The notes under the pieces are model-generated. The model was not told where the DNA came from. It saw only the letters and a list, made by a program, of their open reading frames with translations, and did not search any database. From contig LLKB01000001.1 of the NCBI GenBank assembly GCA_001414325.1, positions 62,001 to 126,000 of the forward strand: DNA of 64,000 nucleotides, in the 5' to 3' direction. Positions within the stretch are counted from its first letter, which is position 1; each line of letters starts with the position of its first letter. Source of the stretch: Butyribacter intestini. Lineage in GTDB: Bacteria > Bacillota > Clostridia > Lachnospirales > Lachnospiraceae. A program made the translations under genes and the position numbers. Of this stretch, positions 1 through 64,000 are shown in pieces.

Positions 1-38
1 ATAATTCCATATATGAATTTCATAAAAAAATCAGTTTA

Positions 39-416
39 ATGAATGGAATAAATAGGATGCGTAGACAAGATTTTCTAAACAATTTTTGGGGATACTACTT
101 AATGCTTGAGAAAAAATTAATGACTACATTTAATTATGTAGAGTTATCTACTTCAAATTTTTCTACATTTTCAAATGAATATGCCTTATTAATACAAAGT
201 ATTGGTGCAGAATTAGACTCTTTCTTTAAGCTATACTGCTCATTTGATTTCAATGAAAGAAAAAACATTTCTCACTATGCTAATGTAATATTAGATAATG
301 AACCTGATATTGTTAATATTGAGCTTAATATCTTATCAAAACAGCTTTCAATTAAGCCATTTGAATCATGGTCGCTGAATCATCGTAAGCGCAAAAAACT
401 CAGGCGTACATTATAA
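39..416 (+). pseudogene. N-terminal fragment of an unknown gene cut by IS66
   Basis: The reading frame is open from near the window edge, but only codons up to about position 384 are native. The last ten residues (RKRKKLRRTL) are read out of the IS66 terminal repeat that begins at 385. The native part is an alpha-helical-looking, acidic-to-neutral protein with no motif I can name; it ends in PFESWSLNH. There is no clear Shine-Dalgarno in front of the first ATG, and the true start may be another codon nearby or outside the window. I infer that it is the beheaded 5' part of a longer gene whose 3' part is no longer next to the insertion sequence, because the other flank of IS66 belongs to an unrelated toxin gene. 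Function unknown. Confidence 0.55.
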
Positions 417-466
417 AATAACTTAGCATAAATATTATTTTACTCTTTATGCTAAGTTATTTTTTT
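417..466 (-). terminator. Hairpin terminator at the tnpC end of IS66
   Basis: AACTTAGCATAAA and TTTATGCTAAGTT form a 13-bp stem around an AT loop, with A-rich and T-rich flanks on the two sides. It lies just beyond the tnpC stop and would work in either direction. Confidence 0.75.
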
Positions 467-472
467 CTTTAT

Positions 473-2086
473 CTATCTTTCGATTTTACATATTTCAAAA
501 ACTTTATCATTCCATGGTAACAGCTTTTCTAATTCACTGTCTGCCATTTCTTCAGTAGGTCGTTTCTCTAATACATATGTTATATATTTATATACATTTA
601 ATCCATTCGCTAATGCTGTTTCGGCTATGCTATATGATATGGCACTTGCCTCTGCACCTTCAGGACTGTCACTGAAAAGCCATCCCTTTCTACCTATAAC
701 ATATGATTTCATTTTCTGTTCACTTAAATTATTACTCAGACTGCAGCGACAATCTTCGAGATATGTCATCATATGTTCTTTTCTATTTAATGCATATGTA
801 ACTGCTGTGGCAAATTTACTGCCTTTAATGGGTTTCTGCTTTTCAAGCCATGACAAAAAAGCCTCAATTACCGGTTTTTCTTTCTTGAGACGACCATTTT
901 TTATCTGTTTGTATGAATAACCTTTTTCTTTAAAATGTCTTTCATATGCAAACAGCTTATCACAATACTCTACACCTTGCACCGCCGGACAACTGATATC
1001 ACGATTTTTCCCTTTAGGTATGGCATCAAAGAAATATCTTCTTATGTGTGCAAAACAGCAACAGCGTTTTATATCCTGCACTTTGTTATAGCCTGTATAA
1101 CCATCTGCCATAAGATATCCATTAAAACCTTTCAGAAATTCTTTCGCAACATCTCCTCTACGCGTTGATGCATATTTATACAAAACTATCGGTGGGGTAT
1201 CATCTTCGCCGCTTCTAAATAGCCACATATATGATTTTGCCGTTGCTTCGCGTCCCTCCTCTTTCAAAACCTGTATAGGGCTTTCATCTGCCATAGCAAA
1301 CTCTCTGCTTAACAGCAGTTTGTGGTAAAATTCGTACAATACACGCAGATACTTATCGGTACATTCTATAACCCAGTTAGCCATTGTTGCACGGCTAAGT
1401 TCAAAACCATACTGCAGCCAGTCTTTTTCCTGACGGTACAATGGCATCCCATTAACATATTTTGAGTAAATCACCCAGGCAACAATTGATGGCGATGCAT
1501 AGCTTCTGAGTAGTGCCGGTGGAACAGGAGCATGTATAATATTTGGTTTTTCCTCATCTATTTTACATTTTGGACAACCATAATGTACACTGACATATTC
1601 CACAACTTTTAAAGTTGCAGGTATGTATTCAAGTTCCTTGCGCACAGTCTCTTTTCCTATAACTTCTAAGTGTGTACCGCATATGGAGCAAATCTGTTCT
1701 TCTTCTGGTAAAGTAATCTCTCTGATTTCAACCGGAAGATTTTTGGTTTTCTCAGCAAAAGTAACTTTTTTCTTTCTTATATGCTTTTTTACGACTATCT
1801 CTTCTTCAGCTGCCGGTAATTCTTCAATTGTTTCATCTGATTCATCGGAAAGATTAAATGATAATTGTCCATCTGTCTGCTGCTCCATTTTTTCACGTGA
1901 TGAACCAAACAGTTTTCTTTTCATATAATCAATCTGTTCATTAAGAAGTTTGACCTGAACAGTCAACTCCTGAACCTGAATATTACTGATATTTAAAGCT
2001 GACTGGAGAGTTTTGTTTAACTCTCTCTGTTCATTAAGTGAATCTTTTAATTCCCTTATCAATATATCTTTTGCATCAACAGACAT
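473..2086 (-). CDS. tnpC: IS66 transposase TnpC (DDE)
   Basis: DDE transposase of the IS66 family, about 537 residues. The ATG at 2086 is chosen because GGAGGAAAATCTG precedes it; an upstream ATG at 2113 would add nine residues (numbering here counts from that longer form). It has an N-terminal coiled coil ending in the family signature KRKLFGSSREK (about 66-75), a four-Cys zinc finger (C142, C145, C180, C183), and a catalytic core with D276 in ADESPIQ, D337 in MADGYTGY and E465 in NNLSEQK. The C-terminal part contains the GRKGWLFSDSPEGA block typical of the family. The gene looks full length and the triad is present, so it may be active. Confidence 0.95.
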   Translation of the reverse strand: MSVDAKDILIRELKDSLNEQRELNKTLQSALNISNIQVQELTVQVKLLNEQIDYMKRKLFGSSREKMEQQTDGQLSFNLSDESDETIEELPAAEEEIVVKKHIRKKKVTFAEKTKNLPVEIREITLPEEEQICSICGTHLEVIGKETVRKELEYIPATLKVVEYVSVHYGCPKCKIDEEKPNIIHAPVPPALLRSYASPSIVAWVIYSKYVNGMPLYRQEKDWLQYGFELSRATMANWVIECTDKYLRVLYEFYHKLLLSREFAMADESPIQVLKEEGREATAKSYMWLFRSGEDDTPPIVLYKYASTRRGDVAKEFLKGFNGYLMADGYTGYNKVQDIKRCCCFAHIRRYFFDAIPKGKNRDISCPAVQGVEYCDKLFAYERHFKEKGYSYKQIKNGRLKKEKPVIEAFLSWLEKQKPIKGSKFATAVTYALNRKEHMMTYLEDCRCSLSNNLSEQKMKSYVIGRKGWLFSDSPEGAEASAISYSIAETALANGLNVYKYITYVLEKRPTEEMADSELEKLLPWNDKVFEICKIER

Positions 2087-2173
2087 CAGATTTTCCTCCA
2101 CGATTTGATACAATTATTATAACATATCTTAGAGTAAAAAGATAGCTGTAATGCCTGTTTTTATGGGGTTGAT

Positions 2174-2524
2174 TCATTTTTTAACAGGTGGTTTTATCGC
2201 TTTTGGCTGTTCTATTTCAAGACCATCCATAAGCCACTCAAACTGTTTCCATGTAAGACTTTTTACTTCATTTTGATTGCGTGGCCATTTATAGCTGCCT
2301 GAACCTGTAAGTCGTTTATATAATAAAACTATGCCATCTTTTTCACGATATATTGCTTTTATGCGGTCTTTTTTTCTGCCACAAAATAGAAAGATGCTGT
2401 TCTCATGTGGATTCATTTTAAGTTGTTCTTCTATTATTGCGCATAAGCCATCGATCTGTTTTCTCATATCTGTTCTGCCACAGACTATGTAAACATTGTC
2501 CAGAGCAGATATATCCCCTAACAT
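2174..2524 (-). CDS. tnpB: IS66 accessory protein TnpB (IS66 Orf2)
   Basis: A 116-residue TnpB protein, required with TnpA and TnpC for transposition of IS66-type elements although its biochemical role is poorly defined. The family signature is clear: VCGRTDMRKQIDGL near the N-terminus, then FLFCGRKKDRIKAIYREKDG and LLYKRL. The start is supported by AGGAGGTCTC just before the ATG. Its start overlaps the stop of tnpA by 7 bp, which suggests translational coupling. Length is normal for the family. Confidence 0.95.
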   Translation of the reverse strand: MLGDISALDNVYIVCGRTDMRKQIDGLCAIIEEQLKMNPHENSIFLFCGRKKDRIKAIYREKDGIVLLYKRLTGSGSYKWPRNQNEVKSLTWKQFEWLMDGLEIEQPKAIKPPVKK

Positions 2525-2913
2525 GAGACCTCCTGTAATACAGTGAGAAGTCCTTTTAATGTGTGTTCATTAAAATCATCCTGGAGTGTTATGCTTGCAT
2601 TTTTATATTTAAACATAATAGGTGCTATCTGTGTATCATTTTCTTCCGCAAACAATGTTATGTTTTCTGCTGCTTCTGGTAACACATTTACACAGACAAC
2701 ATCCTGTTTTTCAGTAACTATATTAGTGTTACATTTGAAACTGTGTTCTGGTATCTCATAGCAGGCCTGTTGTCTGAGCTTTTTAATCCACCAATAAAAT
2801 GTACTTGGTGCAATATCATTATTAATACACCATTGCTTATCTGACAAACCGCTCTTACGGCACTGCATGACAAGACCATAAATTTTATCATAGTATAATT
2901 TTTTATCTGCCAT
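2518..2913 (-). CDS. tnpA: IS66 accessory protein TnpA
   Basis: A 131-residue TnpA with a helix-turn-helix at the N-terminus (YGLVMQCRKSGLSDKQWCIN...STFYWWIKKLR), which presumably recognises DNA. The start at 2913 is preferred over an ATG at 2958 because GCGAGGAGAAAATAT stands directly in front of it. The C-terminal half is variable, as in other TnpA proteins. It overlaps tnpB, so the three genes form one transcription unit running away from the right end of the element. Confidence 0.9.
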   Translation of the reverse strand: MADKKLYYDKIYGLVMQCRKSGLSDKQWCINNDIAPSTFYWWIKKLRQQACYEIPEHSFKCNTNIVTEKQDVVCVNVLPEAAENITLFAEENDTQIAPIMFKYKNASITLQDDFNEHTLKGLLTVLQEVSC

Positions 2914-3073
2914 ATATTTTCTCCTCGCTTTTTGTAATGTTATAGTAAACGGCTCCAATATTGAATAAGAAACTTCAAGATTACTGGAGTGAACGTTTCC
3001 AATTTTTGAGACAATCTAATTATGGCATAATATTTTTTAATGTGCTATCCGTGGGGATATTTTGCGCTTACTA

Positions 3074-3151
3074 TTGGCTTTGCTGATGTCCTTCGGCAGC
3101 TTGATATTAGCGTTGCTTGCCTTTCTCGATAAGAGAAACAAGCGCAAATAA
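3074..3151 (+). pseudogene. 3' remnant of a holin-like type I toxin gene, cut by IS66
   Basis: From the IS66 right end the frame reads LALLMSFGSLILALLAFLDK and then RNKRK before TAA at 3149-3151: one hydrophobic helix followed by a short basic tail. This is the usual form of the small putative holin-like toxins of Firmicutes (Fst/Hol-Tox type), which are about 30 residues long. The initiation codon and first few residues are gone, replaced by the insertion sequence. The hairpin immediately after the stop is also typical of these toxin mRNAs. An intact relative lies at 27282-27368 in this window. The assignment rests on shape and similarity, not on a search. Confidence 0.65.
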
Positions 3152-3154
3152 AAA

Positions 3155-3273
3155 TGCCTACTCTGTCGCAACCAGAGTAGGCGTCTCTTTATAGAGAAAT
3201 AAGCTCGCTCGGGAAACTCCACCTTTGGAGTGGGACTCCTGAGAGGCATCCGTTCCCGCGGATGCCTTTCTTT
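3155..3273 (+). terminator. Two hairpins downstream of the toxin remnant
   Basis: GCCTACTCT/AGAGTAGGC closes a loop at about 3155-3183, directly after the toxin stop. A second stem, GGCATCCG/CGGATGCC at 3245-3266, is followed by TTTCTTT and looks like an intrinsic terminator. In type I toxin loci this region usually also encodes the antisense antitoxin RNA; that is inference here. Confidence 0.6.
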
Positions 3274-3360
3274 ACGATTAATATACCACAATGCTTTGCT
3301 AAATTCAAGAAATTATTTGTGCTCTATACCTGCATTATCTAACACCTCATTTGCAAAACT

Positions 3361-5015
3361 AATTTCCACCCCTATATGACTTGTCGTGGAAGTTACTACT
3401 TCCGAATATCAGGTGTGGAAATTACTTATTCTTAATGTTATATTATTCCTGTTCATCCATCTCTAAGCTCCGGTCGGAACAGGAGATATATATGAATATG
3501 AATAAGAATAAACATTTAATTTTAGATGAAAGATATGTAATTGAACATTCCCTTAATGAAAACATGAGTTTTAAAGCCATTGGTAAACAGATTCTTAAGG
3601 ACTGTACTACTGTATCCAAAGAAGTGAAATCCCATATCGTATTCGAAAAGAAAGGAGCTCCTTATAAACCTTTTAACGACTGCCTTAACAGAAGACACTG
3701 TTCCCATCACGGTTATGTTTGCATCTCTTGCGAACGCCACAAAAGCCGCAACAAATGCAGCGTCTGTGATCATTGCACAACCTCTTGTGCTGATTATTCC
3801 AAGGAGGAGTGTCCTAAACTATCTAAGGCTCCGTATGTATGTAATGGATGTGATATGTCAAACAACTGTACCCTCGAGAAAAGATTCTATAAAGCTCTTG
3901 TAGCTCAAAAAGAGTATGAGTTGGTGCGGAGCGAATCACGTTCTGGCTTTAATCTCTGCGAAGATGAATTGAAACAGCTTGATTCTGTCATAAGTCCTTT
4001 ACTTAAAAACGGTCAGTCCATTCATCACATAATTGCTAACAATCCTTCGCAACCTGTTGCTGAATTTGATTCTATAGAAGGTATAAAAGGCGGTTCTGTA
4101 TTACTTACCATTCACTTTGTACTTCCCAAGCTTCAATTAGCATTTTTAAGAGACGCAAATGACTCTAAATCTGTTACTGACATATTTGATGCTCTTTACA
4201 AATTACTTGGTTTTGAGAACTTTACCAAAATACTTCCAATATGTCTGGCCGACAACGGAACTGAATTTTCTGATCCTTTCGGTATTGAAGCTGACTCAGA
4301 CGGAGTGATAAGGTCTCGGCTGTTTTACTGTGATCCATCTTCTCCCGGTCAAAAAGGAGTTTGTGAAAATAATCATGAATTCATAAGAAGAATTATCCCA
4401 AAATCCACTGACCTTGGGCAGTACACCCAGTCACAAATAGATATTATGATGGACCACATCAACTCATATGAAAGTCCTGAACTTGGTGACAAATCACCTT
4501 ATGAAATGTTTGAATTCTACTATGGCAAAGAAATATTAGATTTGCTCGGCGTTCACAAAATAGTACCAAACGAAATCATCCTTAAGCCGGAATTACTTAA
4601 GAACAGATAATAAAGCCGGGTTCCCCCTGCTCTTTATCTTTGTGCATCGCACACTTCTGGTCTTATTTTGACTGATTAATACTATTTTGATGAAAATCAG
4701 CCAAACAAAGTAAGAATAAAGATTTCTGTATCAGCAGAAATGTCCTTATTAACAATAAAAAGGCCGGAGTCCTACGCAGTTGTGATGAGCTCCATAACAC
4801 TCTCTTTAGGGGTGGAATTCACTAACTCTTATCATGAACATGTGCATTCGACTTCTCATTTTGATGCGCATTTTTCCAGCTTTTGATATATTATATAGCA
4901 TTTTTGATAGAAAAACCATACTTTTGGGAATAAAAAACTTCCACCTCATGGAATTTAGTTCTACAAGGTGGAAGTAAGTCTTACAAAGCGGAATTAACTT
5001 TTACAATTGACCTTT
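3361..5015 (+). mobile_element. IS30-family element (boundaries approximate)
   Basis: A transposase of the IS30 family is flanked by non-coding ends rich in related motifs: TTCCACCCCTA, CGTGGAAGTTACT and GTGGAAATTACTT on the left (3361-3430), and AGGGGTGGAATTCAC (4808-4822), GGTGGAAGTAAG and GCGGAATTAACTT on the right (4968-5000). ATTTGCAAA also occurs inverted at about 3348 and 5015. I could not fix the exact termini or a target duplication. The roughly 520 bp after the transposase (4611-5134) hold no gene; they contain these end repeats and the promoter of the next gene. Confidence 0.6.
3492..4610 (+). CDS. IS30-family transposase, probably internally deleted
   Basis: 372 residues from ATG 3492; an ORF extends upstream but GGAACAGGAGATATAT in front of 3492 supports this start. 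An N-terminal helix-turn-helix (LDERYVIEHSLNENMSFKAIG) is followed by a Cys-rich stretch (about residues 60-120) and the DDE core: D193 in FDSIEG, D254 in LADNGTE and E292 in VCENNHEF. Family members of this type are usually about 430-470 residues, and the segment between the helical domain and the first Asp, normally some 60 residues with a second DNA-binding part, is missing: NNP runs almost directly into QPVAEFDS. I infer an in-frame deletion, so the catalytic triad remains but activity is doubtful. Confidence 0.85.
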   Translation: MNMNKNKHLILDERYVIEHSLNENMSFKAIGKQILKDCTTVSKEVKSHIVFEKKGAPYKPFNDCLNRRHCSHHGYVCISCERHKSRNKCSVCDHCTTSCADYSKEECPKLSKAPYVCNGCDMSNNCTLEKRFYKALVAQKEYELVRSESRSGFNLCEDELKQLDSVISPLLKNGQSIHHIIANNPSQPVAEFDSIEGIKGGSVLLTIHFVLPKLQLAFLRDANDSKSVTDIFDALYKLLGFENFTKILPICLADNGTEFSDPFGIEADSDGVIRSRLFYCDPSSPGQKGVCENNHEFIRRIIPKSTDLGQYTQSQIDIMMDHINSYESPELGDKSPYEMFEFYYGKEILDLLGVHKIVPNEIILKPELLKNR

Positions 5016-5033
5016 GCAAATTTGTGATATAAT
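5007..5033 (+). promoter_or_regulatory. Candidate promoter for the HD/Nudix pair
   Basis: TTGACC (5007-5012) and TATAAT (5028-5033) are separated by 15 bp, about 100 bp before the HD gene. The -10 box is perfect but the spacer is short. The promoter lies in the right end of the IS30 element, so the insertion sequence may supply it. Confidence 0.4.
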
Positions 5034-5134
5034 AGAAGAAACTATTGTGACAGATGTATTTTATGCTAAAAGCAAATGATGAGTAAGACAAAATTACTGG
5101 AAGAATTACTTTGCTAGACTGCTAAGGAGAAAAG

Positions 5135-5770
5135 ATGACAGATAATGAAATGGAATTTATAAAAGATATATTTTCGGGAGACAGCAGTGGACATGACTAT
5201 TATCATACGATACGAGTATATAAACTGGCTGCTAAAATCGCAAAACAGGAAAATGCAGATGTTAAAACAGTGCAGTTGGCAGCTCTGTTACATGATGTGG
5301 ACGATATTAAGCTTTCTCCGGACACTTATGTTACCAAGAAAAATGCAGTTGATTTTATGACAATTAACAAAATAGATGGTAAAAGGATAGAGGTGGTATG
5401 CAAAATTATAGATGAGGTTTCATTTGCAGGAGCTGATTCAGTCGTACCTGATACCATAGAAGGAAAATGTGTGCAGGATGCAGACAGACTTGATGCTATA
5501 GGAGCTATTGGAATTGCCAGAACACTTGCATATGGTGGTAGTAGGGGAAGAAAGATTTATGATCCGGAAATAAAACCTAAAATGGGAATGAACAAAGAAG
5601 AGTATCGGAATAATCAAGATTCTACAAGCATCAATCATTTCTATGAAAAGTTGCTCTTGTTAAAAGACATGATGAATACGACTGAGGGAAAGAAACTTGC
5701 AGAACATAGACAGGTTGTAATGCAGGAATTTCTGAATGAGTTTATGCTGGAATGGGAAGGGGAAAAGTGA
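5135..5770 (+). CDS. HD-domain phosphohydrolase
   Basis: A 211-residue single-domain HD hydrolase of the YedJ-like type. Metal ligands are visible: H in GHDYYHTIRVY (about residue 19-24), the HD pair in LLHDVDDIKL (about 53-57), and D in VQDADRLDAIGAIG (about 113-116). The GSRGRKIYDP loop and the C-terminal helix are usual for the group. Substrate unknown; HD proteins hydrolyse phosphate esters, often of nucleotides. The ATG follows AAGGAGAAAAG. The last codons overlap the start of the Nudix gene, so the two are translationally coupled and could form a small nucleotide clean-up pair. Confidence 0.85.
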   Translation: MTDNEMEFIKDIFSGDSSGHDYYHTIRVYKLAAKIAKQENADVKTVQLAALLHDVDDIKLSPDTYVTKKNAVDFMTINKIDGKRIEVVCKIIDEVSFAGADSVVPDTIEGKCVQDADRLDAIGAIGIARTLAYGGSRGRKIYDPEIKPKMGMNKEEYRNNQDSTSINHFYEKLLLLKDMMNTTEGKKLAEHRQVVMQEFLNEFMLEWEGEK

Positions 5771-6198
5771 TTGAAGTAAAATTTTATGATACAGTTAATG
5801 ATGAACTATTGAAATTTGCAGTGATTATCTCAAAGAGTAATGGCAAGTGGGTTTTCTGCAAACATAAAGAAAGAGATACATATGAAGTGCCGGGAGGGCA
5901 TAGAGAAGCTGGGGAGGATATTTTTGAAACAGCAAAAAGGGAGTTGCAGGAAGAGACTGGAGCTATCAAATTTGAGATAAAACCGATATGTGTATATTCA
6001 GTAACCGGTAAGAACAGAGTAAATGAGACTGGAGAGGAAACATTTGGACTGCTTTGTTTTGCAGAGATAACTGAATTTGTGAAAGAATTACATAGTGAGA
6101 TGGAGAAAGTTGTGCTTATGGATGAGTTGCCTGAAAATTGGACATATCCGTTGATACAGCCGAAATTGATAGAGAAGTATTTGCAGGTGAAATTATAG
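5767..6198 (+). CDS. Nudix hydrolase
   Basis: Contains a full Nudix box: GGHREAGEDIFETAKRELQE followed by ETGA matches GX5EX7REUXEEXGU, so it should hydrolyse a nucleoside diphosphate linked to another moiety; the substrate cannot be told. I prefer GTG at 5767, which overlaps the HD stop as GTGA and has GGAAGGGG upstream, over the in-frame ATG at 5752 that would lie inside that ribosome-binding site. About 143 residues, normal for a compact Nudix protein. The last codons run into a pyrophosphatase-like fragment read in another frame (6180-6236), so the native C-terminus may have been altered by a rearrangement. Confidence 0.85.
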   Translation: MIEVKFYDTVNDELLKFAVIISKSNGKWVFCKHKERDTYEVPGGHREAGEDIFETAKRELQEETGAIKFEIKPICVYSVTGKNRVNETGEETFGLLCFAEITEFVKELHSEMEKVVLMDELPENWTYPLIQPKLIEKYLQVKL

Positions 6199-6236
6199 CC
6201 ATTATTCGGAGAAAAGATGATATAGATGAAAATTGG
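6180..6236 (+). pseudogene. Fragment resembling the pyrophosphatase-like gene at 8148
   Basis: Read in the frame of 6180, this stretch encodes FAGEIIAIIRRKDDIDENW, which aligns with FTGKIIAVVHRIDDVEEKW of the gene at 8148-8489 (10 of 19 identical, most others conservative). There is no start and the frame runs on into unrelated sequence. It seems to be a decayed leftover of a second copy of that gene, fused out of frame to the Nudix 3' end. Confidence 0.5.
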
Positions 6237-6407
6237 ACAAGATGCGGCGGCTTTAGGAATTATCAGACTAATTCCTATACTTCAATAATGGTAATTGGTA
6301 TTATAAAATTGTTAATTGCAAATATATTTCGCCTACCTCTCCGAAACAACAAGTTGCTTTCCCACCCTCCGCTTTTCTGCTATTATATCCCTAACGGAGG
6401 TGATGTG

Positions 6408-7175
6408 ATGGAAACAAGGGAAATTATTTTGGAACTTCGTACCCAAAAAGGATTATCGCAGGAAGAGCTGGCTGAAAAGGTTATGGTTACGAGACAGGCA
6501 GTATCCCGCTGGGAAAATGGAGAAACGATTCCAAATACGGAGACATTAAAATTATTATCAAAGGAATTTGATGTTTCTATTAATACGCTTTTAGGTGCAC
6601 CGAGACAGCTTATCTGTCAGTGCTGTGGAATGCCGCTTGAAGATGATGCGATTATAAGCCGTGACAGTGACGGCTCGTTGAATGAGGACTATTGTAAATG
6701 GTGCTATGCCGATGGAAATTATACTTACAGTGATATGGACGATTTGATTGATGTATGTGCAAAAAATATGGTAAATGAAAACTTCACTGAGGAACAGGCG
6801 CGTGCGTATATGAAAGAAATGCTTCCAAAGTTAGATTATTGGAAAAGATATGATGAGCTCAGTGACAATGGACAGTTTGAGGAGTTTAAGAATCAACTGA
6901 TAACAGAAATAAACGAACTTCATATAGAGGGGATGCCGAAAGTTGAGAAATTAAATGCACTTGTTGGACGGGATATAAACCTTGAATACCCGTTGCCAAA
7001 CGGAATGAGGGTGAAATTTTTGGATAATCAGAAAACATATTTAGGAAATCAACTGGAGTGTGAATTTGGTGGCGAACGATATTTTGGAGTTCTTGCAAGT
7101 ATGGATTTTGTTATGGTTTGCACATATGATGCAGATTTAACAAATCCGGAACTGATTCTTTATAAAAAAAGATAA
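6408..7175 (+). CDS. XRE-type regulator with zinc-ribbon domain
   Basis: 255 residues from ATG 6408, preceded by CGGAGGTGATGTG; the frame is open upstream but that part has no ribosome-binding site and includes the pyrophosphatase-like scrap. Residues 5-60 are a classic Cro/CI helix-turn-helix (GLSQEELAEKVMVTRQAVSR WENG). Residues 68-105 form a putative zinc ribbon with C70, C72/C73, C96 and C99. A C-terminal domain (about 175-255) is rich in beta strands and unrecognised. The layout (HTH, zinc ribbon, extra domain) is common in Clostridia and probably senses something through the C-terminus. A stem (GATACCCC...GGGGTAT) follows the stop. Confidence 0.85.
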   Translation: METREIILELRTQKGLSQEELAEKVMVTRQAVSRWENGETIPNTETLKLLSKEFDVSINTLLGAPRQLICQCCGMPLEDDAIISRDSDGSLNEDYCKWCYADGNYTYSDMDDLIDVCAKNMVNENFTEEQARAYMKEMLPKLDYWKRYDELSDNGQFEEFKNQLITEINELHIEGMPKVEKLNALVGRDINLEYPLPNGMRVKFLDNQKTYLGNQLECEFGGERYFGVLASMDFVMVCTYDADLTNPELILYKKR

Positions 7176-7207
7176 CATGGCTGCAAGCCATTAAATGTTG
7201 GAGTTAC

Positions 7208-7262
7208 GATACCCCTTAAGCAGAAAAGGTAGATGAAACCAAATCTGTTTATGGGGTATTTT
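7208..7262 (+). terminator. Hairpin after the XRE gene
   Basis: ATACCCCTTAAGCAGA pairs imperfectly with TCTGTTTATGGGGTAT, followed by TTTTG. Probable intrinsic terminator. Confidence 0.6.
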
Positions 7263-7336
7263 GCTGCGTTAGTTTTTGTTGTATAATGCAAATAGGAGTC
7301 TTAGAATTTATATTTTTTAAGAAAGGATGACAGAAC

Positions 7337-7561
7337 ATGGAGATTAAAAGTTTATTGATAAAGGATACAACAAAAGAAGAAAGAATTCGTATTGTTCAGG
7401 AAGGGCTTAATCAATGCGGTGGAGCCTGTGATTTTTGCAACGGCTGTGACAATTTAGGTGGCGGTTCGGTCGATGCATTTTATGAGCCGTATATTATTGG
7501 AGAAAAAGAGCTGCGTCAGTTAAACGAGGAATACAGAAGTAATTCAGGCATGGTGAAGTAG
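7337..7561 (+). CDS. Small Cys-rich protein of unknown function
   Basis: 74 residues, start supported by AAGAAAGGATG upstream. The centre has a tight cysteine cluster, CGGACDFCNGCDN (about residues 27-39), followed by a GGGSVDAFYEP segment; this suggests a bound metal or iron-sulfur centre but no family is recognised. It ends 10 bp before the next small Cys-rich reading frame (7572), so the two probably form an operon and may work together. Confidence 0.7.
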   Translation: MEIKSLLIKDTTKEERIRIVQEGLNQCGGACDFCNGCDNLGGGSVDAFYEPYIIGEKELRQLNEEYRSNSGMVK

Positions 7562-7571
7562 GTGATATTTT

Positions 7572-7766
7572 ATGAGAGCACCGGATTTAAAAAGTTCTAC
7601 GATAGAGGAAAGAAGGCAATATATTAAAAATACTTTCAAGTGCATTGCCGATTGCGATATGTGTTGACTTTGTACAGTGTTTCGTGGGAAAGACCCCGAA
7701 CTTGCATATCAGGATTATATCAAAGGCAAGCGTGATTTTATGGCTGTGTCACAGGATTATAAGTAG
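7572..7766 (+). pseudogene. Small Cys-rich gene interrupted by an in-frame TGA
   Basis: Reading from ATG 7572 gives 31 residues ending in CIADCDMC, then TGA at 7665-7667, then LCTVFRGKDPELAYQDYIKG and so on to TAG at 7764-7766, all in one frame. Coding character continues unchanged across the stop, so it is one 64-codon gene with a point nonsense mutation (GGA to TGA would restore Gly in a CDMCGLC motif). TGA recoding as selenocysteine is conceivable beside Cys residues, but nothing supports it here. The start has GGTGATATTTT upstream and follows the previous gene closely. Confidence 0.65.
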
Positions 7767-7881
7767 TTAGAAAATCATGGAATGATGCAGATATATTGAG
7801 AAAATAGTGTGGGCAATTTTGCTTTTAAGAATAGTATTTTGACAACAAAATTGTAATATTAAACAGGTGAGGAGGTTTTAA

Positions 7882-8102
7882 ATGGAAAAAGGATTTGTGT
7901 ATATCTTAACAAATCCATGTCTTGACGGATGGGTTAAGATTGGAATGACAGAGAGGGATGATATAGAGAGTAGATTGAGGGAATTAAATTCTCCAACTAA
8001 TATACCTCTTTCATATAGGTGCTATGCAACTTATTTACTAAAGACGGTATGTCTTTAAGTGAGCTTCGTGACAGTATAGAAAATGTGGAAAACGATGATT
8101 AG
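7882..8102 (+). pseudogene. GIY-YIG-like protein, truncated and frameshifted
   Basis: From ATG 7882 (GGTGAGGAGG upstream) the product is MEKGFVYILTNP...WVKIGMTE...RLRELNSPTNIPLSYRC, the first part of a GIY-YIG/T5orf172-type nuclease domain. It breaks off after YATY and stops at 8056-8058, after only 58 residues. In another frame the sequence at 8040-8102 reads KDGMSLSELRDSIENVENDD and stop, which looks like the tail of a related protein. So most of the gene has been deleted and the ends joined out of frame. The catalytic second half is absent, so I expect no activity. Confidence 0.6.
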
Positions 8103-8147
8103 AAGTAGTTTTAGATAATGGAGAGTTCAAAGGAGGTGCAAATATTA

Positions 8148-8489
8148 ATGCAAAGTTCAGTTATAGGAAAAATAGTGACTGTGACCGTTGACAGACCAAT
8201 GGGAAGTTATCACCCGGAACATAAAGATATGTATTATCCGGTCAACTATGGTTATATAGAAGGAATTATCGCACCTGACGGGGAGGAACAGGATGCTTAT
8301 ATATTGGGAGTTGATAAGGCTGTAGATAAGTTTACTGGAAAAATCATTGCAGTTGTTCATCGAATAGATGATGTGGAAGAAAAATGGGTGGTTGCACCGG
8401 AAAATATGACTTTTACAAAAGAGGAGATTAACAGACAGATTTATTTTCAGGAACAGTATTTTAACACACGAGTGATTGTTTCTGAGTAA
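8148..8489 (+). CDS. Inorganic-pyrophosphatase-like small protein
   Basis: 113 residues from ATG 8148, which has AGGAGG at 8131-8136; an ATG at 8118 lies before that site. The sequence VTVDRPMGSYHPEHKDMYYPVNYGYIEG, cut here only for orientation, together with APDGEEQDAYILG and HRIDDVEEKWVVAP, resembles a short clostridial branch of the soluble inorganic pyrophosphatase fold: the PVNYGY and DGEEQDAY blocks correspond to the NYGYI and DGDPLD blocks of true PPases. It is much shorter than true PPases (about 170-220 residues), so the substrate is uncertain. Its end overlaps the truncated GNAT gene. Confidence 0.7.
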   Translation: MQSSVIGKIVTVTVDRPMGSYHPEHKDMYYPVNYGYIEGIIAPDGEEQDAYILGVDKAVDKFTGKIIAVVHRIDDVEEKWVVAPENMTFTKEEINRQIYFQEQYFNTRVIVSE

Positions 8490-8871
8490 AACAATTAACT
8501 TTTATGATAAATATTGGGATAAGGCATTAAAAAATTCACATGAACTTATCGGAAATATATCTGTTGTAAAAATCATTGATGAAATTGATAGCGTAGAATT
8601 AGGCTGGGTTATAGGTCGTAAATGGTGGGGAAATTGTTATACGGCAGAAGCAGCAGAACGGTTGCTGGAATTTTTCTTTACAGAAGTTAGTGTAAACAGA
8701 ATTTGTGCCGGACATGATATAGATAATCCTAACTCGGGGCGTGTTATGCAGAAAATTGGCATGAAATATGAGGGAACTTTGCGGCAGTCAGGTAAGAATA
8801 ATCAGGGTATAGTTGACATGGCAAATTATTCTGTATTGAGGGAGGAATGGAAGCTGCAACAGCAAATGTAA
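8476..8871 (+). pseudogene. GNAT acetyltransferase lacking its N-terminus
   Basis: The 131-residue frame contains the C-terminal two thirds of a RimJ/RimL-type N-acetyltransferase: IGNISVVKI, LGWVIGRKWWGNCYTAEAAERLL (acetyl-CoA loop region), VNRICAGHD, NPNSGRVMQKIGMKYEGTLRQ. Family proteins are about 170-185 residues and start with a strand-helix segment that is missing here. The frame begins inside the end of the pyrophosphatase-like gene, without a ribosome-binding site. I infer a deletion that joined the two genes; the product, if made, would lack part of the fold. Confidence 0.65.
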
Positions 8872-8930
8872 TAGATGTAAAAAGTATAGAATGAAACAGC
8901 ATTAGAAATAACATAAAAATAAAAGATTAA

Positions 8931-8972
8931 AATGCCGAAAGCCTGTGCTTATAAGGACTTTCGGCATTTATT
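8931..8972. terminator. Bidirectional terminator
   Basis: AATGCCGAAAG and CTTTCGGCATTT form a strong stem with A-rich and T-rich flanks, between two convergent genes. Confidence 0.85.
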
Positions 8973-9025
8973 TTGTTAAAATGTTAAAATTATTGGCTAA
9001 ATTATCACTAAAAAATATTACAATA

Positions 9026-11190
9026 TCAATACTTCACTTTTTTCACGGAACTCCATTTGCCATATACTTTTTTTCCGCGTACCCGTGTATATGCACGGAC
9101 ACGGATATAGTAGGTCTTTTTTTTCTGCATTTTTTTTAATGTCACATAGGATGGCGTAGAAAAATATTTTTTCACGGTTTTCAGTTTCTTTTTGAAATTT
9201 TTGCTCTGTGCATACTGAATTTCATATCCTTTCGCCTGTGATGGTTTTTTCCACGATACATACAATCTTTTTCCTGACTGCCTGCTGGTTTTCAATTTTG
9301 TTATTTTTAAGAGCGGGACTACATTTGCTGTTGAAGATGGTCTCGCAGACGGTGTGGCTGCAGGGGTATTGGCAGGTGATTTTGTAGCAGTCGGTGATGG
9401 TGTTTTAGTTGGTTTTGCCGTATCTGCAGCGGCAGGTGTATTTTCCGGGGCTGAGGTTGGAGCTGCAGATGCAGATGGCGTCTGGGTTGGTTTTGTCGTA
9501 CCCCACCAGTTTGGCATTTCCCATGTGTTTTCTTCGGCGGGCAGGATGGTAAATGCCGTTTTATTCCATCCGCTGAACACTCCTTTTCCGGTGATTACGG
9601 CATAAGCGGTTCCCTGTGTATAGTTATCCTCATAAGAAAGTGTATAATCTTTGTCCGGGGTCAGTTTTTCTCCTTTATAATAGACTTCAACATCAGGTTT
9701 GTAGGCATGAGTCTTGCCGTCGTTTATATCTGTATAGGTGTCCTGAGACAGTTTCATTGTTGTTCCGGATAAAAGGATATATCCTTTGCCATCAAAACAG
9801 ATGTCATCAAGACGGGCAGGCTCTACATCGTAAAAGACCGGGGAACTGTCATTAGTCATATACCAGACAATATGCCCTTTTTTTGTGAGAATTGGTTTGC
9901 AGTCGGTCAGTCGACCGCATATTTTATATATTTTTCCATCGAGCGTGCCGTCATTTTTAATTTTTGCAATTCTTGTGAGGACGGCATAGTTATCGCTATT
10001 CTCCTGATCCCAGTATCCCTCCTCCCACAGAACATACATACCGTCATTGACGACAACCGTATGCGGGGTATGGACAAGGATTTTATCATCGGCGGTGTAA
10101 TTGGTAAGCCATAAAGTTTTTGTGCTGAAAGGGTCTTTGTCGGTCAGGTTGACAAAAACATTTCTCCATTTCACCATATTCAATATACTATCGGTTGTAT
10201 TTGGATCAATCGAGTTTCCGACAGTGAACAGTGTATTACCGATAAGCTCAAAGCCACCGATAGAGACACCCGTGTAAATCTGTCCTTTTCCGCAAAAATT
10301 AAATATATCCTTGCGGTCCTCTATATGATTCATATCAATGCCTTCATAGTATTTCTTTTGCTTGGAAAGAGAAATCGCACGCGGGTAAAAATCGCCTTGA
10401 TCCAGCCGATAGATATAATTATCATCCGCCTGGATAAACTGATTCCAGGAATGGCTGACATACCCTGTCTTTGGATTGCTTACTGCAGTCATATCGGCGA
10501 CTTTTTTCATGGTAGCTTCATCAATTTCAAGTGTCATATTTGCCTGGTGGTGTGCATCATCCGTAAGTGAACCCGAAGAGTACATGGTATGAGCTGCATG
10601 AATATATAAAATACCGTCACTTTCCAATATTCTTACACTGCCGGATGAAAAAGCTTCATAGGTGTTTATTGCTGAAATACTGCATCGACCGAGAATATTC
10701 CAATTGTCATCGTACTTTACAACACGCACCACTTCTTTTTCATCAGACTGTTTGTAATTATTCTGCTTATATACTATGTAGCGGGCATCTTTTCCCTTGA
10801 AATATCCTCTGGCTGTCCAAATCCCTTTGGTAAGCTGCCTTGAAGAAACAAAGTTAAAATCTGCATCATAGGTTTCAAGAAATACGCCCTCATCGTCAAA
10901 GAAAGAGATGCGAAGAAATGTACCGTCTTCATTTTCTTCGAGAAAGGTATTGCTTGGATGTGCGTGCCATCCTTCTCCCCATGCCTCTTTGCTGTAGTCA
11001 TTGCTCGACATGGTCTGGATTTTTTCCCTCCTGTCGAACGGTGGATATACGAGTCATCAGGTTTTCGTCCGTAATCGCTTGTGTTTTCGGTTTGTGTTGT
11101 CGTATCTGCTGCGGTATAGGCAGCCGGACAGCCTGCTATGGCAACAGAGAGAGCAAGTAATATGCTCATAAATTTTCTGTTCTTTTTCAT
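9026..11190 (-). pseudogene. Secreted fibronectin-type protein split by a 1-nt frameshift
   Basis: A signal peptide and short N-terminus start at ATG 11190 (MKKNRKFMSILLALSVAIAG, then CPAAYTAAD). At a run of six A (plus strand T at 11020-11025) the frame shifts; adding one A would continue as GGKKIQTMSSNDYSKEAW in the long 661-residue frame that ends at 9026. The joined protein is about 720 residues: a beta-rich central region (about 60-500, propeller-like strands, no named family), a Pro/Thr/Ala linker, and a C-terminal fibronectin type III-like domain (KLKTSRQSGKRLYVSWKKP...YYIRVRAYTR) of the kind common in Lachnospiraceae surface proteins. The shift could be a real mutation, a phase-variable tract or a sequencing error. 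If real, only a short exported peptide is made. Confidence 0.75.
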
Positions 11191-11304
11191 TTAATCACTC
11201 CATTCTGAATAAAATGCATACAATGGTTTTCATACTTGTAATTGGATTATACCATGCAGTGTAGAGCGAGTAAATAAAGTTATTTTGATATCACATCAGT
11301 TTCT

Positions 11305-11488
11305 GTAACAGTTCAGCCTTTCATTTCTTACATTCATAAACCTGCCAGCGAGCTGTCAGTCGCTGCTTTGCAGCTTTTGTATATTTCATTTCAGAAATGA
11401 AAGGCTATTCTACCATAAAAAGGTACTTAACAATACAATGAACAAGCTCATTGTATTGCCAATTATCTTTTTATGGCTGAACTGTTAC
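11305..11488. repeat. Repeat family 1, full copy A (perfect 14-bp inverted ends)
   Basis: 184 bp bounded by GTAACAGTTCAGCC and GGCTGAACTGTTAC. Inside are two further hairpins: one using AGCCTTTCATTTC with GAAATGAAAGGCT, the other CCATAAAAAG...CTTTTTATGG enclosing ACAATGAACAAGCTCATTGT. It is nearly identical to 20367-20549 and related to partial copies at 33222 and 46113. No coding potential. It lies between the secreted protein and the blaI promoter and fills much of this 615-bp gap. Confidence 0.9.
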
Positions 11489-11572
11489 CAGTTTCTTGAT
11501 ACAAATAGTTAAAAAGTAAAATTTCATATTCAGGATTTGTGTTTTGCCAAAACTTTAAATTGCAAAAAAACA

Positions 11573-11633
11573 TTGACATTCCAGGTCGGTTGTTGTAGAC
11601 TTGTCTTAAATTGAAAGGTCGGTCGCTATAGAC
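11573..11633 (+). promoter_or_regulatory. blaI promoter with two direct repeats (operator candidate)
   Basis: TTGACA (11573-11578), 17-bp spacer, TAGACT (11596-11601). The spacer and -10 are covered by AGGTCGGTTGTTGTAGAC (11583-11600), repeated as AGGTCGGTCGCTATAGAC at 11616-11633, i.e. about three helical turns downstream. Position suits autorepression by the BlaI protein encoded next, though the repeats are direct rather than the usual BlaI palindrome. Confidence 0.55.
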
Positions 11634-11805
11634 CAAAAGCTGATAGGGTACCAGCAAACAGCATAGCAGAATGTGGATATCAGCTTTAATTTATAATTGT
11701 CTGAGCCAAAATCAGATATGTCTGCCGGGTTATAAAAAGATTATTTAGATATTAAACGAGGAATTTGGAAATATAAAAAACATAAATTGAAAGGAAATCA
11801 AAAAC

Positions 11806-12168
11806 ATGGAATATTTAAAATTATGCGACAGTGACTATCGTTTTATGACTATTGTATGGGATAATGCCCCGGTTTCTTCGGGAGCGTTAGTTAAACTTTG
11901 TAATGAGCAGCTTGGCTGGAAGAAATCGACAACATATACCGCTATCAAAAAGTTGGCACAAAAAGGGTATCTTATCAATGAAAATGCAGTGGTTTCAGTT
12001 ATCATTCCGAGAGAGCGTGTGCAGCGTGATGAATCTAATTATTTTGTTGAGCGTACTTTTGACGGTTCGCTGCCGGGATTTTTGACCGCATTTCTTGGTG
12101 GAAAGAAGATTTCTAAAAAAGAAGCAGAAAAAATTAAGCAGATTATAGATGATTACAGTGAGAAATAA
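11806..12168 (+). CDS. BlaI/MecI-family transcriptional repressor
   Basis: 120 residues, normal for the family. Winged helix in residues 5-75 (SDYRFMTIVWDNAPVSSGALV...KKSTTYTAIKKLAQKGYL), then the dimerisation tail ending in KKEAEKIKQIIDDYSEK. Members bind operators as dimers and are inactivated by proteolysis when the partner M56 membrane peptidase senses a signal. The ATG has AAAGGAAATC upstream. It is followed after 37 bp by the M56 gene, the standard pairing. Confidence 0.9.
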   Translation: MEYLKLCDSDYRFMTIVWDNAPVSSGALVKLCNEQLGWKKSTTYTAIKKLAQKGYLINENAVVSVIIPRERVQRDESNYFVERTFDGSLPGFLTAFLGGKKISKKEAEKIKQIIDDYSEK

Positions 12169-12205
12169 ATTATCGCAAACAATAACTAAATAGGGGGAGT
12201 TTTCA

Positions 12206-13948
12206 ATGTTAAAAAATATTTTTGTATATCTTTTACATAACAGTATTGCCGTTTGTGTTGTGATTCTGACGGTTTTTGCGGTGCGATTGTTTCTTCGCAG
12301 AGCACCTAAAAAATACAGTTATATTTTGTGGGCGATTGTCGGAATTTATCTGTTATGTCCTATTCGTTTAAGTTCACCTATAAGTATTTATAGTTTGCTA
12401 AATAATGTCTCAGATACATTTCTTGAACATCATTCATTGCCTTTAAATGCGAAAAACTTTGCAGATAAAAATAAAACCTATAATGAAAAAAATCAAAAAA
12501 CTAAAGACAGTAATAAAAGCAAATTTGACAATGTTTCAAGTACAAATAAAAATCAAAAAACAAAACAAAATCAGAATAATACGGCAGGAACAGAAAATAT
12601 TTCACAGTCTTTAACTGTTACAACAACTGCATATATCTGGCTTTGTGGTTGTATTGTTTTATTGGTAAGAAATCTGTTTTTGATTTGGCGGACAAAGCAA
12701 ACTGTTTTGATGGCGATTAGGCGAAAAGATAATATTTATGAAAGTGAATGTATCAGCACTCCATTTGTTCTTGGAATTGTCAGACCTAAGATTTATATTC
12801 CATTTAATTTAAGTGAACAGGAACGGGAATATATACTTAAGCATGAGCAGTATCATATACGCAGAAAAGACCAGATTATTAAAATTTGTGCTTATATTTT
12901 ATGTGTAATTTATTGGTTTCAGCCGCTTATCTGGTTTGCATATTTTGTAATGATTCGTGACATGGAAATGAGTTGTGATGAATATGTTTTGAAAAATAGT
13001 AAAAGTGATATTCGTGCAGCTTATAGTACATCATTATTGAAACTTGCGACAAAAACGGGGGATTTTAATGCAGGGCTGCCGGCTTTTGGCGAGTCAGACA
13101 TAAGAAAGAGAGTGAAAAATATTATGAAATTTAATGCAAAGAAAAAATGGGTTAGTGTTGTAGCTGCGATAGCTGTTGTGATTGTGGGTGTTTCCTGTCT
13201 GACAAAAGCTGCGGTAAAGACTGATGCCAATAAGCCAGATAAAATTATTGCTGAGAAAAAGATTGGTCCAGATAATAATAAAATGACATACGGTGACAAA
13301 ATAGATAGTAACATTAAAGCCGCAGACACTTCTAATAATGAGAAAGCTATTAATAATATTAAAGATAATTCAACCGCTGATGAAACAGACATGGATAGTG
13401 ATGATATAGTGCCAATTACAAAAAATATTTATTCTATAGATAAGATAAATAAAAGCGGCAATCCACTTGCTGTTTCTATATTAAAGAAAGTCAGACAGGT
13501 TTTTCCTAAAGAAGTGTATCAGGAAATGATGTGGCATGGAAAAATGTATCTGGCTGAGTTTAAACAGGGGGATATATCGTGCAGCATTACCAATAAAAAC
13601 AAGGCTGATAATCTCTATCTGGACTTATATTTTAATGGTGATGGAACTTTGGAAAGTATGTTAAATCAAAGTACAGTTAGAAATGCGAAAAATACAGATA
13701 AGAATACTGAGATTAATAAAATTGTTGAATTTGCAAAAGTCTTTTTAAACTCGGATGTAATATATACAGATAATAAGAATAGTAAAAATAATAAGAAAAG
13801 CAGTAAGGCGGTTATGATTACTGAGGGAAAATTGCCTGAGCGATACGACAGTTCAGGGTGTTTAAGTGCATATAAAGATAATCATGGAAATGCTTATTTA
13901 TTTAATCGGAATAGCGGTATGGTGATGAGTTTTTATATGGATGAATAA
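12206..13948 (+). CDS. M56 (BlaR1/MecR1-like) membrane sensor peptidase with unusual sensor domain
   Basis: 580 residues, GGGGGAG before the ATG. N-terminal membrane helices (about 10-30, 36-52), an Asn/Lys-rich hydrophilic loop (about 85-130), another helix (about 140-160), then the zinc metalloprotease motif HEQYH (H213, E214, H217) with the following helix pair and E in REMEMSCDE-like DMEMSCDEYVL. After a last helix (about 313-333) comes a Lys/Asn/Asp-rich linker and a 150-residue C-terminal domain (from about 410) that is not a penicillin-binding domain and that I do not recognise. The M56 peptidase should cleave or inactivate the adjacent BlaI upon signal. The ligand is unlikely to be a beta-lactam. 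Confidence 0.88.
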   Translation: MLKNIFVYLLHNSIAVCVVILTVFAVRLFLRRAPKKYSYILWAIVGIYLLCPIRLSSPISIYSLLNNVSDTFLEHHSLPLNAKNFADKNKTYNEKNQKTKDSNKSKFDNVSSTNKNQKTKQNQNNTAGTENISQSLTVTTTAYIWLCGCIVLLVRNLFLIWRTKQTVLMAIRRKDNIYESECISTPFVLGIVRPKIYIPFNLSEQEREYILKHEQYHIRRKDQIIKICAYILCVIYWFQPLIWFAYFVMIRDMEMSCDEYVLKNSKSDIRAAYSTSLLKLATKTGDFNAGLPAFGESDIRKRVKNIMKFNAKKKWVSVVAAIAVVIVGVSCLTKAAVKTDANKPDKIIAEKKIGPDNNKMTYGDKIDSNIKAADTSNNEKAINNIKDNSTADETDMDSDDIVPITKNIYSIDKINKSGNPLAVSILKKVRQVFPKEVYQEMMWHGKMYLAEFKQGDISCSITNKNKADNLYLDLYFNGDGTLESMLNQSTVRNAKNTDKNTEINKIVEFAKVFLNSDVIYTDNKNSKNNKKSSKAVMITEGKLPERYDSSGCLSAYKDNHGNAYLFNRNSGMVMSFYMDE

Positions 13949-13975
13949 TTATAAGGCCGGTATAACGAAAATTAA

Positions 13976-14036
13976 ATCTTTGATACATTGAGCATGAATG
14001 TACTGTTGAAATTGCAGGCTTGTTCAATGTATCAGT
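13976..14036. repeat. Inverted repeat downstream of the M56 gene
   Basis: TTTGATACATTGAGCA and TTGTTCAATGTATCA pair around a loop. The arm TTCAATGTATCAG recurs at about 16660 between cysT and cysW. Could be a terminator (weak T-run) or a member of the small repeat group of this genome. Confidence 0.5.
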
Positions 14037-14073
14037 TATCCGTTGTATTTGAAAATATTAAATATATTATTTA

Positions 14074-14225
14074 TTATGCAAAATAGTTTGTATTTTTATA
14101 ATAATATAGTTTACGGATATAATCATCAGCAGGATTTCCGGGTGAAACAATTTCAATAACAAAGTCAGGAGCAGCATTGCAGCGTTTTCCGTCAAGTTTA
14201 TCTTTATCACAGATAATCATAATAA
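14074..14225 (-). pseudogene. Uma2-family (DUF820) endonuclease remnant
   Basis: The minus-strand frame reads IICDKDKLDGKRCNAAPDFV IEIVSPGNPADDYIRKLYYY before a stop, which is the central core of Uma2 proteins (PD-(D/E)XK fold, with the D of PDFVIEI). The front 50 codons of the open frame are unrelated, and the C-terminal third with the remaining active-site residues is gone. A decayed piece, with no start signal. Confidence 0.65.
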
Positions 14226-14365
14226 TTAGAGTATAACATCTGGTCATCAATATTACAAAAATTTCTCTGTATATTTTCTTATAATTGACTTTTTTTTCAT
14301 AAAGTAGCTTATTTTTAACAAAAGAAATGTTCTGTCTGTTTCGGAAACATCCTATTTTTCTTATC

Positions 14366-14379
14366 TGCAAACGATTTCA
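14366..14379. promoter_or_regulatory. cre-like site 1
   Basis: TGCAAACGATTTCA fits the core of the catabolite-responsive element (TGNAANCGNWNNCA) exactly. Part of the longer repeat ATCTGCAAACGATTTCACA, which also occurs at 14467. About 220 bp before sbp. CcpA control is inference. Confidence 0.45.
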
Positions 14380-14469
14380 CAACATTCTGTCATTCGTGTT
14401 TATATAAGTCGGATATTCTGACAAAAAAAGCCGGTTTAAAAGAAATTTTTGATTGCCATGCACCAAATC

Positions 14470-14483
14470 TGCAAACGATTTCA
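14470..14483. promoter_or_regulatory. cre-like site 2
   Basis: Second exact copy of TGCAAACGATTTCA, 104 bp (about ten helical turns) after the first and about 120 bp before sbp. Two in-phase copies suggest a regulator binding both, such as CcpA or another LacI-type protein. Confidence 0.45.
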
Positions 14484-14600
14484 CATATTCTGATTGTTTT
14501 TGACTCCATTTGCGAATATTATTTCAACATCAGAAAAAAACAAACCGCTTTAGCGATTTATACCAATTAAAAAATGCGGGCGGGGAAAGAGAGGCAGATT

Positions 14601-15689
14601 ATGAGAGTGAAAAAGATTATTACATTATTTACGGTAGCAGCATTGACATTAGGAAGTCTTACAGGCTGCGGTTCAAGTGCAGGAACAGATGGCAAAAAGA
14701 GTGATGCTTCTTCTAAAAAAGTTGAGATAACAAATGTTTCTTATGATCCGACAAGAGAGCTCTATGCGGAATATAATAAAATCTTTCAAAAGCATTGGAA
14801 GGAAAAGGCTGGGCAGGATGTTTCAATAATTCAGTCACATGGAGGTTCAGGCAAGCAGGCTTTGGAGGTTGCAAACGGACTTCAGGCGGATGTGGTAACG
14901 CTTGCACTTGAAGGTGATGTTGATGCAATAAAGGATGCGGGACTTATTGATGCTGGTTATGTAAATGAGTTCGAGCGTGACAGCTCGCCGTACACATCGT
15001 CCATTGTATTTCTTGTCAGAAAGGGAAATCCTAAAAAGATTTTAGACTGGAGTGATTTACTTAGAAATGATGTGGGGGTTATTACACCAAATCCTAAAAC
15101 TTCCGGTGGTGCAAGATGGAATTACCTTGCCGCATGGTATTATTTTGAAAAGCAGGGACAGAGTGAGGACGAGATTAAAGAGAGCATGAAGAAGCTTTAT
15201 AAGAATGTACTTGTTCTCGACTCAGGTGCGAGGGGTGCAACGACTTCTTTTGTTGAGAATAAGCAGGGCGATGTTTTGCTTGCATGGGAAAATGAAGCAT
15301 TTCTTTCATTGGATGAGCATCCGGGAGAATATGAGATTGTCGTTCCGTCTGTTTCAATCTTGTGCCAGCCGACAGTTGCAGTTGTTGATAAGGTTGTAGA
15401 CCAGAGAGGAACAAGAAAGGTGTCTGAGGAATATCTGAAATATCTGTATTCTGATGAGGCTCAGAAGTTAGAAGCACAGTGGTACTACCGTCCTTCAAAT
15501 GAAAAGATTTTGAAAGAGTACAGTTATAAGGGCAGTGGCAATACCATTGATAAACTTCCAAAGGATAATAAATGGATAATCACGGATGTTGACCTGACTA
15601 ATATCGGGTATTTTGGAGGATGGAGTGAAGCAACTAAGAAACATTTTTCTGATGGCGGAGTTTTCGACTCAATTTATGAGGAAAAATAG
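14601..15689 (+). CDS. sbp: Sulfate-binding lipoprotein of an ABC transporter
   Basis: 362 residues from ATG 14601 (AGAGAGGCAG upstream; the open frame before it has no better site). A lipoprotein signal peptide ends in SLTGC (C23). The mature part matches the sulfate/thiosulfate binding protein family: SHGGSGKQALEVANGLQADV, LALEGDVDAI, FLVRKGNPK, TPNPKTSGGARWNYLAAW, PSVSILCQPTVAVVD. It captures sulfate outside the membrane and hands it to CysT/CysW. First gene of the sbp-cysT-cysW-cysA set. Confidence 0.92.
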   Translation: MRVKKIITLFTVAALTLGSLTGCGSSAGTDGKKSDASSKKVEITNVSYDPTRELYAEYNKIFQKHWKEKAGQDVSIIQSHGGSGKQALEVANGLQADVVTLALEGDVDAIKDAGLIDAGYVNEFERDSSPYTSSIVFLVRKGNPKKILDWSDLLRNDVGVITPNPKTSGGARWNYLAAWYYFEKQGQSEDEIKESMKKLYKNVLVLDSGARGATTSFVENKQGDVLLAWENEAFLSLDEHPGEYEIVVPSVSILCQPTVAVVDKVVDQRGTRKVSEEYLKYLYSDEAQKLEAQWYYRPSNEKILKEYSYKGSGNTIDKLPKDNKWIITDVDLTNIGYFGGWSEATKKHFSDGGVFDSIYEEK

Positions 15690-15801
15690 GATTTTAGAAA
15701 AAGACTGCAAATAAATGTTATTTTTCAAAATGCTATATGAGTAGTAATAAATTAATTAGCATGACATTTTAACATTAAGTTGTTTAGAAATGGAGTTTGA
15801 T

Positions 15802-16632
15802 ATGAAGCGTAAGAGAAGTGTGATTCCCGGTTTCGGGTTATCTTTTGGAATTGTTATGGCAATACTTGGACTTATTGTTATTATTCCGTTATGCTCGCTT
15901 GTATTCTTTTCACTTAAACTGTCACCGCATGATTTTATGGTGACAGTGACAAGACCGAGAGTTCTGGCGAGTTATAAGGTGAGCATTTTGACGGCACTGA
16001 CTGCATCATTGATAAATGCTGTGATGGGAATGATTATCGCATGGGTTCTTGTGAGGTATGATTTTCCTGGCAAAAAGATTATGGATGGAATTATCGAGAT
16101 GCCTTTTGCATTGCCTACAGCCGTTGCGGGTATTGCACTTACGCATCTTACAATACCTGAGGGCTGGGTAGGACAGATTTTTTCAAAAATCGGAGTTAAA
16201 ATTGCATATACACGGATTGGAATTACTGTGGCTCTTGTTTTTATAGGAATTCCATTTGTGGTAAGAAGTGTTCAGCCGGTGCTTGAAAAGGTGGAAAAGG
16301 AGTATGAGGAGGCGGCAGCAATGTTTGGTGCTTCCCGTACCCGTATCTTTTTTAGTGTGATATTTCCTGAAATACGCCCTGCACTTATAGCAGGTTTTAC
16401 AATGGCTTTTGCAAGATGTATAGGTGAGTATGGAAGTGTTGTTTTTATTGCCGGAAATACTCCATACAAAACAGAGATAGCACCGCTTATGATAATGGCT
16501 AAACTTCAGGAGTTTGACTATGCGAGTGCAACATCTATCGCACTTGTCATGCTGTTTATATCATTTATAATTCTTTTTATAAACGCATTGATACAAAGTC
16601 ATACATCAAAAATCGTAAGTGGAATTGATTAG
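15802..16632 (+). CDS. cysT: Sulfate ABC transporter permease CysT
   Basis: 276 residues from ATG 15802, with GGAG six bases upstream; ATG 15790 would overlap that site. Six predicted membrane helices and the inner-membrane permease loop EEAAAMFGASRTRIFFSVIF PE, contacting the ATPase, followed by GEYGSVVFIAGN, which is characteristic of CysT/ModB-type permeases. Forms a heterodimer with CysW. Confidence 0.92.
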   Translation: MKRKRSVIPGFGLSFGIVMAILGLIVIIPLCSLVFFSLKLSPHDFMVTVTRPRVLASYKVSILTALTASLINAVMGMIIAWVLVRYDFPGKKIMDGIIEMPFALPTAVAGIALTHLTIPEGWVGQIFSKIGVKIAYTRIGITVALVFIGIPFVVRSVQPVLEKVEKEYEEAAAMFGASRTRIFFSVIFPEIRPALIAGFTMAFARCIGEYGSVVFIAGNTPYKTEIAPLMIMAKLQEFDYASATSIALVMLFISFIILFINALIQSHTSKIVSGID

Positions 16633-16699
16633 TACAGCGAACAAATAATAAATTTATGTTCAATGTATCAGGGATTTGATTTTCATGGAGGTGAAGATA

Positions 16700-17509
16700 T
16701 TGGAGATAAGAAATAATAAAGGTTTTGTTAAATGGCTTCTGATTGGAGTCAGCATCGTATTTTTAATTGTAATGCTTGTACTTCCGCTGGTGTATGTCAT
16801 TTATACAGCATTGAGGGAGGGGTGGAAAGTTTTTGTTTCATCGGTTACGGATGAATATGCAGTTAAATCAATTTTCCTTACCGTAAAGGTTACTGTGATA
16901 ACAGTTATCATAAATTCAGTGTTTGGAATTTTTGCGGCATGGCTTATAACACGCTTTAAGTTTCGTGGCAAAAAACTTATATCGACTTTAATAGATCTGC
17001 CGCTTACTATTTCTCCAATAATCGCCGGTCTTATATTTGTACTTACATTTGGCAGGCAGAGTGCGATATATCCTTTCCTTGAAAAATGGGGTATTCAGAT
17101 AATATTTGCAGTTCCCGGAATAGTCCTTGCGACAATATTTGTCACATTTCCTTTTATATCAAGAGAAATCATACCTGTTTTGACGGTTAAGGGGACAGAC
17201 GAGGAGGAAGCCGCCGCACTTATGGGAGCAAACGGATTTCAGATTTTTACCCAGATAACATTTCCACATATCAGATGGGCGTTTTTATATGGAGTTGTAC
17301 TCTGCTCGGCAAGAGCAATGGGAGAATTTGGAGCAGTTTCCGTGTTGTCAGGACATTTGAGGGGGATTACAAATACAATGCCGCTTTACATAGAACTTTT
17401 GTATCAGGCATTTGACTTTACGGGAGCGTTTGCAATGTCGGCTATCCTTGTGGTGATGGCACTTGTAATTCTCGTTTTAAAGAACATTTTTGAAAAAAGT
17501 ATGGAATAG
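16700..17509 (+). CDS. cysW: Sulfate ABC transporter permease CysW
   Basis: I choose TTG 16700 because GGAGGTG lies 8 bases before it; ATG 16685 would lie in front of that site. The 269-residue protein has six membrane helices and the loop EEEAAALMGANGFQIFTQITFP, then GEFGAVSVLSGHLRG, the CysW/CysT signature. It pairs with CysT. The 68 bp between cysT and cysW contain the arm TTCAATGTATCAG also seen at 14022. Confidence 0.92.
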   Translation: MEIRNNKGFVKWLLIGVSIVFLIVMLVLPLVYVIYTALREGWKVFVSSVTDEYAVKSIFLTVKVTVITVIINSVFGIFAAWLITRFKFRGKKLISTLIDLPLTISPIIAGLIFVLTFGRQSAIYPFLEKWGIQIIFAVPGIVLATIFVTFPFISREIIPVLTVKGTDEEEAAALMGANGFQIFTQITFPHIRWAFLYGVVLCSARAMGEFGAVSVLSGHLRGITNTMPLYIELLYQAFDFTGAFAMSAILVVMALVILVLKNIFEKSME

Positions 17510-17543
17510 GTGGCTGCTAAACTCATTGTAGGCTGTGTTAATT

Positions 17544-17580
17544 GCACAATTTAATAATAGATAATGATAGTTTCACAAAT
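17544..17580. repeat. Repeat family 2, core copy between cysW and cysA
   Basis: GCACAATTTAAT followed by TAG, ATGATAGTTT and CACAAAT matches the cores at 55741-55776 and, in part, 25972-26006. It lies inside the operon, between cysW and cysA. Confidence 0.6.
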
Positions 17581-17620
17581 TTCTAAATAGTCAGTAGTAT
17601 GAAAGAAGTGAGGTATAAGT

Positions 17621-18706
17621 ATGCAGGACAATAAGAAAGCGTATGTCGAGCTTAAGCATATAAATAAGACATTTAACGATTATAAGGCATCTGATGATGT
17701 TAGTTTTTCAGTTGAGAAGGGAAAACTTATAGGTCTTTTAGGACCGAGTGGGAGTGGAAAGACAACGATTTTAAGAATTCTGGCAGGTCTTGAAAATGCG
17801 GATTCAGGAGAGATTTATATTGATGGAAAACAGGTAAATAATATTCCGGCAAGTAAGAGAGAAATCGGTTTTGTATTTCAGAATTATGCTTTATTTAGGT
17901 ATAAAACTGTGTATGACAATATAGCATTTGGTCTTAAAATACAGAAAAAAAGCAGGGCAGAGATAAAAGAGCGTGTATATGAACTTATTGAACTTGTCGG
18001 TTTGAGAGGATTTGAAAAGAGATACCCGACACAGCTTTCAGGAGGTCAGAGACAGCGTGTCGCATTTGCGAGGGCACTTGCAACGCAGCCGCATCTTCTT
18101 CTGCTTGACGAACCATTTGCGGCTATTGATGCAAAAGTCCGCAAGGAATTAAGGTCATGGCTTAGGGAACTCATAAACAGGGTAGGGATAACAAGTATTT
18201 TTGTAACGCATGACCAGGATGAAGCAATAGAGGTGGCAGACCAGATTATTGTGACAAATAAGGGAAGAATAGAGCAGGTAGGGACACCGGTGGAGGTTTA
18301 CGGCAATCCTAAAACTCCGTTCATGGCTCAGTTTTTGGGTGAACCTGTTTTGATAAAAGATTATGTTTCATTTAATGGTTTTCATAGTGCTTCAGACGGA
18401 AAAACAGCTGTTATAAGACCTGAATTTATTACGGTCAGAAAGAAGAATGAATTTAATCCGTATCCTGTCACGACAGAGGAAGGAGTAGTAGAGGGGGTTT
18501 CATTCCGTGGAAATGGACTTGAACTTAGGATAAGAGTTCACAACGAGATTGTAATCGCAAACAGACCTATAGGTCAGGAACTTATTGAGGAGGGCGAGAG
18601 TGTAAATCTGTTTTTACATAAGATATATCTTGTTGATGATGACAAAGATGAGGTTGATGTGGTTGTGAATGAGGCAGTAAGGAATAATGAGAGTGTGGTG
18701 ATATAA
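17621..18706 (+). CDS. cysA: Sulfate ABC transporter ATP-binding protein CysA
   Basis: 361 residues, GAAGTGAGGTATAAGT upstream. Walker A GPSGSGKTT (about 40-48), Q-loop VFQNYALF, signature LSGGQRQRV (about 137-145), Walker B LLLLDEPFAAID, switch His in VTHDQDEA, then the TOBE-like C-terminal domain. RYKTVYDNIAFG replaces the more common RHMTVFDNVAFG. Energises CysTW. The gene is 111 bp after cysW and ends before a hairpin at 18716-18745. Confidence 0.92.
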   Translation: MQDNKKAYVELKHINKTFNDYKASDDVSFSVEKGKLIGLLGPSGSGKTTILRILAGLENADSGEIYIDGKQVNNIPASKREIGFVFQNYALFRYKTVYDNIAFGLKIQKKSRAEIKERVYELIELVGLRGFEKRYPTQLSGGQRQRVAFARALATQPHLLLLDEPFAAIDAKVRKELRSWLRELINRVGITSIFVTHDQDEAIEVADQIIVTNKGRIEQVGTPVEVYGNPKTPFMAQFLGEPVLIKDYVSFNGFHSASDGKTAVIRPEFITVRKKNEFNPYPVTTEEGVVEGVSFRGNGLELRIRVHNEIVIANRPIGQELIEEGESVNLFLHKIYLVDDDKDEVDVVVNEAVRNNESVVI

Positions 18707-18715
18707 GAACAAGTG

Positions 18716-18748
18716 CACCACCTGTCATAGTAATGACAGGGAAGTGCT
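18716..18748 (+). terminator. Hairpin at the end of the sulfate operon
   Basis: CACCTGTCAT AGTA ATGACAGG forms a stem extended by GTGC/GTGC-like flanks, but the following T content is low. Also serves the convergent aldehyde dehydrogenase gene. Confidence 0.6.
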
Positions 18749-18796
18749 TATAAAATTCTATTGCTTTGTAAATTCACATAATAAAGTGGCTGTATT

Positions 18797-20173
18797 TTAC
18801 AAAAATCTTTTCAAAAGGTGGTATTTAAGTGTTCCGTAAGGTGCATATCTGAGTGGTATGTCAAATTTACCGCTGCTTTTGACAATACTCTTTCTATGGC
18901 TGAATGTTTCAAAACTATATTTTCCATGATAGCCGCCGATACCGCTGTTTCCTACTCCGCCAAATGGGAGATTGTGGTTTGAGATGTGTATGACAACATC
19001 ATTTATACAGCCTCCGCCATAAGATATTTCGTGTATTATCTTATTGGCGGTGGCTTTTTTCTTTGTAAATACATAGCAGGCGAGAGGTTTTTCTTTTATT
19101 TTCAGGGTTTGTATCGCTTTGTCTAAACTGCGATAGCTTATTATCGGCAGAAGTGGTCCGAAGATTTCTTCCTGCATTACCGGTTTGTCAAAGTCTGTGT
19201 CAGGTAAAATTGCCGGAGAGATTTTTCGTTCAGTGTCATTGCAGATGCCGCCTATGACTTTTGTCTCTGATGCAAGCAGTTTTTTCAGGCGGTTATAATG
19301 GTGTCTGTTTATTATTTTTGGATAAGAGCTGTTAAATGCAGCGTTTTTGTAACGGTGTTTTATCTCTCTGAAAAGTTCTTTTATAAATGTATTTTTAACT
19401 TTTTCATGTATGAGTACATAATCTATGGAGATGCAGGTTTGTCCTGCATTTAAAAATTTGCCCCATGCTATTCGTTTGGCAGCAAGTTTAAGGTCAGCAG
19501 TTTCGTCTATTATACAAGGGCTTTTTCCACCGAGTTCAAGTGAAATCGGAGTGAGATTTTCACTTGCCTGTTTCATTATTTGTTTGCCCACAGCAGGACT
19601 TCCGGTGAAAAAGATATAGTCATATTTCTGATTAAGAACCGCATCGTAATCTATATCTGCGTCCGTGCAGTATATATAACTATTGTTGAATGTACTGTTA
19701 ATAATATCCTGAATTAAATCTGAGGTCATAAGACTGCTTTTTGAGCATTTTAAAATGGCACAGTTTCCTGCTGCAATCGCACCGACCAGAGGGCAGAGTG
19801 ACAGATTGACAGGGTAGTTCCACGGTGCGAGGATAAGGACTATACCGTATGGCTCGCTGTAAATATAGTTTTTTGCAGGGAATGTACTTAAGGTACCCGC
19901 TGCGTGCATTGGTCTGCTCCATTTATCGATGTGGGAAAGTGCGGTATCTATTTCATGGTAGACCATTGCGATTTCTGACATATAGGACTCAGCCTTTGAC
20001 TTTCCGAGGTCGTGATAAAGTGCTCTAAGTATTTTCTTTTCATTATGTTTTATTGCTTTTTTAAGTTTGCAAAGCATTTTTTTTCTGAATGTAATGTCTT
20101 TTGTTTTGTTGCTGTTAAAAAAAGTACGCTGGGTGTTTATTATATTTTTGATATATTTGTTTGCCTGTTCCAT
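18797..20173 (-). CDS. Aldehyde dehydrogenase, class 3/YwdH type
   Basis: 458 residues from ATG 20173, which has GAGGAATATT in front; ATG 20185 would add four residues and overlap that site. The NAD(P)-binding region PWNYPVNLSLCPLVGAIAAG, TGSPAVGKQIM, general base E in SLELGGKSPCII and nucleophile C247 in NAGQTCISIDYV are present, then EEIFGPLLPII and LPFGGVGNSGIGGYHGK. Oxidises medium to long aliphatic or aromatic aldehydes to acids; the substrate is not identifiable. Stands alone, convergent with cysA. Confidence 0.92.
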   Translation of the reverse strand: MEQANKYIKNIINTQRTFFNSNKTKDITFRKKMLCKLKKAIKHNEKKILRALYHDLGKSKAESYMSEIAMVYHEIDTALSHIDKWSRPMHAAGTLSTFPAKNYIYSEPYGIVLILAPWNYPVNLSLCPLVGAIAAGNCAILKCSKSSLMTSDLIQDIINSTFNNSYIYCTDADIDYDAVLNQKYDYIFFTGSPAVGKQIMKQASENLTPISLELGGKSPCIIDETADLKLAAKRIAWGKFLNAGQTCISIDYVLIHEKVKNTFIKELFREIKHRYKNAAFNSSYPKIINRHHYNRLKKLLASETKVIGGICNDTERKISPAILPDTDFDKPVMQEEIFGPLLPIISYRSLDKAIQTLKIKEKPLACYVFTKKKATANKIIHEISYGGGCINDVVIHISNHNLPFGGVGNSGIGGYHGKYSFETFSHRKSIVKSSGKFDIPLRYAPYGTLKYHLLKRFL

Positions 20174-20366
20174 AATATTCCTCATTTCTTATATCAATTT
20201 ATGTGTTTATGAAATTAACACAACATATGATTAGTTTTGCAATTCACCAAATATAGTATTTGTCATGCTCTTTTTAAATATCCATTTTTATGGTATGTTA
20301 TCATAATTGGATGTGCTTGTTTTTCTCTGAAATTTATTTTAACACAAATTTGGTTATAAAAAAATT

Positions 20367-20549
20367 GTAACAGTTCAGCCTTTCATTTCTTACATTCATA
20401 AACCTGCCAGCGAGCTGTCAGTCGCTGCTTTGCAGCTTATGTTTACTCATTTCAGAAAGGAAAGGCTATTCTACCATAAAAAGGTACTTAACAATACAAT
20501 GAACAAGCTCATTGTATTGCCAATTATCTTTTTATGGCTGAACTGTTAC
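20367..20549. repeat. Repeat family 1, full copy B
   Basis: 183 bp with the same perfect ends GTAACAGTTCAGCC/GGCTGAACTGTTAC as 11305-11488 and only a few substitutions in the middle. Located in the gap between the aldehyde dehydrogenase and tRNA-Gly. Confidence 0.9.
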
Positions 20550-20577
20550 AAAAAATTTAAAAAAAATTAAATTTCCT

Positions 20578-20606
20578 CTTGCATTTTTCAAACAATGTGT
20601 TATAAT
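20578..20606 (+). promoter_or_regulatory. tRNA-Gly promoter
   Basis: TTGCAT (20578-20583), 17-bp spacer, TATAAT (20601-20606), 16 bp before the tRNA. Confidence 0.75.
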
Positions 20607-20622
20607 AGTTCTTGTCTTTGAC

Positions 20623-20693
20623 GCGGGTGTAGTTCAATGGTAGAACACCAGCCTTCCAAGCTGGATACGTGGGTTCGATTCCCATCACCCGCT
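20623..20693 (+). tRNA. tRNA-Gly (TCC)
   Basis: Acceptor arms GCGGGTG/CACCCGC pair fully; D arm GTTCAATGGTAGAAC, anticodon arm CCAGCCTTCCAAGCTGG with TCC, T arm GTGGGTTCGATTCCCAT. No CCA encoded. A T-run follows. Confidence 0.97.
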
Positions 20694-20828
20694 TTTTTTT
20701 ATGCCTTTGAACGGATAGTTATGAAATTGAATTAAACGGTAGATTTAATGTTATGAGCAAGCCGCAGAGCGTATTGCGTATATCTGCCTGGCTAAGAACG
20801 AAAAAGTATATTTCTGAGTATAAATAAA

Positions 20829-20880
20829 AGAGATGCTGCACAGTAGTTGTTGTTGATTACAGTGCAGTATCTCTTTTTGT
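20829..20880. terminator. Terminator between tRNA-Gly and the LRR gene
   Basis: AGAGATGCTGCAC pairs with GTGCAGTATCTCT, followed by TTTTTG. Confidence 0.8.
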
Positions 20881-20986
20881 AATATGCCTTTCCTTTTTAG
20901 CATACATTTTTTGCAATGTATATTTTTTTACAGTGTGCCTTTTTTACAACATACATTTTTAGTAATGTGCATCTATTTGTAATGTT
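20874..20986. repeat. About seven imperfect 17-bp units
   Basis: Runs of five or six T alternate with ACARYRTRCAT-like words (GTAATATGCC, AGCATACATT, GCAATGTATA, ACAGTGTGCC, ACAACATACA, AGTAATGTGC). The units read alternately as complements, so neighbouring units could pair. It sits just beyond the 3' end of the LRR gene. Confidence 0.6.
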
Positions 20987-20998
20987 AAAGTTTTATTG

Positions 20999-23479
20999 TT
21001 AATTCAGATATATATCCAGCTTCTTTGCTTTTGAATATAATTTCCTGCCGTTTACAATATTGTATGCCCTTATATACAGTATGATTGAGCCGTTTTTTCC
21101 TATATATATGTTTGTACTTGTTGTTTTATTGTTTTTGATATATCTGGTATCGTTGTCATCAGAGTATATTTCGTAGCCACTCACATTGGATGCTTTAGCC
21201 CAGCTTATCTTGACATATCTTTCATTTATATAAGCTTTGACTTTGACTTTTCTTACCTTTTTAGGAACAACACCTTTGCTTATAAATTTTAGTTTATATG
21301 TTTTTGCGGCTTTGTCGGCACAGGTATTTGTAAATCCCTGTATTGATGTTACTTCACCCATTTTATCTGATATACCATGCATTTTAAATGAGATGAGTGA
21401 TGTTGGTATTGAGATAAGTTTTGGTGTGACCTTTTCGTTTAAATATAAAGTTAATTTTCTTAAGTCAGATCCCTCAGGTATTGTTATTTTTGAGAGAGAA
21501 TTACAGTTTATAAGTGAAAGTGTTTTATTATTTTCAATGTTCTTACTTATTTTTAATTCTTTAAGTTTGACGGCATTTTTAAAAGCTGTCTGATTTATAG
21601 ATATTACGGTGCCTGGAAATGCATAGCTGCCTGTTCTCTGTGAAGGATAATCAAGCAGTTTTGTGAGGTGCTTGTTATACAAAACACCATTTTTGGCTGT
21701 GTAATATTTATTGAGTGAAGAAACGCTGTAACTCTTAATATCAGTAAGAAATTTTTTGTTGTTGTAAATAGTGTCGATATATTTCATCTTACTGCCGAGT
21801 GATATTTTCTTTATTTTGCCGGGAATTTCATAAATTATTGTCTTCTTAGAATCAGTGAGTGTGCCGCCATCGGAAGCATAAAAGGCTGTTCCGGTTGTGA
21901 CAGATGTTGTCTTAAAATAAGATGCCCTGTTTTCTGATGGAATATTTGTGGAGTATGTCTGTTCTAAAAGTGTTACTGTTCCGGTTTTTGCCGTAGGATA
22001 TATCAGCATACTGCAATTTGCCGCATTTGCTGCACTGTTCCAGTTTGAATTTGCATTTGAAGATACATAATTTTGAACATCATAATAGCAATATAATACA
22101 TCATCATATGTAAAAAAGCGTTTGTTTGTTTCAGGAATGGTTATGGTTGTAAGTTTTTTCAAGTATGATGAATTTCCGGCGACATATTCAAGCTTTGCAG
22201 GAAGATGCATTGTATTTATTCCTGAATTTCTAAATTCATCCAGATATAAAATAGTAATATTATCTGAAAAGGTAATATTTTTCAATGATTCAGAGTTTGT
22301 GAAAGCATTGCTTGCAATTTTTTTCACAGTGTTTGGCATTTTATAATTTCCTGACTTGAGACAAGGAAATTTTTTGATTGTGGTTTTATTTTTATTGTAT
22401 AAAATTCCGTTGGATGCAGAGAATTTTGTGCTGTCAGACGATACCTTAAATGTTTCAATGGAATTGTCAAAAGCAGTGTTTGAAATACTTTCAACATTGG
22501 CGGGAATTGTGATGTTTTTTAATGATGTGCAGCCGGAAAATGCCATGTATCCTATTATAGTGGTGTTTTTTCCAATGTAAACGGAACTGAGATTTTTACA
22601 ATCAGCAAAGGTATGATCATATATTTTGTCGATATTGTCGGGCAGTTTTATTGATTTTAGGCTATTGCAGGCATAAAAGGCATAGTCATCGATTAATTCA
22701 AGTCCATTTGGGAGTTTCAGAGTGTTTAAGCTGTTACAATTACTGAAAGCTTTGTATGCTATCGTTTCAAGTGTTGACGGAAGAACGACCTTTTTCAGAT
22801 TTTCACAGTCCTTAAAAGTTTCAGATTCTATTTTTGTAATGTTTTTTGGAATTGTCAATGACTCAAGGCTCTTACATTTTTTGAAAGCTTTATAGCCGAG
22901 TCTTTTAATGCTTGAGTTTAGTTTTATGTTTTTTAATGACAGGCAGTTATAAAATGTATATGGATGGATTTTTGTGACTTTTTTAGGAAGTGTGATGTTT
23001 GTGAGGGAACGGCATCCGTAAAAAGCACCTTCTCCTATGTTGGATACAGAGTCAGGAATGACTATTTCTGTCAGTTTGCGGGATTTTTTAAAAGCGTACT
23101 GGGAAATGGTCTTAACACCGGCAGGAATTGTGTATGTTCCGGATTTTTCCTGAGGAAATCTTATAAGTCTTTTGCCGTCTTTGGTAAATAATACACCGTC
23201 TACAGTCTTGAATAACGGATTGTCATTGTCAACCGTAAACTCGGTTATATGAGCATCGTCAAATGCATTCGCAGAGATGGCACTTATATTTTTGGAAATG
23301 TGAAAAGTTCCTTTGGTATTGCATGATGTCAAAATTCCATAATCATTGACATCTACAAAAGGCTTTTTATTTGCTGCTTCAGTGTATATAGGGTTTATAT
23401 TTGAAAATGCAGTCGATATGATAATTGTAACTGCTATGGCATTAGCGGTTAGTTTTTTTAATAAATTATTTTTTTTCAT
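20999..23479 (-). CDS. BspA-like leucine-rich repeat surface protein
   Basis: 826 residues with an N-terminal signal peptide (KKLTANAIAVTIIISTAFS). From about residue 55 to 650 there are some twenty LRR_5 units of the Treponema pallidum/BspA kind, e.g. IPDSVSNIGEGAFYGCRSLT and LPNGLELIDDYAFYACNSLK. Two longer non-repeat inserts (about 470-560) interrupt them. The C-terminus (about 735-826) is a fibronectin type III-like domain (KVKAYINERYVKISWAKASNVSGYEIYS). Such proteins are exported and mediate attachment or ligand binding. The ATG has AAAGGAGGTAG upstream, and a strong hairpin lies in the leader. Confidence 0.9.
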   Translation of the reverse strand: MKKNNLLKKLTANAIAVTIIISTAFSNINPIYTEAANKKPFVDVNDYGILTSCNTKGTFHISKNISAISANAFDDAHITEFTVDNDNPLFKTVDGVLFTKDGKRLIRFPQEKSGTYTIPAGVKTISQYAFKKSRKLTEIVIPDSVSNIGEGAFYGCRSLTNITLPKKVTKIHPYTFYNCLSLKNIKLNSSIKRLGYKAFKKCKSLESLTIPKNITKIESETFKDCENLKKVVLPSTLETIAYKAFSNCNSLNTLKLPNGLELIDDYAFYACNSLKSIKLPDNIDKIYDHTFADCKNLSSVYIGKNTTIIGYMAFSGCTSLKNITIPANVESISNTAFDNSIETFKVSSDSTKFSASNGILYNKNKTTIKKFPCLKSGNYKMPNTVKKIASNAFTNSESLKNITFSDNITILYLDEFRNSGINTMHLPAKLEYVAGNSSYLKKLTTITIPETNKRFFTYDDVLYCYYDVQNYVSSNANSNWNSAANAANCSMLIYPTAKTGTVTLLEQTYSTNIPSENRASYFKTTSVTTGTAFYASDGGTLTDSKKTIIYEIPGKIKKISLGSKMKYIDTIYNNKKFLTDIKSYSVSSLNKYYTAKNGVLYNKHLTKLLDYPSQRTGSYAFPGTVISINQTAFKNAVKLKELKISKNIENNKTLSLINCNSLSKITIPEGSDLRKLTLYLNEKVTPKLISIPTSLISFKMHGISDKMGEVTSIQGFTNTCADKAAKTYKLKFISKGVVPKKVRKVKVKAYINERYVKISWAKASNVSGYEIYSDDNDTRYIKNNKTTSTNIYIGKNGSIILYIRAYNIVNGRKLYSKAKKLDIYLN

Positions 23480-23501
23480 GGTATTCTACCTCCTTTTGTT
23501 T

Positions 23502-23541
23502 GCAGAAAAGGTCTGCTTTGCGGACAACAGACCTTTTCTGC
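23502..23541 (-). promoter_or_regulatory. Perfect 14-bp hairpin in the LRR leader
   Basis: GCAGAAAAGGTCTG and CAGACCTTTTCTGC pair around a 12-nt loop, only about 15 nt upstream of the LRR ribosome-binding site. No T-run on the LRR strand, so an mRNA-stability or translation element is more likely than a terminator. Confidence 0.55.
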
Positions 23542-23767
23542 ATATATAAGTTTGTTCCCACACATATAATAACAGGAAAAAAAGTAAAATGTTGCAGATT
23601 AAATCATAAATAATATAATCTTAAGGAAAAATTAAAGAATACGGGGATAGAATAGGTGATTGCGAAACTAATAAATGAGGGACGGAACTGTTACATCTCA
23701 TAAGTATAAAGTTTAAATAATGCTTGTATTTTTTAGGAAAGATGAGTAGAATAGGTATATGAAGAAT

Positions 23768-23797
23768 AAAGACGAGAGGATTTTCCTCTCGTCTTTT
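23768..23797 (+). promoter_or_regulatory. Hairpin in the MATE leader (attenuator candidate)
   Basis: AAAGACGAGAGGA pairs with TCCTCTCGTCTTT, followed by a short T-run, about 50 bp before the MATE start. It could be a leader terminator or the terminator of an upstream transcript. Confidence 0.5.
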
Positions 23798-23845
23798 ATA
23801 GCACAAAAAGATTTATTATATGTGATTTTTAAGGAGCTTATACAA

Positions 23846-25237
23846 ATGAACAAAAGTGAGGTAAGAACAAAAAGTAAAGGAAATTCAGTTTATAAAAAGG
23901 CTATGACACTTGCTGTCCCAATGATGATACAAAACGGTATCACAAATGCGGTTGGTCTTGTCGATAACCTTATGGTTGGAAGTCTGGGTACTGAGAGTAT
24001 GACAGCGGTATCTATTGTAGGTCAGCTTGTCTTTGTATTCTTTCTGGCGATATTTGGTGGCTTGTCAGGTCCCGGAATATATGGAGCACAGTATTTCGGG
24101 CAGGGCAATAAAAAGGGGTATCAGAATGTATTCAGATTGAAAATCTGGATAACAGCGGTTATTACGCTCTGTGGACTTGCTGCTTTTATTTTTGCAGGAG
24201 ACAAAATGATAGGTTTGTATCTGCACGGCAGTGACGGCGGGATAAATTCGGCTCAGACGCTTGATTTGGGACTTGATTATCTTCATATAATGCTTATCGG
24301 TCTTGTTCCGTTTGCATTTACACAGATTTATGCGGGAAGTTTAAGGGAGATGGGCGAAAGCATAAAACCAATGGTCGGAGGTATAGCATCGGTTGTTATT
24401 GATATAGTGTTTAATTATCTTCTTATATATGGAAAGTTTGGATTTCCGAGACTTGGCGTAGAGGGTGCGGCGATAGCGACTGTACTTGCAAGATTTGTTG
24501 AGATGTTTGTTGTCGTTATCTGGACACATTTAAGCATAAAAAAATACGAATTTTTACGAGGCGTATATAGGACACTTAAGATTTCAATAGGTGAAGTAAA
24601 GGTAATCATAATAAAGGGGCTTCCTATATTTTTAAATGAGTTTTTCTGGTCGGGAGGTATAGCAGCGATGACGCAGTGTTACTCAATTAAAGGGTTGCAA
24701 GTTATAGCGGGGATGAACATATCAAATGCCATATGTAATCTTTTGAATGTTGTTTTTATTGCAATGGGAAATGCGGTAGGAATTATATCAGGACAGTATC
24801 TTGGAGCATCAAAATTTGAGAAAGCAAAAAAGGCATCAAATAAACTTATGTGGTTCACCGCAGGAATATGCGTGTTCCTCACTGCTATACTGATTGCCGG
24901 CTCAGGATTTTTTCCAAAGCTTTACGATACCTCAGACGAGGTAAGGCATTTGGGACAGTGGTTTATCATAATAACTGCTTCATTCTTTCCGCTGCAGGGA
25001 TTTTTGAATGTGTTATACTTTACGCTTCGCTCAGGCGGAAAAACGGTAATCACATTTTTGTTTGACAGTATTTTTACATGGGTAGTGTCCGTGTCGCTTG
25101 CGTTTGTGCTGTGTAAATTTACAGCACTTCCGATACTTACGATTTATATAATAGTGCAGAGTGCGGATATAATAAAGGTTGTGCTTGGATATATTCTTGT
25201 GAAAAAAGGCGTGTGGATTACGAATTTGGTGGTGTAA
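23846..25237 (+). CDS. MATE-family efflux transporter
   Basis: 463 residues from ATG 23846 with AAGGAG nine bases upstream; the frame is open further up, but without a site and across the leader hairpin. Twelve membrane helices; the N-terminal MATE pattern (KKAMTLAVPMMIQNGITNAV GLVDNLMVG) and GVEGAAIATVLAR are clear. Exports drugs or metabolites by cation antiport. It ends only 10 bp before the response regulator, so MATE, regulator and kinase are probably one operon. Confidence 0.92.
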   Translation: MNKSEVRTKSKGNSVYKKAMTLAVPMMIQNGITNAVGLVDNLMVGSLGTESMTAVSIVGQLVFVFFLAIFGGLSGPGIYGAQYFGQGNKKGYQNVFRLKIWITAVITLCGLAAFIFAGDKMIGLYLHGSDGGINSAQTLDLGLDYLHIMLIGLVPFAFTQIYAGSLREMGESIKPMVGGIASVVIDIVFNYLLIYGKFGFPRLGVEGAAIATVLARFVEMFVVVIWTHLSIKKYEFLRGVYRTLKISIGEVKVIIIKGLPIFLNEFFWSGGIAAMTQCYSIKGLQVIAGMNISNAICNLLNVVFIAMGNAVGIISGQYLGASKFEKAKKASNKLMWFTAGICVFLTAILIAGSGFFPKLYDTSDEVRHLGQWFIIITASFFPLQGFLNVLYFTLRSGGKTVITFLFDSIFTWVVSVSLAFVLCKFTALPILTIYIIVQSADIIKVVLGYILVKKGVWITNLVV

Positions 25238-25247
25238 GGAGGAAATT

Positions 25248-25934
25248 ATGGGTAATCTGTTATACAGCATCCTTTTAGTCGAGGATGACAAAGAAATTAT
25301 AAAAAATTTAACGGAGTTTTTAAATAACGAGGGCTTTGTAGTAAACAGTGTAACGGGGCAGAAAGATGCACTTTTATATGTTGATGAGCATATGCAGGAT
25401 GTTGACATTGTGCTTCTTGATGTTTCGCTGGAGGATGGCAATGGTTTTGCTGTGTGTACGGCGATTAAGCAGAACACGGATATTCCGGTTATCTTTCTGA
25501 CTGCTTCGGGTGATGAGTACAGTGTCGTTATGGGGCTTGATATGGGAGCTGATGATTATATCGGAAAGCCGTTCAGACCGAGAGAACTTGTATCAAGGAT
25601 AAAAAGTGTTCTTAGAAGAAGCGGACGCATCTCAAATTTTATAGAACTTGCGGATGTGAAGATTGACACGACGGGCGGCAAGGTTACAAAAAGCGGCGAG
25701 GAGATTTTTCTTTCTGCTTTAGAATACAGACTTCTTCTGATTTTTGCCGCAAATAAAGGAAATGTATTGTCGAGAAATAAACTGTTAGAGGAGATATGGG
25801 ATGCGTCAGGAGAGTTTGTGAATGATAATACGCTGACTGTTTATATAAAAAGGCTCAGGGAAAAGATTGAGAATGACCCTCAGAGACCAGAGATAATAAA
25901 GACAGTCAGAGGTATGGGATACAGGTGTCTGTAA
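25248..25934 (+). CDS. OmpR-family response regulator
   Basis: 228 residues, AAGGAGGAAATT before ATG. Receiver domain with acidic pocket (E12, D13, D14), phosphoacceptor D58 in VLLDVS and Lys of GKPF near residue 109; C-terminal winged helix (EEIFLSALEYRLLLIFAANK...NTLTVYIKRLREKI). Should be phosphorylated by the kinase encoded next, and likely controls the transporters on both sides of the pair. Confidence 0.93.
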   Translation: MGNLLYSILLVEDDKEIIKNLTEFLNNEGFVVNSVTGQKDALLYVDEHMQDVDIVLLDVSLEDGNGFAVCTAIKQNTDIPVIFLTASGDEYSVVMGLDMGADDYIGKPFRPRELVSRIKSVLRRSGRISNFIELADVKIDTTGGKVTKSGEEIFLSALEYRLLLIFAANKGNVLSRNKLLEEIWDASGEFVNDNTLTVYIKRLREKIENDPQRPEIIKTVRGMGYRCL

Positions 25935-25944
25935 CAATAGATGA

Positions 25945-26006
25945 TTGCGAAACTCACTATTTATTATATTTGCACAATTTAATTATAGCTTACAAGAGTT
26001 TCGCAA
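25945..26006. repeat. Repeat family 2, complete copy between regulator and kinase
   Basis: 62 bp with perfect 11-bp inverted ends TTGCGAAACTC/GAGTTTCGCAA and the inner core TTGCACAATTTAAT. Inserted into the gap between the two genes of a two-component pair. Confidence 0.75.
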
Positions 26007-26043
26007 AAGTTTAATTGTAGAAGAAGTAGAAATGAGGGATAAA

Positions 26044-27141
26044 ATGAATTTTTGGAGAAATGGTGAGGTTAAAAAGTGGGGATTTATAAATCTGCTTATT
26101 GTGGCAGCAGCGGCTATTGTCACATACATTTTGTCAAAGCAGAATACAAAAGTGGCAGCGGTAGTATGTGTGGCAGGCTTTATACAGTTTGGTGTAAATG
26201 TGTTTACTACCAAAAGAAGATATGACAGACTTGCGGGCATAAGTGATAAAATAGATGCGATATTGCATGGGGATGAACATCTGTCATTTGAGCAGTATAG
26301 AGAGGGAGAGCTTTCTGTACTTTCCGATGAGGTGGAAAAACTTGTGATAAAACTCAGGGAACAGACCGAAAGGCTTCAGAATGATAAAATATTTCTTGCA
26401 GACTCGATAGCGGATATTTCACACCAGATAAAGACGCCGCTCACTTCGATAAATCTTATCCTAAATTTTCTTCGTGAGGAAGATATTACATACGAGCGAA
26501 GAATTGCTCTTGTAAGGGAGTTAATGACACTTGCCGAAAAGATAAAATGGCAGATAACAGCTTTGCTTAGAATATCAAGGCTTGATGCAGGCATGGTCGA
26601 CTTTGATATTGAAGATATTGAAATGAGCAGAGTTATTGATGAGGCATATTCACTTATAGAGATACCGCTTGATATAAGAGGTGTAAGCTTTGAGCGTTCA
26701 TATCAGAAAAACTCAAAAGTGACAGCCGATAGAGAATGGCTTGTTGAGGCTTTGGGAAACATATTGAAAAACTGTATGGAGCATAGTTTTGAGGGAGGAA
26801 AGATTTTGGTAAGCTGTGAGGAAAATGCGTTATATAGCAGGATAGTCATAAGTGACAATGGAACGGGTATTGCAAAAGAGGATATGCCACATATATTTGA
26901 GAGATTTTATAAAGGAAAAAGTAAGAATAAGCCGGATAAACCTAAGAACAGCGGAGCGGTTTATGAGGATAACGGAAATTTAAGCGTAAGTTCTGAAATG
27001 GAATATAAAAGTGAAAGTGTAGGCATTGGACTTGCACTGTCAAGAAGTATTATAACGCAGTTTAACGGAACGATAAAGGTTACGAGCGAGGTAGGGCATG
27101 GGACTTCATTTGATATAAGGTTTTATAAAGCAATAGTGTGA
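26044..27141 (+). CDS. Sensor histidine kinase
   Basis: About 365 residues from ATG 26044 (GAGGG upstream); ATG 26032 is an alternative, and the frame further up is family 2 repeat sequence. Two membrane helices with almost no extracellular loop (about 10-50), so an intramembrane-sensing type. HisKA with H in DSIADISHQIKTPLTS; HATPase with N box GNILKNCMEHSFEGG, G boxes SDNGTGIAKED and GIGLALSRSII. A 25-residue polar insert stands between F box and G2. Short-loop kinases next to ABC exporters are typical of antimicrobial-peptide sensing. Confidence 0.92.
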   Translation: MNFWRNGEVKKWGFINLLIVAAAAIVTYILSKQNTKVAAVVCVAGFIQFGVNVFTTKRRYDRLAGISDKIDAILHGDEHLSFEQYREGELSVLSDEVEKLVIKLREQTERLQNDKIFLADSIADISHQIKTPLTSINLILNFLREEDITYERRIALVRELMTLAEKIKWQITALLRISRLDAGMVDFDIEDIEMSRVIDEAYSLIEIPLDIRGVSFERSYQKNSKVTADREWLVEALGNILKNCMEHSFEGGKILVSCEENALYSRIVISDNGTGIAKEDMPHIFERFYKGKSKNKPDKPKNSGAVYEDNGNLSVSSEMEYKSESVGIGLALSRSIITQFNGTIKVTSEVGHGTSFDIRFYKAIV

Positions 27142-27152
27142 AAAATTAAAAA

Positions 27153-27176
27153 GGGTACTTGAAAGTTCAAGTACCC
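27153..27176. terminator. Hairpin after the kinase gene
   Basis: GGGTACTTGAA/TTCAAGTACCC. The flanking A-rich side (27141-27152) gives a U-run only on the minus strand, so it may end leftward transcription from the toxin locus as well. Confidence 0.65.
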
Positions 27177-27198
27177 TGATGTATAATTTACTTAGAAA

Positions 27199-27225
27199 GC
27201 AAATCGGATGTGATATCCGATTTGC
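27199..27225. repeat. Perfect 11-bp hairpin, role unknown
   Basis: GCAAATCGGAT/ATCCGATTTGC around a 5-nt loop, between the kinase terminator and the small toxin. Could belong to an antisense antitoxin RNA, but there is no direct evidence. Confidence 0.45.
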
Positions 27226-27281
27226 CCTCAGTATATTAGATGATTAAGAATAGCATCCTCAACTTTAGGCGGTCAGGGATG

Positions 27282-27368
27282 CTATTTCTTTTTGCTATTA
27301 TGATTGTCTATGTATGACAGAGCCGAGAAAATGACTAACAATAAAGTCAAGACTTCCATTGTGTTCAT
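27282..27368 (-). CDS. Small holin-like type I toxin (28 aa)
   Basis: Too short for usual gene calling. Minus-strand ATG 27368 reads MNTMEVLTLLLVIFSALSYI followed by DNHNSKKK and TAG: one hydrophobic helix and a charged tail, as in the Fst/holin-like toxins of Firmicutes. AAAGGAGGGTGATGCC stands in front. An inner ATG at 27359 would give MEVLTLL. The stop codon lies in the arm of a hairpin (GAATAGCATCC/GGGATGCTATTTC, 27248-27288), a common design where an antisense RNA binds the 3' end. Relative of the broken copy at 3074. Predicted to insert in the membrane; the antitoxin RNA is not defined. Confidence 0.65.
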   Translation of the reverse strand: MNTMEVLTLLLVIFSALSYIDNHNSKKK

Positions 27369-27557
27369 ATGGCATCACCCTCCTTTGTAAACCAGAGGGC
27401 ATCTAATATCAGAAAATCACATCCTGCTTTCATTTCAATTATACATTGGAAGTATAACATATTAAGCGAATATTCGCAATCCGCTCTGTTATTTATTCCT
27501 AAAGTGACAATATTGTCATTTAAAAGTCACCCTGTTGTAATTTATATATGTTAAATT

Positions 27558-27717
27558 GGTATCATAAATTTGTGCATGTATTTTGCACATAGTAAAGTTG
27601 CGAAGCAACTTTCAATATGAGTCCTTTTGGACTCATGGTATCATAAATTTGTGCATGTAATTTGCACACTATGAAGTTGCGAAGCAACTTCTAATATGAA
27701 CGCAAATGCGTTCATGA
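27558..27717. repeat. Two 79-bp tandem repeats with hairpins
   Basis: Units start with GGTATCATAAATTTGTGCATG at 27558 and 27637 (and a third partial start, GATATCATGAAG, at 27716). Each holds the hairpin AAGTTGCGAAGCAACTT and a second hairpin whose sequence differs but pairs in both units: ATGAGTCC TTTT GGACTCAT and ATGAACGC AAAT GCGTTCAT. They lie in the leader or promoter zone of the ABC exporter. Confidence 0.8.
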
Positions 27718-27773
27718 TATCATGAAGCGAGGGACAAAAACAGGTACATAGTTTTTAGAATGGAGGAAATAGA

Positions 27774-28454
27774 GTGGAAATTTTAAGAGTAGAAAATCTC
27801 ACAAAAGTTTACGGAAAGGGAGAGAATGAAGTAAGAGCACTTGATGGTGTTTCATTCTCAGTAGAAAAGGGCGAGTTTGTTGCTATCATAGGACCGTCAG
27901 GTTCGGGAAAATCAACATTGCTTCATATATTAGGTGCTGTTGATGAACCGTCATCGGGAAAAGTTTTTATGGATGGTAAGGATGTTTTTAAACAGAATGA
28001 GGAACAGCTTGCTATTTTCAGGAGAAGACAGGTCGGTCTTGTATATCAGTTTTACAATCTGATTCCAGTGCTTGATGTTGTTGAGAATATAACACTTCCG
28101 GTTCAGCTTGACGGAAGAAAAGTAAACAGGGAGCGTTTACGGGAGATGGTTGCTCTTTTGGGACTTCACGGCAGGGAGAAGCATCTTCCTAACCAGCTTT
28201 CAGGAGGGCAGCAGCAGAGAGTTTCAATAGGCAGGGCACTTATGAATTCACCGTCAGTTGTGCTTGCCGATGAGCCGACGGGAAACCTTGACAGCAAGAA
28301 CAGTCAGGAGATAATGGAGCTTTTAAAGAAGTCAAATAAAAAATATAACCAGACACTTATCATGATAACACATGATGAAAACATAGCACTTCAGGCTGAC
28401 AGGATAATTGCAATCGAGGACGGACACATCACGAGAGATGAGGTGAACAGATAA
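27774..28454 (+). CDS. ABC exporter ATP-binding protein (MacB/LolD type)
   Basis: 226 residues from GTG 27774 with GGAGG upstream. Walker [11 protein letters not shown]-loop YQFYNLIP, signature LSGGQQQRV, Walker B VVLADEPTGNLDS, H-loop ITHDENIA: typical of ATPases that drive FtsX-like permeases, mechanotransducers for peptide or lipoprotein release. Its stop overlaps the start of the permease (TAATG), so they are co-translated. Confidence 0.93.
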   Translation: MEILRVENLTKVYGKGENEVRALDGVSFSVEKGEFVAIIGPSGSGKSTLLHILGAVDEPSSGKVFMDGKDVFKQNEEQLAIFRRRQVGLVYQFYNLIPVLDVVENITLPVQLDGRKVNRERLREMVALLGLHGREKHLPNQLSGGQQQRVSIGRALMNSPSVVLADEPTGNLDSKNSQEIMELLKKSNKKYNQTLIMITHDENIALQADRIIAIEDGHITRDEVNR

Positions 28455-31087
28455 TGAACATCATAAACAGATTTACTCTCAGGACGCTTTTGAAAAATAA
28501 GGTGCGTACATTTGTCACAATACTTGGCATTATTCTTGCAACTGCAATGTTTGTTTCAATAACAAGTATAATAACGAGTTTACAGAATTATATGCTTGAT
28601 ATTGTAGTAGAGCAGTCGGGGGAGTGGCAGGGGCAGATATACAATATTGATAAAAAGTCAAAAGAGGAGATATGTGACAAAGCCGCAGACATAAGCGAGA
28701 AAAGTTATGTAGAGATATACGAGAACCAGGGAAAGTCAAAAGATATTTCATTTTCAGGAATAGATGACAATTTCAGGGCAATGTTGACAGTGAAACTTAA
28801 AAGCGGACATATGCCAAAGGATAATTCTCAGATAATCATGACTAATATGGCAAGAAGCGTTTACTTTGAAAACAGTAAGATAGGGGACAAAATAAAATTA
28901 AAGGTTGATGGTAAAGACAGGGAGTTTGAAATATCAGGTTTTTCTGAAGTGGTCACAAGTAATGGTGATACATCTAATGATATGCAGATATTTACAAAAA
29001 GCGGTCTTATATCACCAAAATCTTACACGATGTATTTTAAATGCAAAAATGTTTCAAAAGTGGAGGGGACATTTGAGACACTTATGAAGCAACTTGAAAA
29101 GGCAAAGAAAGCAGATGCAGGTTCGGATGAAGATGAGATAACCGGTTATATACACAGCGTACTTTTAAAATTTTACGGAGAGTCGTCAAACCACACATAC
29201 AACAGACTTTTATATGCTATGGCAGGCATACTTATGGCAATAATAATGGTTGCGTCAGTGTCACTTATCCATAATGCATTTTCAATTTCCATAAGTGAGA
29301 GAACAAAACAGTTTGGGCTTCTCAAATCAGCAGGTGCGACAAGAAAACAGATATTAAGAAGTGTATTTTTTGAGGCGGGCATACTTTGTATAATAGGGAT
29401 TCCGATTGGCATAATAGGAATAGGTATTACATTAAATCTTCTGGGAAATCAGTTTGCGATGATGTTTACAGATTCGGGAACTTCTGGAATTTCACTTACA
29501 ATGCATATATCTGTAGCGGGGGTGCTTACAGCCGTAGCAGTAACGGTTATCACAGTATTGGTATCGGCACTCATACCGGCAGTAAAAGCCGTCAGACTAA
29601 CGGTATTACAGGCTCTTAAACAGAATGAAAGTATGGGACTTAAGAGAAGAAATGTAAAAGTAAATCCTCTTTTAGGGAGATTGTTTGGTTTTGAAGGGAA
29701 GCTTGCCGACAAAAACTTTAAGAGAAATAAGCGAAAACAGAGGGTGATGGTGATTTCTATTGCCATAAGCACGGCACTTTTTGTGGCGGTGAACAGTTTC
29801 ACCTCGTATATGTCAAAGTCTTTGGAGCTTTATGGCAGTAATACGGTGGCGGATTTGTCAATGGAAGTTGAAAAAAGTGCGGTTGAAAAAAGTTTTAAGA
29901 CGGTTGAAAATGCGTTAAAGGGATTTAAGGGAGTAGATAATATAGATGATGGTGGTTATAGTATGTATGATAATGTAATTGCCGAAATAAATATAAAAGA
30001 TGTAGACAGCGAGTATCTTAACGGTCTTAAGAAGATGAATCCGGAAATGATCGATGAGAAAAAGGGCATCATAAGGATAGATTCTCATATATGGTATCTT
30101 GAAGATGATATATATAATGAGTATATAAAGAAAAACAATATAAAAAATACAAATGCTTTGGCATGGCCTCATCTTTCAATTTATAATGAAAACGAAAAGA
30201 AGAATTATTCATATGACATTATAAAATCAGATGCAGCTATAAAGATATATCAGGCAAAGGAAAAGAAAGGTTATGAACTTGGTAATGTAGATAGTTATAA
30301 GAAACTCAGCCAGTATTATTTTGAGATTCCTGATGATGATGGAGAAAGTGCGGAGAGTAAGGTTTATTCAGGAAAAGAGGCATTTGCGTCACAGGATGTA
30401 AGTGTAGTCAGATGTAATAAGAAACTTCCACTTTGTATTGGAGATGCAAGTGATAATAATGTCCTAACGATAGTGAAACCATATTCAGAAATCAGAAATA
30501 TGCCAAAGGGAGTTGTAAAAAATAATTATTACACATTTGCTTTTAAGGCAAAAAAACATTCAGAGGCAAAAGTAAACCTTAAGGCTTTCATAAATAAAAA
30601 AATGTCAGGTGAGTTAAAAAATTATATACCTTATATAGCTGACTATACACATGATAAGGAAACAAGTAATGCGATGGTAATGATAGTCAATGTTTTTTCA
30701 TATGGATTTATCGTACTTATCTCACTGATTGTTATTGCAAATGTATTTAATACAATTTCCACAAACATTCTTTTAAGGAGACAGGAATTTGCAATGCTGA
30801 AATCTGTCGGAATGACAAAAAAGAGTCTGAATAAAATGATGAATTATGAATGTGTATTTTATGGAATAAAAGGTCTTATATTTGGTATTATAATGGCGGT
30901 AATTGCTACCTATGCAATGTTCAATGTAATGAGTGAGGGATTTAATGTAGGATTTTACATTCCGGTGCAGAGCATAGTGGTCGTTGTGATAAGTATATTT
31001 ATAGTAGTATTTGCAAGCATGATATACACAATGAAAAAGATTAAAAAAGATAATGTAATCGAGACACTTAGAAATGATAATATTTAA
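28454..31087 (+). CDS. Large FtsX-domain ABC permease
   Basis: 877 residues. First helix at about 18-42 (VRTFVTILGIILATAMFVSI), an extracytoplasmic domain of about 200 residues, three helices with an FtsX domain (about 255-395, including ERTKQFGLLKSAGATRKQIL), a central helix near 430, a second external domain of about 300 residues, and a C-terminal FtsX domain (about 740-865, LLRRQEFAMLKSVGMTKKSL). This eight-helix layout is used by clostridial export/immunity systems for antimicrobial peptides. Together with the kinase/regulator pair upstream it suggests a resistance module. Substrate unknown. Confidence 0.9.
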   Translation: MNIINRFTLRTLLKNKVRTFVTILGIILATAMFVSITSIITSLQNYMLDIVVEQSGEWQGQIYNIDKKSKEEICDKAADISEKSYVEIYENQGKSKDISFSGIDDNFRAMLTVKLKSGHMPKDNSQIIMTNMARSVYFENSKIGDKIKLKVDGKDREFEISGFSEVVTSNGDTSNDMQIFTKSGLISPKSYTMYFKCKNVSKVEGTFETLMKQLEKAKKADAGSDEDEITGYIHSVLLKFYGESSNHTYNRLLYAMAGILMAIIMVASVSLIHNAFSISISERTKQFGLLKSAGATRKQILRSVFFEAGILCIIGIPIGIIGIGITLNLLGNQFAMMFTDSGTSGISLTMHISVAGVLTAVAVTVITVLVSALIPAVKAVRLTVLQALKQNESMGLKRRNVKVNPLLGRLFGFEGKLADKNFKRNKRKQRVMVISIAISTALFVAVNSFTSYMSKSLELYGSNTVADLSMEVEKSAVEKSFKTVENALKGFKGVDNIDDGGYSMYDNVIAEINIKDVDSEYLNGLKKMNPEMIDEKKGIIRIDSHIWYLEDDIYNEYIKKNNIKNTNALAWPHLSIYNENEKKNYSYDIIKSDAAIKIYQAKEKKGYELGNVDSYKKLSQYYFEIPDDDGESAESKVYSGKEAFASQDVSVVRCNKKLPLCIGDASDNNVLTIVKPYSEIRNMPKGVVKNNYYTFAFKAKKHSEAKVNLKAFINKKMSGELKNYIPYIADYTHDKETSNAMVMIVNVFSYGFIVLISLIVIANVFNTISTNILLRRQEFAMLKSVGMTKKSLNKMMNYECVFYGIKGLIFGIIMAVIATYAMFNVMSEGFNVGFYIPVQSIVVVVISIFIVVFASMIYTMKKIKKDNVIETLRNDNI

Positions 31088-31182
31088 TAATATCGGGGGG
31101 AGTGGCATTTTTTATAACAGCCATTGACATTTTATTATCGTACTTCTATCCTATAAATAAATCATTGAAAGAGGTTAAGAAA

Positions 31183-32136
31183 ATGAACAATTTTTTATTT
31201 AGTCTGAATGCGACGGTTCCGGTTTTTGCGGTGATAGTCCTCGGACATTTTTTCAAAAGGATAGGTCTTATAGACGAGCATTTTGCAAGTGTGGCAAATA
31301 AATTTGTTTTCAAGGCGTGCCTGCCGTGCCTTGTATTTCAAGATCTTGCAGATACAAATATAAGAAAGAACTTTGATTTTAAATATGTCGGTTTCTGTTT
31401 TATTGCGACGCTTACCTCAATCCTCGTGGTATGGTTTCTTGCTAAGAAATTTATGAGAGATAAGAGCATGGTAGGTGCGTTTGTTCAGGGAGCATACCGA
31501 AGCAGTGCCGCTATTTTAGGTATAGCGTTTATTCAGAATATCTATGGAACATCGGGCATGGCACCACTTATGATAATCGGTTCAGTGCCGCTTTACAATA
31601 TATTTGCAGTTATTATTTTGACATTGGAAAGCAACAATAAGGAAAATTTTGGAGATAACAGCCGGATTAAACACGCACTGAAAAATATACTTAAAAATCC
31701 TATAATAATAGGAATTTTCTTCGGTCTTGCCGCATCATTTTTAAATATAAATTTTCCGAGAATGATTGATAAGACGATAAACAATCTCGCAGTTATGGCT
31801 TCACCGCTTGCACTTATTTCAATTGGTGCGACATTTGAGGGCAGAAAAGCACTTGCAAAGATTAAACCGACTATGGCGGCATCACTTATAAAACTTGTCG
31901 TTCTTGCAGGTATTTTTCTGCCTGTCGCAGCATATTTTGGTTTCCGTGACCAGAAACTCATTGCGATAGTGATAATGCTTGCTTCACCATGCACACCTAC
32001 ATCATACATAATGGCAAAAAATATGGACGGTGATGACACACTTGCAGCAAGTATAGTGGTAAGTACCACATTATTTTCATCGGTTACGCTTACGGGATGG
32101 ATATTTTTGATGAAATCATTGTCACTTATCCAGTAA
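31183..32136 (+). CDS. AEC-family (auxin efflux carrier-like) transporter
   Basis: 317 residues from ATG 31183, with GAAAGAGG eight bases before; upstream in-frame codons have no site. About ten membrane helices, with PVFAVIVLGHFFKRIGLID and KFVFKACLPCLVFQDLA at the start and the C-terminal ASPCTPTSYIMAKNMDGD block of the family. Bacterial members carry organic acids such as malate or malonate; substrate unassigned. Followed by a strong terminator. Confidence 0.9.
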   Translation: MNNFLFSLNATVPVFAVIVLGHFFKRIGLIDEHFASVANKFVFKACLPCLVFQDLADTNIRKNFDFKYVGFCFIATLTSILVVWFLAKKFMRDKSMVGAFVQGAYRSSAAILGIAFIQNIYGTSGMAPLMIIGSVPLYNIFAVIILTLESNNKENFGDNSRIKHALKNILKNPIIIGIFFGLAASFLNINFPRMIDKTINNLAVMASPLALISIGATFEGRKALAKIKPTMAASLIKLVVLAGIFLPVAAYFGFRDQKLIAIVIMLASPCTPTSYIMAKNMDGDDTLAASIVVSTTLFSSVTLTGWIFLMKSLSLIQ

Positions 32137-32169
32137 TAATAATTAAAGAATAGTATATCAAAAATGACA

Positions 32170-32216
32170 AGAAAAAGACCAGCCGTTTCTATCGAACGAA
32201 ACGGCTGGCTCTTTAT
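32170..32216 (+). terminator. Terminator after the AEC gene
   Basis: AAAGACCAGCCGTTTC pairs with GAAACGGCTGGCTCTTT, with A-rich and T-rich flanks. The remaining gap to 32697 is very AT-rich; I see no gene in it. Confidence 0.85.
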
Positions 32217-32697
32217 AAATAGGTGGGAACAAATAATAAACAATGTATAAGCTGAAAGCTGCACACCCTCTCCACAGGAATATTTAAAACAGCTATACAT
32301 GTTAGTAAACTACAAGCATTATTGTAGCATAACTTTGGAAAATAGCAACAATTTTTTAATGAAATATGAAGAAAAATTCAATATTTTTTACAAAAAATTC
32401 ATATTTGCAATAGTATTTACAGATTGCTACACTTATTTTTAGACATATTCTAATATTAAACATAAAGAATCTATTGTTAGAATGATTGAAAAATGTATAT
32501 TTTTTATTTTTATAATCATACACATATGAAAGAGCTTTTTCATAAAATAAATTATACGAGGTTGTCGCAATAAGTATAATCTATACGATATGAAGATGTT
32601 AATGACAGATTTATTATCTGCATATTGTATAAACAGTGCCCCGTGCGACCGACCCTTTAGTATTTATACTTAAAATATATGATGGAGACACAAAATT

Positions 32698-33066
32698 ATG
32701 AACTTCGATAATATTAAAAATTCTATCCGCATCCTTCCGTCAAAGCAGCTTAAAGAGTATCTTGGCAGGAGCGATGTATTGATTTTTGACTTGCGGGATA
32801 AAAAAGATTATGATGCCGAACACATTTCGGGGGCAGTTTGGATTGATATAGATTTGCTGGAAAAGGACATAAGAAGAATTTTATCAAGAAGTTATGTGAC
32901 AAATGAGGATAGGGAGATTTTTAATAAAAAGGGTATCAGACTTATTATTCTTTATTGTGATAAAGGAAATCAGAGTATAGTTGCCACCAGGGATCTTGTA
33001 AAACTCGGTTATCCGGTGGTAAGTCTTAACGGAGGATTTGAAAAATACAAGGAGATATACGGATAA
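32698..33066 (+). CDS. Rhodanese-domain protein
   Basis: 122 residues, a single rhodanese fold. DLRDKKDYDAEHISGAVWID (about 31-50) is the CH2A-like region, C87 in LYCDKGNQSIVA is the sulfur-carrying cysteine, and SLNGGFEKYKEIYG closes the fold. Likely a persulfide carrier or sulfurtransferase; partner unknown. GGAGACACAAAATT precedes the ATG, a fair ribosome-binding site. Confidence 0.88.
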   Translation: MNFDNIKNSIRILPSKQLKEYLGRSDVLIFDLRDKKDYDAEHISGAVWIDIDLLEKDIRRILSRSYVTNEDREIFNKKGIRLIILYCDKGNQSIVATRDLVKLGYPVVSLNGGFEKYKEIYG

Positions 33067-33221
33067 ATAAAAATCAGGATTGCGATAGGATAAAAACAGA
33101 ATTGCTGTGCTGATGAGATAAAAAGCGGTCATCCCGGTATATGTTTATTTATAAGGCAATGGACATATGTGGAAAGACTGCTTTTTAAATGCTGCAATTT
33201 TATAAAATTTATTCATTAGTG

Positions 33222-33341
33222 TGCAGCTTGTGTTTACTTCATTTCATAAATGAAAGGCTATTCCGCCACAAAAAACAAGTCAATAATACATTGAGCAAGC
33301 TCATGTATTATTGACTTATCTTTTTTGGGCTGAACTGTTAC
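33222..33341. repeat. Repeat family 1, right-half copy C
   Basis: Aligns with copies A and B from TGCAGCTT to the end GGCTGAACTGTTAC (33328-33341). The central stem differs from A/B (AAGTCAATAATACAT...ATGTATTATTGACTT) but pairs as well. The left end is missing. Fills most of the gap before the amino-acid transporter. Confidence 0.8.
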
Positions 33342-33492
33342 TTGTATAGCGATATAAATAATGAAAAAAAATTCACATAACATTAAAACTATGCTATGAT
33401 ATGAAAGATGCGTAATATATATTGAAAAAGATACCAGACAAAAGCGGGAGTTTTTCAAATGATTAGCAATAACAAAAATAAAAACAGATTGG

Positions 33493-35082
33493 ATGGAAAT
33501 GATGGACAAGAGATTTTTTAAGACCGGCAGTATAGTTAAGGTTATGTTGTTTTTTGCAGCCGTTATGTTTATTTTCGGACAGGGAATAAAAGCAGACGCT
33601 AAGCAGAAATTTGTTGTGGGATTTGACGCAAGTTTTCCGCCTTACGGTTATCTCAGTGATGACGGTGATTATGTGGGATTCGACCTTGACCTTGCTGCAG
33701 AAGTGGCAAAGAGAAATGGATGGGAGCTTGTTAAACAGCCGATTGACTGGGATGCTAAAGATACTGAGTTAAAGGTCGGAAATATTGACTGCATATGGAA
33801 TGGTTTTACCATGAATGGCAGGGAAAAATTATATACATGGACAACTCCGTATGTGGATAATTCACAGATAGTTATTGTAAATAAAGATTCCAATATTAAG
33901 AAATTAAGTGACCTTAAAGGAAAGATTGTATGTGTGCAGGCGGACTCTTCGGCACTTGCAGCTCTTAAGGGGGATGATGCGACAGATGAGAATAAAAAGC
34001 TTGCCGGCGAAATGAAAGAGATAACTGAAGTCGGAGATTACAATTCTGCGTTTATGAATCTTGAAAGCGGCATGGTAGATGCGGTGTGTATGGATATAGG
34101 TGTTGCATCGTACAAACTTGAAGCTTCAGGGGACAAGTATAGGATGCTTGATGAAAGACTTTCGTCGGAGGAGTATGGCATCGGATTTAAGAAAGGAAAT
34201 ACAAAGCTCCGTGATAAAGTTCAGGTGACACTTCTTGAAATGCTGCAGGATGGAACATTTGGTACTATAGTTAAAAAATGGAAACTTGAGGACAGTGCTT
34301 GTCTTAGTCTTGACAATAAGACATATATTGACGGTGGAAAAGTTCCTAAGGTAGCAAAGATTACACCTGCACCGCAGAAAGACAATGCGAATGAAACGGC
34401 TGCACCTGAGAGTTCTTCAAATACAAAGAAAAAAGGATTTATAAATATTGCATTACGGCTTTCAGAGGGTATGGGTGCAACACTTCTTATATTTTTACTC
34501 ACGCTGGTATTTTCAATGCCGCTCGGACTTCCGCTTACGGCGATGAGAATGTCAAGGATAAAGATAATACAGTGGATAGCGAAGATTTACATATCAATAA
34601 TGCGTGGTACACCACTTATGCTCCAGCTTCTTGTTGTATTTTACGGACCGCATTATCTGTTTAATATCAAACTTCCGTATTCGTATCGTTTTTATGCCGT
34701 TATCATAGGATTTGCACTTAACTATGCAGCATACTTTGCGGAGATTTACCGTTCGGGAATACAGAGCATACCTGTAGGTCAGAGAGAAGCAGCAGAGGTG
34801 CTCGGTTATGGCAAGGCAGGGACATTCTTTAAGATAATATTCCCACAGATGGTAAAGAGGATTATGCCGCCTGTTACAAATGAGGTTATCACGCTTGTAA
34901 AAGATACTTCACTGGCATTTGCAATCGCTTATACGGAGATGTTTACCGTTGCAAAACAGGTGTCGTCAAGTATGGCATCTATTATGCCGCTTTTTGTAGC
35001 CGGTCTGTTCTATTATATATTTAACTTTATCGTGGCATATGCAATGGAACTGATAGAGAAGAAATTTGACTATTACAGATAG
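33493..35082 (+). CDS. Amino-acid ABC transporter, fused binding protein and permease
   Basis: 529 residues. A signal/anchor helix (about 8-30), then a family 3 solute-binding domain (about 35-265: VGFDASFPPYGYLSDDGDYVGFDLDLA, GFTMNGREKLYTWTTPYV), a charged linker (about 275-310), and a HisM/GlnP-type permease (about 315-529) with the loop REAAEVLGYGKAGTFFKIIF PQ. Such binding-protein/permease fusions are known from lactococcal GlnPQ. Likely substrate: a polar amino acid. ATG 33502 is an alternative start. The ATPase follows 118 bp later. Confidence 0.92.
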   Translation: MEMMDKRFFKTGSIVKVMLFFAAVMFIFGQGIKADAKQKFVVGFDASFPPYGYLSDDGDYVGFDLDLAAEVAKRNGWELVKQPIDWDAKDTELKVGNIDCIWNGFTMNGREKLYTWTTPYVDNSQIVIVNKDSNIKKLSDLKGKIVCVQADSSALAALKGDDATDENKKLAGEMKEITEVGDYNSAFMNLESGMVDAVCMDIGVASYKLEASGDKYRMLDERLSSEEYGIGFKKGNTKLRDKVQVTLLEMLQDGTFGTIVKKWKLEDSACLSLDNKTYIDGGKVPKVAKITPAPQKDNANETAAPESSSNTKKKGFINIALRLSEGMGATLLIFLLTLVFSMPLGLPLTAMRMSRIKIIQWIAKIYISIMRGTPLMLQLLVVFYGPHYLFNIKLPYSYRFYAVIIGFALNYAAYFAEIYRSGIQSIPVGQREAAEVLGYGKAGTFFKIIFPQMVKRIMPPVTNEVITLVKDTSLAFAIAYTEMFTVAKQVSSSMASIMPLFVAGLFYYIFNFIVAYAMELIEKKFDYYR

Positions 35083-35200
35083 AGAAGAAAAAGTTTGCAG
35101 GTGGGAGTTTAGGAATATGGCAGAACTGCTGTTGTATGGGTTAAAGACAGGTGTTTAAGTGTTGTAAGCAGATAGAAATATGTGAAAGGTTTGGATAAAT

Positions 35201-35959
35201 ATGAACATATTAGAAATGAATCACATCAAAAAGAAATTTGATGAAAAAACGGTTTTAAAAGATATAAGTTTAAGTGTGAAAGAGGGAGAAGTTGTATCAA
35301 TAATCGGACCGTCAGGTTCCGGTAAATCAACATTGCTCAGGTGTGCGACTTTCCTGGAAAGGGCAGATGACGGAGATATATCCTACTGCGGGGAGGAAGT
35401 GGTAAAAAGTCAGACAGGCATTGCCATATATCCTGAAAAAAAGATTATAAGAGAAGCACAGCAGAATTTCGGACTTGTTTTTCAGAATTTTAATCTTTTT
35501 CCGCATTATTCCGTACTTAAAAATATAACAGATGCTCCGATATGCAATCAGAAAAGGGCAAAGTATGAAGTGTTTAAGGAAGCAAGGGAACTTCTTAAAA
35601 AGGTAGGTCTTGAAGATAAGGAAAATGCATATCCGTGTGAACTTTCCGGAGGACAGCAGCAGAGAGTTGCGATAGCAAGGGCACTTGCATTAAAACCTAA
35701 GATGTTGTTTTTTGATGAACCAACATCAGCACTTGACCCGGAGATAACAGCGGGAATTTTAAGAGTAATGAAAGGTCTTGCTGAGGAAAAAATGACAATG
35801 GTAGTTGTCACCCATGAGATAGAGTTTGCAAAAGCGGTTTCCGACAGGGTTGTATTTATGGATGGAGGAGTTATCGTAGAGGAGGGAACTCCTGAAGAGG
35901 TGATAGATGCACCTAAAAACCAGAGAACACAGGAATTTTTAAAGAAACTTGGAATTTAA
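35201..35959 (+). CDS. Amino-acid ABC transporter ATP-binding protein
   Basis: 252 residues, GlnQ/ArtP type. Walker [11 protein letters not shown]-loop [17 protein letters not shown], signature [10 protein letters not shown], Walker [17 protein letters not shown]-loop VTHEIEFA. It has a short insert (about residues 73-87, [15 protein letters not shown]) common in clostridial members. Drives the fused permease upstream. GTGAAAGG lies upstream of the ATG. Confidence 0.93.
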
Positions 35960-36005
35960 CGCTATCAAGTATGGGTTTAGCCATCTTCTGATATGCTGTG
36001 ATAGT

Positions 36006-36045
36006 GTTATTCGCAAGCGGCAGAGAAGAATGCGAATAACCGCTT
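36006..36045. terminator. Hairpin after the amino-acid transporter
   Basis: GTTATTCGCA/TGCGAATAAC, a perfect 10-bp stem. AAGCGG inside the loop can alternatively pair with CCGCTT just outside, so two exclusive folds are possible. The T-run is weak. Confidence 0.5.
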
Positions 36046-36254
36046 GACTGTAGATATGCTTAAAAAGTATTTTTATACCATGAACAGACAGTGTTCGACA
36101 GCAAAATGTGAAATTATTATGACTGTTTTTTTAATAATATTAAAATATTTGGAAGTAGTGGTTGATTTTAAGGAATACAGTGGATATAATAGCCTTTGGT
36201 ATTGTGGAAATATATGGTAAGTTTTTTATTCAGGAAAGGTAATGATAAAGATAA

Positions 36255-37316
36255 ATGAGATACATAAGCATTGAGAAAACAAAACCGGGAATGATTTTAG
36301 GAAAAGAGGTATTTGATGATGAAGGCAGAATACTTCTTTCAGTTAATACAAAACTTACAAAAGAGTATATCACAAGACTTTCTATAAGAGGTTATCAGGG
36401 AGTTTATATTGAGGATGAATTATCGAGAGGAATAAAGATAGATGAAGTAATATCTGTCGAACTGAGAAACAGAGGAGCACAGGCGGTAAAAGACGGAAAT
36501 ATAGACGACCTTAAAACAATAGCAAAAGATATTGTCAGTCAGCTTCTTGATAAAGATAAAAGTATATCCATTGACATCCAGGATCTTAGAACTTATGACA
36601 ACTATACATACAAACATTCAGTTAATGTCGCTGTTATATCAACAATAATAGGCATTTATCTGTCCTATGACGAGGAATCCTTATATGAACTTTGTCTTGC
36701 GGCACTTATGCACGACATTGGAAAGACAAAGATAGACCCTGCTATAATAAATAAGCCAGCGAGACTTACGATGGCAGAATACAGACTGGTTCAGGAGCAC
36801 GCAAGATATTCGTATGATATTCTTGACCAGAACTGGCTTATGCCGGCAAGGACAAAACAGGGTGTTCTCCACCATCATGAAAATGAGGACGGGACGGGTT
36901 ATCCTGACAGACTTGTAGGTGATGAGATACCTTCGTATGCAAAGATAATTCATGTTGCAGATGTTTATGATGCACTCACTTCAAAACGCCCATACAAAAA
37001 GCCGTATGCTTTGTCAGAGGCGATAGAGTATCTTATGGGTGGAAGTAATGTGCTGTTTGACAGAAAGGCAGTTGAGGCATTTCTTGAGGCTGTTCCGGTC
37101 TATGCAAAAGGAATAGAAGTTACCATGACAAATGGCGAGAAAGCACTAGTTGTGGCAAACTCGTCAAATCCGCTTCGCCCTATCGTCAGACTTATCAGCA
37201 ATGGTAAAGATATTGACCTTAATAATGATAAAGATTATATAAGTGTTACGATAGCACCTCATACGGTCGTTGAAAATGACTTTACATCAGTTTATGAGAA
37301 ATTTGAATGTGATTAG
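36255..37316 (+). CDS. HD-GYP domain protein (c-di-GMP phosphodiesterase candidate)
   Basis: 353 residues. A small N-terminal domain (about 1-100), then HD-GYP (about 115-290): HD in LMHDIGKTKIDPAI, HHHENEDGTGYPDRL with the GYP-like GYPD, and HVADVYDALTSKRPYKKP. HD-GYP enzymes linearise cyclic di-GMP. No membrane or receiver domain, so cytoplasmic. A paralogue with the same layout lies at 62860-63957. The leader has AGGAAAGGTAATGATAAAGATAA; transcribed alone. Confidence 0.9.
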   Translation: MRYISIEKTKPGMILGKEVFDDEGRILLSVNTKLTKEYITRLSIRGYQGVYIEDELSRGIKIDEVISVELRNRGAQAVKDGNIDDLKTIAKDIVSQLLDKDKSISIDIQDLRTYDNYTYKHSVNVAVISTIIGIYLSYDEESLYELCLAALMHDIGKTKIDPAIINKPARLTMAEYRLVQEHARYSYDILDQNWLMPARTKQGVLHHHENEDGTGYPDRLVGDEIPSYAKIIHVADVYDALTSKRPYKKPYALSEAIEYLMGGSNVLFDRKAVEAFLEAVPVYAKGIEVTMTNGEKALVVANSSNPLRPIVRLISNGKDIDLNNDKDYISVTIAPHTVVENDFTSVYEKFECD

Positions 37317-37416
37317 ATAACATAAATGCCTGACATTTTTGCGATGCAATATATGTGGAGAACACAACTACTTGACTTTTTTTAAGATGCAATATAAAAT
37401 GAACACATATGTTAAA

Positions 37417-37715
37417 GACTGAGACGGAGACAGTACCTTTTTGGGAAAGAGTACAGTGAGTCCGGGATGGTGCGAACCGGGTATCTGACAAAATGGGAAT
37501 ATCACTCCTGAGTTGCAGGTGGAAAATATTTGAGTACACTGAGCCGGTTCCTACCGTTATATGGGTCATGTATCCTGTCTGTATAGGATTTGTGCTGTTG
37601 TTACATTATATGTATGAACAGCAGTGGATTTGGAACAGACAATGTGCATCAGAATAGGTGGTTAATGATAGTTTACGCTTTCATCCTGTTTGGGGATGGG
37701 AGCTTTTTTATTTTA
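37417..37715 (+). promoter_or_regulatory. T-box riboswitch (Ile) upstream of ileS
   Basis: Stem I contains AGTGAGTCC...GAACCGG and the specifier region GAATATCACTCCTGAG, with ATC at 37501-37503 as the probable isoleucine codon. The T-box sequence AGGTGGTTAATG at about 37656-37667 is the antiterminator bulge, and CATCCTGTTTGGGGATGGGAGCTTTTTT (shown here as the stem CATCC/GGATG and its T-run, 37682-37712) is the terminator. Uncharged tRNA-Ile is expected to allow read-through into ileS. Confidence 0.88.
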
Positions 37716-37786
37716 ACATTATTAAGGAAAGCAGCAAAGTGGAGTGCAAATATCCACTTGACTTTATTTAAGAAAGGAAAATGATT

Positions 37787-40700
37787 ATGTACGAAAAAGT
37801 TTCAACCGACTTAAATTTCGTTGACAGAGAGAAAAATGTCGGCAAATTCTGGCGTAACCAGCAGATTTTTGAAAAATCAATGAAAGCAAGAGAGGGATGC
37901 CCTACTTATACATTTTATGACGGACCTCCTACAGCAAACGGAAAACCTCATATCGGTCATGTGCTTACGCGTGTTATTAAAGATATGATTCCAAGATATA
38001 AGACTATGAAAGGATACATGGTTCCGCGTAAAGCAGGATGGGATACACATGGTCTTCCGGTAGAACTTGAAGTTGAAAAGATGCTTGGTCTTGATGGCAA
38101 AGAGCAGATTGAAGAGTATGGTATGGAGCCATTCATCAAGAAATGTAAAGAATCAGTTTGGAAATATAAAGGTATGTGGGAAGATTTCTCAGGTACGGTA
38201 GGTTTCTGGGCTGATATGGATAACCCATATGTAACATACGATGACAACTTTATTGAGTCAGAGTGGTGGGCATTAAAAGAAATCTGGAACAAGAAACTTT
38301 TATATAAAGGATTTAAGATAGTTCCTTATTGTCCTCGTTGTGGAACACCTCTTTCATCACAGGAAGTTGCACAGGGTTACAAGCTTGTAAAAGAGCGTTC
38401 AGCAGTAGTCCGTTTTAAGGTTAAAGATGAAGATGCATATTTCCTTGCATGGACAACAACACCGTGGACACTTCCATCAAATGTTGCCCTCTGTGTAAAC
38501 CCTGATGAGACATATTGTAAGGTAAAGGCAGCAGATGGTTACACATATTATATGGCACAGGCACTTCTTGACGATGTACTCGGTAAGCTCGCTGACGAGG
38601 AGAACGGTGTAAAAGCATACGAAGTTCTTGAGACGTTTGCAGGTAAAGAACTTGAGCATAAAGAGTATGAGCCGCTTTACGCTTGTGCAAAAGAGTGTGC
38701 AGACAAGCAGCACAAAAAGGGATTTTTCGTTACCTGTGACACATATGTAACTATGTCAGACGGTACTGGTATCGTTCATATCGCACCTGCATTTGGTGAG
38801 GATGATGCGAAAGTAGGACGCAACTATGATCTTCCATTTGTACAGTTTGTAAATGGAAAAGGTGAGATGACAGAGGAGACACCGTTTGCAGGTCTTTTCG
38901 TAAAGAAAGCTGACCCTGAGGTATTAAAAGACCTCGATGCAAAGAAACAGCTTTTTGCAGCACCTAAGTTTGAACATGATTATCCTCACTGCTGGAGATG
39001 CGATACACCGCTTATCTATTATGCAAGAGAGTCATGGTTCATCAAGATGACAGAGGTAAGAGATGACCTTGTACGCAACAACAATACGGTAAACTGGATT
39101 CCTGATTCAATCGGAAAAGGTCGTTTCGGAAACTGGCTTGAAAATATTCAGGACTGGGGTATTTCCCGTAACCGTTATTGGGGAACACCACTCAATATCT
39201 GGGAGTGTGAGGGCTGCGGTCACCAGGAATCTATCGGAAGCCGTGCGGAACTCGCAGAGCGCAGTGGAAATCCTGACGATGCAAAGGTTGAACTTCACAG
39301 ACCTTATATTGATGCAGTGACATTTAAATGCCCTGACTGTGGTAAGACAATGAAGAGAGTACCTGAGGTTATCGACTGCTGGTTTGATTCAGGAGCAATG
39401 CCATTTGCACAGCATCATTATCCGTTTGAAAATAAAGATTTATTTGAGGCTCAGTTCCCTGCACAGTTTATCTCTGAAGCAGTAGACCAGACAAGAGGAT
39501 GGTTTTACTCACTTATGGCAGAGTCAACACTTTTGTTTAACAAAGCTCCTTATGAGAATGTTATTGTGCTCGGTCATGTTCAGGACGAGAATGGGCAGAA
39601 GATGAGTAAGTCAAAAGGAAATGCGGTAGATCCATTTGATGCACTTGATAAATACGGTGCTGACGCAATCCGCTGGTACTTCTATATAAACAGTGCTCCG
39701 TGGCTTCCAAACCGTTTCCACGGCAAGGCAGTTCAGGAGGGACAGCGTAAATTCATGGGTACATTGTGGAACACATATGCATTCTTTGTACTCTATGCAA
39801 ACATTGATGAGTTTGATGCAACAAAATATACACTTGACTATGACAAACTTTCGGTAATGGATAAGTGGCTCTTATCAAGACTTAACAGCACTGTTAAGGA
39901 AGTTGATGAAAATCTTGCATCATATCGTATTCCTGAGACAGCAAAAGCACTCCAGAGCTTTGTTGATGAGATGAGTAACTGGTATGTAAGACGCTGCCGT
40001 GAAAGATTTTGGGCAAAGGGAATGGAGCAGGATAAAATAAATGCTTACATGACGCTCTATACTGCACTTGTAACAATCTCAAAGGCAGCAGCACCTATGA
40101 TTCCGTTTATGACAGAAGATATTTACAGAAACCTTGTATGCACTCTTGATGCAAATGCACCTGAAAGCGTACATCTCTGTGACTTCCCTGAGGTAAATGA
40201 GGCTCATATCGACAAGAAACTTGAAGAAGATATGGAGACTGTACTTGAAGCCGTAGTAATCGGTCGTGCCTGCCGTAATACAGCAAACATCAAGAATCGT
40301 CAGCCAATCGGAAAAATGTATATCAAAGCAGATGCAGAGCTTTCAGAGTTCTATATGGACATTATCAAGGACGAGCTTAATGTCAAAGAAGCCGTACTCA
40401 CACAGGATGTAAGCGAGCTTACAACATACAGCTTCAAGCCACAGCTTAAGACACTCGGCCGCAGATTTGGAAAACAGATAAACAATGTAAAGGAAATCCT
40501 TGCAGGACTTGACGGTCAGAAAGCAATGGCAGAGATTAACGAAAAAGGAAACCTTACCATCACGGTTGACGGAAACGAGGAAGTGCTTGAAAAAGATGAT
40601 CTTCTCATCGAAGCGGCACAGATGGAGGGTTACATTTCAGATACAGACCACGGAATAACAGTCGTACTCGACACAAATCTCACACCTGAACTTATCGAGG

Positions 40701-40948
40701 AGGGATTTGTCCGTGAGGTTATCAGTAAAATCCAGACAATGCGTAAAGACGCAGGATTTGAGGTAATGGACCATATCTGTGTATCAATGCAGGACAATGA
40801 CAAGATATCTGACATCGTAAAGAAAAACGAGGAGCAGATTAAGTCAGAGGTGCTTGCGAATGAAACTAAGTATGACGGAGCTGTTGGATTCACAAAAGAG
40901 TGGAATATAAATGGCGAGAAAGTAATGCTTGGCGTAGAAAAAATGTAA
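37787..40948 (+). CDS. ileS: Isoleucyl-tRNA synthetase (long, type 2 form)
   Basis: About 1053 residues; ATG 37787 follows AAAGGAAAATGATT, ATG 37781 is an alternative. Class I synthetase signatures: HIGH in GKPHIGHVLTRVIKD, the editing domain (about 180-400), KMSKS in GQKMSKSKGNAVDPFDALDK, and the anticodon-binding C-terminal part with the VDEMSNWYVRRCRERFWA block. The length (about 1050 against some 930) and the eukaryote-like features mark the type 2 family, common in Clostridia and usually less sensitive to mupirocin; that last point is family knowledge, not shown here. Controlled by the T-box. Confidence 0.97.
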   Translation: MYEKVSTDLNFVDREKNVGKFWRNQQIFEKSMKAREGCPTYTFYDGPPTANGKPHIGHVLTRVIKDMIPRYKTMKGYMVPRKAGWDTHGLPVELEVEKMLGLDGKEQIEEYGMEPFIKKCKESVWKYKGMWEDFSGTVGFWADMDNPYVTYDDNFIESEWWALKEIWNKKLLYKGFKIVPYCPRCGTPLSSQEVAQGYKLVKERSAVVRFKVKDEDAYFLAWTTTPWTLPSNVALCVNPDETYCKVKAADGYTYYMAQALLDDVLGKLADEENGVKAYEVLETFAGKELEHKEYEPLYACAKECADKQHKKGFFVTCDTYVTMSDGTGIVHIAPAFGEDDAKVGRNYDLPFVQFVNGKGEMTEETPFAGLFVKKADPEVLKDLDAKKQLFAAPKFEHDYPHCWRCDTPLIYYARESWFIKMTEVRDDLVRNNNTVNWIPDSIGKGRFGNWLENIQDWGISRNRYWGTPLNIWECEGCGHQESIGSRAELAERSGNPDDAKVELHRPYIDAVTFKCPDCGKTMKRVPEVIDCWFDSGAMPFAQHHYPFENKDLFEAQFPAQFISEAVDQTRGWFYSLMAESTLLFNKAPYENVIVLGHVQDENGQKMSKSKGNAVDPFDALDKYGADAIRWYFYINSAPWLPNRFHGKAVQEGQRKFMGTLWNTYAFFVLYANIDEFDATKYTLDYDKLSVMDKWLLSRLNSTVKEVDENLASYRIPETAKALQSFVDEMSNWYVRRCRERFWAKGMEQDKINAYMTLYTALVTISKAAAPMIPFMTEDIYRNLVCTLDANAPESVHLCDFPEVNEAHIDKKLEEDMETVLEAVVIGRACRNTANIKNRQPIGKMYIKADAELSEFYMDIIKDELNVKEAVLTQDVSELTTYSFKPQLKTLGRRFGKQINNVKEILAGLDGQKAMAEINEKGNLTITVDGNEEVLEKDDLLIEAAQMEGYISDTDHGITVVLDTNLTPELIEEGFVREVISKIQTMRKDAGFEVMDHICVSMQDNDKISDIVKKNEEQIKSEVLANETKYDGAVGFTKEWNINGEKVMLGVEKM

Positions 40949-40986
40949 AGATAGCTGAATTGTTGTCATAAAAAACACTATTATGG

Positions 40987-41034
40987 AAGTCCCCTGCTTT
41001 TATTGCGTAGAGTAATAAAAGCAGGGGACTTTTA
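40987..41034. terminator. Terminator after ileS
   Basis: AAGTCCCCTGCTTTTATT pairs with AATAAAAGCAGGGGACTT, followed by TTTAAC. Also stands at the 3' side of the nitroreductase fragment. Confidence 0.9.
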
Positions 41035-41079
41035 ACTAAGAATTGTTCTTCAATAATATTATTATTTACAATAATATTA

Positions 41080-41331
41080 TTATTTGCAATAATAAATCAA
41101 ATCAGATAAAGGCATACGGGTTTCTTCATGACGCGTTAAAGAAGCCGGTTTTTCATCTGAATATCCAATTGCGAGAATATTTACAGGTTCAAGATTATCC
41201 GGTAAATTAAATTCTTCTTTTATTACATCAGGTTTGAAATAACATATCCATACACTGCCAAGACCGAGCTCGGTTGCTTCTAACATCATATGGTCTGTCA
41301 GGATTGATGCATAGAAAAGTTTATCCTGTTG
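41080..41331 (-). pseudogene. C-terminal fragment of a nitroreductase
   Basis: Reads [59 protein letters not shown], split here for reading: the C-terminal half of an FMN nitroreductase, including the GLGSVWI and LAIGY strands. The N-terminal half with most FMN contacts is missing and the frame meets a stop right at the junction near 41335. It faces the C-terminal piece of an HxlR regulator on the other strand. Confidence 0.75.
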
Positions 41332-41435
41332 TCCCACCTAAGACGGAATACTCATTAACTGATTTTGGGAAAACACTTTCGCCAATACTTGATGCTATGT
41401 GTAATTGGGGGAATGATTATCTTGAGGATAAATAG
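41331..41435 (+). pseudogene. C-terminal fragment of an HxlR-type regulator
   Basis: The plus strand reads [20 protein letters not shown] then [14 protein letters not shown] and TAG. PPKxEYSLTxxG is the wing of the HxlR winged-helix family. The recognition helix and N-terminus are missing. It abuts the nitroreductase remnant; the two are tail-out, so the shared divergent promoter and both gene starts have been lost in one deletion. Confidence 0.7.
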
Positions 41436-41492
41436 AATAGTGTGTCAGCTATAATTTTGTGATGAATATAAAAGTAAGGTATTATTATAATA

Positions 41493-41543
41493 AAAGAGAC
41501 AATCTCGTCAGAATGTAAAAATGGCAGGATGGTCTCTTTTTAT
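41493..41543. terminator. Terminator-like hairpin
   Basis: AAAAGAGACAATC pairs with GATGGTCTCTTTT (one mismatch), then TTATT. Lies between the HxlR remnant and the convergent PD-(D/E)XK gene. Confidence 0.7.
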
Positions 41544-41569
41544 TAAGATTTCTAAAAATGACAACAAAT

Positions 41570-42505
41570 CTAATTTTTCTGAATGATTTCCTTTATTTTA
41601 TCAACATCATACTGTGTGGCTAATGCTATCTGCTCTATTGTGAAGTTGTTATTATACATATTTAAGATTATATCAATCTGAGCAGAAGTCTTACCCTGAG
41701 CAATGCCAGCGGATCTGCCCTTTTCAAGTGCTTTTTCCTCGATACCCTGACTTAAATTACACATAATGCTCACTCCTTCCTCAATATCGCTTTCAACAGG
41801 TATGTCATATTCTTTATTTATTATATCAATTTTTTGCTTTGCGTTCAATGTGTTCGTAAAGAGAGCGGCAAGTAAACGATGCATTTCATAGGTATTATCA
41901 TGTTCAGGCAGGGTGTCAGATATTCCTATCATTACGATGTTTAATAAATCAAGGTTGCCGCGCCAGTTATGTTTTCCTATGAGGTCATCTTTTGTGAGAT
42001 GTATATGGCACATTGTATTTTCTTCCATACCCATACATACCCAAATCGAATAAACCTTTTTAATATCATCATAGTTCATGTTTATAAAATCTCTTTGTTT
42101 TTGTGATGATACAAGCCGGCTTATATAAAAAACAGCTCTGTTTATGATTTGATATTTCTTTGGTTCATCTTTTTGTGCTTCAATATTTATAATTACCTGA
42201 GATATTCCATTTTCATTATTTGAGTTATTACCTGACTTTGATGGCACTCGAACATAAAAGATTATGTCAAATCTTATCAAGCCCTCATTGATTTCAAAGT
42301 TTTCAGTGTTAAGTCCGGCTATTTTAGAGTTATCATTAAAAATTGCATTGGTACTGCCGGGTTCAACAGGGACTATGCCAACATATGGTTCACCCTCAAT
42401 ATATTTTACAACATCGTTTGCCTTCATACCTTTAAATTCTTTTATAGTCTTAACAAGTGTGCAGTTTACGGATTTATCAAGGTCGGATAACATGGTGCTA
42501 TGCAC
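41570..42505 (-). CDS. PD-(D/E)XK nuclease-family (Rpn-like) transposase protein
   Basis: 311 residues of the PD-(D/E)XK transposase-like family frequent in Lachnospiraceae (related to Rpn recombination-promoting nucleases). The nuclease core is seen as RFDIIFYVRVP...QVIINIEAQKDEPKKYQIINRAVFY (D, then ExQ). The conserved middle SQKQRDFINMNYDDIKKVYSIW and the C-terminal IEEGVSIMCNLSQGIEEKALE plus a degenerating-repeat tail are typical. The N-terminus may be shortened: the first codons lie in sequence that is duplicated at 42565, next to tRNA-Leu. Function in vivo uncertain. Confidence 0.82.
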   Translation of the reverse strand: MHSTMLSDLDKSVNCTLVKTIKEFKGMKANDVVKYIEGEPYVGIVPVEPGSTNAIFNDNSKIAGLNTENFEINEGLIRFDIIFYVRVPSKSGNNSNNENGISQVIINIEAQKDEPKKYQIINRAVFYISRLVSSQKQRDFINMNYDDIKKVYSIWVCMGMEENTMCHIHLTKDDLIGKHNWRGNLDLLNIVMIGISDTLPEHDNTYEMHRLLAALFTNTLNAKQKIDIINKEYDIPVESDIEEGVSIMCNLSQGIEEKALEKGRSAGIAQGKTSAQIDIILNMYNNNFTIEQIALATQYDVDKIKEIIQKN

Positions 42506-42685
42506 CGAAGCGGAGCGGAGACCTTGAAACCAGATTCAAGATTTATACCTATACAAAAACAATCTGTGCAGTTTACGGATTTATCAGGTGCGGATAACAG
42601 GGTGCACATCGTCCGGTGGACGATGGCAATGCACCGACCGAAGCGGAGCGGAGACCTTGAATCCAGATTCAAGGTCTCTACCCGC
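42459..42685. repeat. Two direct repeats beside tRNA-Leu
   Basis: TGTGCAGTTTACGGATTTATC, trimmed, begins both copies (about 42459 and 42565). Each continues through GGATAACA, a GTGC...GCACC hairpin and GAAGCGGAGCGGAGACCTTG to CCAGATTCAAG. Copy 2 contains GTGCGGATAACAGG (42588-42601), identical to the tRNA-Leu 3' end at 42724-42737; copy 1 has a degenerate version. The first part of copy 1 is coding sequence of the Rpn-like gene. Confidence 0.8.
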
Positions 42686-42690
42686 ACAAA

Positions 42691-42723
42691 AAAACCCCCT
42701 GTGATTTTCACAGGGGGTTTTTA
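42691..42723. terminator. Terminator of tRNA-Leu(TAG)
   Basis: AAAAACCCCCTGTG/CACAGGGGGTTTTT, perfect stem with T-runs on both strands. Confidence 0.92.
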
Positions 42724-42724
42724 G

Positions 42725-42806
42725 TGCGGATAACAGGACTTGAACCTGCACGCCACAGGGCACAAGAACCTAAATCTTGCGTGTCTGCCAATTCCACCAC
42801 ATCCGC
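42725..42806 (-). tRNA. tRNA-Leu (TAG)
   Basis: Minus strand: acceptor GCGGATG with TATCCGC, D arm GGTGGAATTGGCAGACAC, anticodon arm CAAGATTTAGGTTCTTG with TAG, a long variable arm and T arm GCAGGTTCAAGTCCTGT. Class II tRNA of 82 nt, CCA not encoded. Confidence 0.96.
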
Positions 42807-42884
42807 ATCTACATGATATTGTAAGTTTAAAATATCGTATAAAAGAATAACATAGTGACTATTTTTTGTCAAATATGTTGATGA

Positions 42885-44441
42885 TTATATTCTTTCAATT
42901 TTACTCTTTTTTCTAAATTCGGCAGGACTCATTTTGACATATTTTTTAAACTTTGTGTGGAAATAGTCAACATTTTTGTAGCCGACTTTTTCGGCAATCT
43001 CATAAACTTTTAAATCTGTTGTCAAAAGAAGCTCTTTTGAATGTTTTATTCTTACTTTGTCTACAAAGACATTGAAGCCCTCGCCAACTTTTTTATTAAA
43101 TATCTTTCCAAGATATGAGCTGTTGTATCCAAAAAGAGGAGCAATATTTTCGAGTTTGATATTGTCCATATAATTGTGCTCTATGTAGTGGATTATGTCA
43201 TCCATGACACCTTCGCTTGTCGGATTGCCGATAGTTCTTGTTATCATGTCAAACTGCTCGGTGAAGTAGAGCATAATCTCGTAAAGATAGTATTTGTCAC
43301 CAATGTAGTCTATAATCTCTGTGTTGCCCGGAAATGGAATATTAGCATTGTGATATAAGTGTGATATTTTCTCCTTTATTGACAGATATAAATCTGTGAG
43401 GAAAAGTTTTATCCTTGAAATATCACTTGTCGAGTAAAACAGATTTCGTTCAAGTTCATGAAGTGTCTCGGCAATCTGATTACGTTTTGAAGCCTGAATA
43501 TAACCTGTAAGTTTTTCGCAATATTCCTGAAGGTGTTCATCGGAAATGTCGTAAGTGTTTTCATATTCTTCTTTCGGAAGTTCGTCCCAGCCTATTGTAT
43601 GCTGCTTGTCCTCACAGAAAAATCTTCTTTGCAGGAGCTTATGTGCCTGCTGGTAAGAAATGTGAACATCTTCGATAGAATGAACTTCGCTTCCATATGC
43701 TATAAATAAGGAGTCAAGAGGTGAATTTTCCTGAGGTTTTTGTTCTCTGTTATAGTGATCCAAAAATTCCTGGAATTTGTGTAAAGTAAATGCACCCTTT
43801 AACAGTATGACTTCATTTTGATCAATTTCAATACTTTCATAAGAACTGTTTCTCTTGTTTGTTACTTTTAAAAGATCAGAAAACTTATAGGGCAGTTCAG
43901 TAGCGTGATGACTGTATTTTTCATAGATTACTACCTGATATATGTCGGCATCTATGTTCATGTCATCTATATTATTTATAGTCGAAGTACCCGTAAGTAT
44001 GTCAAAAAGGATCATGCTTTTTGCTTTATCACGATAAGTGCTTAAGGTTTCTTTATCTTCTGCTTCTTTACTTATCTGTGAGCGGATGGAATCAACTGTC
44101 TCGTAAAGCTCATCCTCGTCAATAGGTTTTGTAAGATAGTAATCGACACCGTTTTTAATGGCGGCCTGTGCGTACTTAAAATCCGTATAGCCGCTTAGTA
44201 TTATGACTTTTCCGTTAAATCCCTTGTTTCTGGCTGCTTCGACGACATCTAGTCCAAGCATTTTAGGCATACGAATATCCATAAGTACCAGATCCGGATG
44301 TTTATTCAAAATAAAATTAAGGGCATCTACTCCGTTTGATGCCTCTCCTATTATCTCGAAACCAAGTTGTTCCCAATCAATAATACATTTGATACCTTGT
44401 CTTATTATTAATTCATCATCTGCGATAAAAACTGTATTCAT
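42885..44441 (-). CDS. YesN-type response regulator with AraC HTH
   Basis: 518 residues. Receiver domain (about 1-120) with D9/D10, D55 in LVLMDIRMPKM and K105 in YLTKPIDEDEL; a long middle region (about 130-400) of no clear family; AraC/XylS double HTH at the C-terminus (about 410-515, IKLENIAPLFGYNSSYLGKIF and KVYEIAEKVGYKNVDYFHTKF). Such regulators act with a LytS/YesM-type kinase to control sugar uptake. No partner kinase is in this window, so it is an orphan here. GGAGG precedes the ATG. Confidence 0.92.
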   Translation of the reverse strand: MNTVFIADDELIIRQGIKCIIDWEQLGFEIIGEASNGVDALNFILNKHPDLVLMDIRMPKMLGLDVVEAARNKGFNGKVIILSGYTDFKYAQAAIKNGVDYYLTKPIDEDELYETVDSIRSQISKEAEDKETLSTYRDKAKSMILFDILTGTSTINNIDDMNIDADIYQVVIYEKYSHHATELPYKFSDLLKVTNKRNSSYESIEIDQNEVILLKGAFTLHKFQEFLDHYNREQKPQENSPLDSLFIAYGSEVHSIEDVHISYQQAHKLLQRRFFCEDKQHTIGWDELPKEEYENTYDISDEHLQEYCEKLTGYIQASKRNQIAETLHELERNLFYSTSDISRIKLFLTDLYLSIKEKISHLYHNANIPFPGNTEIIDYIGDKYYLYEIMLYFTEQFDMITRTIGNPTSEGVMDDIIHYIEHNYMDNIKLENIAPLFGYNSSYLGKIFNKKVGEGFNVFVDKVRIKHSKELLLTTDLKVYEIAEKVGYKNVDYFHTKFKKYVKMSPAEFRKKSKIERI

Positions 44442-44546
44442 GGGACCTCCTTTATCATAAAAATGTAATCACTCAAGTATTTATTATACATAAGGAATTA
44501 GATTTTTGCAATGGAATTATTAGAGAATTCCGGGAGGGAGTGTCGT

Positions 44547-45083
44547 ATGATAGCGTATTTGTCAAATCTAATGATACCGATGGTCATATTTGGTATTGTA
44601 ATTTTAGCATTGAGCACCAAGATTGATATGTTTGCTGCATTCACAAAAGGAGCTAAAGACGGTTTTAAGGTTGTATATGAGATATTGCCGACACTTATAG
44701 GATTGATGCTTGCCGTGGGGATTTTAAGAACTTCGGGAATACTTGATGTGGTGGGAGATATACTTGCAAAGCCACTTTCAGTTATAGGATTTCCGTCACA
44801 ACTGGTTCCTTTATCGCTAGTGAAAATGTTTTCATCATCTGCCGCAACAGGTCTGCTTTTGGATATTTTTAAAAAATTTGGTACAGATACATATGAGGGT
44901 CTGCTCGCATCAATATTGATGAGCTGTTCTGAAACGATATTTTACACAATATCAGTATATCTGCTGGCAACAGGAAACAACAAAGAAAAACCATTTCAAA
45001 AAACAGGCTGGATACTGCCGGGGGCATTGGTTTGTACGCTTGCAGGAATGATAGCGAGCGTCATTATTGTAAAAATTATGTAG
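44547..45083 (+). CDS. spmB: SpmB-like membrane protein (nucleoside-recognition domain)
   Basis: 178 residues from ATG 44547, GGGAGGGAG upstream. Hydrophobic, about five membrane segments, with the SpmB pattern: GAKDGFKVVYEILPTLIGLM, LPLSVIGFPSQLVPLSLVK-like KPLSVIGFPSQLVPLSLV, and SCSETIFYTISVYL. SpmA and SpmB help dehydrate the spore core; the usual partner spmA is not adjacent. The last 55 bp including the stop are duplicated in tandem right after the gene. Confidence 0.82.
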   Translation: MIAYLSNLMIPMVIFGIVILALSTKIDMFAAFTKGAKDGFKVVYEILPTLIGLMLAVGILRTSGILDVVGDILAKPLSVIGFPSQLVPLSLVKMFSSSAATGLLLDIFKKFGTDTYEGLLASILMSCSETIFYTISVYLLATGNNKEKPFQKTGWILPGALVCTLAGMIASVIIVKIM

Positions 45084-45138
45084 GGTTTGTACGCTTGCAA
45101 AATGATAGCGGACATTATTATTGTAAAAATTATGTGGA
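45028..45138 (+). repeat. Tandem duplication of the spmB 3' end
   Basis: GGTTTGTACGCTTGCA...TTATTGTAAAAATTATGTAG ending at 45083 recurs as GGTTTGTACGCTTGCA...TTATTGTAAAAATTATGTGG at 45085-45137, with a few substitutions and one small gap. The second copy is non-coding. Confidence 0.85.
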
Positions 45139-45248
45139 TTATGTTATACTTATGAAAATTATATGAGCTGACATTCATTTCAAACAGTAAAAATGTATTC
45201 GTTTTGAGAAGATACCGAGAGTACATAGAAAACAGATGGAGGTAAACA

Positions 45249-45422
45249 ATGGCGGAATGTGATACATGTGCAAATTATACATATGATGAGGAGTATGAAG
45301 AGTATGTGTGTGATGTAAACATGGATGAGGACGATTATGTAAGGTTTATAACAGGCAAATGGGAAGCCTGTCCTTATTACAGGAATGGCGATGAGTACAG
45401 GGTTGTAAGAAAGCAAATGTAA
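45249..45422 (+). CDS. Small four-Cys protein (DUF6472-like)
   Basis: 57 residues, missed by length cut-offs. ATG 45249 follows ATGGAGGTAAACA. It reads MAECDTCANYTYDEEYEEYV, CDVNMDEDDYVRF, then GKWEACPYYRNGDEYRVVRK QM: CxxC, a third Cys and CPYY, very acidic in the middle. This fits a small conserved clostridial family annotated as DUF6472; role unknown, metal binding likely. Shares the upstream box CGAGAGTACATAGA with the PAP2 gene. Confidence 0.75.
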   Translation: MAECDTCANYTYDEEYEEYVCDVNMDEDDYVRFITGKWEACPYYRNGDEYRVVRKQM

Positions 45423-45525
45423 AAAAGATTATCGTCTAAATATTATGTAGCTTTAATAGCGGCTGATAGTGTTATGAGCAAGTGACATACATAGCATACC
45501 ACGAATATCCATCTGGTTAAAAAAT

Positions 45526-45579
45526 AGAGATATGTACTCTCGGAATTTTCTGAATGAAGAATTTCGAGAGTACATAGAT
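45526..45579. repeat. Inverted repeat upstream of the PAP2 gene
   Basis: ATGTACTCTCGGAATTTTC and GAATTTCGAGAGTACAT pair around a short loop. The right arm CGAGAGTACATAGA occurs also at 45217-45230, before the small Cys protein. Regulatory or terminator role unknown. Confidence 0.65.
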
Positions 45580-45596
45580 TATATATGGAGGAAAAA

Positions 45597-46163
45597 ATGT
45601 TTTCTTGGATTACAGATTTAGATATAAATATACTATATTATATACAGGGGCATTTTAGAAATGAGTTATTAAACAGCATTGTAAAAGTATTCACATCTTT
45701 AGGAAATTATGGACTGATATGGATATTGTTGACGATTTTTCTTTTGGTTTGCAAAAAGACAAGAAAGACTGGAATCGTATGTGCTATTGCACTCATAATC
45801 GATCTGGTGATATGCAATGGAATATTAAAAAATATATTTGCAAGAACAAGACCTTATGATGCCTATAAGGATATAAGATGTCTTATAGAGCCACAGCCAG
45901 ACTATTCATTTCCGTCCGGGCATACTGCAAGTTCATTTGCTGCAGTAGTGCCAATACTGGCTGACAGAAATACAAGACGGCTTGGAATAGTGGTTCTCGT
46001 GGTTGCAATACTCATGGCTTTGTCGAGAATATATGTATGTGTGCATTATCCGAGTGATGTTTTAGCGGGTGTTATCGTTGGAATATTTTGTGGAGTGCTC
46101 GCCTGTATGTGCTATAAAATGAAAGGCTATTCCGCCCCAAAAAACAAGTCAATAATACATTGA
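45597..46163 (+). CDS. PAP2-family membrane phosphatase
   Basis: 188 residues from ATG 45597 (GGAGGAAAAA upstream). Five or six membrane helices and the three phosphatase motifs: KNIFARTRP (KX6RP), PSGHTASSF (PSGH) and SRIYVCVHYPSDV (SRX5HX3D). Probably dephosphorylates undecaprenyl diphosphate or another lipid phosphate. The last fourteen residues, MKGYSAPKNKSIIH, are encoded by a partial family 1 repeat (46113-46211), so the native C-terminus has been replaced; all catalytic residues lie before it. Confidence 0.9.
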   Translation: MFSWITDLDINILYYIQGHFRNELLNSIVKVFTSLGNYGLIWILLTIFLLVCKKTRKTGIVCAIALIIDLVICNGILKNIFARTRPYDAYKDIRCLIEPQPDYSFPSGHTASSFAAVVPILADRNTRRLGIVVLVVAILMALSRIYVCVHYPSDVLAGVIVGIFCGVLACMCYKMKGYSAPKNKSIIH

Positions 46164-46211
46164 GCAAGCTCATGTATTATTGACTTATCTTTTTTAGGGC
46201 TGAACTGTTAC
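46113..46211. repeat. Repeat family 1, right-half copy D
   Basis: Nearly identical to copy C, ends in GGCTGAACTGTTAC at 46198-46211. Its first 50 bp form the end of the PAP2 coding sequence including the stop TGA. Confidence 0.85.
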
Positions 46212-46241
46212 AAATTTGTGTTAAAAATTTGAAAAAAGATG

Positions 46242-46270
46242 TTGACAAGCGGATAAAAAACTGATAATAT
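46242..46270 (+). promoter_or_regulatory. tRNA-Leu(AAG) promoter
   Basis: TTGACA (46242-46247), 17 bp, TAATAT (46265-46270), about 40 bp before the tRNA. Confidence 0.65.
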
Positions 46271-46310
46271 ATGTCTTGTTCGTGACAAACGAATGTGTTG
46301 TGAACGAAAT

Positions 46311-46394
46311 GCGGAAGTGCTGGAATTGGCAGACAGGCTAGACTAAGGATCTAGTGTTGGCAACGACGTGAGGGTTCAAGTCCCTTCTTCCGCA
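46311..46394 (+). tRNA. tRNA-Leu (AAG)
   Basis: Acceptor GCGGAAG/CTTCCGC, D arm TGGAATTGGCAGACAGG, anticodon arm CTAGACTAAGGATCTAG with AAG, long variable arm GTTGGCAACGACGT, T arm GAGGGTTCAAGTCCCTT. 84 nt, class II. Confidence 0.96.
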
Positions 46395-46584
46395 TTGCTT
46401 GACAGATATGAATCTGTTTGGATAAGGAAATCTTAATAAGGTTTCCTTATTTTTGAATAACAGTAAAATTGTTTACAATGGTATTGTTATAGATTACAAA
46501 TGAAAGATAGTTTCATTTAAAAGAAAATGAAGTAAACATTTATATCTTAAATTTTAAAGATTTGACTGTGGGAAGTAAAAACTT

Positions 46585-46850
46585 CCGTGCTAGCCGGGGA
46601 GTTAGCGGCTCCTTGTAACCTGCAATCCGCTATAGCAGGGGTGATGTCTTGTCGAGGGCTTGTTTTTTGCAATGCTGCCCCCGGTAAGTGGCGTTGACGC
46701 TTTGGTCTTGCGCAATGAAAACTCATGAACCGTGTCAGGAGGGGAACCTAGCAGCACTAAGTGAGAATTTTCGTGTGCCGTAAGGTAGCCGGAGCCGAGC
46801 TAACTGCCGGGGTAACGGTTACATTGACATTTTCAAAACAGGATGCACGG
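46585..46850 (+). ncRNA. ffs: SRP RNA, large Firmicute type
   Basis: Ends CCGTGC and GCACGG pair. The 5' domain has the conserved GCTAGCCGGGGAGTTAGCGG, and domain IV shows GTCAGG...GGAACCTAGCAGCAC, the Ffh-binding loop region, plus TGGTCTTGCGCAATG as in other Firmicutes. About 266 nt; 5' end approximate. Scaffold of the signal recognition particle with Ffh. Confidence 0.9.
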
Positions 46851-46869
46851 ATTTATATATATTATTTTA

Positions 46870-46899
46870 GAAGCAAGGCTTTAGCCTTGTTTTTTTGTT
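46870..46899 (+). terminator. Terminator of the SRP RNA
   Basis: CAAGGC TTTA GCCTTG followed by TTTTTTTG. Up to the next gene (47255) there is only a further small hairpin (CATCC/GGATG near 46935) and AT-rich sequence with a TATAAT at about 47150. Confidence 0.9.
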
Positions 46900-47254
46900 A
46901 TAGGAAATTTTTTGTTTTCTATAACATAAAAAACATCCCGTGAGGATGTGTATTCCGCTCAAGTGCGAAAGAGTCGCAAGCAACTTATTTTTCTTTTGCG
47001 AAAAATTAATGAAACGAAAATACATTGAATTGTTATTTAGCAAAAAAAGAGGAGTAAAGCGAAAAAGTATTGTATTCTTTTTTAACGAAAAAAGTCGAAT
47101 AAATTGGAAATGCATGGTATTACTAAATTGACGATAAAGCTATTAGATTGTATAATAGAATAAGTATTGCTGCCTGCGTTAAAGCAGGTATGAAATTAAA
47201 AAAGAGTGGGAACAGCAGACTGGATGTGAGTTGATAGAGGGAGGAAAGAAAGAA

Positions 47255-49588
47255 TTGAAGGCGGAATTAAAGCTAAATAACATAAATCAGGTTATAAAGG
47301 ATACCATAATATATGAACAGGGTGATGAAATATCATCGGTAAGTCTTGTAGTAAAAGGCCGCATAAGGATGAGTGCAGAGGGGACAAATATAGTAGTAGG
47401 TTCAGGAAATTTTCTTGGACTTTGTGACCTTGTCGGAGATAAATACGGGATTACATATACAGCAGAGACAAATGCGGTTATATATGCATTTCCTAAAATG
47501 AGACTAAGCAAAGCAGTAAGAAGTCTTGTCAAGGCAAACAAGGACTATGCAGGGCTTATGGTAGCTTCTTTTAGCCGTATTATTCGTGAACTTTCTATAA
47601 CATATGAGAAAATAACGGCAATGGCTGACAAACTCTATGAGTTTTTATTGTCAGGTCGTACAAGATATACAGAGATAGCAAAAGAAGCAGGGATTAAAGC
47701 TGATAATATCCGCTCAATAGATGACATTGAGGAATATGAACAGGGTGATGTAGACATCGACAAGATAATGTATTACAGGGCTTGCTGTGAGATAGCACCT
47801 GATATACAAAAGGCATATTTTGGAGCAAGCTCAGCCATATCAGTATATCATGTTCTCGAACAGATAAAACTTGTAAATGCCATTATAGCTGAATGTGGCA
47901 GAGGAACAGAGTATTTAAAGCTGCTTTCAAAGCCACTTGTCAAAGAGGAAAGAAGTCTTTATATGCAGGTATTTCAACTTGCAAATACGGTTCAGCATAT
48001 AGGTGGAGAGTCTGGCAATGTCATGTCTTTGTTTGATGATATTATAGATTATATAAATACGCTTGAAAATCTGATGCTCGACAAGGCGGGTGTCGATCTT
48101 GAGATAGACCATGAATTTATGGAAGAAACATATTTCAGTCTTTTAAATTCAGATGTTAAAAACGATGACGGTAATGATGCTGATATAGCATTGACAGAGA
48201 TGGAATATCAGGACATAAGCCAGTTGAATAATTCACTTTCCTTTATACTTGATTATTCAGGGATTGAAAGAGAAGAAGCTTTAGATTTTGAGCAGTATAT
48301 CACAGATTTTGACAAACTTAGAGACAAGTTCCTGACCGATGATGATACAAGAACGCTCAGAAGAAATATTACAAAGATGTATTATAAGATATACAAAAAG
48401 GTATTTCTTAAAGATTATAAATCATCAGAAAGTACGCCGGTAATAATAGATTTGTTTCTGAGGTATGGCTTTATAAGCGAAAAGCTTCTTTCAGAAGAAC
48501 TTCTTGAACAGCTTTTGTCCATAGACAGACATGATGTTGGAAATGCATCATGTATGGTATATGATATGAAACAGTGGCTTACTGAAATTATAGAGGGACG
48601 AAAAGAGCCGTCAAAGAGTGAGTTTGATCTTGATTATGCGGAGAGTTTAAGAGATCGAAAGAGAACGGGTGAACTATCAGAAGAACAGGTAAATGCTCTT
48701 GCAGAAGATAAAAACGCAAAGTTTGAATTTGAGGTAGATAATATGTTCAAGGCGAACCACCGTATTTTATACGGACAGGTATCGGCATTTGTTCCGTTTT
48801 TGTTTACAGACGGTTGTGCATCATCGCTCTTAAAGACATTTATGTCTGGAGACAGGATAAATGCGGCAGTTCACAGATTGCTGCAGATAGATTATTCTGC
48901 ATTTTACAGAGAGGGATTATACAAAGGAGATGCAGAGGGTATAAAGAAAGAGTATATAGTCGAGGAAGTTTTTCCTGATTTTATTTTATTCCCTATAGCC
49001 GGAAGCAATCCTATCATGTGGCAGGAGATAAGCGGAAGAAGAAGAAATTCAAAAGGGAGATTTTTGCTGCCGGCATTTCTTGACACGGATATTGATGCGG
49101 CAATGGTTAAACTGTTCGGAAGATTCAGATGGGAGCTTTGCAGAACGATACAGGGTGCAGCGTGGAACAACATACAGGTGAAATCTCTCACAAGTGAGTA
49201 TAGTGATTTTATTCAGTTTTATAAGAAAAACAGGGAATTGTCAGAGGATAAAAAGGACAAGCTTAAAATGCAGATTCAGAAATGCAGAAATAATACGCGT
49301 GAGGTGTTTGTTGTTGACTATGAGAACTGGATTAAGCATGAAGCTCATGGAGGAATCGTTTTGAGCAAACCGGTGAGGGAAATTATGGCTACATATTGTC
49401 CTTTTGCCAAAGATCTTAGAGATTCAGTTGAAGAGCAGCCTTTGTTTAGGGACGCAATGGCAAGATACAACAGAGAGAAAGGTAAAAAGACAAAAGAGTA
49501 TGACCTTAAATTCAGAGTATGGGATAAAGATAAGATTGAGGTTCCGAAGGAAATTGTCAAGACAAGAGATTATTATGTAGAGATGTAA
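47255..49588 (+). CDS. Large protein with N-terminal cyclic-nucleotide-binding fold, function unknown
   Basis: About 777 residues from TTG 47255, with GGAGG ten bases before; TTG 47231 would add eight residues but lies before that site. Residues 10-105 look like a Crp-type cNMP-binding barrel (IYEQGDEISSVSLVVKGRIR, GNFLGLCDLVGD, TAETNAVIYAFPK), but the usual phosphate-binding ERA motif is not evident. The remaining 650 residues are mainly helical, soluble, charged, with no HTH and no named domain; the end (VRDKIEVPKEIV-like) is basic. A single gene between the SRP RNA and a convergent SDR, with its own terminator. Not a normal Crp regulator. Confidence 0.7.
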   Translation: MKAELKLNNINQVIKDTIIYEQGDEISSVSLVVKGRIRMSAEGTNIVVGSGNFLGLCDLVGDKYGITYTAETNAVIYAFPKMRLSKAVRSLVKANKDYAGLMVASFSRIIRELSITYEKITAMADKLYEFLLSGRTRYTEIAKEAGIKADNIRSIDDIEEYEQGDVDIDKIMYYRACCEIAPDIQKAYFGASSAISVYHVLEQIKLVNAIIAECGRGTEYLKLLSKPLVKEERSLYMQVFQLANTVQHIGGESGNVMSLFDDIIDYINTLENLMLDKAGVDLEIDHEFMEETYFSLLNSDVKNDDGNDADIALTEMEYQDISQLNNSLSFILDYSGIEREEALDFEQYITDFDKLRDKFLTDDDTRTLRRNITKMYYKIYKKVFLKDYKSSESTPVIIDLFLRYGFISEKLLSEELLEQLLSIDRHDVGNASCMVYDMKQWLTEIIEGRKEPSKSEFDLDYAESLRDRKRTGELSEEQVNALAEDKNAKFEFEVDNMFKANHRILYGQVSAFVPFLFTDGCASSLLKTFMSGDRINAAVHRLLQIDYSAFYREGLYKGDAEGIKKEYIVEEVFPDFILFPIAGSNPIMWQEISGRRRNSKGRFLLPAFLDTDIDAAMVKLFGRFRWELCRTIQGAAWNNIQVKSLTSEYSDFIQFYKKNRELSEDKKDKLKMQIQKCRNNTREVFVVDYENWIKHEAHGGIVLSKPVREIMATYCPFAKDLRDSVEEQPLFRDAMARYNREKGKKTKEYDLKFRVWDKDKIEVPKEIVKTRDYYVEM

Positions 49589-49593
49589 GAAAA

Positions 49594-49645
49594 TTATCCC
49601 CCTTGAGCAGAAAAATTGTAAATCTGTTTAAGGGGGATTTTTTAA
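49594..49645 (+). terminator. Terminator after the cNMP-fold gene
   Basis: ATCCCCCTTGAGCAGA pairs with TCTGTTTAAGGGGGAT, followed by TTTTTT. Confidence 0.9.
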
Positions 49646-49708
49646 TGTATAGGAAAACGCTTATAATGTAGTGTGGATACTATGACAAAACGCCGGTTGT
49701 GCTATTTT

Positions 49709-50437
49709 TTATATCCAGCCGCCGTCAAGTCTTATTATCTGTCCGGTCATATAACTGCTAGTAGCAGAAATGTCATATACGGCTTTTGCAACATCTTCGG
49801 GAGTGCCGATTCTTCCGGCAGGAACTTCGTCTATAACGGCGGCGAGTTCGTCTGCGTCAAGGAAGCTGTTCATGTCGGTGTTGATAATACCACAGGCAAC
49901 TGCATTCACCTGTATGTTACTTGGAGCAAGTTCTTTCGCAAGAGCTTTTGTGAATGCGTTAATACCCCCCTTTGTAGCTGAGTATGCGACTTCCGTCGAG
50001 GCACCAACACAGCCCCAGACGGATGATATATTTATTATCTTACCCTCATGGCTGCCAAGCATAATCGGAATGGCAAGTTTGCAGCAGTTAAAGACAGATG
50101 TGAGATTTGAAGTTATTATATTGTTCCAATCTGAAGGTGTCATGTCTTGCAAAAGACCAATATATGAAATACCGGCATTGTTTATCAATATATCAGCTTT
50201 GCCAAAGCGTTCTTTTATAAGAGAAAAAAATTCTGCGGCATTTTCAAAAATGCCGATATTTCCTACATATGTCATACAATCTGCACCAATGTTTTCTATC
50301 TCGTCTTTTAATGAGTCAAGCATATCTGCATTTTTGTGACAGCATACGCATACATTAAATCCTTTTTTGGCATAATAAAGCGAAATAGCATGTCCTATGC
50401 CACGGGATGCACCCGTCACTATAACTGTTTTGCTCAT
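49709..50437 (-). CDS. Short-chain dehydrogenase/reductase, FabG-like
   Basis: 242 residues. NAD(P) motif TGASRGIG (about 8-15), NNAG (about 87-90), catalytic S in INISSVWG, Y and K in YSATK (about 152-156), and C-terminal YMTGQIIRLDGGWI as in 3-oxoacyl-ACP reductases. A lone copy, not in a fab cluster, so the substrate could be another ketone. AAACGAGGTTTTAATTT precedes the start. Confidence 0.88.
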   Translation of the reverse strand: MSKTVIVTGASRGIGHAISLYYAKKGFNVCVCCHKNADMLDSLKDEIENIGADCMTYVGNIGIFENAAEFFSLIKERFGKADILINNAGISYIGLLQDMTPSDWNNIITSNLTSVFNCCKLAIPIMLGSHEGKIINISSVWGCVGASTEVAYSATKGGINAFTKALAKELAPSNIQVNAVACGIINTDMNSFLDADELAAVIDEVPAGRIGTPEDVAKAVYDISATSSYMTGQIIRLDGGWI

Positions 50438-50697
50438 AAATTAAAACCTCGTTTTCATATTAGTTCCTATTTCTGCACATATTTTTTGTGCATAGTGCAA
50501 AAAATCTTTTATATATAGATTTTTCACACTTAATATACCATATAAATCACATTATTAAAATAGAGTAACTATTACGATTTGGTTAAAAAAGTTACGACAT
50601 TAAGTCTTTTGCTTTACACATAATTTTTTTTTTGTTATAATGTATCATATGTTTTTTGATATTATACATAAAGAATCAAAGATAGAAAGGTACAATT

Positions 50698-51891
50698 ATG
50701 AAAAAGAAAAGTGTGGCAAAGATATTTGCTTTGAGTTTATTAAAGTCAGTATTGGGCATAATAATCATACTTGCTGTGGGCTTTGCAAGTTATAAGATTT
50801 CATATACGATTCTCTCAAACAACTCTGAAAAGGTTGGAACGAGTTCAAATGAGATTAAGGATATTTTGGATGAGGCCCAGACAGATGAGATTTCTAAAAA
50901 TCTTATATATGTAAGTAACGATAAGAAGATTTCACATCTCATGCTTGAGATTTGCAATACGAAAACAAATAATATGGATTATATAACGATTCCGGTAGGA
51001 ACGGATTATACTATACCTACTGATATGTATCAGAGATTAAGTACCGTAAATCAGGAAATACCGCAGATTGTAAGATTAGGAAGACTTAAGCAGTACTTTG
51101 ACAAGGATGAAGATGCATACGGATATGGTGAGCTTATTATTGAAAAGGCTCTCGGCATAAAGATAAGTTACTATACGGTTATCAATCAGGAAACATATGT
51201 AAATCATTATTCGAGAAGAAATGTAAATGTTAAGTTTAAGCCGCAGTCGCTTTCGGCATCAGGCAGTAATGAAAGTGTCACGGTAACTGAAAAGATAAAT
51301 GTAGCAAGTGAGTCTTATTTAAAACAGCTTAAAGATTTAAATGGAGATCAGACTAAGATTGCTGAATTTATAAAGGAACAGTATGAAAGAGTTGATTCAA
51401 ATCTTACCGTATATAATAAGATTGGTTATGTAGAATGTTACGAGAAGCTCAATCCTGAATATTTCCATTATTGGGGAATACCGGGAATGTATTCAGAGAA
51501 TATTTTTCAGATAGATACAAAAGCTTCAAAAACTTTTATAAATAAGCTTGTAAAAAATACTACATCATATACACAGTCTCAGAGTTTTAAGAAAGTGTCA
51601 AAAAGTTCAGGAAAGTCATCAAAGGGCAAGAACATACTTGTTCTCAACGGCAGCAGGATAAGTGGTCTTGCTTCAGCAGCAAAGACAAAACTTGAGAGTG
51701 CCGGATTTAAGGTGAAAAAAATAGGCGATTATTCTGCAGAAACTTTGACACAGACAAAGATTATCGTAAAAGAAAATGGTGCAGGTAAGGATTTAGCACA
51801 GTATTTTAGCAATCCTGTTATCGAGACAGGTACCGTAGAAAGCGGTTATGATATAAAGATTATAATAGGAACAAATGATGCAAATAATTAA
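50698..51891 (+). CDS. Membrane-anchored protein with LytR_C domain
   Basis: 397 residues. One N-terminal membrane helix (LLKSVLGIIIILAVGFASYK), an LCP-like middle region (about 75-290: YITIPVGTDYTIPTDMYQRL, QEIPQIVRLGRLKQYF) that lacks the usual strong LCP arginine motifs, and a LytR_C domain at the end (about 305-395, NILVLNGSRISGLASAAKTK LESAGFKV). Such proteins act at the cell wall, the LytR_C domain binding glycan or polymer; the enzymatic role of this one is uncertain. AGAAAGGTACAATT precedes the ATG. Confidence 0.8.
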   Translation: MKKKSVAKIFALSLLKSVLGIIIILAVGFASYKISYTILSNNSEKVGTSSNEIKDILDEAQTDEISKNLIYVSNDKKISHLMLEICNTKTNNMDYITIPVGTDYTIPTDMYQRLSTVNQEIPQIVRLGRLKQYFDKDEDAYGYGELIIEKALGIKISYYTVINQETYVNHYSRRNVNVKFKPQSLSASGSNESVTVTEKINVASESYLKQLKDLNGDQTKIAEFIKEQYERVDSNLTVYNKIGYVECYEKLNPEYFHYWGIPGMYSENIFQIDTKASKTFINKLVKNTTSYTQSQSFKKVSKSSGKSSKGKNILVLNGSRISGLASAAKTKLESAGFKVKKIGDYSAETLTQTKIIVKENGAGKDLAQYFSNPVIETGTVESGYDIKIIIGTNDANN

Positions 51892-51906
51892 ACACCGGAT
51901 AAAATT

Positions 51907-51944
51907 AAAATGCACGCCATAATTAAAGTGACGTGCATTTTTTG
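51907..51944 (+). terminator. Terminator after the LytR_C gene
   Basis: AAAATGCACG and CGTGCATTTTTT form a stem around a loop. It separates the gene from the TagA-like gene although only 63 bp lie between them. Confidence 0.85.
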
Positions 51945-51954
51945 AAATGCAGGA

Positions 51955-52749
51955 ATGATTAAGGCTGATAAGTTTGTAAAGTTTATAGATAGAATGAAAG
52001 GCATGGTAAAAAATATGCAGTCATCAGTAAAAATAATGGGTATTGATATTGATATGCTCAGCAATGATGTGTTTATTGAAAAAATAAATGAATACCTTAA
52101 AGATGATAAAATGGATGTGATATTATTTGCCTCTGCGGATATGATAAACCATGCGGCAGAAGATGACAAATATCATGAGATAATAGATAAGGCAGAACTT
52201 TTTCTGCCAGGTGAGGAAGCATTGCTTACAAATTATAAGGTTGATATGCTTGAAGCAGGCGGAATGGTTGTAAGCTGCAAAAGTTTTGGAGTGATGCTTG
52301 AAAATCTCTGGAAACAGGACAGGGTTATTTACATAGTAGCGGATAGTGAAGAAGATGTCGAAAATCTTAGGAATTATTGTAAAAAAAATCAACCGGAATT
52401 GAAAGTGGCAGGAGATTGTGTTTATTCTGAAGAAATAGAGGATGCTGCGATAGTGAATGAGATAAACAGTTGCACGCCGGATATACTTCTTGTTGATCTG
52501 GAGAGCAGTATTCAGGAAAAATGGATAATAGAGCATGTTAAACTTCTGAATGCAAAGATATGTATCGCCATCGGAGGCGTTGCAGGGATAATTATGGCAG
52601 AAGAGAAAAAAGTGCCGGTATGGATTGAAAAGATAGGTCTTACAAAGCTTTATGAAAAGTTTGCGATAGAAAGAATTCCGCAGAAATTTATGAAAGCAAA
52701 GTTTTTCAGTAAAAGAATAGACAGATATAACACAAAAAATGACCAATGA
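51955..52749 (+). CDS. WecG/TagA/CpsF-family glycosyltransferase-like protein
   Basis: 264 residues at most; starts at 51994, 52003 or 52015 are equally plausible because no good ribosome-binding site marks 51955. Family features: MGIDIDMLSNDVFIEKINEYL, ILFASADMINHAAEDDKYHE IIDKAELFLP, and GGVAGI...PVWIEKIGLTKLYEKF. TagA enzymes add N-acetylmannosamine in wall-polymer linkage synthesis. The catalytic DG of the LPDG motif is replaced here by GE (LPGEEALL), so it may be inactive or use another mechanism. Follows the LytR_C wall protein. Confidence 0.72.
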   Translation: MIKADKFVKFIDRMKGMVKNMQSSVKIMGIDIDMLSNDVFIEKINEYLKDDKMDVILFASADMINHAAEDDKYHEIIDKAELFLPGEEALLTNYKVDMLEAGGMVVSCKSFGVMLENLWKQDRVIYIVADSEEDVENLRNYCKKNQPELKVAGDCVYSEEIEDAAIVNEINSCTPDILLVDLESSIQEKWIIEHVKLLNAKICIAIGGVAGIIMAEEKKVPVWIEKIGLTKLYEKFAIERIPQKFMKAKFFSKRIDRYNTKNDQ

Positions 52750-53085
52750 TTTGAACATTTTTACTAAAAAGTAACAATCTATTGGTAAAAACAAACAGTT
52801 TTAGACGGTGTTTATTGTGACATTTCATGATAAAACGAAAAAAACGCAATAATATATACTCTTTGCACAAAAAGTGTAAAATTTATTTGGCTAATTGTCC
52901 TATGGTAAAATATTTTAAGATAGTGTATTATAAAACCATGTTAAATGTGAGTCACGAAAAAAGAACATTATAACTAAATTACAACAAATGATTTGGTTAT
53001 ATGTAGAAGAATCACAGGCAGTATTGTTACATGATTATGGTACTGCATAGTAAAATGAGTTGTAAAATTTAGGAGGACACATATA

Positions 53086-54198
53086 ATGGCTAGTTTATCT
53101 TTAAAAAACATTTGTAAAACATATCCAAACGGATTCCAGGCAGTTAAAAACTTCAACCTTGACATCGCAGACAAAGAGTTTATCATCTTCGTAGGACCTT
53201 CAGGTTGTGGAAAGTCTACAACACTTCGTATGATTGCAGGTCTTGAAGAAATTTCTTCAGGTGAGTTATGGATCGGAAATACTCTTGTAAATGATGTTGA
53301 GCCAAAGGACAGAGATATCGCGATGGTATTCCAGAACTACGCACTTTATCCTCATATGTCAGTTTATGATAACATGGCATTTGGTCTTAAACTTAGAAAG
53401 ACTCCAAAGGAGAAGATTGACAAACTCGTTCATGAAGCAGCTAAGATTCTTGATATTGAGCATCTCTTAGACCGTAAGCCAAAGGCTTTATCAGGTGGTC
53501 AGAGACAGCGTGTTGCCATGGGTCGTGCAATCGTTCGTAATCCTAAGGTATTCCTTATGGATGAGCCTTTATCAAACCTTGATGCAAAACTTCGTGTTCA
53601 GATGCGTATCGAGATTTCTAAGATTCACCAGAGACTTGAAGCTACAATTATCTATGTTACACATGATCAGACAGAGGCTCTTACACTTGGTACTCGTATC
53701 GTAGTTATGAAAGATGGTGTTATGCAGCAGGTTGCTTCACCTATCGATCTTTATACAAAACCTTGCAATGTATTCGTAGCAGGATTTATCGGATCACCTC
53801 AGATGAACTTCATCAACTGTAAAGCAGTTAAAGATGGTTCAGATGTTAAACTTGAGTTTGGTACATACTCAGTTAAACTCCCTGAAGGAAAGGCAGAAAA
53901 GCTTGTTGAAGGCGGTTACATTGATAAAGATGTTATCATGGGTATTCGTCCTGAGGATATTAAGGATGAGGAAATCTATGTAAACAATGGTACAGACAAT
54001 GTTCTTGAGGCTACTGTAAAAGTTTACGAAATGCTTGGTGCTGAGGTATTCTTATACTTCACAGTTGAAGGATTTGACATTACAGTTCGTGTAAATCCTC
54101 GTACAACAGCTCGTCCTGGTGATACTATTAAGATTGCACTTGATACAAGCAAGATTCATGTATTTGATAAAGAAACAGAGAAAGTTATTACAAACTAG
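53086..54198 (+). CDS. msmK: Sugar ABC transporter ATP-binding protein, MsmK/UgpC type
   Basis: 370 residues, TTAGGAGGACACATATA before the ATG. Walker A GPSGCGKST, Q-loop VFQNYALYPHMSVYDNMAFG, signature LSGGQRQRVAMGRA, Walker B VFLMDEPLSNLDA, H-loop VTHDQTEA, then the MalK-like regulatory OB domains (GIRPEDI). It stands alone, as MsmX/MsmK ATPases do, and probably energises many sugar importers encoded elsewhere. Codon use differs from neighbours (more CGT, CTT, GGT), suggesting high expression. A 336-bp AT-rich leader precedes it; I see no structured element there. Confidence 0.92.
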   Translation: MASLSLKNICKTYPNGFQAVKNFNLDIADKEFIIFVGPSGCGKSTTLRMIAGLEEISSGELWIGNTLVNDVEPKDRDIAMVFQNYALYPHMSVYDNMAFGLKLRKTPKEKIDKLVHEAAKILDIEHLLDRKPKALSGGQRQRVAMGRAIVRNPKVFLMDEPLSNLDAKLRVQMRIEISKIHQRLEATIIYVTHDQTEALTLGTRIVVMKDGVMQQVASPIDLYTKPCNVFVAGFIGSPQMNFINCKAVKDGSDVKLEFGTYSVKLPEGKAEKLVEGGYIDKDVIMGIRPEDIKDEEIYVNNGTDNVLEATVKVYEMLGAEVFLYFTVEGFDITVRVNPRTTARPGDTIKIALDTSKIHVFDKETEKVITN

Positions 54199-54261
54199 TT
54201 TGTAGCAGGTGTTTTGAATTAGATTTAAAAATGTAATTTATGTGAGAAACATACAAATAGA

Positions 54262-54302
54262 AATGTCGCTATACTTTGGGTATAGCGGCATTTTTTGATG
54301 TC
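54262..54302 (+). terminator. Terminator after msmK
   Basis: TGTCGCTATAC/GTATAGCGGCA stem followed by TTTTTT. The rest of the gap to 54543 is AT-rich promoter-like sequence. Confidence 0.92.
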
Positions 54303-54543
54303 TGGGAAAATGCTCGTAATATAGAGATGAGTCAATGAGAATTGTGTGTTACAGAGTATTATAATGTAAAAATATATTTGTTTTTGTTAAAATGCACAAT
54401 TTTTATATGGAATAATATGTGAAATATGGATATATTGTTTATGAAGTATTTACTTTTGTGCAAATTGATGGTATAGTAAACTAATGGAGTGAAAAAATAT
54501 ATTAAAATTAAAATAGATAATCAACAGATATTGGAGGGAATTT

Positions 54544-55632
54544 ATGATATCTAATCAGGTTTTACAGACTACTATAGACGGACTTAAAAATATTACCAGA
54601 ATTGATATTTGTGTTATGGACACAGAAGGAAAGGCACTTGCCACAACTATAAACAATGTCGAAGAGTACGAAGATGCTGTTATGGCATTTGTTGAATCTC
54701 CAGCAGATAGTCAGGTGCTTCAGGGATATCAGTTTTTTAAGGTTTTTGATGATCATCAGTTAGAGTATGTTATTCTTGCAAAGGGTGACAGTGATGATGT
54801 TTATATGGTGGGAAAGCTCGCAGCTTTTCAAATTCAAAATCTTCTTGTTGCGTATAAAGAGCGTTATGACAAGGACAATTTTATTAAAAATCTTTTGCTC
54901 GACAATCTCCTTCTCGTAGATATTTATAATCGTGCAAAGAAGCTTCATATAGAGACAAGTGTAAACAGAGTAGTATTTCTTATTGAGACTAAGGATGAAA
55001 AAGATTCAAATGCATTAGAGACGGTTAAGGGATTGTTTGCAGGAAAGTCAAGAGACTTTATCACGCAGGTAGATGAAAAAAATATCATTCTTGTCAAAGA
55101 GTTAAAAGAAGAAGAAGGTTATGAGGATATGGAAAAGACGGCAAATGTCATTCTCGATATGCTCAACACTGAAGCAATGATAAGTGTGCATGTATCATTT
55201 GGTACCATTGTGAATGAGATAAAAGATGTTTCACGCTCATATAAAGAAGCGAAGATGGCACTTGATGTAGGAAAGATATTCTACAGTGACCAAAATGTCA
55301 TTGCATACAGCAGCTTAGGTATAGGAAGACTTATATATCAGCTCCCAATGCCATTGTGTAAGATGTTTATCGGCGAAATTTTTGGAGAAAATACTCCGGA
55401 TGATTTTGATGATGAGACTATCGCAACGATAAATAAATTCTTTGAAAACAGTCTTAATGTTTCGGAAACATCAAGACAGCTTTACATCCATAGAAATACT
55501 CTTGTATATAGATTAGACAAGCTTGAAAAGAGTACGGGACTTGACCTCAGAGTATTTGATGATGCTATCACATTTAAGATAGCGTTGATGGTTGTTAAGT
55601 ACATGAAATATATGGAGACATTTGAGTTTTAA
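54544..55632 (+). CDS. CdaR-like regulator (PucR-type HTH)
   Basis: 362 residues, TTGGAGGGAATTT before the ATG. An N-terminal sensory domain (about 1-100, VLQTTIDGLKNITRIDICVM DTEGKALA) of the putative sugar-diacid recognition type, a middle GGDEF-like domain (about 140-270), and the C-terminal PucR/CdaR helix-turn-helix (NKFFENSLNVSETSRQLYIHRNTLVYRLDK). Such proteins regulate sugar acid or carbohydrate use. Its position after msmK suggests a link to sugar transport, but a terminator separates them. Confidence 0.85.
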   Translation: MISNQVLQTTIDGLKNITRIDICVMDTEGKALATTINNVEEYEDAVMAFVESPADSQVLQGYQFFKVFDDHQLEYVILAKGDSDDVYMVGKLAAFQIQNLLVAYKERYDKDNFIKNLLLDNLLLVDIYNRAKKLHIETSVNRVVFLIETKDEKDSNALETVKGLFAGKSRDFITQVDEKNIILVKELKEEEGYEDMEKTANVILDMLNTEAMISVHVSFGTIVNEIKDVSRSYKEAKMALDVGKIFYSDQNVIAYSSLGIGRLIYQLPMPLCKMFIGEIFGENTPDDFDDETIATINKFFENSLNVSETSRQLYIHRNTLVYRLDKLEKSTGLDLRVFDDAITFKIALMVVKYMKYMETFEF

Positions 55633-55647
55633 ACATTGAAGATAATA

Positions 55648-55712
55648 TCTCCCCCGGATTGTACCAAAATCAAAGAGCTGACTCTTTGATTTGGTGTATT
55701 CGGGGGTTTTGT
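55648..55712 (+). terminator. Terminator after the CdaR-like gene
   Basis: CCCCCGGATTGTACCAAAATC and GATTTGGTGTATTCGGGGG, each under 22 bases and shown for the outer arms, pair around AAGAGCTGACTCTT; TTTTG follows. Confidence 0.9.
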
Positions 55713-55740
55713 TATTGTTTAGCTATGCTGTGTTATAGCT

Positions 55741-55776
55741 GCACAATTTAATCGTAGGTTATGATAGTTTTGCAAA
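55741..55776. repeat. Repeat family 2, core copy
   Basis: GCACAATTTAATCGTAGGTT then ATGATAGTTTTGCAAAT, the same core as 17544-17580. Confidence 0.6.
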
Positions 55777-55851
55777 TACCTGCAAATGTGCATAAATAAA
55801 AGGTGTAAAAGTTCTTTATATTGTGTTATCATCATATAAATATTTAAATGA

Positions 55852-55931
55852 TTGCGAAACAGGTTATATGTTGTGTTCATTACAGATTATGATAGTAAGA
55901 AATGCAAGGCTGAACTGTTATAGTTTCGCAA
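55852..55931. repeat. Repeat family 2, second form, with a family 1 end inside
   Basis: 80 bp with ends TTGCGAAAC/GTTTCGCAA. Near its right side is AAGGCTGAACTGTTA (55906-55920), which matches the right end of repeat family 1. It lies directly before the CtpA-type gene leader and, with the core copy above, fills the 332-bp gap. Confidence 0.65.
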
Positions 55932-55964
55932 ATGTAGATATAAATTGACAGGAGAGAAATAGAC

Positions 55965-57227
55965 ATGAATATGGACAGAGATAGAGAAACAGATATTAAT
56001 TTTGATTTTTTACGCGGAGTCATTATGGGGGCGGCAGGCTGCATATTAGTTTTGTTGAGTGCACTGACGATTGCTCAATATGCAGGAAAAATCAATGTGG
56101 CGGCAGGTCTGAAATGGGATGAGAATGGAATGTCCAAAGAGGCAGTAGAGATAAAGGATAAGGCAGAGATATTGTCGTCGTATATAAACAGATTTTACCT
56201 TAATGATATAGATTATGGCAAAATGGGAGATATTATTTATAAGGCGATGGTAAGCGGACTTGATGATAAATATGCTGCATATTATACAAAGGATGAATAT
56301 AAGGATATTTCAGAAAAGACAAAAGGAGAATTTTGTGGAATAGGTGCGTATATATCACAGGGGAAAAACGATAATTCTTTAAAGGTGGCAGGCGTTGTAA
56401 AGGGTGGCCCGGCAGAAAAAGCGGGAATAAAAAAAGGAGATATTATTGTTGAGGTTGATGGGGAAAATATCCAGGGAAAGGATAGTTCTTATGCCGTATC
56501 AAAAATGAAAGGCAAAAAAGGAACAAATGTAAGCATTTTAGTGATGAGAAAAGGAAATAAAAAACCTATCACTTTCAATATTAAAAGAGAAGTGATTCAT
56601 GATAATACTGTTTCATACAAAATGCTTGATAATAATATCGGATATATTTCGGTGAGTGCCTTTGAAACAGTTACTAAGAAGCAGTTTAAAAGTGCTGTAG
56701 ATTGTTTGGAAAAGAAAAATGAAAAAGGACTTATCATAGATCTCAGAGATAACGGAGGTGGACTTTTGGACACCGCACTTGATATGCTGGATCAGATACT
56801 TCCTAAGAAACTTGTGGTATATACAAAAGATAAGAACGGAGTAGCAGAGGAGTATTACACAAAGGATGATAAAGAAATAAAGATTCCGATAGTTATTCTT
56901 GTAAATGGCAATTCTGCAAGTGCTTCTGAAGTTTTTTGTGGAGCACTCAGAGATTATGGAAAAGCGAAACTTCTTGGCACAAAGACTTTCGGAAAAGGAA
57001 TAGTACAGTCATCATTTGCGTTCCGTGATGGAACAGGACTGAAATTCACGACATCAAAATATTATACTCCTAAGGGCATAAATATACACGGAACAGGTTT
57101 TGAGCCTGATATAAAGGTTAAAAGTAACGGAAAAATGACTGCTTTGAAAGAAAGCGGTTATAAAGTTGATAATCAGATAAATGTTGCATTGGATTATCTT
57201 ACAATAGCTCTTAAATCTAAGCGTTGA
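55965..57227 (+). CDS. S41 carboxy-terminal processing peptidase (CtpA/CtpB type)
   Basis: 420 residues, ACAGGAGAGAAATAGAC before ATG. N-terminal membrane anchor (about 12-35), a helical lead, PDZ domain (about 115-200, GVVKGGPAEKAGIKKGDIIV EVDG) and S41 core (about 215-400): LRDNGGG, nucleophile Ser in NSASASEVFCGAL, general base Lys in TFGKGIVQ. Cleaves extracytoplasmic proteins at their C-termini; in endospore formers such enzymes act in sporulation signalling or wall turnover. Ends 60 bp before uvrB. Confidence 0.93.
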   Translation: MNMDRDRETDINFDFLRGVIMGAAGCILVLLSALTIAQYAGKINVAAGLKWDENGMSKEAVEIKDKAEILSSYINRFYLNDIDYGKMGDIIYKAMVSGLDDKYAAYYTKDEYKDISEKTKGEFCGIGAYISQGKNDNSLKVAGVVKGGPAEKAGIKKGDIIVEVDGENIQGKDSSYAVSKMKGKKGTNVSILVMRKGNKKPITFNIKREVIHDNTVSYKMLDNNIGYISVSAFETVTKKQFKSAVDCLEKKNEKGLIIDLRDNGGGLLDTALDMLDQILPKKLVVYTKDKNGVAEEYYTKDDKEIKIPIVILVNGNSASASEVFCGALRDYGKAKLLGTKTFGKGIVQSSFAFRDGTGLKFTTSKYYTPKGINIHGTGFEPDIKVKSNGKMTALKESGYKVDNQINVALDYLTIALKSKR

Positions 57228-57287
57228 TGTATCTACTGTAGTTTTACTGTCGTACACTGATTTATAAAATTTTAGGGAGGTGTTTTT

Positions 57288-59273
57288 GTGCAAAATTCAC
57301 AACAAAAATTCAAATTACATTCAGAATACAAGCCAACCGGTGACCAGCCGCAGGCTATCGAGGAACTTGTAAAAGGATTTAAGGAGGGCGACCAGTTTCA
57401 GACTTTGCTTGGTGTTACGGGTTCGGGAAAAACATTTACTATGGCAAATGTTATAGAGAAACTCAACAAGCCCACACTTATAATCGCACATAACAAGACT
57501 CTTGCAGCACAGCTTTACGGTGAGTTTAAAGAGTTTTTTCCTGAAAATGCAGTTGAATATTTTGTATCTTATTATGATTATTATCAGCCTGAGGCATATG
57601 TTCCGTCATCGGACACATATATAGAAAAGGATTCATCGATCAATGATGAGATTGATAAATTAAGACATTCGGCTACAGCGGCTTTAACTGAGAGAAGAGA
57701 TGTAATTATTGTGGCGAGTGTGTCATGTATATATGGTCTTGGAAGTCCTATTGATTACCAGAACATGACTGTTTCGCTCAGACCGGGGATGATGAAGGAC
57801 AGGGATGAGGTTATTAAAAAACTTGTTGAAATCCAGTATGCCCGCAATGATATGGATTTTAAGCGTGGTACTTTCAGGGTGAGAGGGGATGTTTTGGAAA
57901 TATTTCCGGTTTCAGAGTCAGAACATGCAATAAGAGTAGAATTTTTCGGTGATGAGGTTGACCGAATCACTGAGATAGATGTGCTTACGGGAGAGATAAA
58001 GGCAGAACTTGAGCACATGGTGGTATTTCCGGCATCTCATTATGTAGTAGACCGTGACAACATGAATCGAGCTATTATTGGGATAGAAAATGAACTTGAA
58101 TACAGAGTAAAAGAATTTCAGAGTCAGGACAAGCTTCTTGAAGCTCAGAGGATTTCAGAGAGAACAAACTTTGACATAGAAATGCTTCGTGAAACAGGTT
58201 TTTGTTCGGGGATAGAGAATTATTCAAGACATTTGTCGGGACTTAAACCGGGACAGCCGCCTCACACACTGCTTGATTATTTTCCTGATGATTTTATTAT
58301 AATGGTTGATGAGTCACATATCACGATACCTCAGATAAGAGGAATGTATGCAGGTGACCGTTCAAGAAAAAACACACTTGTTGAGTATGGTTTCAGATTG
58401 CCGTCAGCACTTGACAACAGACCTCTTAATTTTGACGAGTTTGAAAGCCACATAAACCAGATGCTCTTTGTATCAGCCACACCTAATGTGTATGAGAAAG
58501 AGCATGAGCTTGCAAGAGTTGAACAGATAATAAGACCAACAGGTCTTCTTGATCCTGAGATTACCGTAAAACCAGTCAAAGGTCAGATTGATGATTTAGT
58601 GGGTGAGATAAGAAAGACACTTGATGCAGGAAATAAAGTAATGATAAACACACTTACAAAAAAGATGGCAGAGGATTTGACGAATTATCTGAAGGAGATA
58701 GGCATAAGGGTGAGGTATCTTCATTCAGATATAGATACACTTGAGCGTTCAGAGATAATTAGGGATATGCGAATGGATGTGTTTGATGTGCTTGTCGGTA
58801 TAAATCTTCTGCGTGAGGGGCTTGACATACCTGAGATAGAGCTTGTTGCAATACTTGATGCTGATAAAGAGGGATTTCTGCGTTCGGAGATTTCTCTTAT
58901 CCAGACTATAGGCAGGGCGGCGAGAAACGCTGATGGTCGTGTTATCATGTATGCAGATGTTATAACGGAGTCGATGAGAAATGCGATAGATGAGACGAAC
59001 CGAAGAAGAAAGATACAGGCAAAGTATAATGAGGAACATGACATTACGCCACAGACAATAAAGAAAGCAGTAAGAGATCTTATCAGTATATCAAAGAAAG
59101 TTGAGACAAGCAGCGAGGATATAACTAAGGATATTGAGTCGATGAGTGAGAAGGAGATTGACAAACTTGTTGCAAAGATTAAGAAACAGATGCATACGGC
59201 GGCAGCAGAACTTAACTTTGAGCTGGCGGCGAAGCTGCGTGATCAGTTGATTGAGATAAAAAAGCTTGAGTGA
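57288..59273 (+). CDS. uvrB: Excinuclease ABC subunit B
   Basis: 661 residues, normal length. GTG start with GGGAGGTG upstream. Walker A GVTGSGKT (about 43-50), [20 protein letters not shown] beta-hairpin, helicase motifs DESH and QTIGRAARN, and the C-terminal UVR domain ([23 protein letters not shown]) that binds UvrC. Loads on damaged DNA with UvrA in nucleotide excision repair. uvrA is not immediately downstream. Confidence 0.98.
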
Positions 59274-59292
59274 AAATAATGTAGGTTGAGAG

Positions 59293-59440
59293 GGCTTGCA
59301 AGTGGCTGTAATTAGCAGCCGCAGGCACGCTTTCGCTATTTGTAACTCGCAGCGGTACATAAAGTGCTGAAAGACAGCACTTAAGTACCGGCGGTTACAA
59401 CAATGCCTGCTTGTGTTAATTAGCAACCCACTTGCAAGCC
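59293..59440. repeat. 148-bp nested hairpin after uvrB
   Basis: Concentric arms: GGCTTGCAAGTGG (59293-59305) with CCACTTGCAAGCC (59428-59440); GCAGGCA with TGCCTGC; TGTAAC with GTTACA; GCGGTAC with GTACCG; AAGTGCTG with CAGCACTT around AAAGA. No coding capacity and no T-run. May be a MITE-like element or a structured RNA. Confidence 0.8.
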
Positions 59441-59470
59441 TATATACGGTATTGAGAATTTTACAATGGA

Positions 59471-59600
59471 GATTTTTGATAAGAAATTTTGACGGTTTCA
59501 TAGTGAAGTTTTTTGATAAGAGATTTTGACAGTTTTGCAGTGAATGATTTTTATAAGAGATTTTTTTAAGACTTTGCGGTGTAGTTTTTTGATAAGGAAA
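59471..59600 (+). repeat. 38-bp tandem repeats upstream of the beta-galactosidase
   Basis: Three and a half imperfect units starting at 59471, 59508, 59546 and 59584, of the form GTTTTTTGATAAGAGATTTT then GACAGTTTTGCAGTGAA. The last unit supplies the ribosome-binding site. Confidence 0.7.
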
Positions 59601-59610
59601 GGAAATTTTG

Positions 59611-61746
59611 ATGACTGATAGTAAGTTTAAATTGCCGGTGGGAATAAATATCGGTGTGGACTATTATCCGGAGCACTGGGATGAGTCACTATGGGTTAAG
59701 GATGCGGATATGATGCATAAGGCGGGCGTTAAAATTGTCCGTATGGCTGAGTTCGCATGGAGCAGACTTGAACCGGATGAGGGCGATTTTGATTTTGAGT
59801 GGCTTGACAGGGCGGTTAGACTTTTTGAGGACCGTGATATATATGTTGTTTTGTGTACGCCTACTAACACACCTCCACAGTGGCTTTTTAAAAAGTATCC
59901 GGAGATTATCCAGATTGATAAAAAGGGAAATAGGATTTCCATTGGGATAAGAGGACACAGGTGTTTGAACAGCCCTGTTTACAGGGAACTTTCTAAAAAG
60001 ATAATCACGCATATGGTCGAGAGATATAAGGATAATAAATATGTTATAGGTTATCAGATTGACAATGAGCTTGAGGCAAATCACTGTTGTTGTGATGTGT
60101 GTAAAAGTTCTTTTAGGGAGTGGATTAAGAAGAAATATGGTACGATACAGGCGGTCAATAAGGCATATGGAAATAATGTGTGGAGCGGTGAGTATAGTGA
60201 TTTTTCACAGATTATGCCGCCGATGAATGAAAATGGGAAATGGCTGAATCCCTCGCTTAACCTTGACTTTAACAGATACGCATCTGAGAGCACCTGCGAT
60301 TATGTTAAGTTTCAGTCGGACATTATCAGAAAAATCTCTCCTGATAAATTTATTACGACAAACAACTGGCTATGTGAGAATATGCCTGATTTTTATGATA
60401 TGTTTGAAAATCTTGATGTTGTATCATATGACAATTATCCGCTTACAAATTTGCCAAAAGATGATGAAACATTGTATTCGCACGCATTTCACCTTGACCT
60501 GATGCGTGGCATAAAAAATAAAAACTTCTGGATTATGGAACAGCTAAGCGGAAGTGTCGGAAGCTGGATGCCTATGTCACTTACAACAAGACCCGGAATG
60601 TTAAAGGGGTATTCACTTCAGGCAATCGCACATGGTGCGGATGCCGTTGTGCATTTTAGATGGCGCACGGCTGTTTCTGGTGCTGAGATGTACTGGCATG
60701 GGATAATAGACCACAGCAATGTGCCTGGGAGAAGATATAAGGAGTTTTGTGGACTTTGCGATGAGGTTAAAAAAATCCAAAATCTTGCGGGAACAATATG
60801 CAGAAATGAGATTGCGATACTGTATTCATCTGACAATGAGTATGCATTTAAAAATCAGCATCAGGCGGAGAAAATGTATTATCTTGAGCAATTAAAACAG
60901 TGGCATGATGCATTTACCTGTCTGGGACTTGGAGTTGACATTATAAATCAAACACAGAGACTTGACAAATATAAAATTGTCATTGCACCGACAATGCTCG
61001 TTGAGAGTGCGGAGACATTAAAAGAACTTGAAAGAGCGGCAAATAATGGAGTTGCCGTTATTTTAACGAATCGTTCAGGTGAGAGGGATTATAATAATAA
61101 ATGTATTATGGAACAACTGCCGACGATATATTCCGAACTCACGGGAATAAAAGTGACTGAATATGAAGCGTTGCCTGATGGTATGGAAGTGAGGCTGAGA
61201 TTGTCGGATGAATTTGCTGAAAAGTCGAAGTATGCCTTAAAGAGTGAAAGAGAAGAAAATGCAACATCACAATATAATTTAGAAAGCCAAAATAAGGAAG
61301 TTGAAAAATCAGACTATGCATTAAATAGTGACAACGATGTAAATTCAAATGAAGAAATAAGAAAAGTGAAAATTATTGGAAAACGATGGTGCGATATAAT
61401 AGAAGAAAACGAAAATGTGGAAGTGCTTGCAAGATATGATGAGCAGTTTTATAAAGATTTTGCGGCTGTCACAAGAAATAAATATGGTGATGGAGAAGTC
61501 TATTATTTTGGTACAGTATTAAATCGTGATGCAAGTATAGGATTTGCAAGGGAGATTGCCAAAAGGCAGCAGTTTGACATAATAGACGGACTTCAAAAAG
61601 GTGTGGAAGTTACATATCGTTATGGTGATAAAAAGTGGCGTTTTATATTTAACAATACCGAAAAAGAGCAGAAAGTCATTATCGGGAAAGAACAGATTAC
61701 ATTAAAGCCATTTGAGATGAACATACAAGAAACTATCTTGCATTGA
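59611..61746 (+). CDS. GH42 beta-galactosidase
   Basis: 711 residues from ATG 59611 (AAGGAAAGGAAATTTTG). Cytoplasmic, no signal peptide. Acid/base Glu in GYQIDNELEANH (about 155), the zinc-type Cys cluster CCCDVC just after, nucleophile Glu in WIMEQLSGSVGSW (about 311), HGADAVVHFRWRTAVSGAEM. The trimerisation and C-terminal beta domains follow. A polar, low-complexity insert (about 540-585) with three loose repeats SKYALKS, SQYNLES, SDYALNS is unusual. Hydrolyses terminal beta-galactosides, often from plant galactans or oligosaccharides. Single gene here. Confidence 0.95.
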   Translation: MTDSKFKLPVGINIGVDYYPEHWDESLWVKDADMMHKAGVKIVRMAEFAWSRLEPDEGDFDFEWLDRAVRLFEDRDIYVVLCTPTNTPPQWLFKKYPEIIQIDKKGNRISIGIRGHRCLNSPVYRELSKKIITHMVERYKDNKYVIGYQIDNELEANHCCCDVCKSSFREWIKKKYGTIQAVNKAYGNNVWSGEYSDFSQIMPPMNENGKWLNPSLNLDFNRYASESTCDYVKFQSDIIRKISPDKFITTNNWLCENMPDFYDMFENLDVVSYDNYPLTNLPKDDETLYSHAFHLDLMRGIKNKNFWIMEQLSGSVGSWMPMSLTTRPGMLKGYSLQAIAHGADAVVHFRWRTAVSGAEMYWHGIIDHSNVPGRRYKEFCGLCDEVKKIQNLAGTICRNEIAILYSSDNEYAFKNQHQAEKMYYLEQLKQWHDAFTCLGLGVDIINQTQRLDKYKIVIAPTMLVESAETLKELERAANNGVAVILTNRSGERDYNNKCIMEQLPTIYSELTGIKVTEYEALPDGMEVRLRLSDEFAEKSKYALKSEREENATSQYNLESQNKEVEKSDYALNSDNDVNSNEEIRKVKIIGKRWCDIIEENENVEVLARYDEQFYKDFAAVTRNKYGDGEVYYFGTVLNRDASIGFAREIAKRQQFDIIDGLQKGVEVTYRYGDKKWRFIFNNTEKEQKVIIGKEQITLKPFEMNIQETILH

Positions 61747-61834
61747 AGAAAAAAGGAGAGTATAATTGATTATATAGGAATATTAAGATGGTTTAGGATA
61801 AGTCTATATATGAATTTGACAAGGAGTGATTTTT

Positions 61835-62176
61835 ATGCAGATAAGTGGTATCAATGGAATGAACAATATCAGCAGTATATATACATATGGAAATTCACAT
61901 TTTAACCAGATACAGAACAATCCTGTTACTCCGGTAACAAAGGTTAAAAGCACACAGCCTGTTGATGGCGAACAGGACAAGTCAAAATATGCTGTTGTTT
62001 ATGGAAATGATAAGACAAGTGAGACATATGACACTAAAGAAGCAGATGAAGTCAGGTCAAAATATGCAGATGCACAGAATGTCTCATATAATAATACAAA
62101 CAATCCATATGAGATTTCAAAGATGGAAAGAGACAGCATGATATTATCCGGAATGAATTTTGATGAGTATGCATAG
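61835..62176 (+). CDS. Small hydrophilic protein of unknown function
   Basis: 113 residues from ATG 61835 with AAGGAG upstream (an in-frame ATG nine bases earlier lacks a site). Begins MQISGINGMNNISSIYTYG, then an Asn/Thr-rich, probably disordered region with two SKYA words, and ends MERDSMILSGMNFDEYA. No signal peptide or membrane helix. Family not recognised. The stop codon lies in the first unit of a 13-bp tandem repeat. Confidence 0.6.
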   Translation: MQISGINGMNNISSIYTYGNSHFNQIQNNPVTPVTKVKSTQPVDGEQDKSKYAVVYGNDKTSETYDTKEADEVRSKYADAQNVSYNNTNNPYEISKMERDSMILSGMNFDEYA

Positions 62177-62259
62177 CAAACATGCATAGCAAATATGCAT
62201 AGCAAGTATGCATAGCAAACATGCATAGCAAGTATGCATAGCAAACATGCATAATAAGT
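62169..62259 (+). repeat. Seven 13-bp tandem repeats
   Basis: ATGCATAGCAAAC-type units follow each other without spacers, positions 11-13 varying between AAC, AAT and AGT; the last unit is ATGCATAATAAGT. Each holds the palindrome ATGCAT. Between two unrelated small genes; the last unit ends 23 bp before the next ATG. Confidence 0.95.
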
Positions 62260-62281
62260 ATTAAACAGGAGGAATTATCGC

Positions 62282-62662
62282 ATGATGAAATGGTGGAGAA
62301 GATTGATTTTTTCTATTATCAGTCTGGTATTGGGATATATTTCTCTTGATTATCTTTACTCCGCTTTTACGAAACTTACAAATGCATCGGGAAGTGCAGC
62401 AGCATACAGTCCTAAAGGAGATGGCTTGTCACAGCTTTTAGGGGCGGTTATGTTTTTGGGATACTTTGTTGTTCTTGGATTTTATATCTGGATGATAAAG
62501 AGGTGTTCACCAAAAATTGACCTTATAGAAGAAGATGCCAAAACCGGAGAGCAGAAAGTAAAGAAAAAATGGTTTGATATTATACTTCAGATAGTTATCA
62601 TTATTACCGGTATGATAATAAGATGGGCATATCTTATGTTCATATATCTGCCGAAATTATAA
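62282..62662 (+). CDS. Small membrane protein of unknown function
   Basis: 126 residues; AGGAGGAATTATCGC precedes the ATG (62282, or the next codon). Three membrane helices: about 8-28 (LIFSIISLVLGYISLDYLYS), 52-72 and 98-122, with a short loop and a polar cytoplasmic segment (KRCSPKIDLIEEDAKTGEQK). No family recognised. Followed by a long terminator. Confidence 0.65.
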   Translation: MMKWWRRLIFSIISLVLGYISLDYLYSAFTKLTNASGSAAAYSPKGDGLSQLLGAVMFLGYFVVLGFYIWMIKRCSPKIDLIEEDAKTGEQKVKKKWFDIILQIVIIITGMIIRWAYLMFIYLPKL

Positions 62663-62667
62663 AATAA

Positions 62668-62763
62668 AAACACCATAGAATTTAAGATTTAGAGCTGCAA
62701 TTATCAGTTTTTAAAACAGAGTGTGAACAGCATTTAAATCTTGTATTCTATGGTGTTTTTTCA
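62668..62763 (+). terminator. Long-armed terminator
   Basis: AACACCATAGAATTTAAGATTT pairs (with a small bulge) with AAATCTTGTATTCTATGGTGTT, here each quoted near full arm, then TTTTTT. Two smaller hairpins (CTATCAGA.../TCTGATAG and CCGGTAAGC/GCTTACCGG) follow at 62765-62820. Confidence 0.88.
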
Positions 62764-62859
62764 CTATCAGAGAAGTTTTTCTGATAGTGTTATAAACCGG
62801 TAAGCAGAGCTTACCGGAAATATCTGCCTGACTACATATCCTTTTGGAATTTTATACTT

Positions 62860-63957
62860 CTAAAGCAATGCATCAATGTGCAGATGAAAATCTTTTGAAA
62901 GATCGTATGTTTTTGTGTCTGATATGACAATAGGTCTTGAAAGAAAGTTTTTATTTAACAAAACAACACGACCAACATCGCCATTTGACAATTTTACTTC
63001 TGTATTGATGTAGGCTTCAACAGTTCTTTCAATAAATTTATATAATGCTCCCGGTTCGTAGAGTTCTTTTTGCAGCTCCATATGTTCAAGGACAGGGAAC
63101 GGACAAATTCCTTTCCTATATACTCTGTTGGCGGTCATTGCATCATAAACATCTGCAATGGCGACAATACCTGAAAATAAATCGATTTCATTTCTCTTTA
63201 AACCATTTGGATAACCTTTGCCGTCATATCGTTCGTGATGCTGAAGTGCAGCAAGTTTTATTTTAGAGTTTAAATTTTTGGTTGAAAGGATTTCATAACC
63301 ATATTCAGGATGTTTTTTGATAATAGCATATTCGTTATCGGTAAGCTTTGAGGGTTTTTGGATGATTTCAGGTGGAATACGCAATTTTCCTATATCATGT
63401 AACATTCCTGCTATCATAAGCGTTTCAATATCATCATTACTTAAGTTCATCCATGTACCAATAACATTACATATAAGTGCAACATTTATAGAGTGGGCAT
63501 ATGTCAAATCATCGTATCCGCGCATACATTGCATCATTTCAAGAAGATGAAGTGGATTCCTGGATTTTTCAAGTATGCTTTCGATTTCTGAAATCATTTC
63601 ATCGACAAGACCGTCGCTGCTTTTTATTATCATATCATTTAATGTCTTTTTAAATCCTATAAGACATGAATCAAATTGTGATTGAAATTTTTTGAAATCT
63701 TCTGACTGCTCAATTCGTTCAAAGTATGTTGGTTTTTGATTGTCGTTATCATTATTGTTGGTGTTTTCAGTTTTTTCGGGTGAATCATTAACAAGTATAT
63801 ATACTGTTTTAATGGCATAGTGTTTTAGTTTGCTAATTATATCCGGTGTAAGTTCAGTGTTTTCCTGAATGATGAGCCGACCGTTATATGTATAAACGGA
63901 TTCTGCAACAATCATTCCGGGACGCAAATTAGCTGTAAATAGTTTTTTTGTTTTCAT
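62860..63957 (-). CDS. HD-GYP domain protein (second copy)
   Basis: 365 residues from ATG 63957, which has GGAGGGAG ten bases upstream; earlier in-frame ATGs overlap that site. N-terminal domain with a polar Asn/Asp-rich stretch (about 58-75), then HD-GYP (about 140-310): MLHDIGKLRIPPEII, HHERYDGKGYPNGLKRNEID, AIADVYDAMTANRVYRKG. Active-site residues are complete, so c-di-GMP hydrolysis is expected. Same architecture as 36255-37316, including the start MxxTKKLFTANLRPGMIVAE versus ISIEKTKPGMILGKE. Confidence 0.9.
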   Translation of the reverse strand: MKTKKLFTANLRPGMIVAESVYTYNGRLIIQENTELTPDIISKLKHYAIKTVYILVNDSPEKTENTNNNDNDNQKPTYFERIEQSEDFKKFQSQFDSCLIGFKKTLNDMIIKSSDGLVDEMISEIESILEKSRNPLHLLEMMQCMRGYDDLTYAHSINVALICNVIGTWMNLSNDDIETLMIAGMLHDIGKLRIPPEIIQKPSKLTDNEYAIIKKHPEYGYEILSTKNLNSKIKLAALQHHERYDGKGYPNGLKRNEIDLFSGIVAIADVYDAMTANRVYRKGICPFPVLEHMELQKELYEPGALYKFIERTVEAYINTEVKLSNGDVGRVVLLNKNFLSRPIVISDTKTYDLSKDFHLHIDALL

Positions 63958-64000
63958 TATTATCATCTCCCTCCTATTTTCAGATAAAGACATCCATATA

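Follow-up and report, generated by a model that had tools for sequence, protein, structure and literature searches.

The repeat that recurs in the window analysed here (the whole 64,000-nucleotide stretch of the Butyribacter intestini genome, positions 62,001 to 126,000 of contig LLKB01000001.1) is very probably a MITE of an ISBst12-like element of the IS66 family. It is short and transposase-less, is bounded by inverted ends and by a target duplication of fixed length, occurs in many copies and has counterpart empty sites, and its ends are common to an autonomous element present in relatives, with none found in the window's own genome. A sequence-only reading had left the choice between a mobile DNA hairpin and an RNA; the former is borne out by the target duplications, by the empty sites and by an autonomous element of relatives whose ends are identical.

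Copies of the repeat in the window, with their ends, flanking duplications and predicted arms.
Feature	Position	Strand	Remarks
Full MITE copy, subfamily A	11305..11488 (184 bp)	+	exact 14-bp ends
Left target-site duplication CAGTTTCT of the 11305 copy	11297..11304	.	0 mismatches
Right target-site duplication CAGTTTCT of the 11305 copy	11489..11496	.	0 mismatches
Left 14-bp terminal inverted repeat of the 11305 copy	11305..11318	+	
Right 14-bp terminal inverted repeat of the 11305 copy	11475..11488	-	
Left arm of the predicted fold: outer stem and two small hairpins	11315..11406	+	similar layout in other genera
Right arm of the predicted fold: long hairpin, tip GAACAAGCTC	11413..11476	+	
Full MITE copy, subfamily A	20367..20549 (183 bp)	+	exact ends, duplication
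Left target-site duplication AAAAAATT of the 20367 copy	20359..20366	.	0 mismatches
Right target-site duplication AAAAAATT of the 20367 copy	20550..20557	.	0 mismatches
5'-truncated MITE copy, subfamily B	33222..33341	+	
5'-truncated MITE copy, subfamily B	46117..46211	+	ends ORF 45585-46163
Remnant of MITE left end	55887..55921	-	one mismatch in terminal repeat

The two full copies in the window, correctly described by the sequence-only reading as having perfect inverted ends, terminate exactly in GTAACAGTTCAGCC and GGCTGAACTGTTAC (14 bp), and no ORF of at least 100 aa overlaps either of them. That reading overlooked a fifth copy, the minus-strand end remnant, and the perfect 8-bp duplications CAGTTTCT and AAAAAATT around the full copies. 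The copies that it placed at 33222 and 46113 as right halves are real (the second starts at 46117) but are 5'-truncated members of subfamily B: aligned with the full copy L129:18530-18713, the first shows a single mismatch over 120 columns and the second a single gap over 95. The inner stem is built on ACAATGA/TCATTGT in subfamily A and on AATAATACAT/ATGTATTATT in subfamily B and, because complete subfamily B copies are present elsewhere in the own genome, the contrast lies between subfamilies and not, as had been proposed, between full and half copies. A location in or next to intergenic space does not hold purely for the copy at 46117, whose positions 46117-46163 supply the last codons and the stop of the ORF. 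The second full copy lies 73 bp upstream of a tRNA gene (20623-20693). The window also holds other dispersed repeats, namely TGCACAATTTAAT...GTTTCGCAAA (17539-17586, 25967-26014 and 55736-55783) and an inverted pair (20210-20254 with 55840-55884), a member of which lies about 110 bp to the left of the 20367 copy, as well as three tandem arrays (62153-62269, 59452-59562 and 27557-27714, with periods of 13, 37 and 79 bases).

Copies are not confined to the contig of the window. Allowing one mismatch, the 14-mer end occurs 256 times in the own genome, compared with a single occurrence of the reversed pattern used as control, and a similarity search, in which 40 of 220 candidates were scored, returned 40 full-length matches out of 40 at 89-100% identity. 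About one third of this genome was read in stretches partly picked for the listed ends, and counts from this sample are not genome-wide rates. In these stretches 198 right ends were counted; 51 stayed unpaired under the criterion applied, and none was found to belong to a long element bounded by MITE ends. Among 75 paired elements of 70-330 bp (L148 being counted with two alternative right ends), 57 are flanked by an 8-bp duplication that is either exact (35) or has a single mismatch (22), two show two mismatches and 16 show three to six mismatches, the latter counting against the MITE explanation. Swapping flanks reduced the proportion with at most one mismatch to 0.2%, and, for each remaining length between 4 and 12 bp, exact flanking repeats were seen in 0 or 1 of the 75 elements. 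Joined flanks of 89 elements from all loci, searched against the retrieved DNA for empty sites, gave 79 spanning hits, many of them self-matches of very short elements or hits due to one nested insertion. From four alignments viewed we kept three paralogous empty sites (L117/L135, L054/L124 and L143/L159), in which uninterrupted paralogous sequence of 83-85% identity carries a single target-like sequence that is not perfectly conserved. The fourth alignment, at L145, shows a 99-bp element nested within a further copy of the repeat.

ORFs of 100 aa or more contain none of the 39 elements tested for this, with non-coding DNA amounting to 19% of sampled positions. The neighbors of 38 elements, taken from ORFs and not from curated genes and with the L148 site counted twice, are divergent in 10 cases, tandem in 27 (19 in the same and eight in the opposite orientation) and convergent in one, against 17%, 70% and 13% in the non-coding background. 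Element lengths vary widely: across all loci, those with a duplication at no more than one mismatch measure 29-323 bp, in addition to the autonomous elements of 1812-1835 bp, and the size variants have little in common beyond their ends. Exact 8-bp repeats also flank candidates in the own genome that measure 23, 27 and 49 bp; the two smallest, each recognized by a single good end, could be remnants left by deletion. Four further loci (L171, L189, L334 and L350) hold elements of 29-32 bp, roughly two ends back to back, with 8-bp duplications at no more than one mismatch, suggesting that a transposase of this kind may require very little DNA.

In relatives, the 14-bp ends GTAACAGTTCAGCC bound an IS66-family, ISBst12-like element of 1812-1835 bp with a single ORF. 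Its representative in a genome of the same genus as the window (L085) is 1835 bp long, has the MITE ends and encodes one 485-aa ORF, with no tnpA or tnpB beside it. The transposase matches PF03050 (DDE_Tnp_IS66) at E = 2e-20, its 73.8 bits being above the curated cut-off of 23.1, and reaches 147.8 bits with the NCBIfam IS66 transposase model NF033517, below the cut-off of 180; by the latter score, the element would be classed as a divergent IS66 member or as a sister group. Scanning named genomes for this transposase gave 20 loci, of which 13 have both ends within three mismatches and seven at most one acceptable end (L248, L249, L250, L252, L253, L257 and L258). One of the 13, L247, starts at the locus edge and its duplication was not assessable. 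Eight of the remaining 12 combine a perfect 8-bp duplication with exact ends on both sides (L239, L240, L241, L242, L244, L246, L251 and L254), and no target duplication was found at L243, L245 (the same IS as L085), L255 and L256 (only 441 bp). In Sporofaciens musculi the IS and the MITE coexist: its 45 ends form six pairs of about 1.8 kb, ten of 144 bp, one of 142 bp and one of 101 bp, leaving nine unpaired, and nine of ten short elements have a duplication at no more than one mismatch. Sequence common to the MITE and this IS is limited to about 16-22 bp at the ends, so that the former is not a simple internal deletion of the latter.

A transposase source closer at hand would be the IS66-type element that occupies positions 385-3071 of the window, with TnpC (473-2113) and TnpB (2174-2524) both on the minus strand. 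It belongs to the same transposase family (PF03050, E = 1.6e-83), and IS66 elements are reported with 8-bp repeats in the available text of PMC11946415. Its ends, GTAAGCGCAAAAAACTCAGG and GTAAGCGCAAAATATCCCCA, begin however with GTAAGCGC and not with GTAACAGTTCAGCC, and its flanks lack a matching 8-bp duplication; moreover, two copy-rich genomes, G013 and G015 (63% and 88% complete), gave no PF03050 match. We rejected it on account of the differing ends and consider it most improbable that this element mobilizes the repeat. The other IS66 genes of the own genome (PF03050) likewise have ends that differ from those of the MITE, and the transposase of the ISBst12-like element has no match there at E ≤ 1e-5.

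The exact 14-mer was found in 57 of 299 genomes of the family, the own genome included, with one hit for the reversed pattern; these genomes represent one per genus with one exception, so that 57 of 298 genera carry the end. From the mostly Lachnospiraceae names of the IS-bearing relatives we infer that the family in question is the Lachnospiraceae. The IS transposase is much rarer, with matches at E ≤ 1e-20 in 13 of the 299 genomes, most of them distant. Eleven genomes have at least 20 exact ends (G000, G043, G069, G078, G107, G114, G130, G211, G270, G307 and G323), and close transposase relatives, as fragments, were detected in only G069 (83% identity) and G270 (74%), lying 233 and 318 bp, respectively, from an exact end; G078 has a distant relative (31% identity) and the other eight have none at E ≤ 1e-20. 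PF03050 is matched in 15 of 28 end-rich relatives, and none of 26 IS66 loci from such relatives (L197-L222) has both MITE ends within three mismatches, a test that L085 passed. With a close transposase in so few of the end-rich genomes, many MITE populations seem to be orphans, to depend on incoming IS copies or to be served by another enzyme. The count of two genomes in eleven slightly lowers our confidence in the MITE explanation, against which the copy-rich but incomplete G013 and G015, in which PF03050 is missing, also count.

The first full copy folds far better than its shuffles (z = -10.4 and -11.0 on the two strands), much of this being due to the ends. Folds were also computed after removal of the ends, in 32 elements: 20 from paired ends, ten chosen for their duplication and the two window copies. 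The 20 include 15 with a duplication at no more than one mismatch, the exceptions being L268, L269, L283, L286 and L287. Twenty-six of the 32, which fall into 14 clusters by interior sequence, surpass 99 or more of their 100 dinucleotide shuffles in folding, a level not attained by L185, L196, L277, L279, L282 and L283. Of five measures of covariation, one stays at the level of its shuffles both among the own copies and among elements of other genera. In 59 own copies, both partners vary in eight of 48 pairs (67 cells compared with 22.6 in shuffles), with no excess of further pair types (19 vs 18.8); in ten elements of other genera, the same holds for seven of 22 pairs, again with further pair types at shuffle level (14 vs 13.5). 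A structure-fitted alignment (A4), which leans to structure and includes hits up to E = 1, raises this to 17 of 22 pairs and contains one short inner-stem pair with all four Watson-Crick types (16 UA, 5 GC, 4 CG, 3 AU and 1 unpaired). Unpaired letters near the stems are also conserved. A covariance model built from the ten other-genera elements without ends and without own copies (R2) gave four hits in the window at E ≤ 10, the best two being the full copies (E = 0.024, partial, and 2.4), and a model of the own copies (R1), run over 31 loci, recovered only L287 outside the own genus (E = 1.5e-4). The interiors differ in sequence but mostly have strong predicted folds, and one layout recurs across genera with compensatory changes. 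The selection on structure proposed from the sequence alone is plausible: the compensatory changes speak for it and persist in the larger, cross-genus alignment, while the one measure at shuffle level, the possibility of templating and the lack of a plus-strand RNA signature speak against it. Neither a restriction of copies to one contig nor an absence of covariation, both named by the sequence-only reading as grounds for abandoning its proposal, was observed; the remaining one, a match to a known IS or MITE family, applies insofar as a known IS family supplies matching ends.

No Rfam family matches the window copy at gathering thresholds, and to that extent the earlier statement that no named family fits stands, but its ends and its 8-bp duplication suggest a tie to IS66/ISBst12, and sub-threshold matches to the Clostridiales-1 RNA (RF01699) were found among relatives. 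Three of the 17 other-genera loci searched match this model end to end on the minus strand (L272, E = 7.8e-6; L271, E = 3.1e-5; L287, E = 0.011), all below the curated score, with a best value of 37.8 bits against a gathering threshold of 48. In the same low-threshold search, a microRNA model matched the plain hairpin element L284 at E = 3.4e-6 and, as unrelated microRNA models score alike, such E-values alone prove little. The window copy has no RF01699 match at E ≤ 5, and its own low-threshold list consists mostly of microRNA hairpins, which were taken as chance. Conversely, R1 hit no RF01699 element in 35 RF01699 loci, its only match being in L320 outside the RF01699 match, whereas R2 gave six matches at E ≤ 1 in 30 such loci, four at the RF01699 place (E = 0.0089-0.41) and two elsewhere. 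On a two-arm layout common to the MITE and RF01699 the evidence is divided, with L287, L271 and L272 in its favor at modest E-values and the window copy and R1 against it; a link between the two, as judged from sub-threshold scores, is no more than plausible.

RF01699 occurs above cut-off in 130 of the 299 genomes, compared with none of the 14 used as controls. The own genome has five occurrences, none with a MITE end within 1.5 kb. Read beyond the model, RF01699 loci (L288-L319) display inverted ends of their own, GATGCCAGGGTCAAAA...TTTTGACCCCAACATC. Of 46 loci examined, 13 fitted the end patterns (14 rows, L318 appearing twice) and nine of these 13 have target duplications, seven of exactly 7 bp and two more of exactly 8 bp, with neither found at L292, L294, L297 and L306; by rows, eight of 14 are duplicated at 7 bp, compared with 2.2% in the control. 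Because of these inverted ends and duplications, RF01699 looks like a second MITE class, which would be served by another transposase. In Weinberg et al. 2010 (PMC2864571) it appears among the probable RNAs that are not cis-regulatory, and the available text of that paper was found to make no mention of its transposition; no mention of RF01699 was found in the main text of PMC4081043. RF01699 resembles the present elements through the three MITE-ended relatives that match its model and differs in its ends, in its 7-8-bp duplication and in not being matched by the window copy. The broader idea that a Clostridiales-1 superfamily represents one fold-selected nucleic-acid module, spread through the family on at least two kinds of transposon ends and hitch-hiking on unrelated transposases, seems to us unlikely, and we lowered its probability, together with that of an RNA, because microRNA models reached similar E-values and R1 missed RF01699.

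That the repeat is in essence a structured noncoding RNA related to Clostridiales-1, its spread by transposition being secondary, would account for the covariation within the genome and across genera, for the end-to-end matches of the three MITE-ended elements, and for the position of the elements outside ORFs and almost never between convergent genes. We regard it as improbable. RF01699 loci themselves have the inverted ends and duplications of mobile elements, the matches are rivaled by a microRNA model on a plain hairpin and missing for the window copy, and versions without the left arm, as well as those of 23-49 bp, also have duplications. Furthermore, G.U cells do not clearly outnumber A.C cells on the plus strand (20 vs 14 in alignment A1, 4 vs 10 in A3 and 7 vs 17 in A4), which gives no support for a plus-strand RNA; the reverse excess in A3 and A4, from small counts, would agree with the minus strand, on which RF01699 is matched.

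A different doubt concerns the fold and leaves mobility untouched: matched changes on the two arms might be copying errors, produced by template switching within the hairpin of a MITE whose fold is not under selection. This is a real possibility, although we lean against it. Long and nearly perfect arms, mismatch types without clear strand bias, mobile versions devoid of the left arm and the shuffle-level numbers of further pair types are all in keeping with templating, as are apparently chimaeric copies whose left and right halves come from different subfamilies (L150:4577-4759 and L148:11435-11619). It is less easily reconciled with a similar two-arm layout in several genera with little common sequence, with the inner-stem pair that takes all four Watson-Crick types, in an alignment fitted to structure, or with the conserved unpaired letters near the stems.

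We thus favor a MITE in which a gene-less element of about 184 bp would be mobilized in trans by a single-ORF, ISBst12-like IS66 transposase that recognizes the 14-bp GTAACAGTTCAGCC and leaves an 8-bp target duplication. The enzyme presumed to move the copies of the own genome would have been supplied by an IS that has since disappeared or was not found. Between the paired ends, the interior is predicted to fold into two arms. In what is the weakest step of this account, the fold would be maintained as DNA, where it might bring the ends together or reduce insertion damage, or be copied by hairpin templating, rather than serve as a functional RNA.

The IS of the relatives agrees with the ISBst12 group of the IS66 family in having a single ORF with an IS66 domain, ends of the form GTAAC/GTGAC...CAGC and an 8-bp target repeat. 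ISDge4, a transposing member of that group, is described with a single ORF, ends GTGACTACTCAGCA/GTAACTGCTCAGCA and an 8-bp repeat (available text of PMC12898284). The start GTAAGCG given for IS66 ends in PMC11946415, as far as its available text goes, is not that of our IS, which begins with GTAACAG, and ISDge4 of the ISBst12 group also departs from it. The window element differs from this group in lacking a transposase. In size class, inverted ends and presumed mobilization in trans it resembles MITEPsy1 and MITEPsy2, short gene-less elements thought to be moved in trans (PMC3189936), which differ in being tied to ISPsy2 and to a Tn3-family element; in the available text of that paper we found no fold common to several genera for either. 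The literature search returned no paper giving the MITE end as letters and, among the matches listed, no title on such an element.

As a mobile element the repeat is ordinary; its recurring fold and the status of RF01699 are new. The analysis provides a likely mobile partner for a repeat that is very abundant in a family of gut bacteria. It also suggests that RF01699, a catalogued candidate RNA, is a transposable element, whose covariation should then not be taken to prove a cellular RNA; should the module idea turn out to be true, the Rfam entry would stand for a mobile structured module. Recurrence of one fold among elements with little sequence in common offers a testable case of structure being kept, or copied, in a mobile element.
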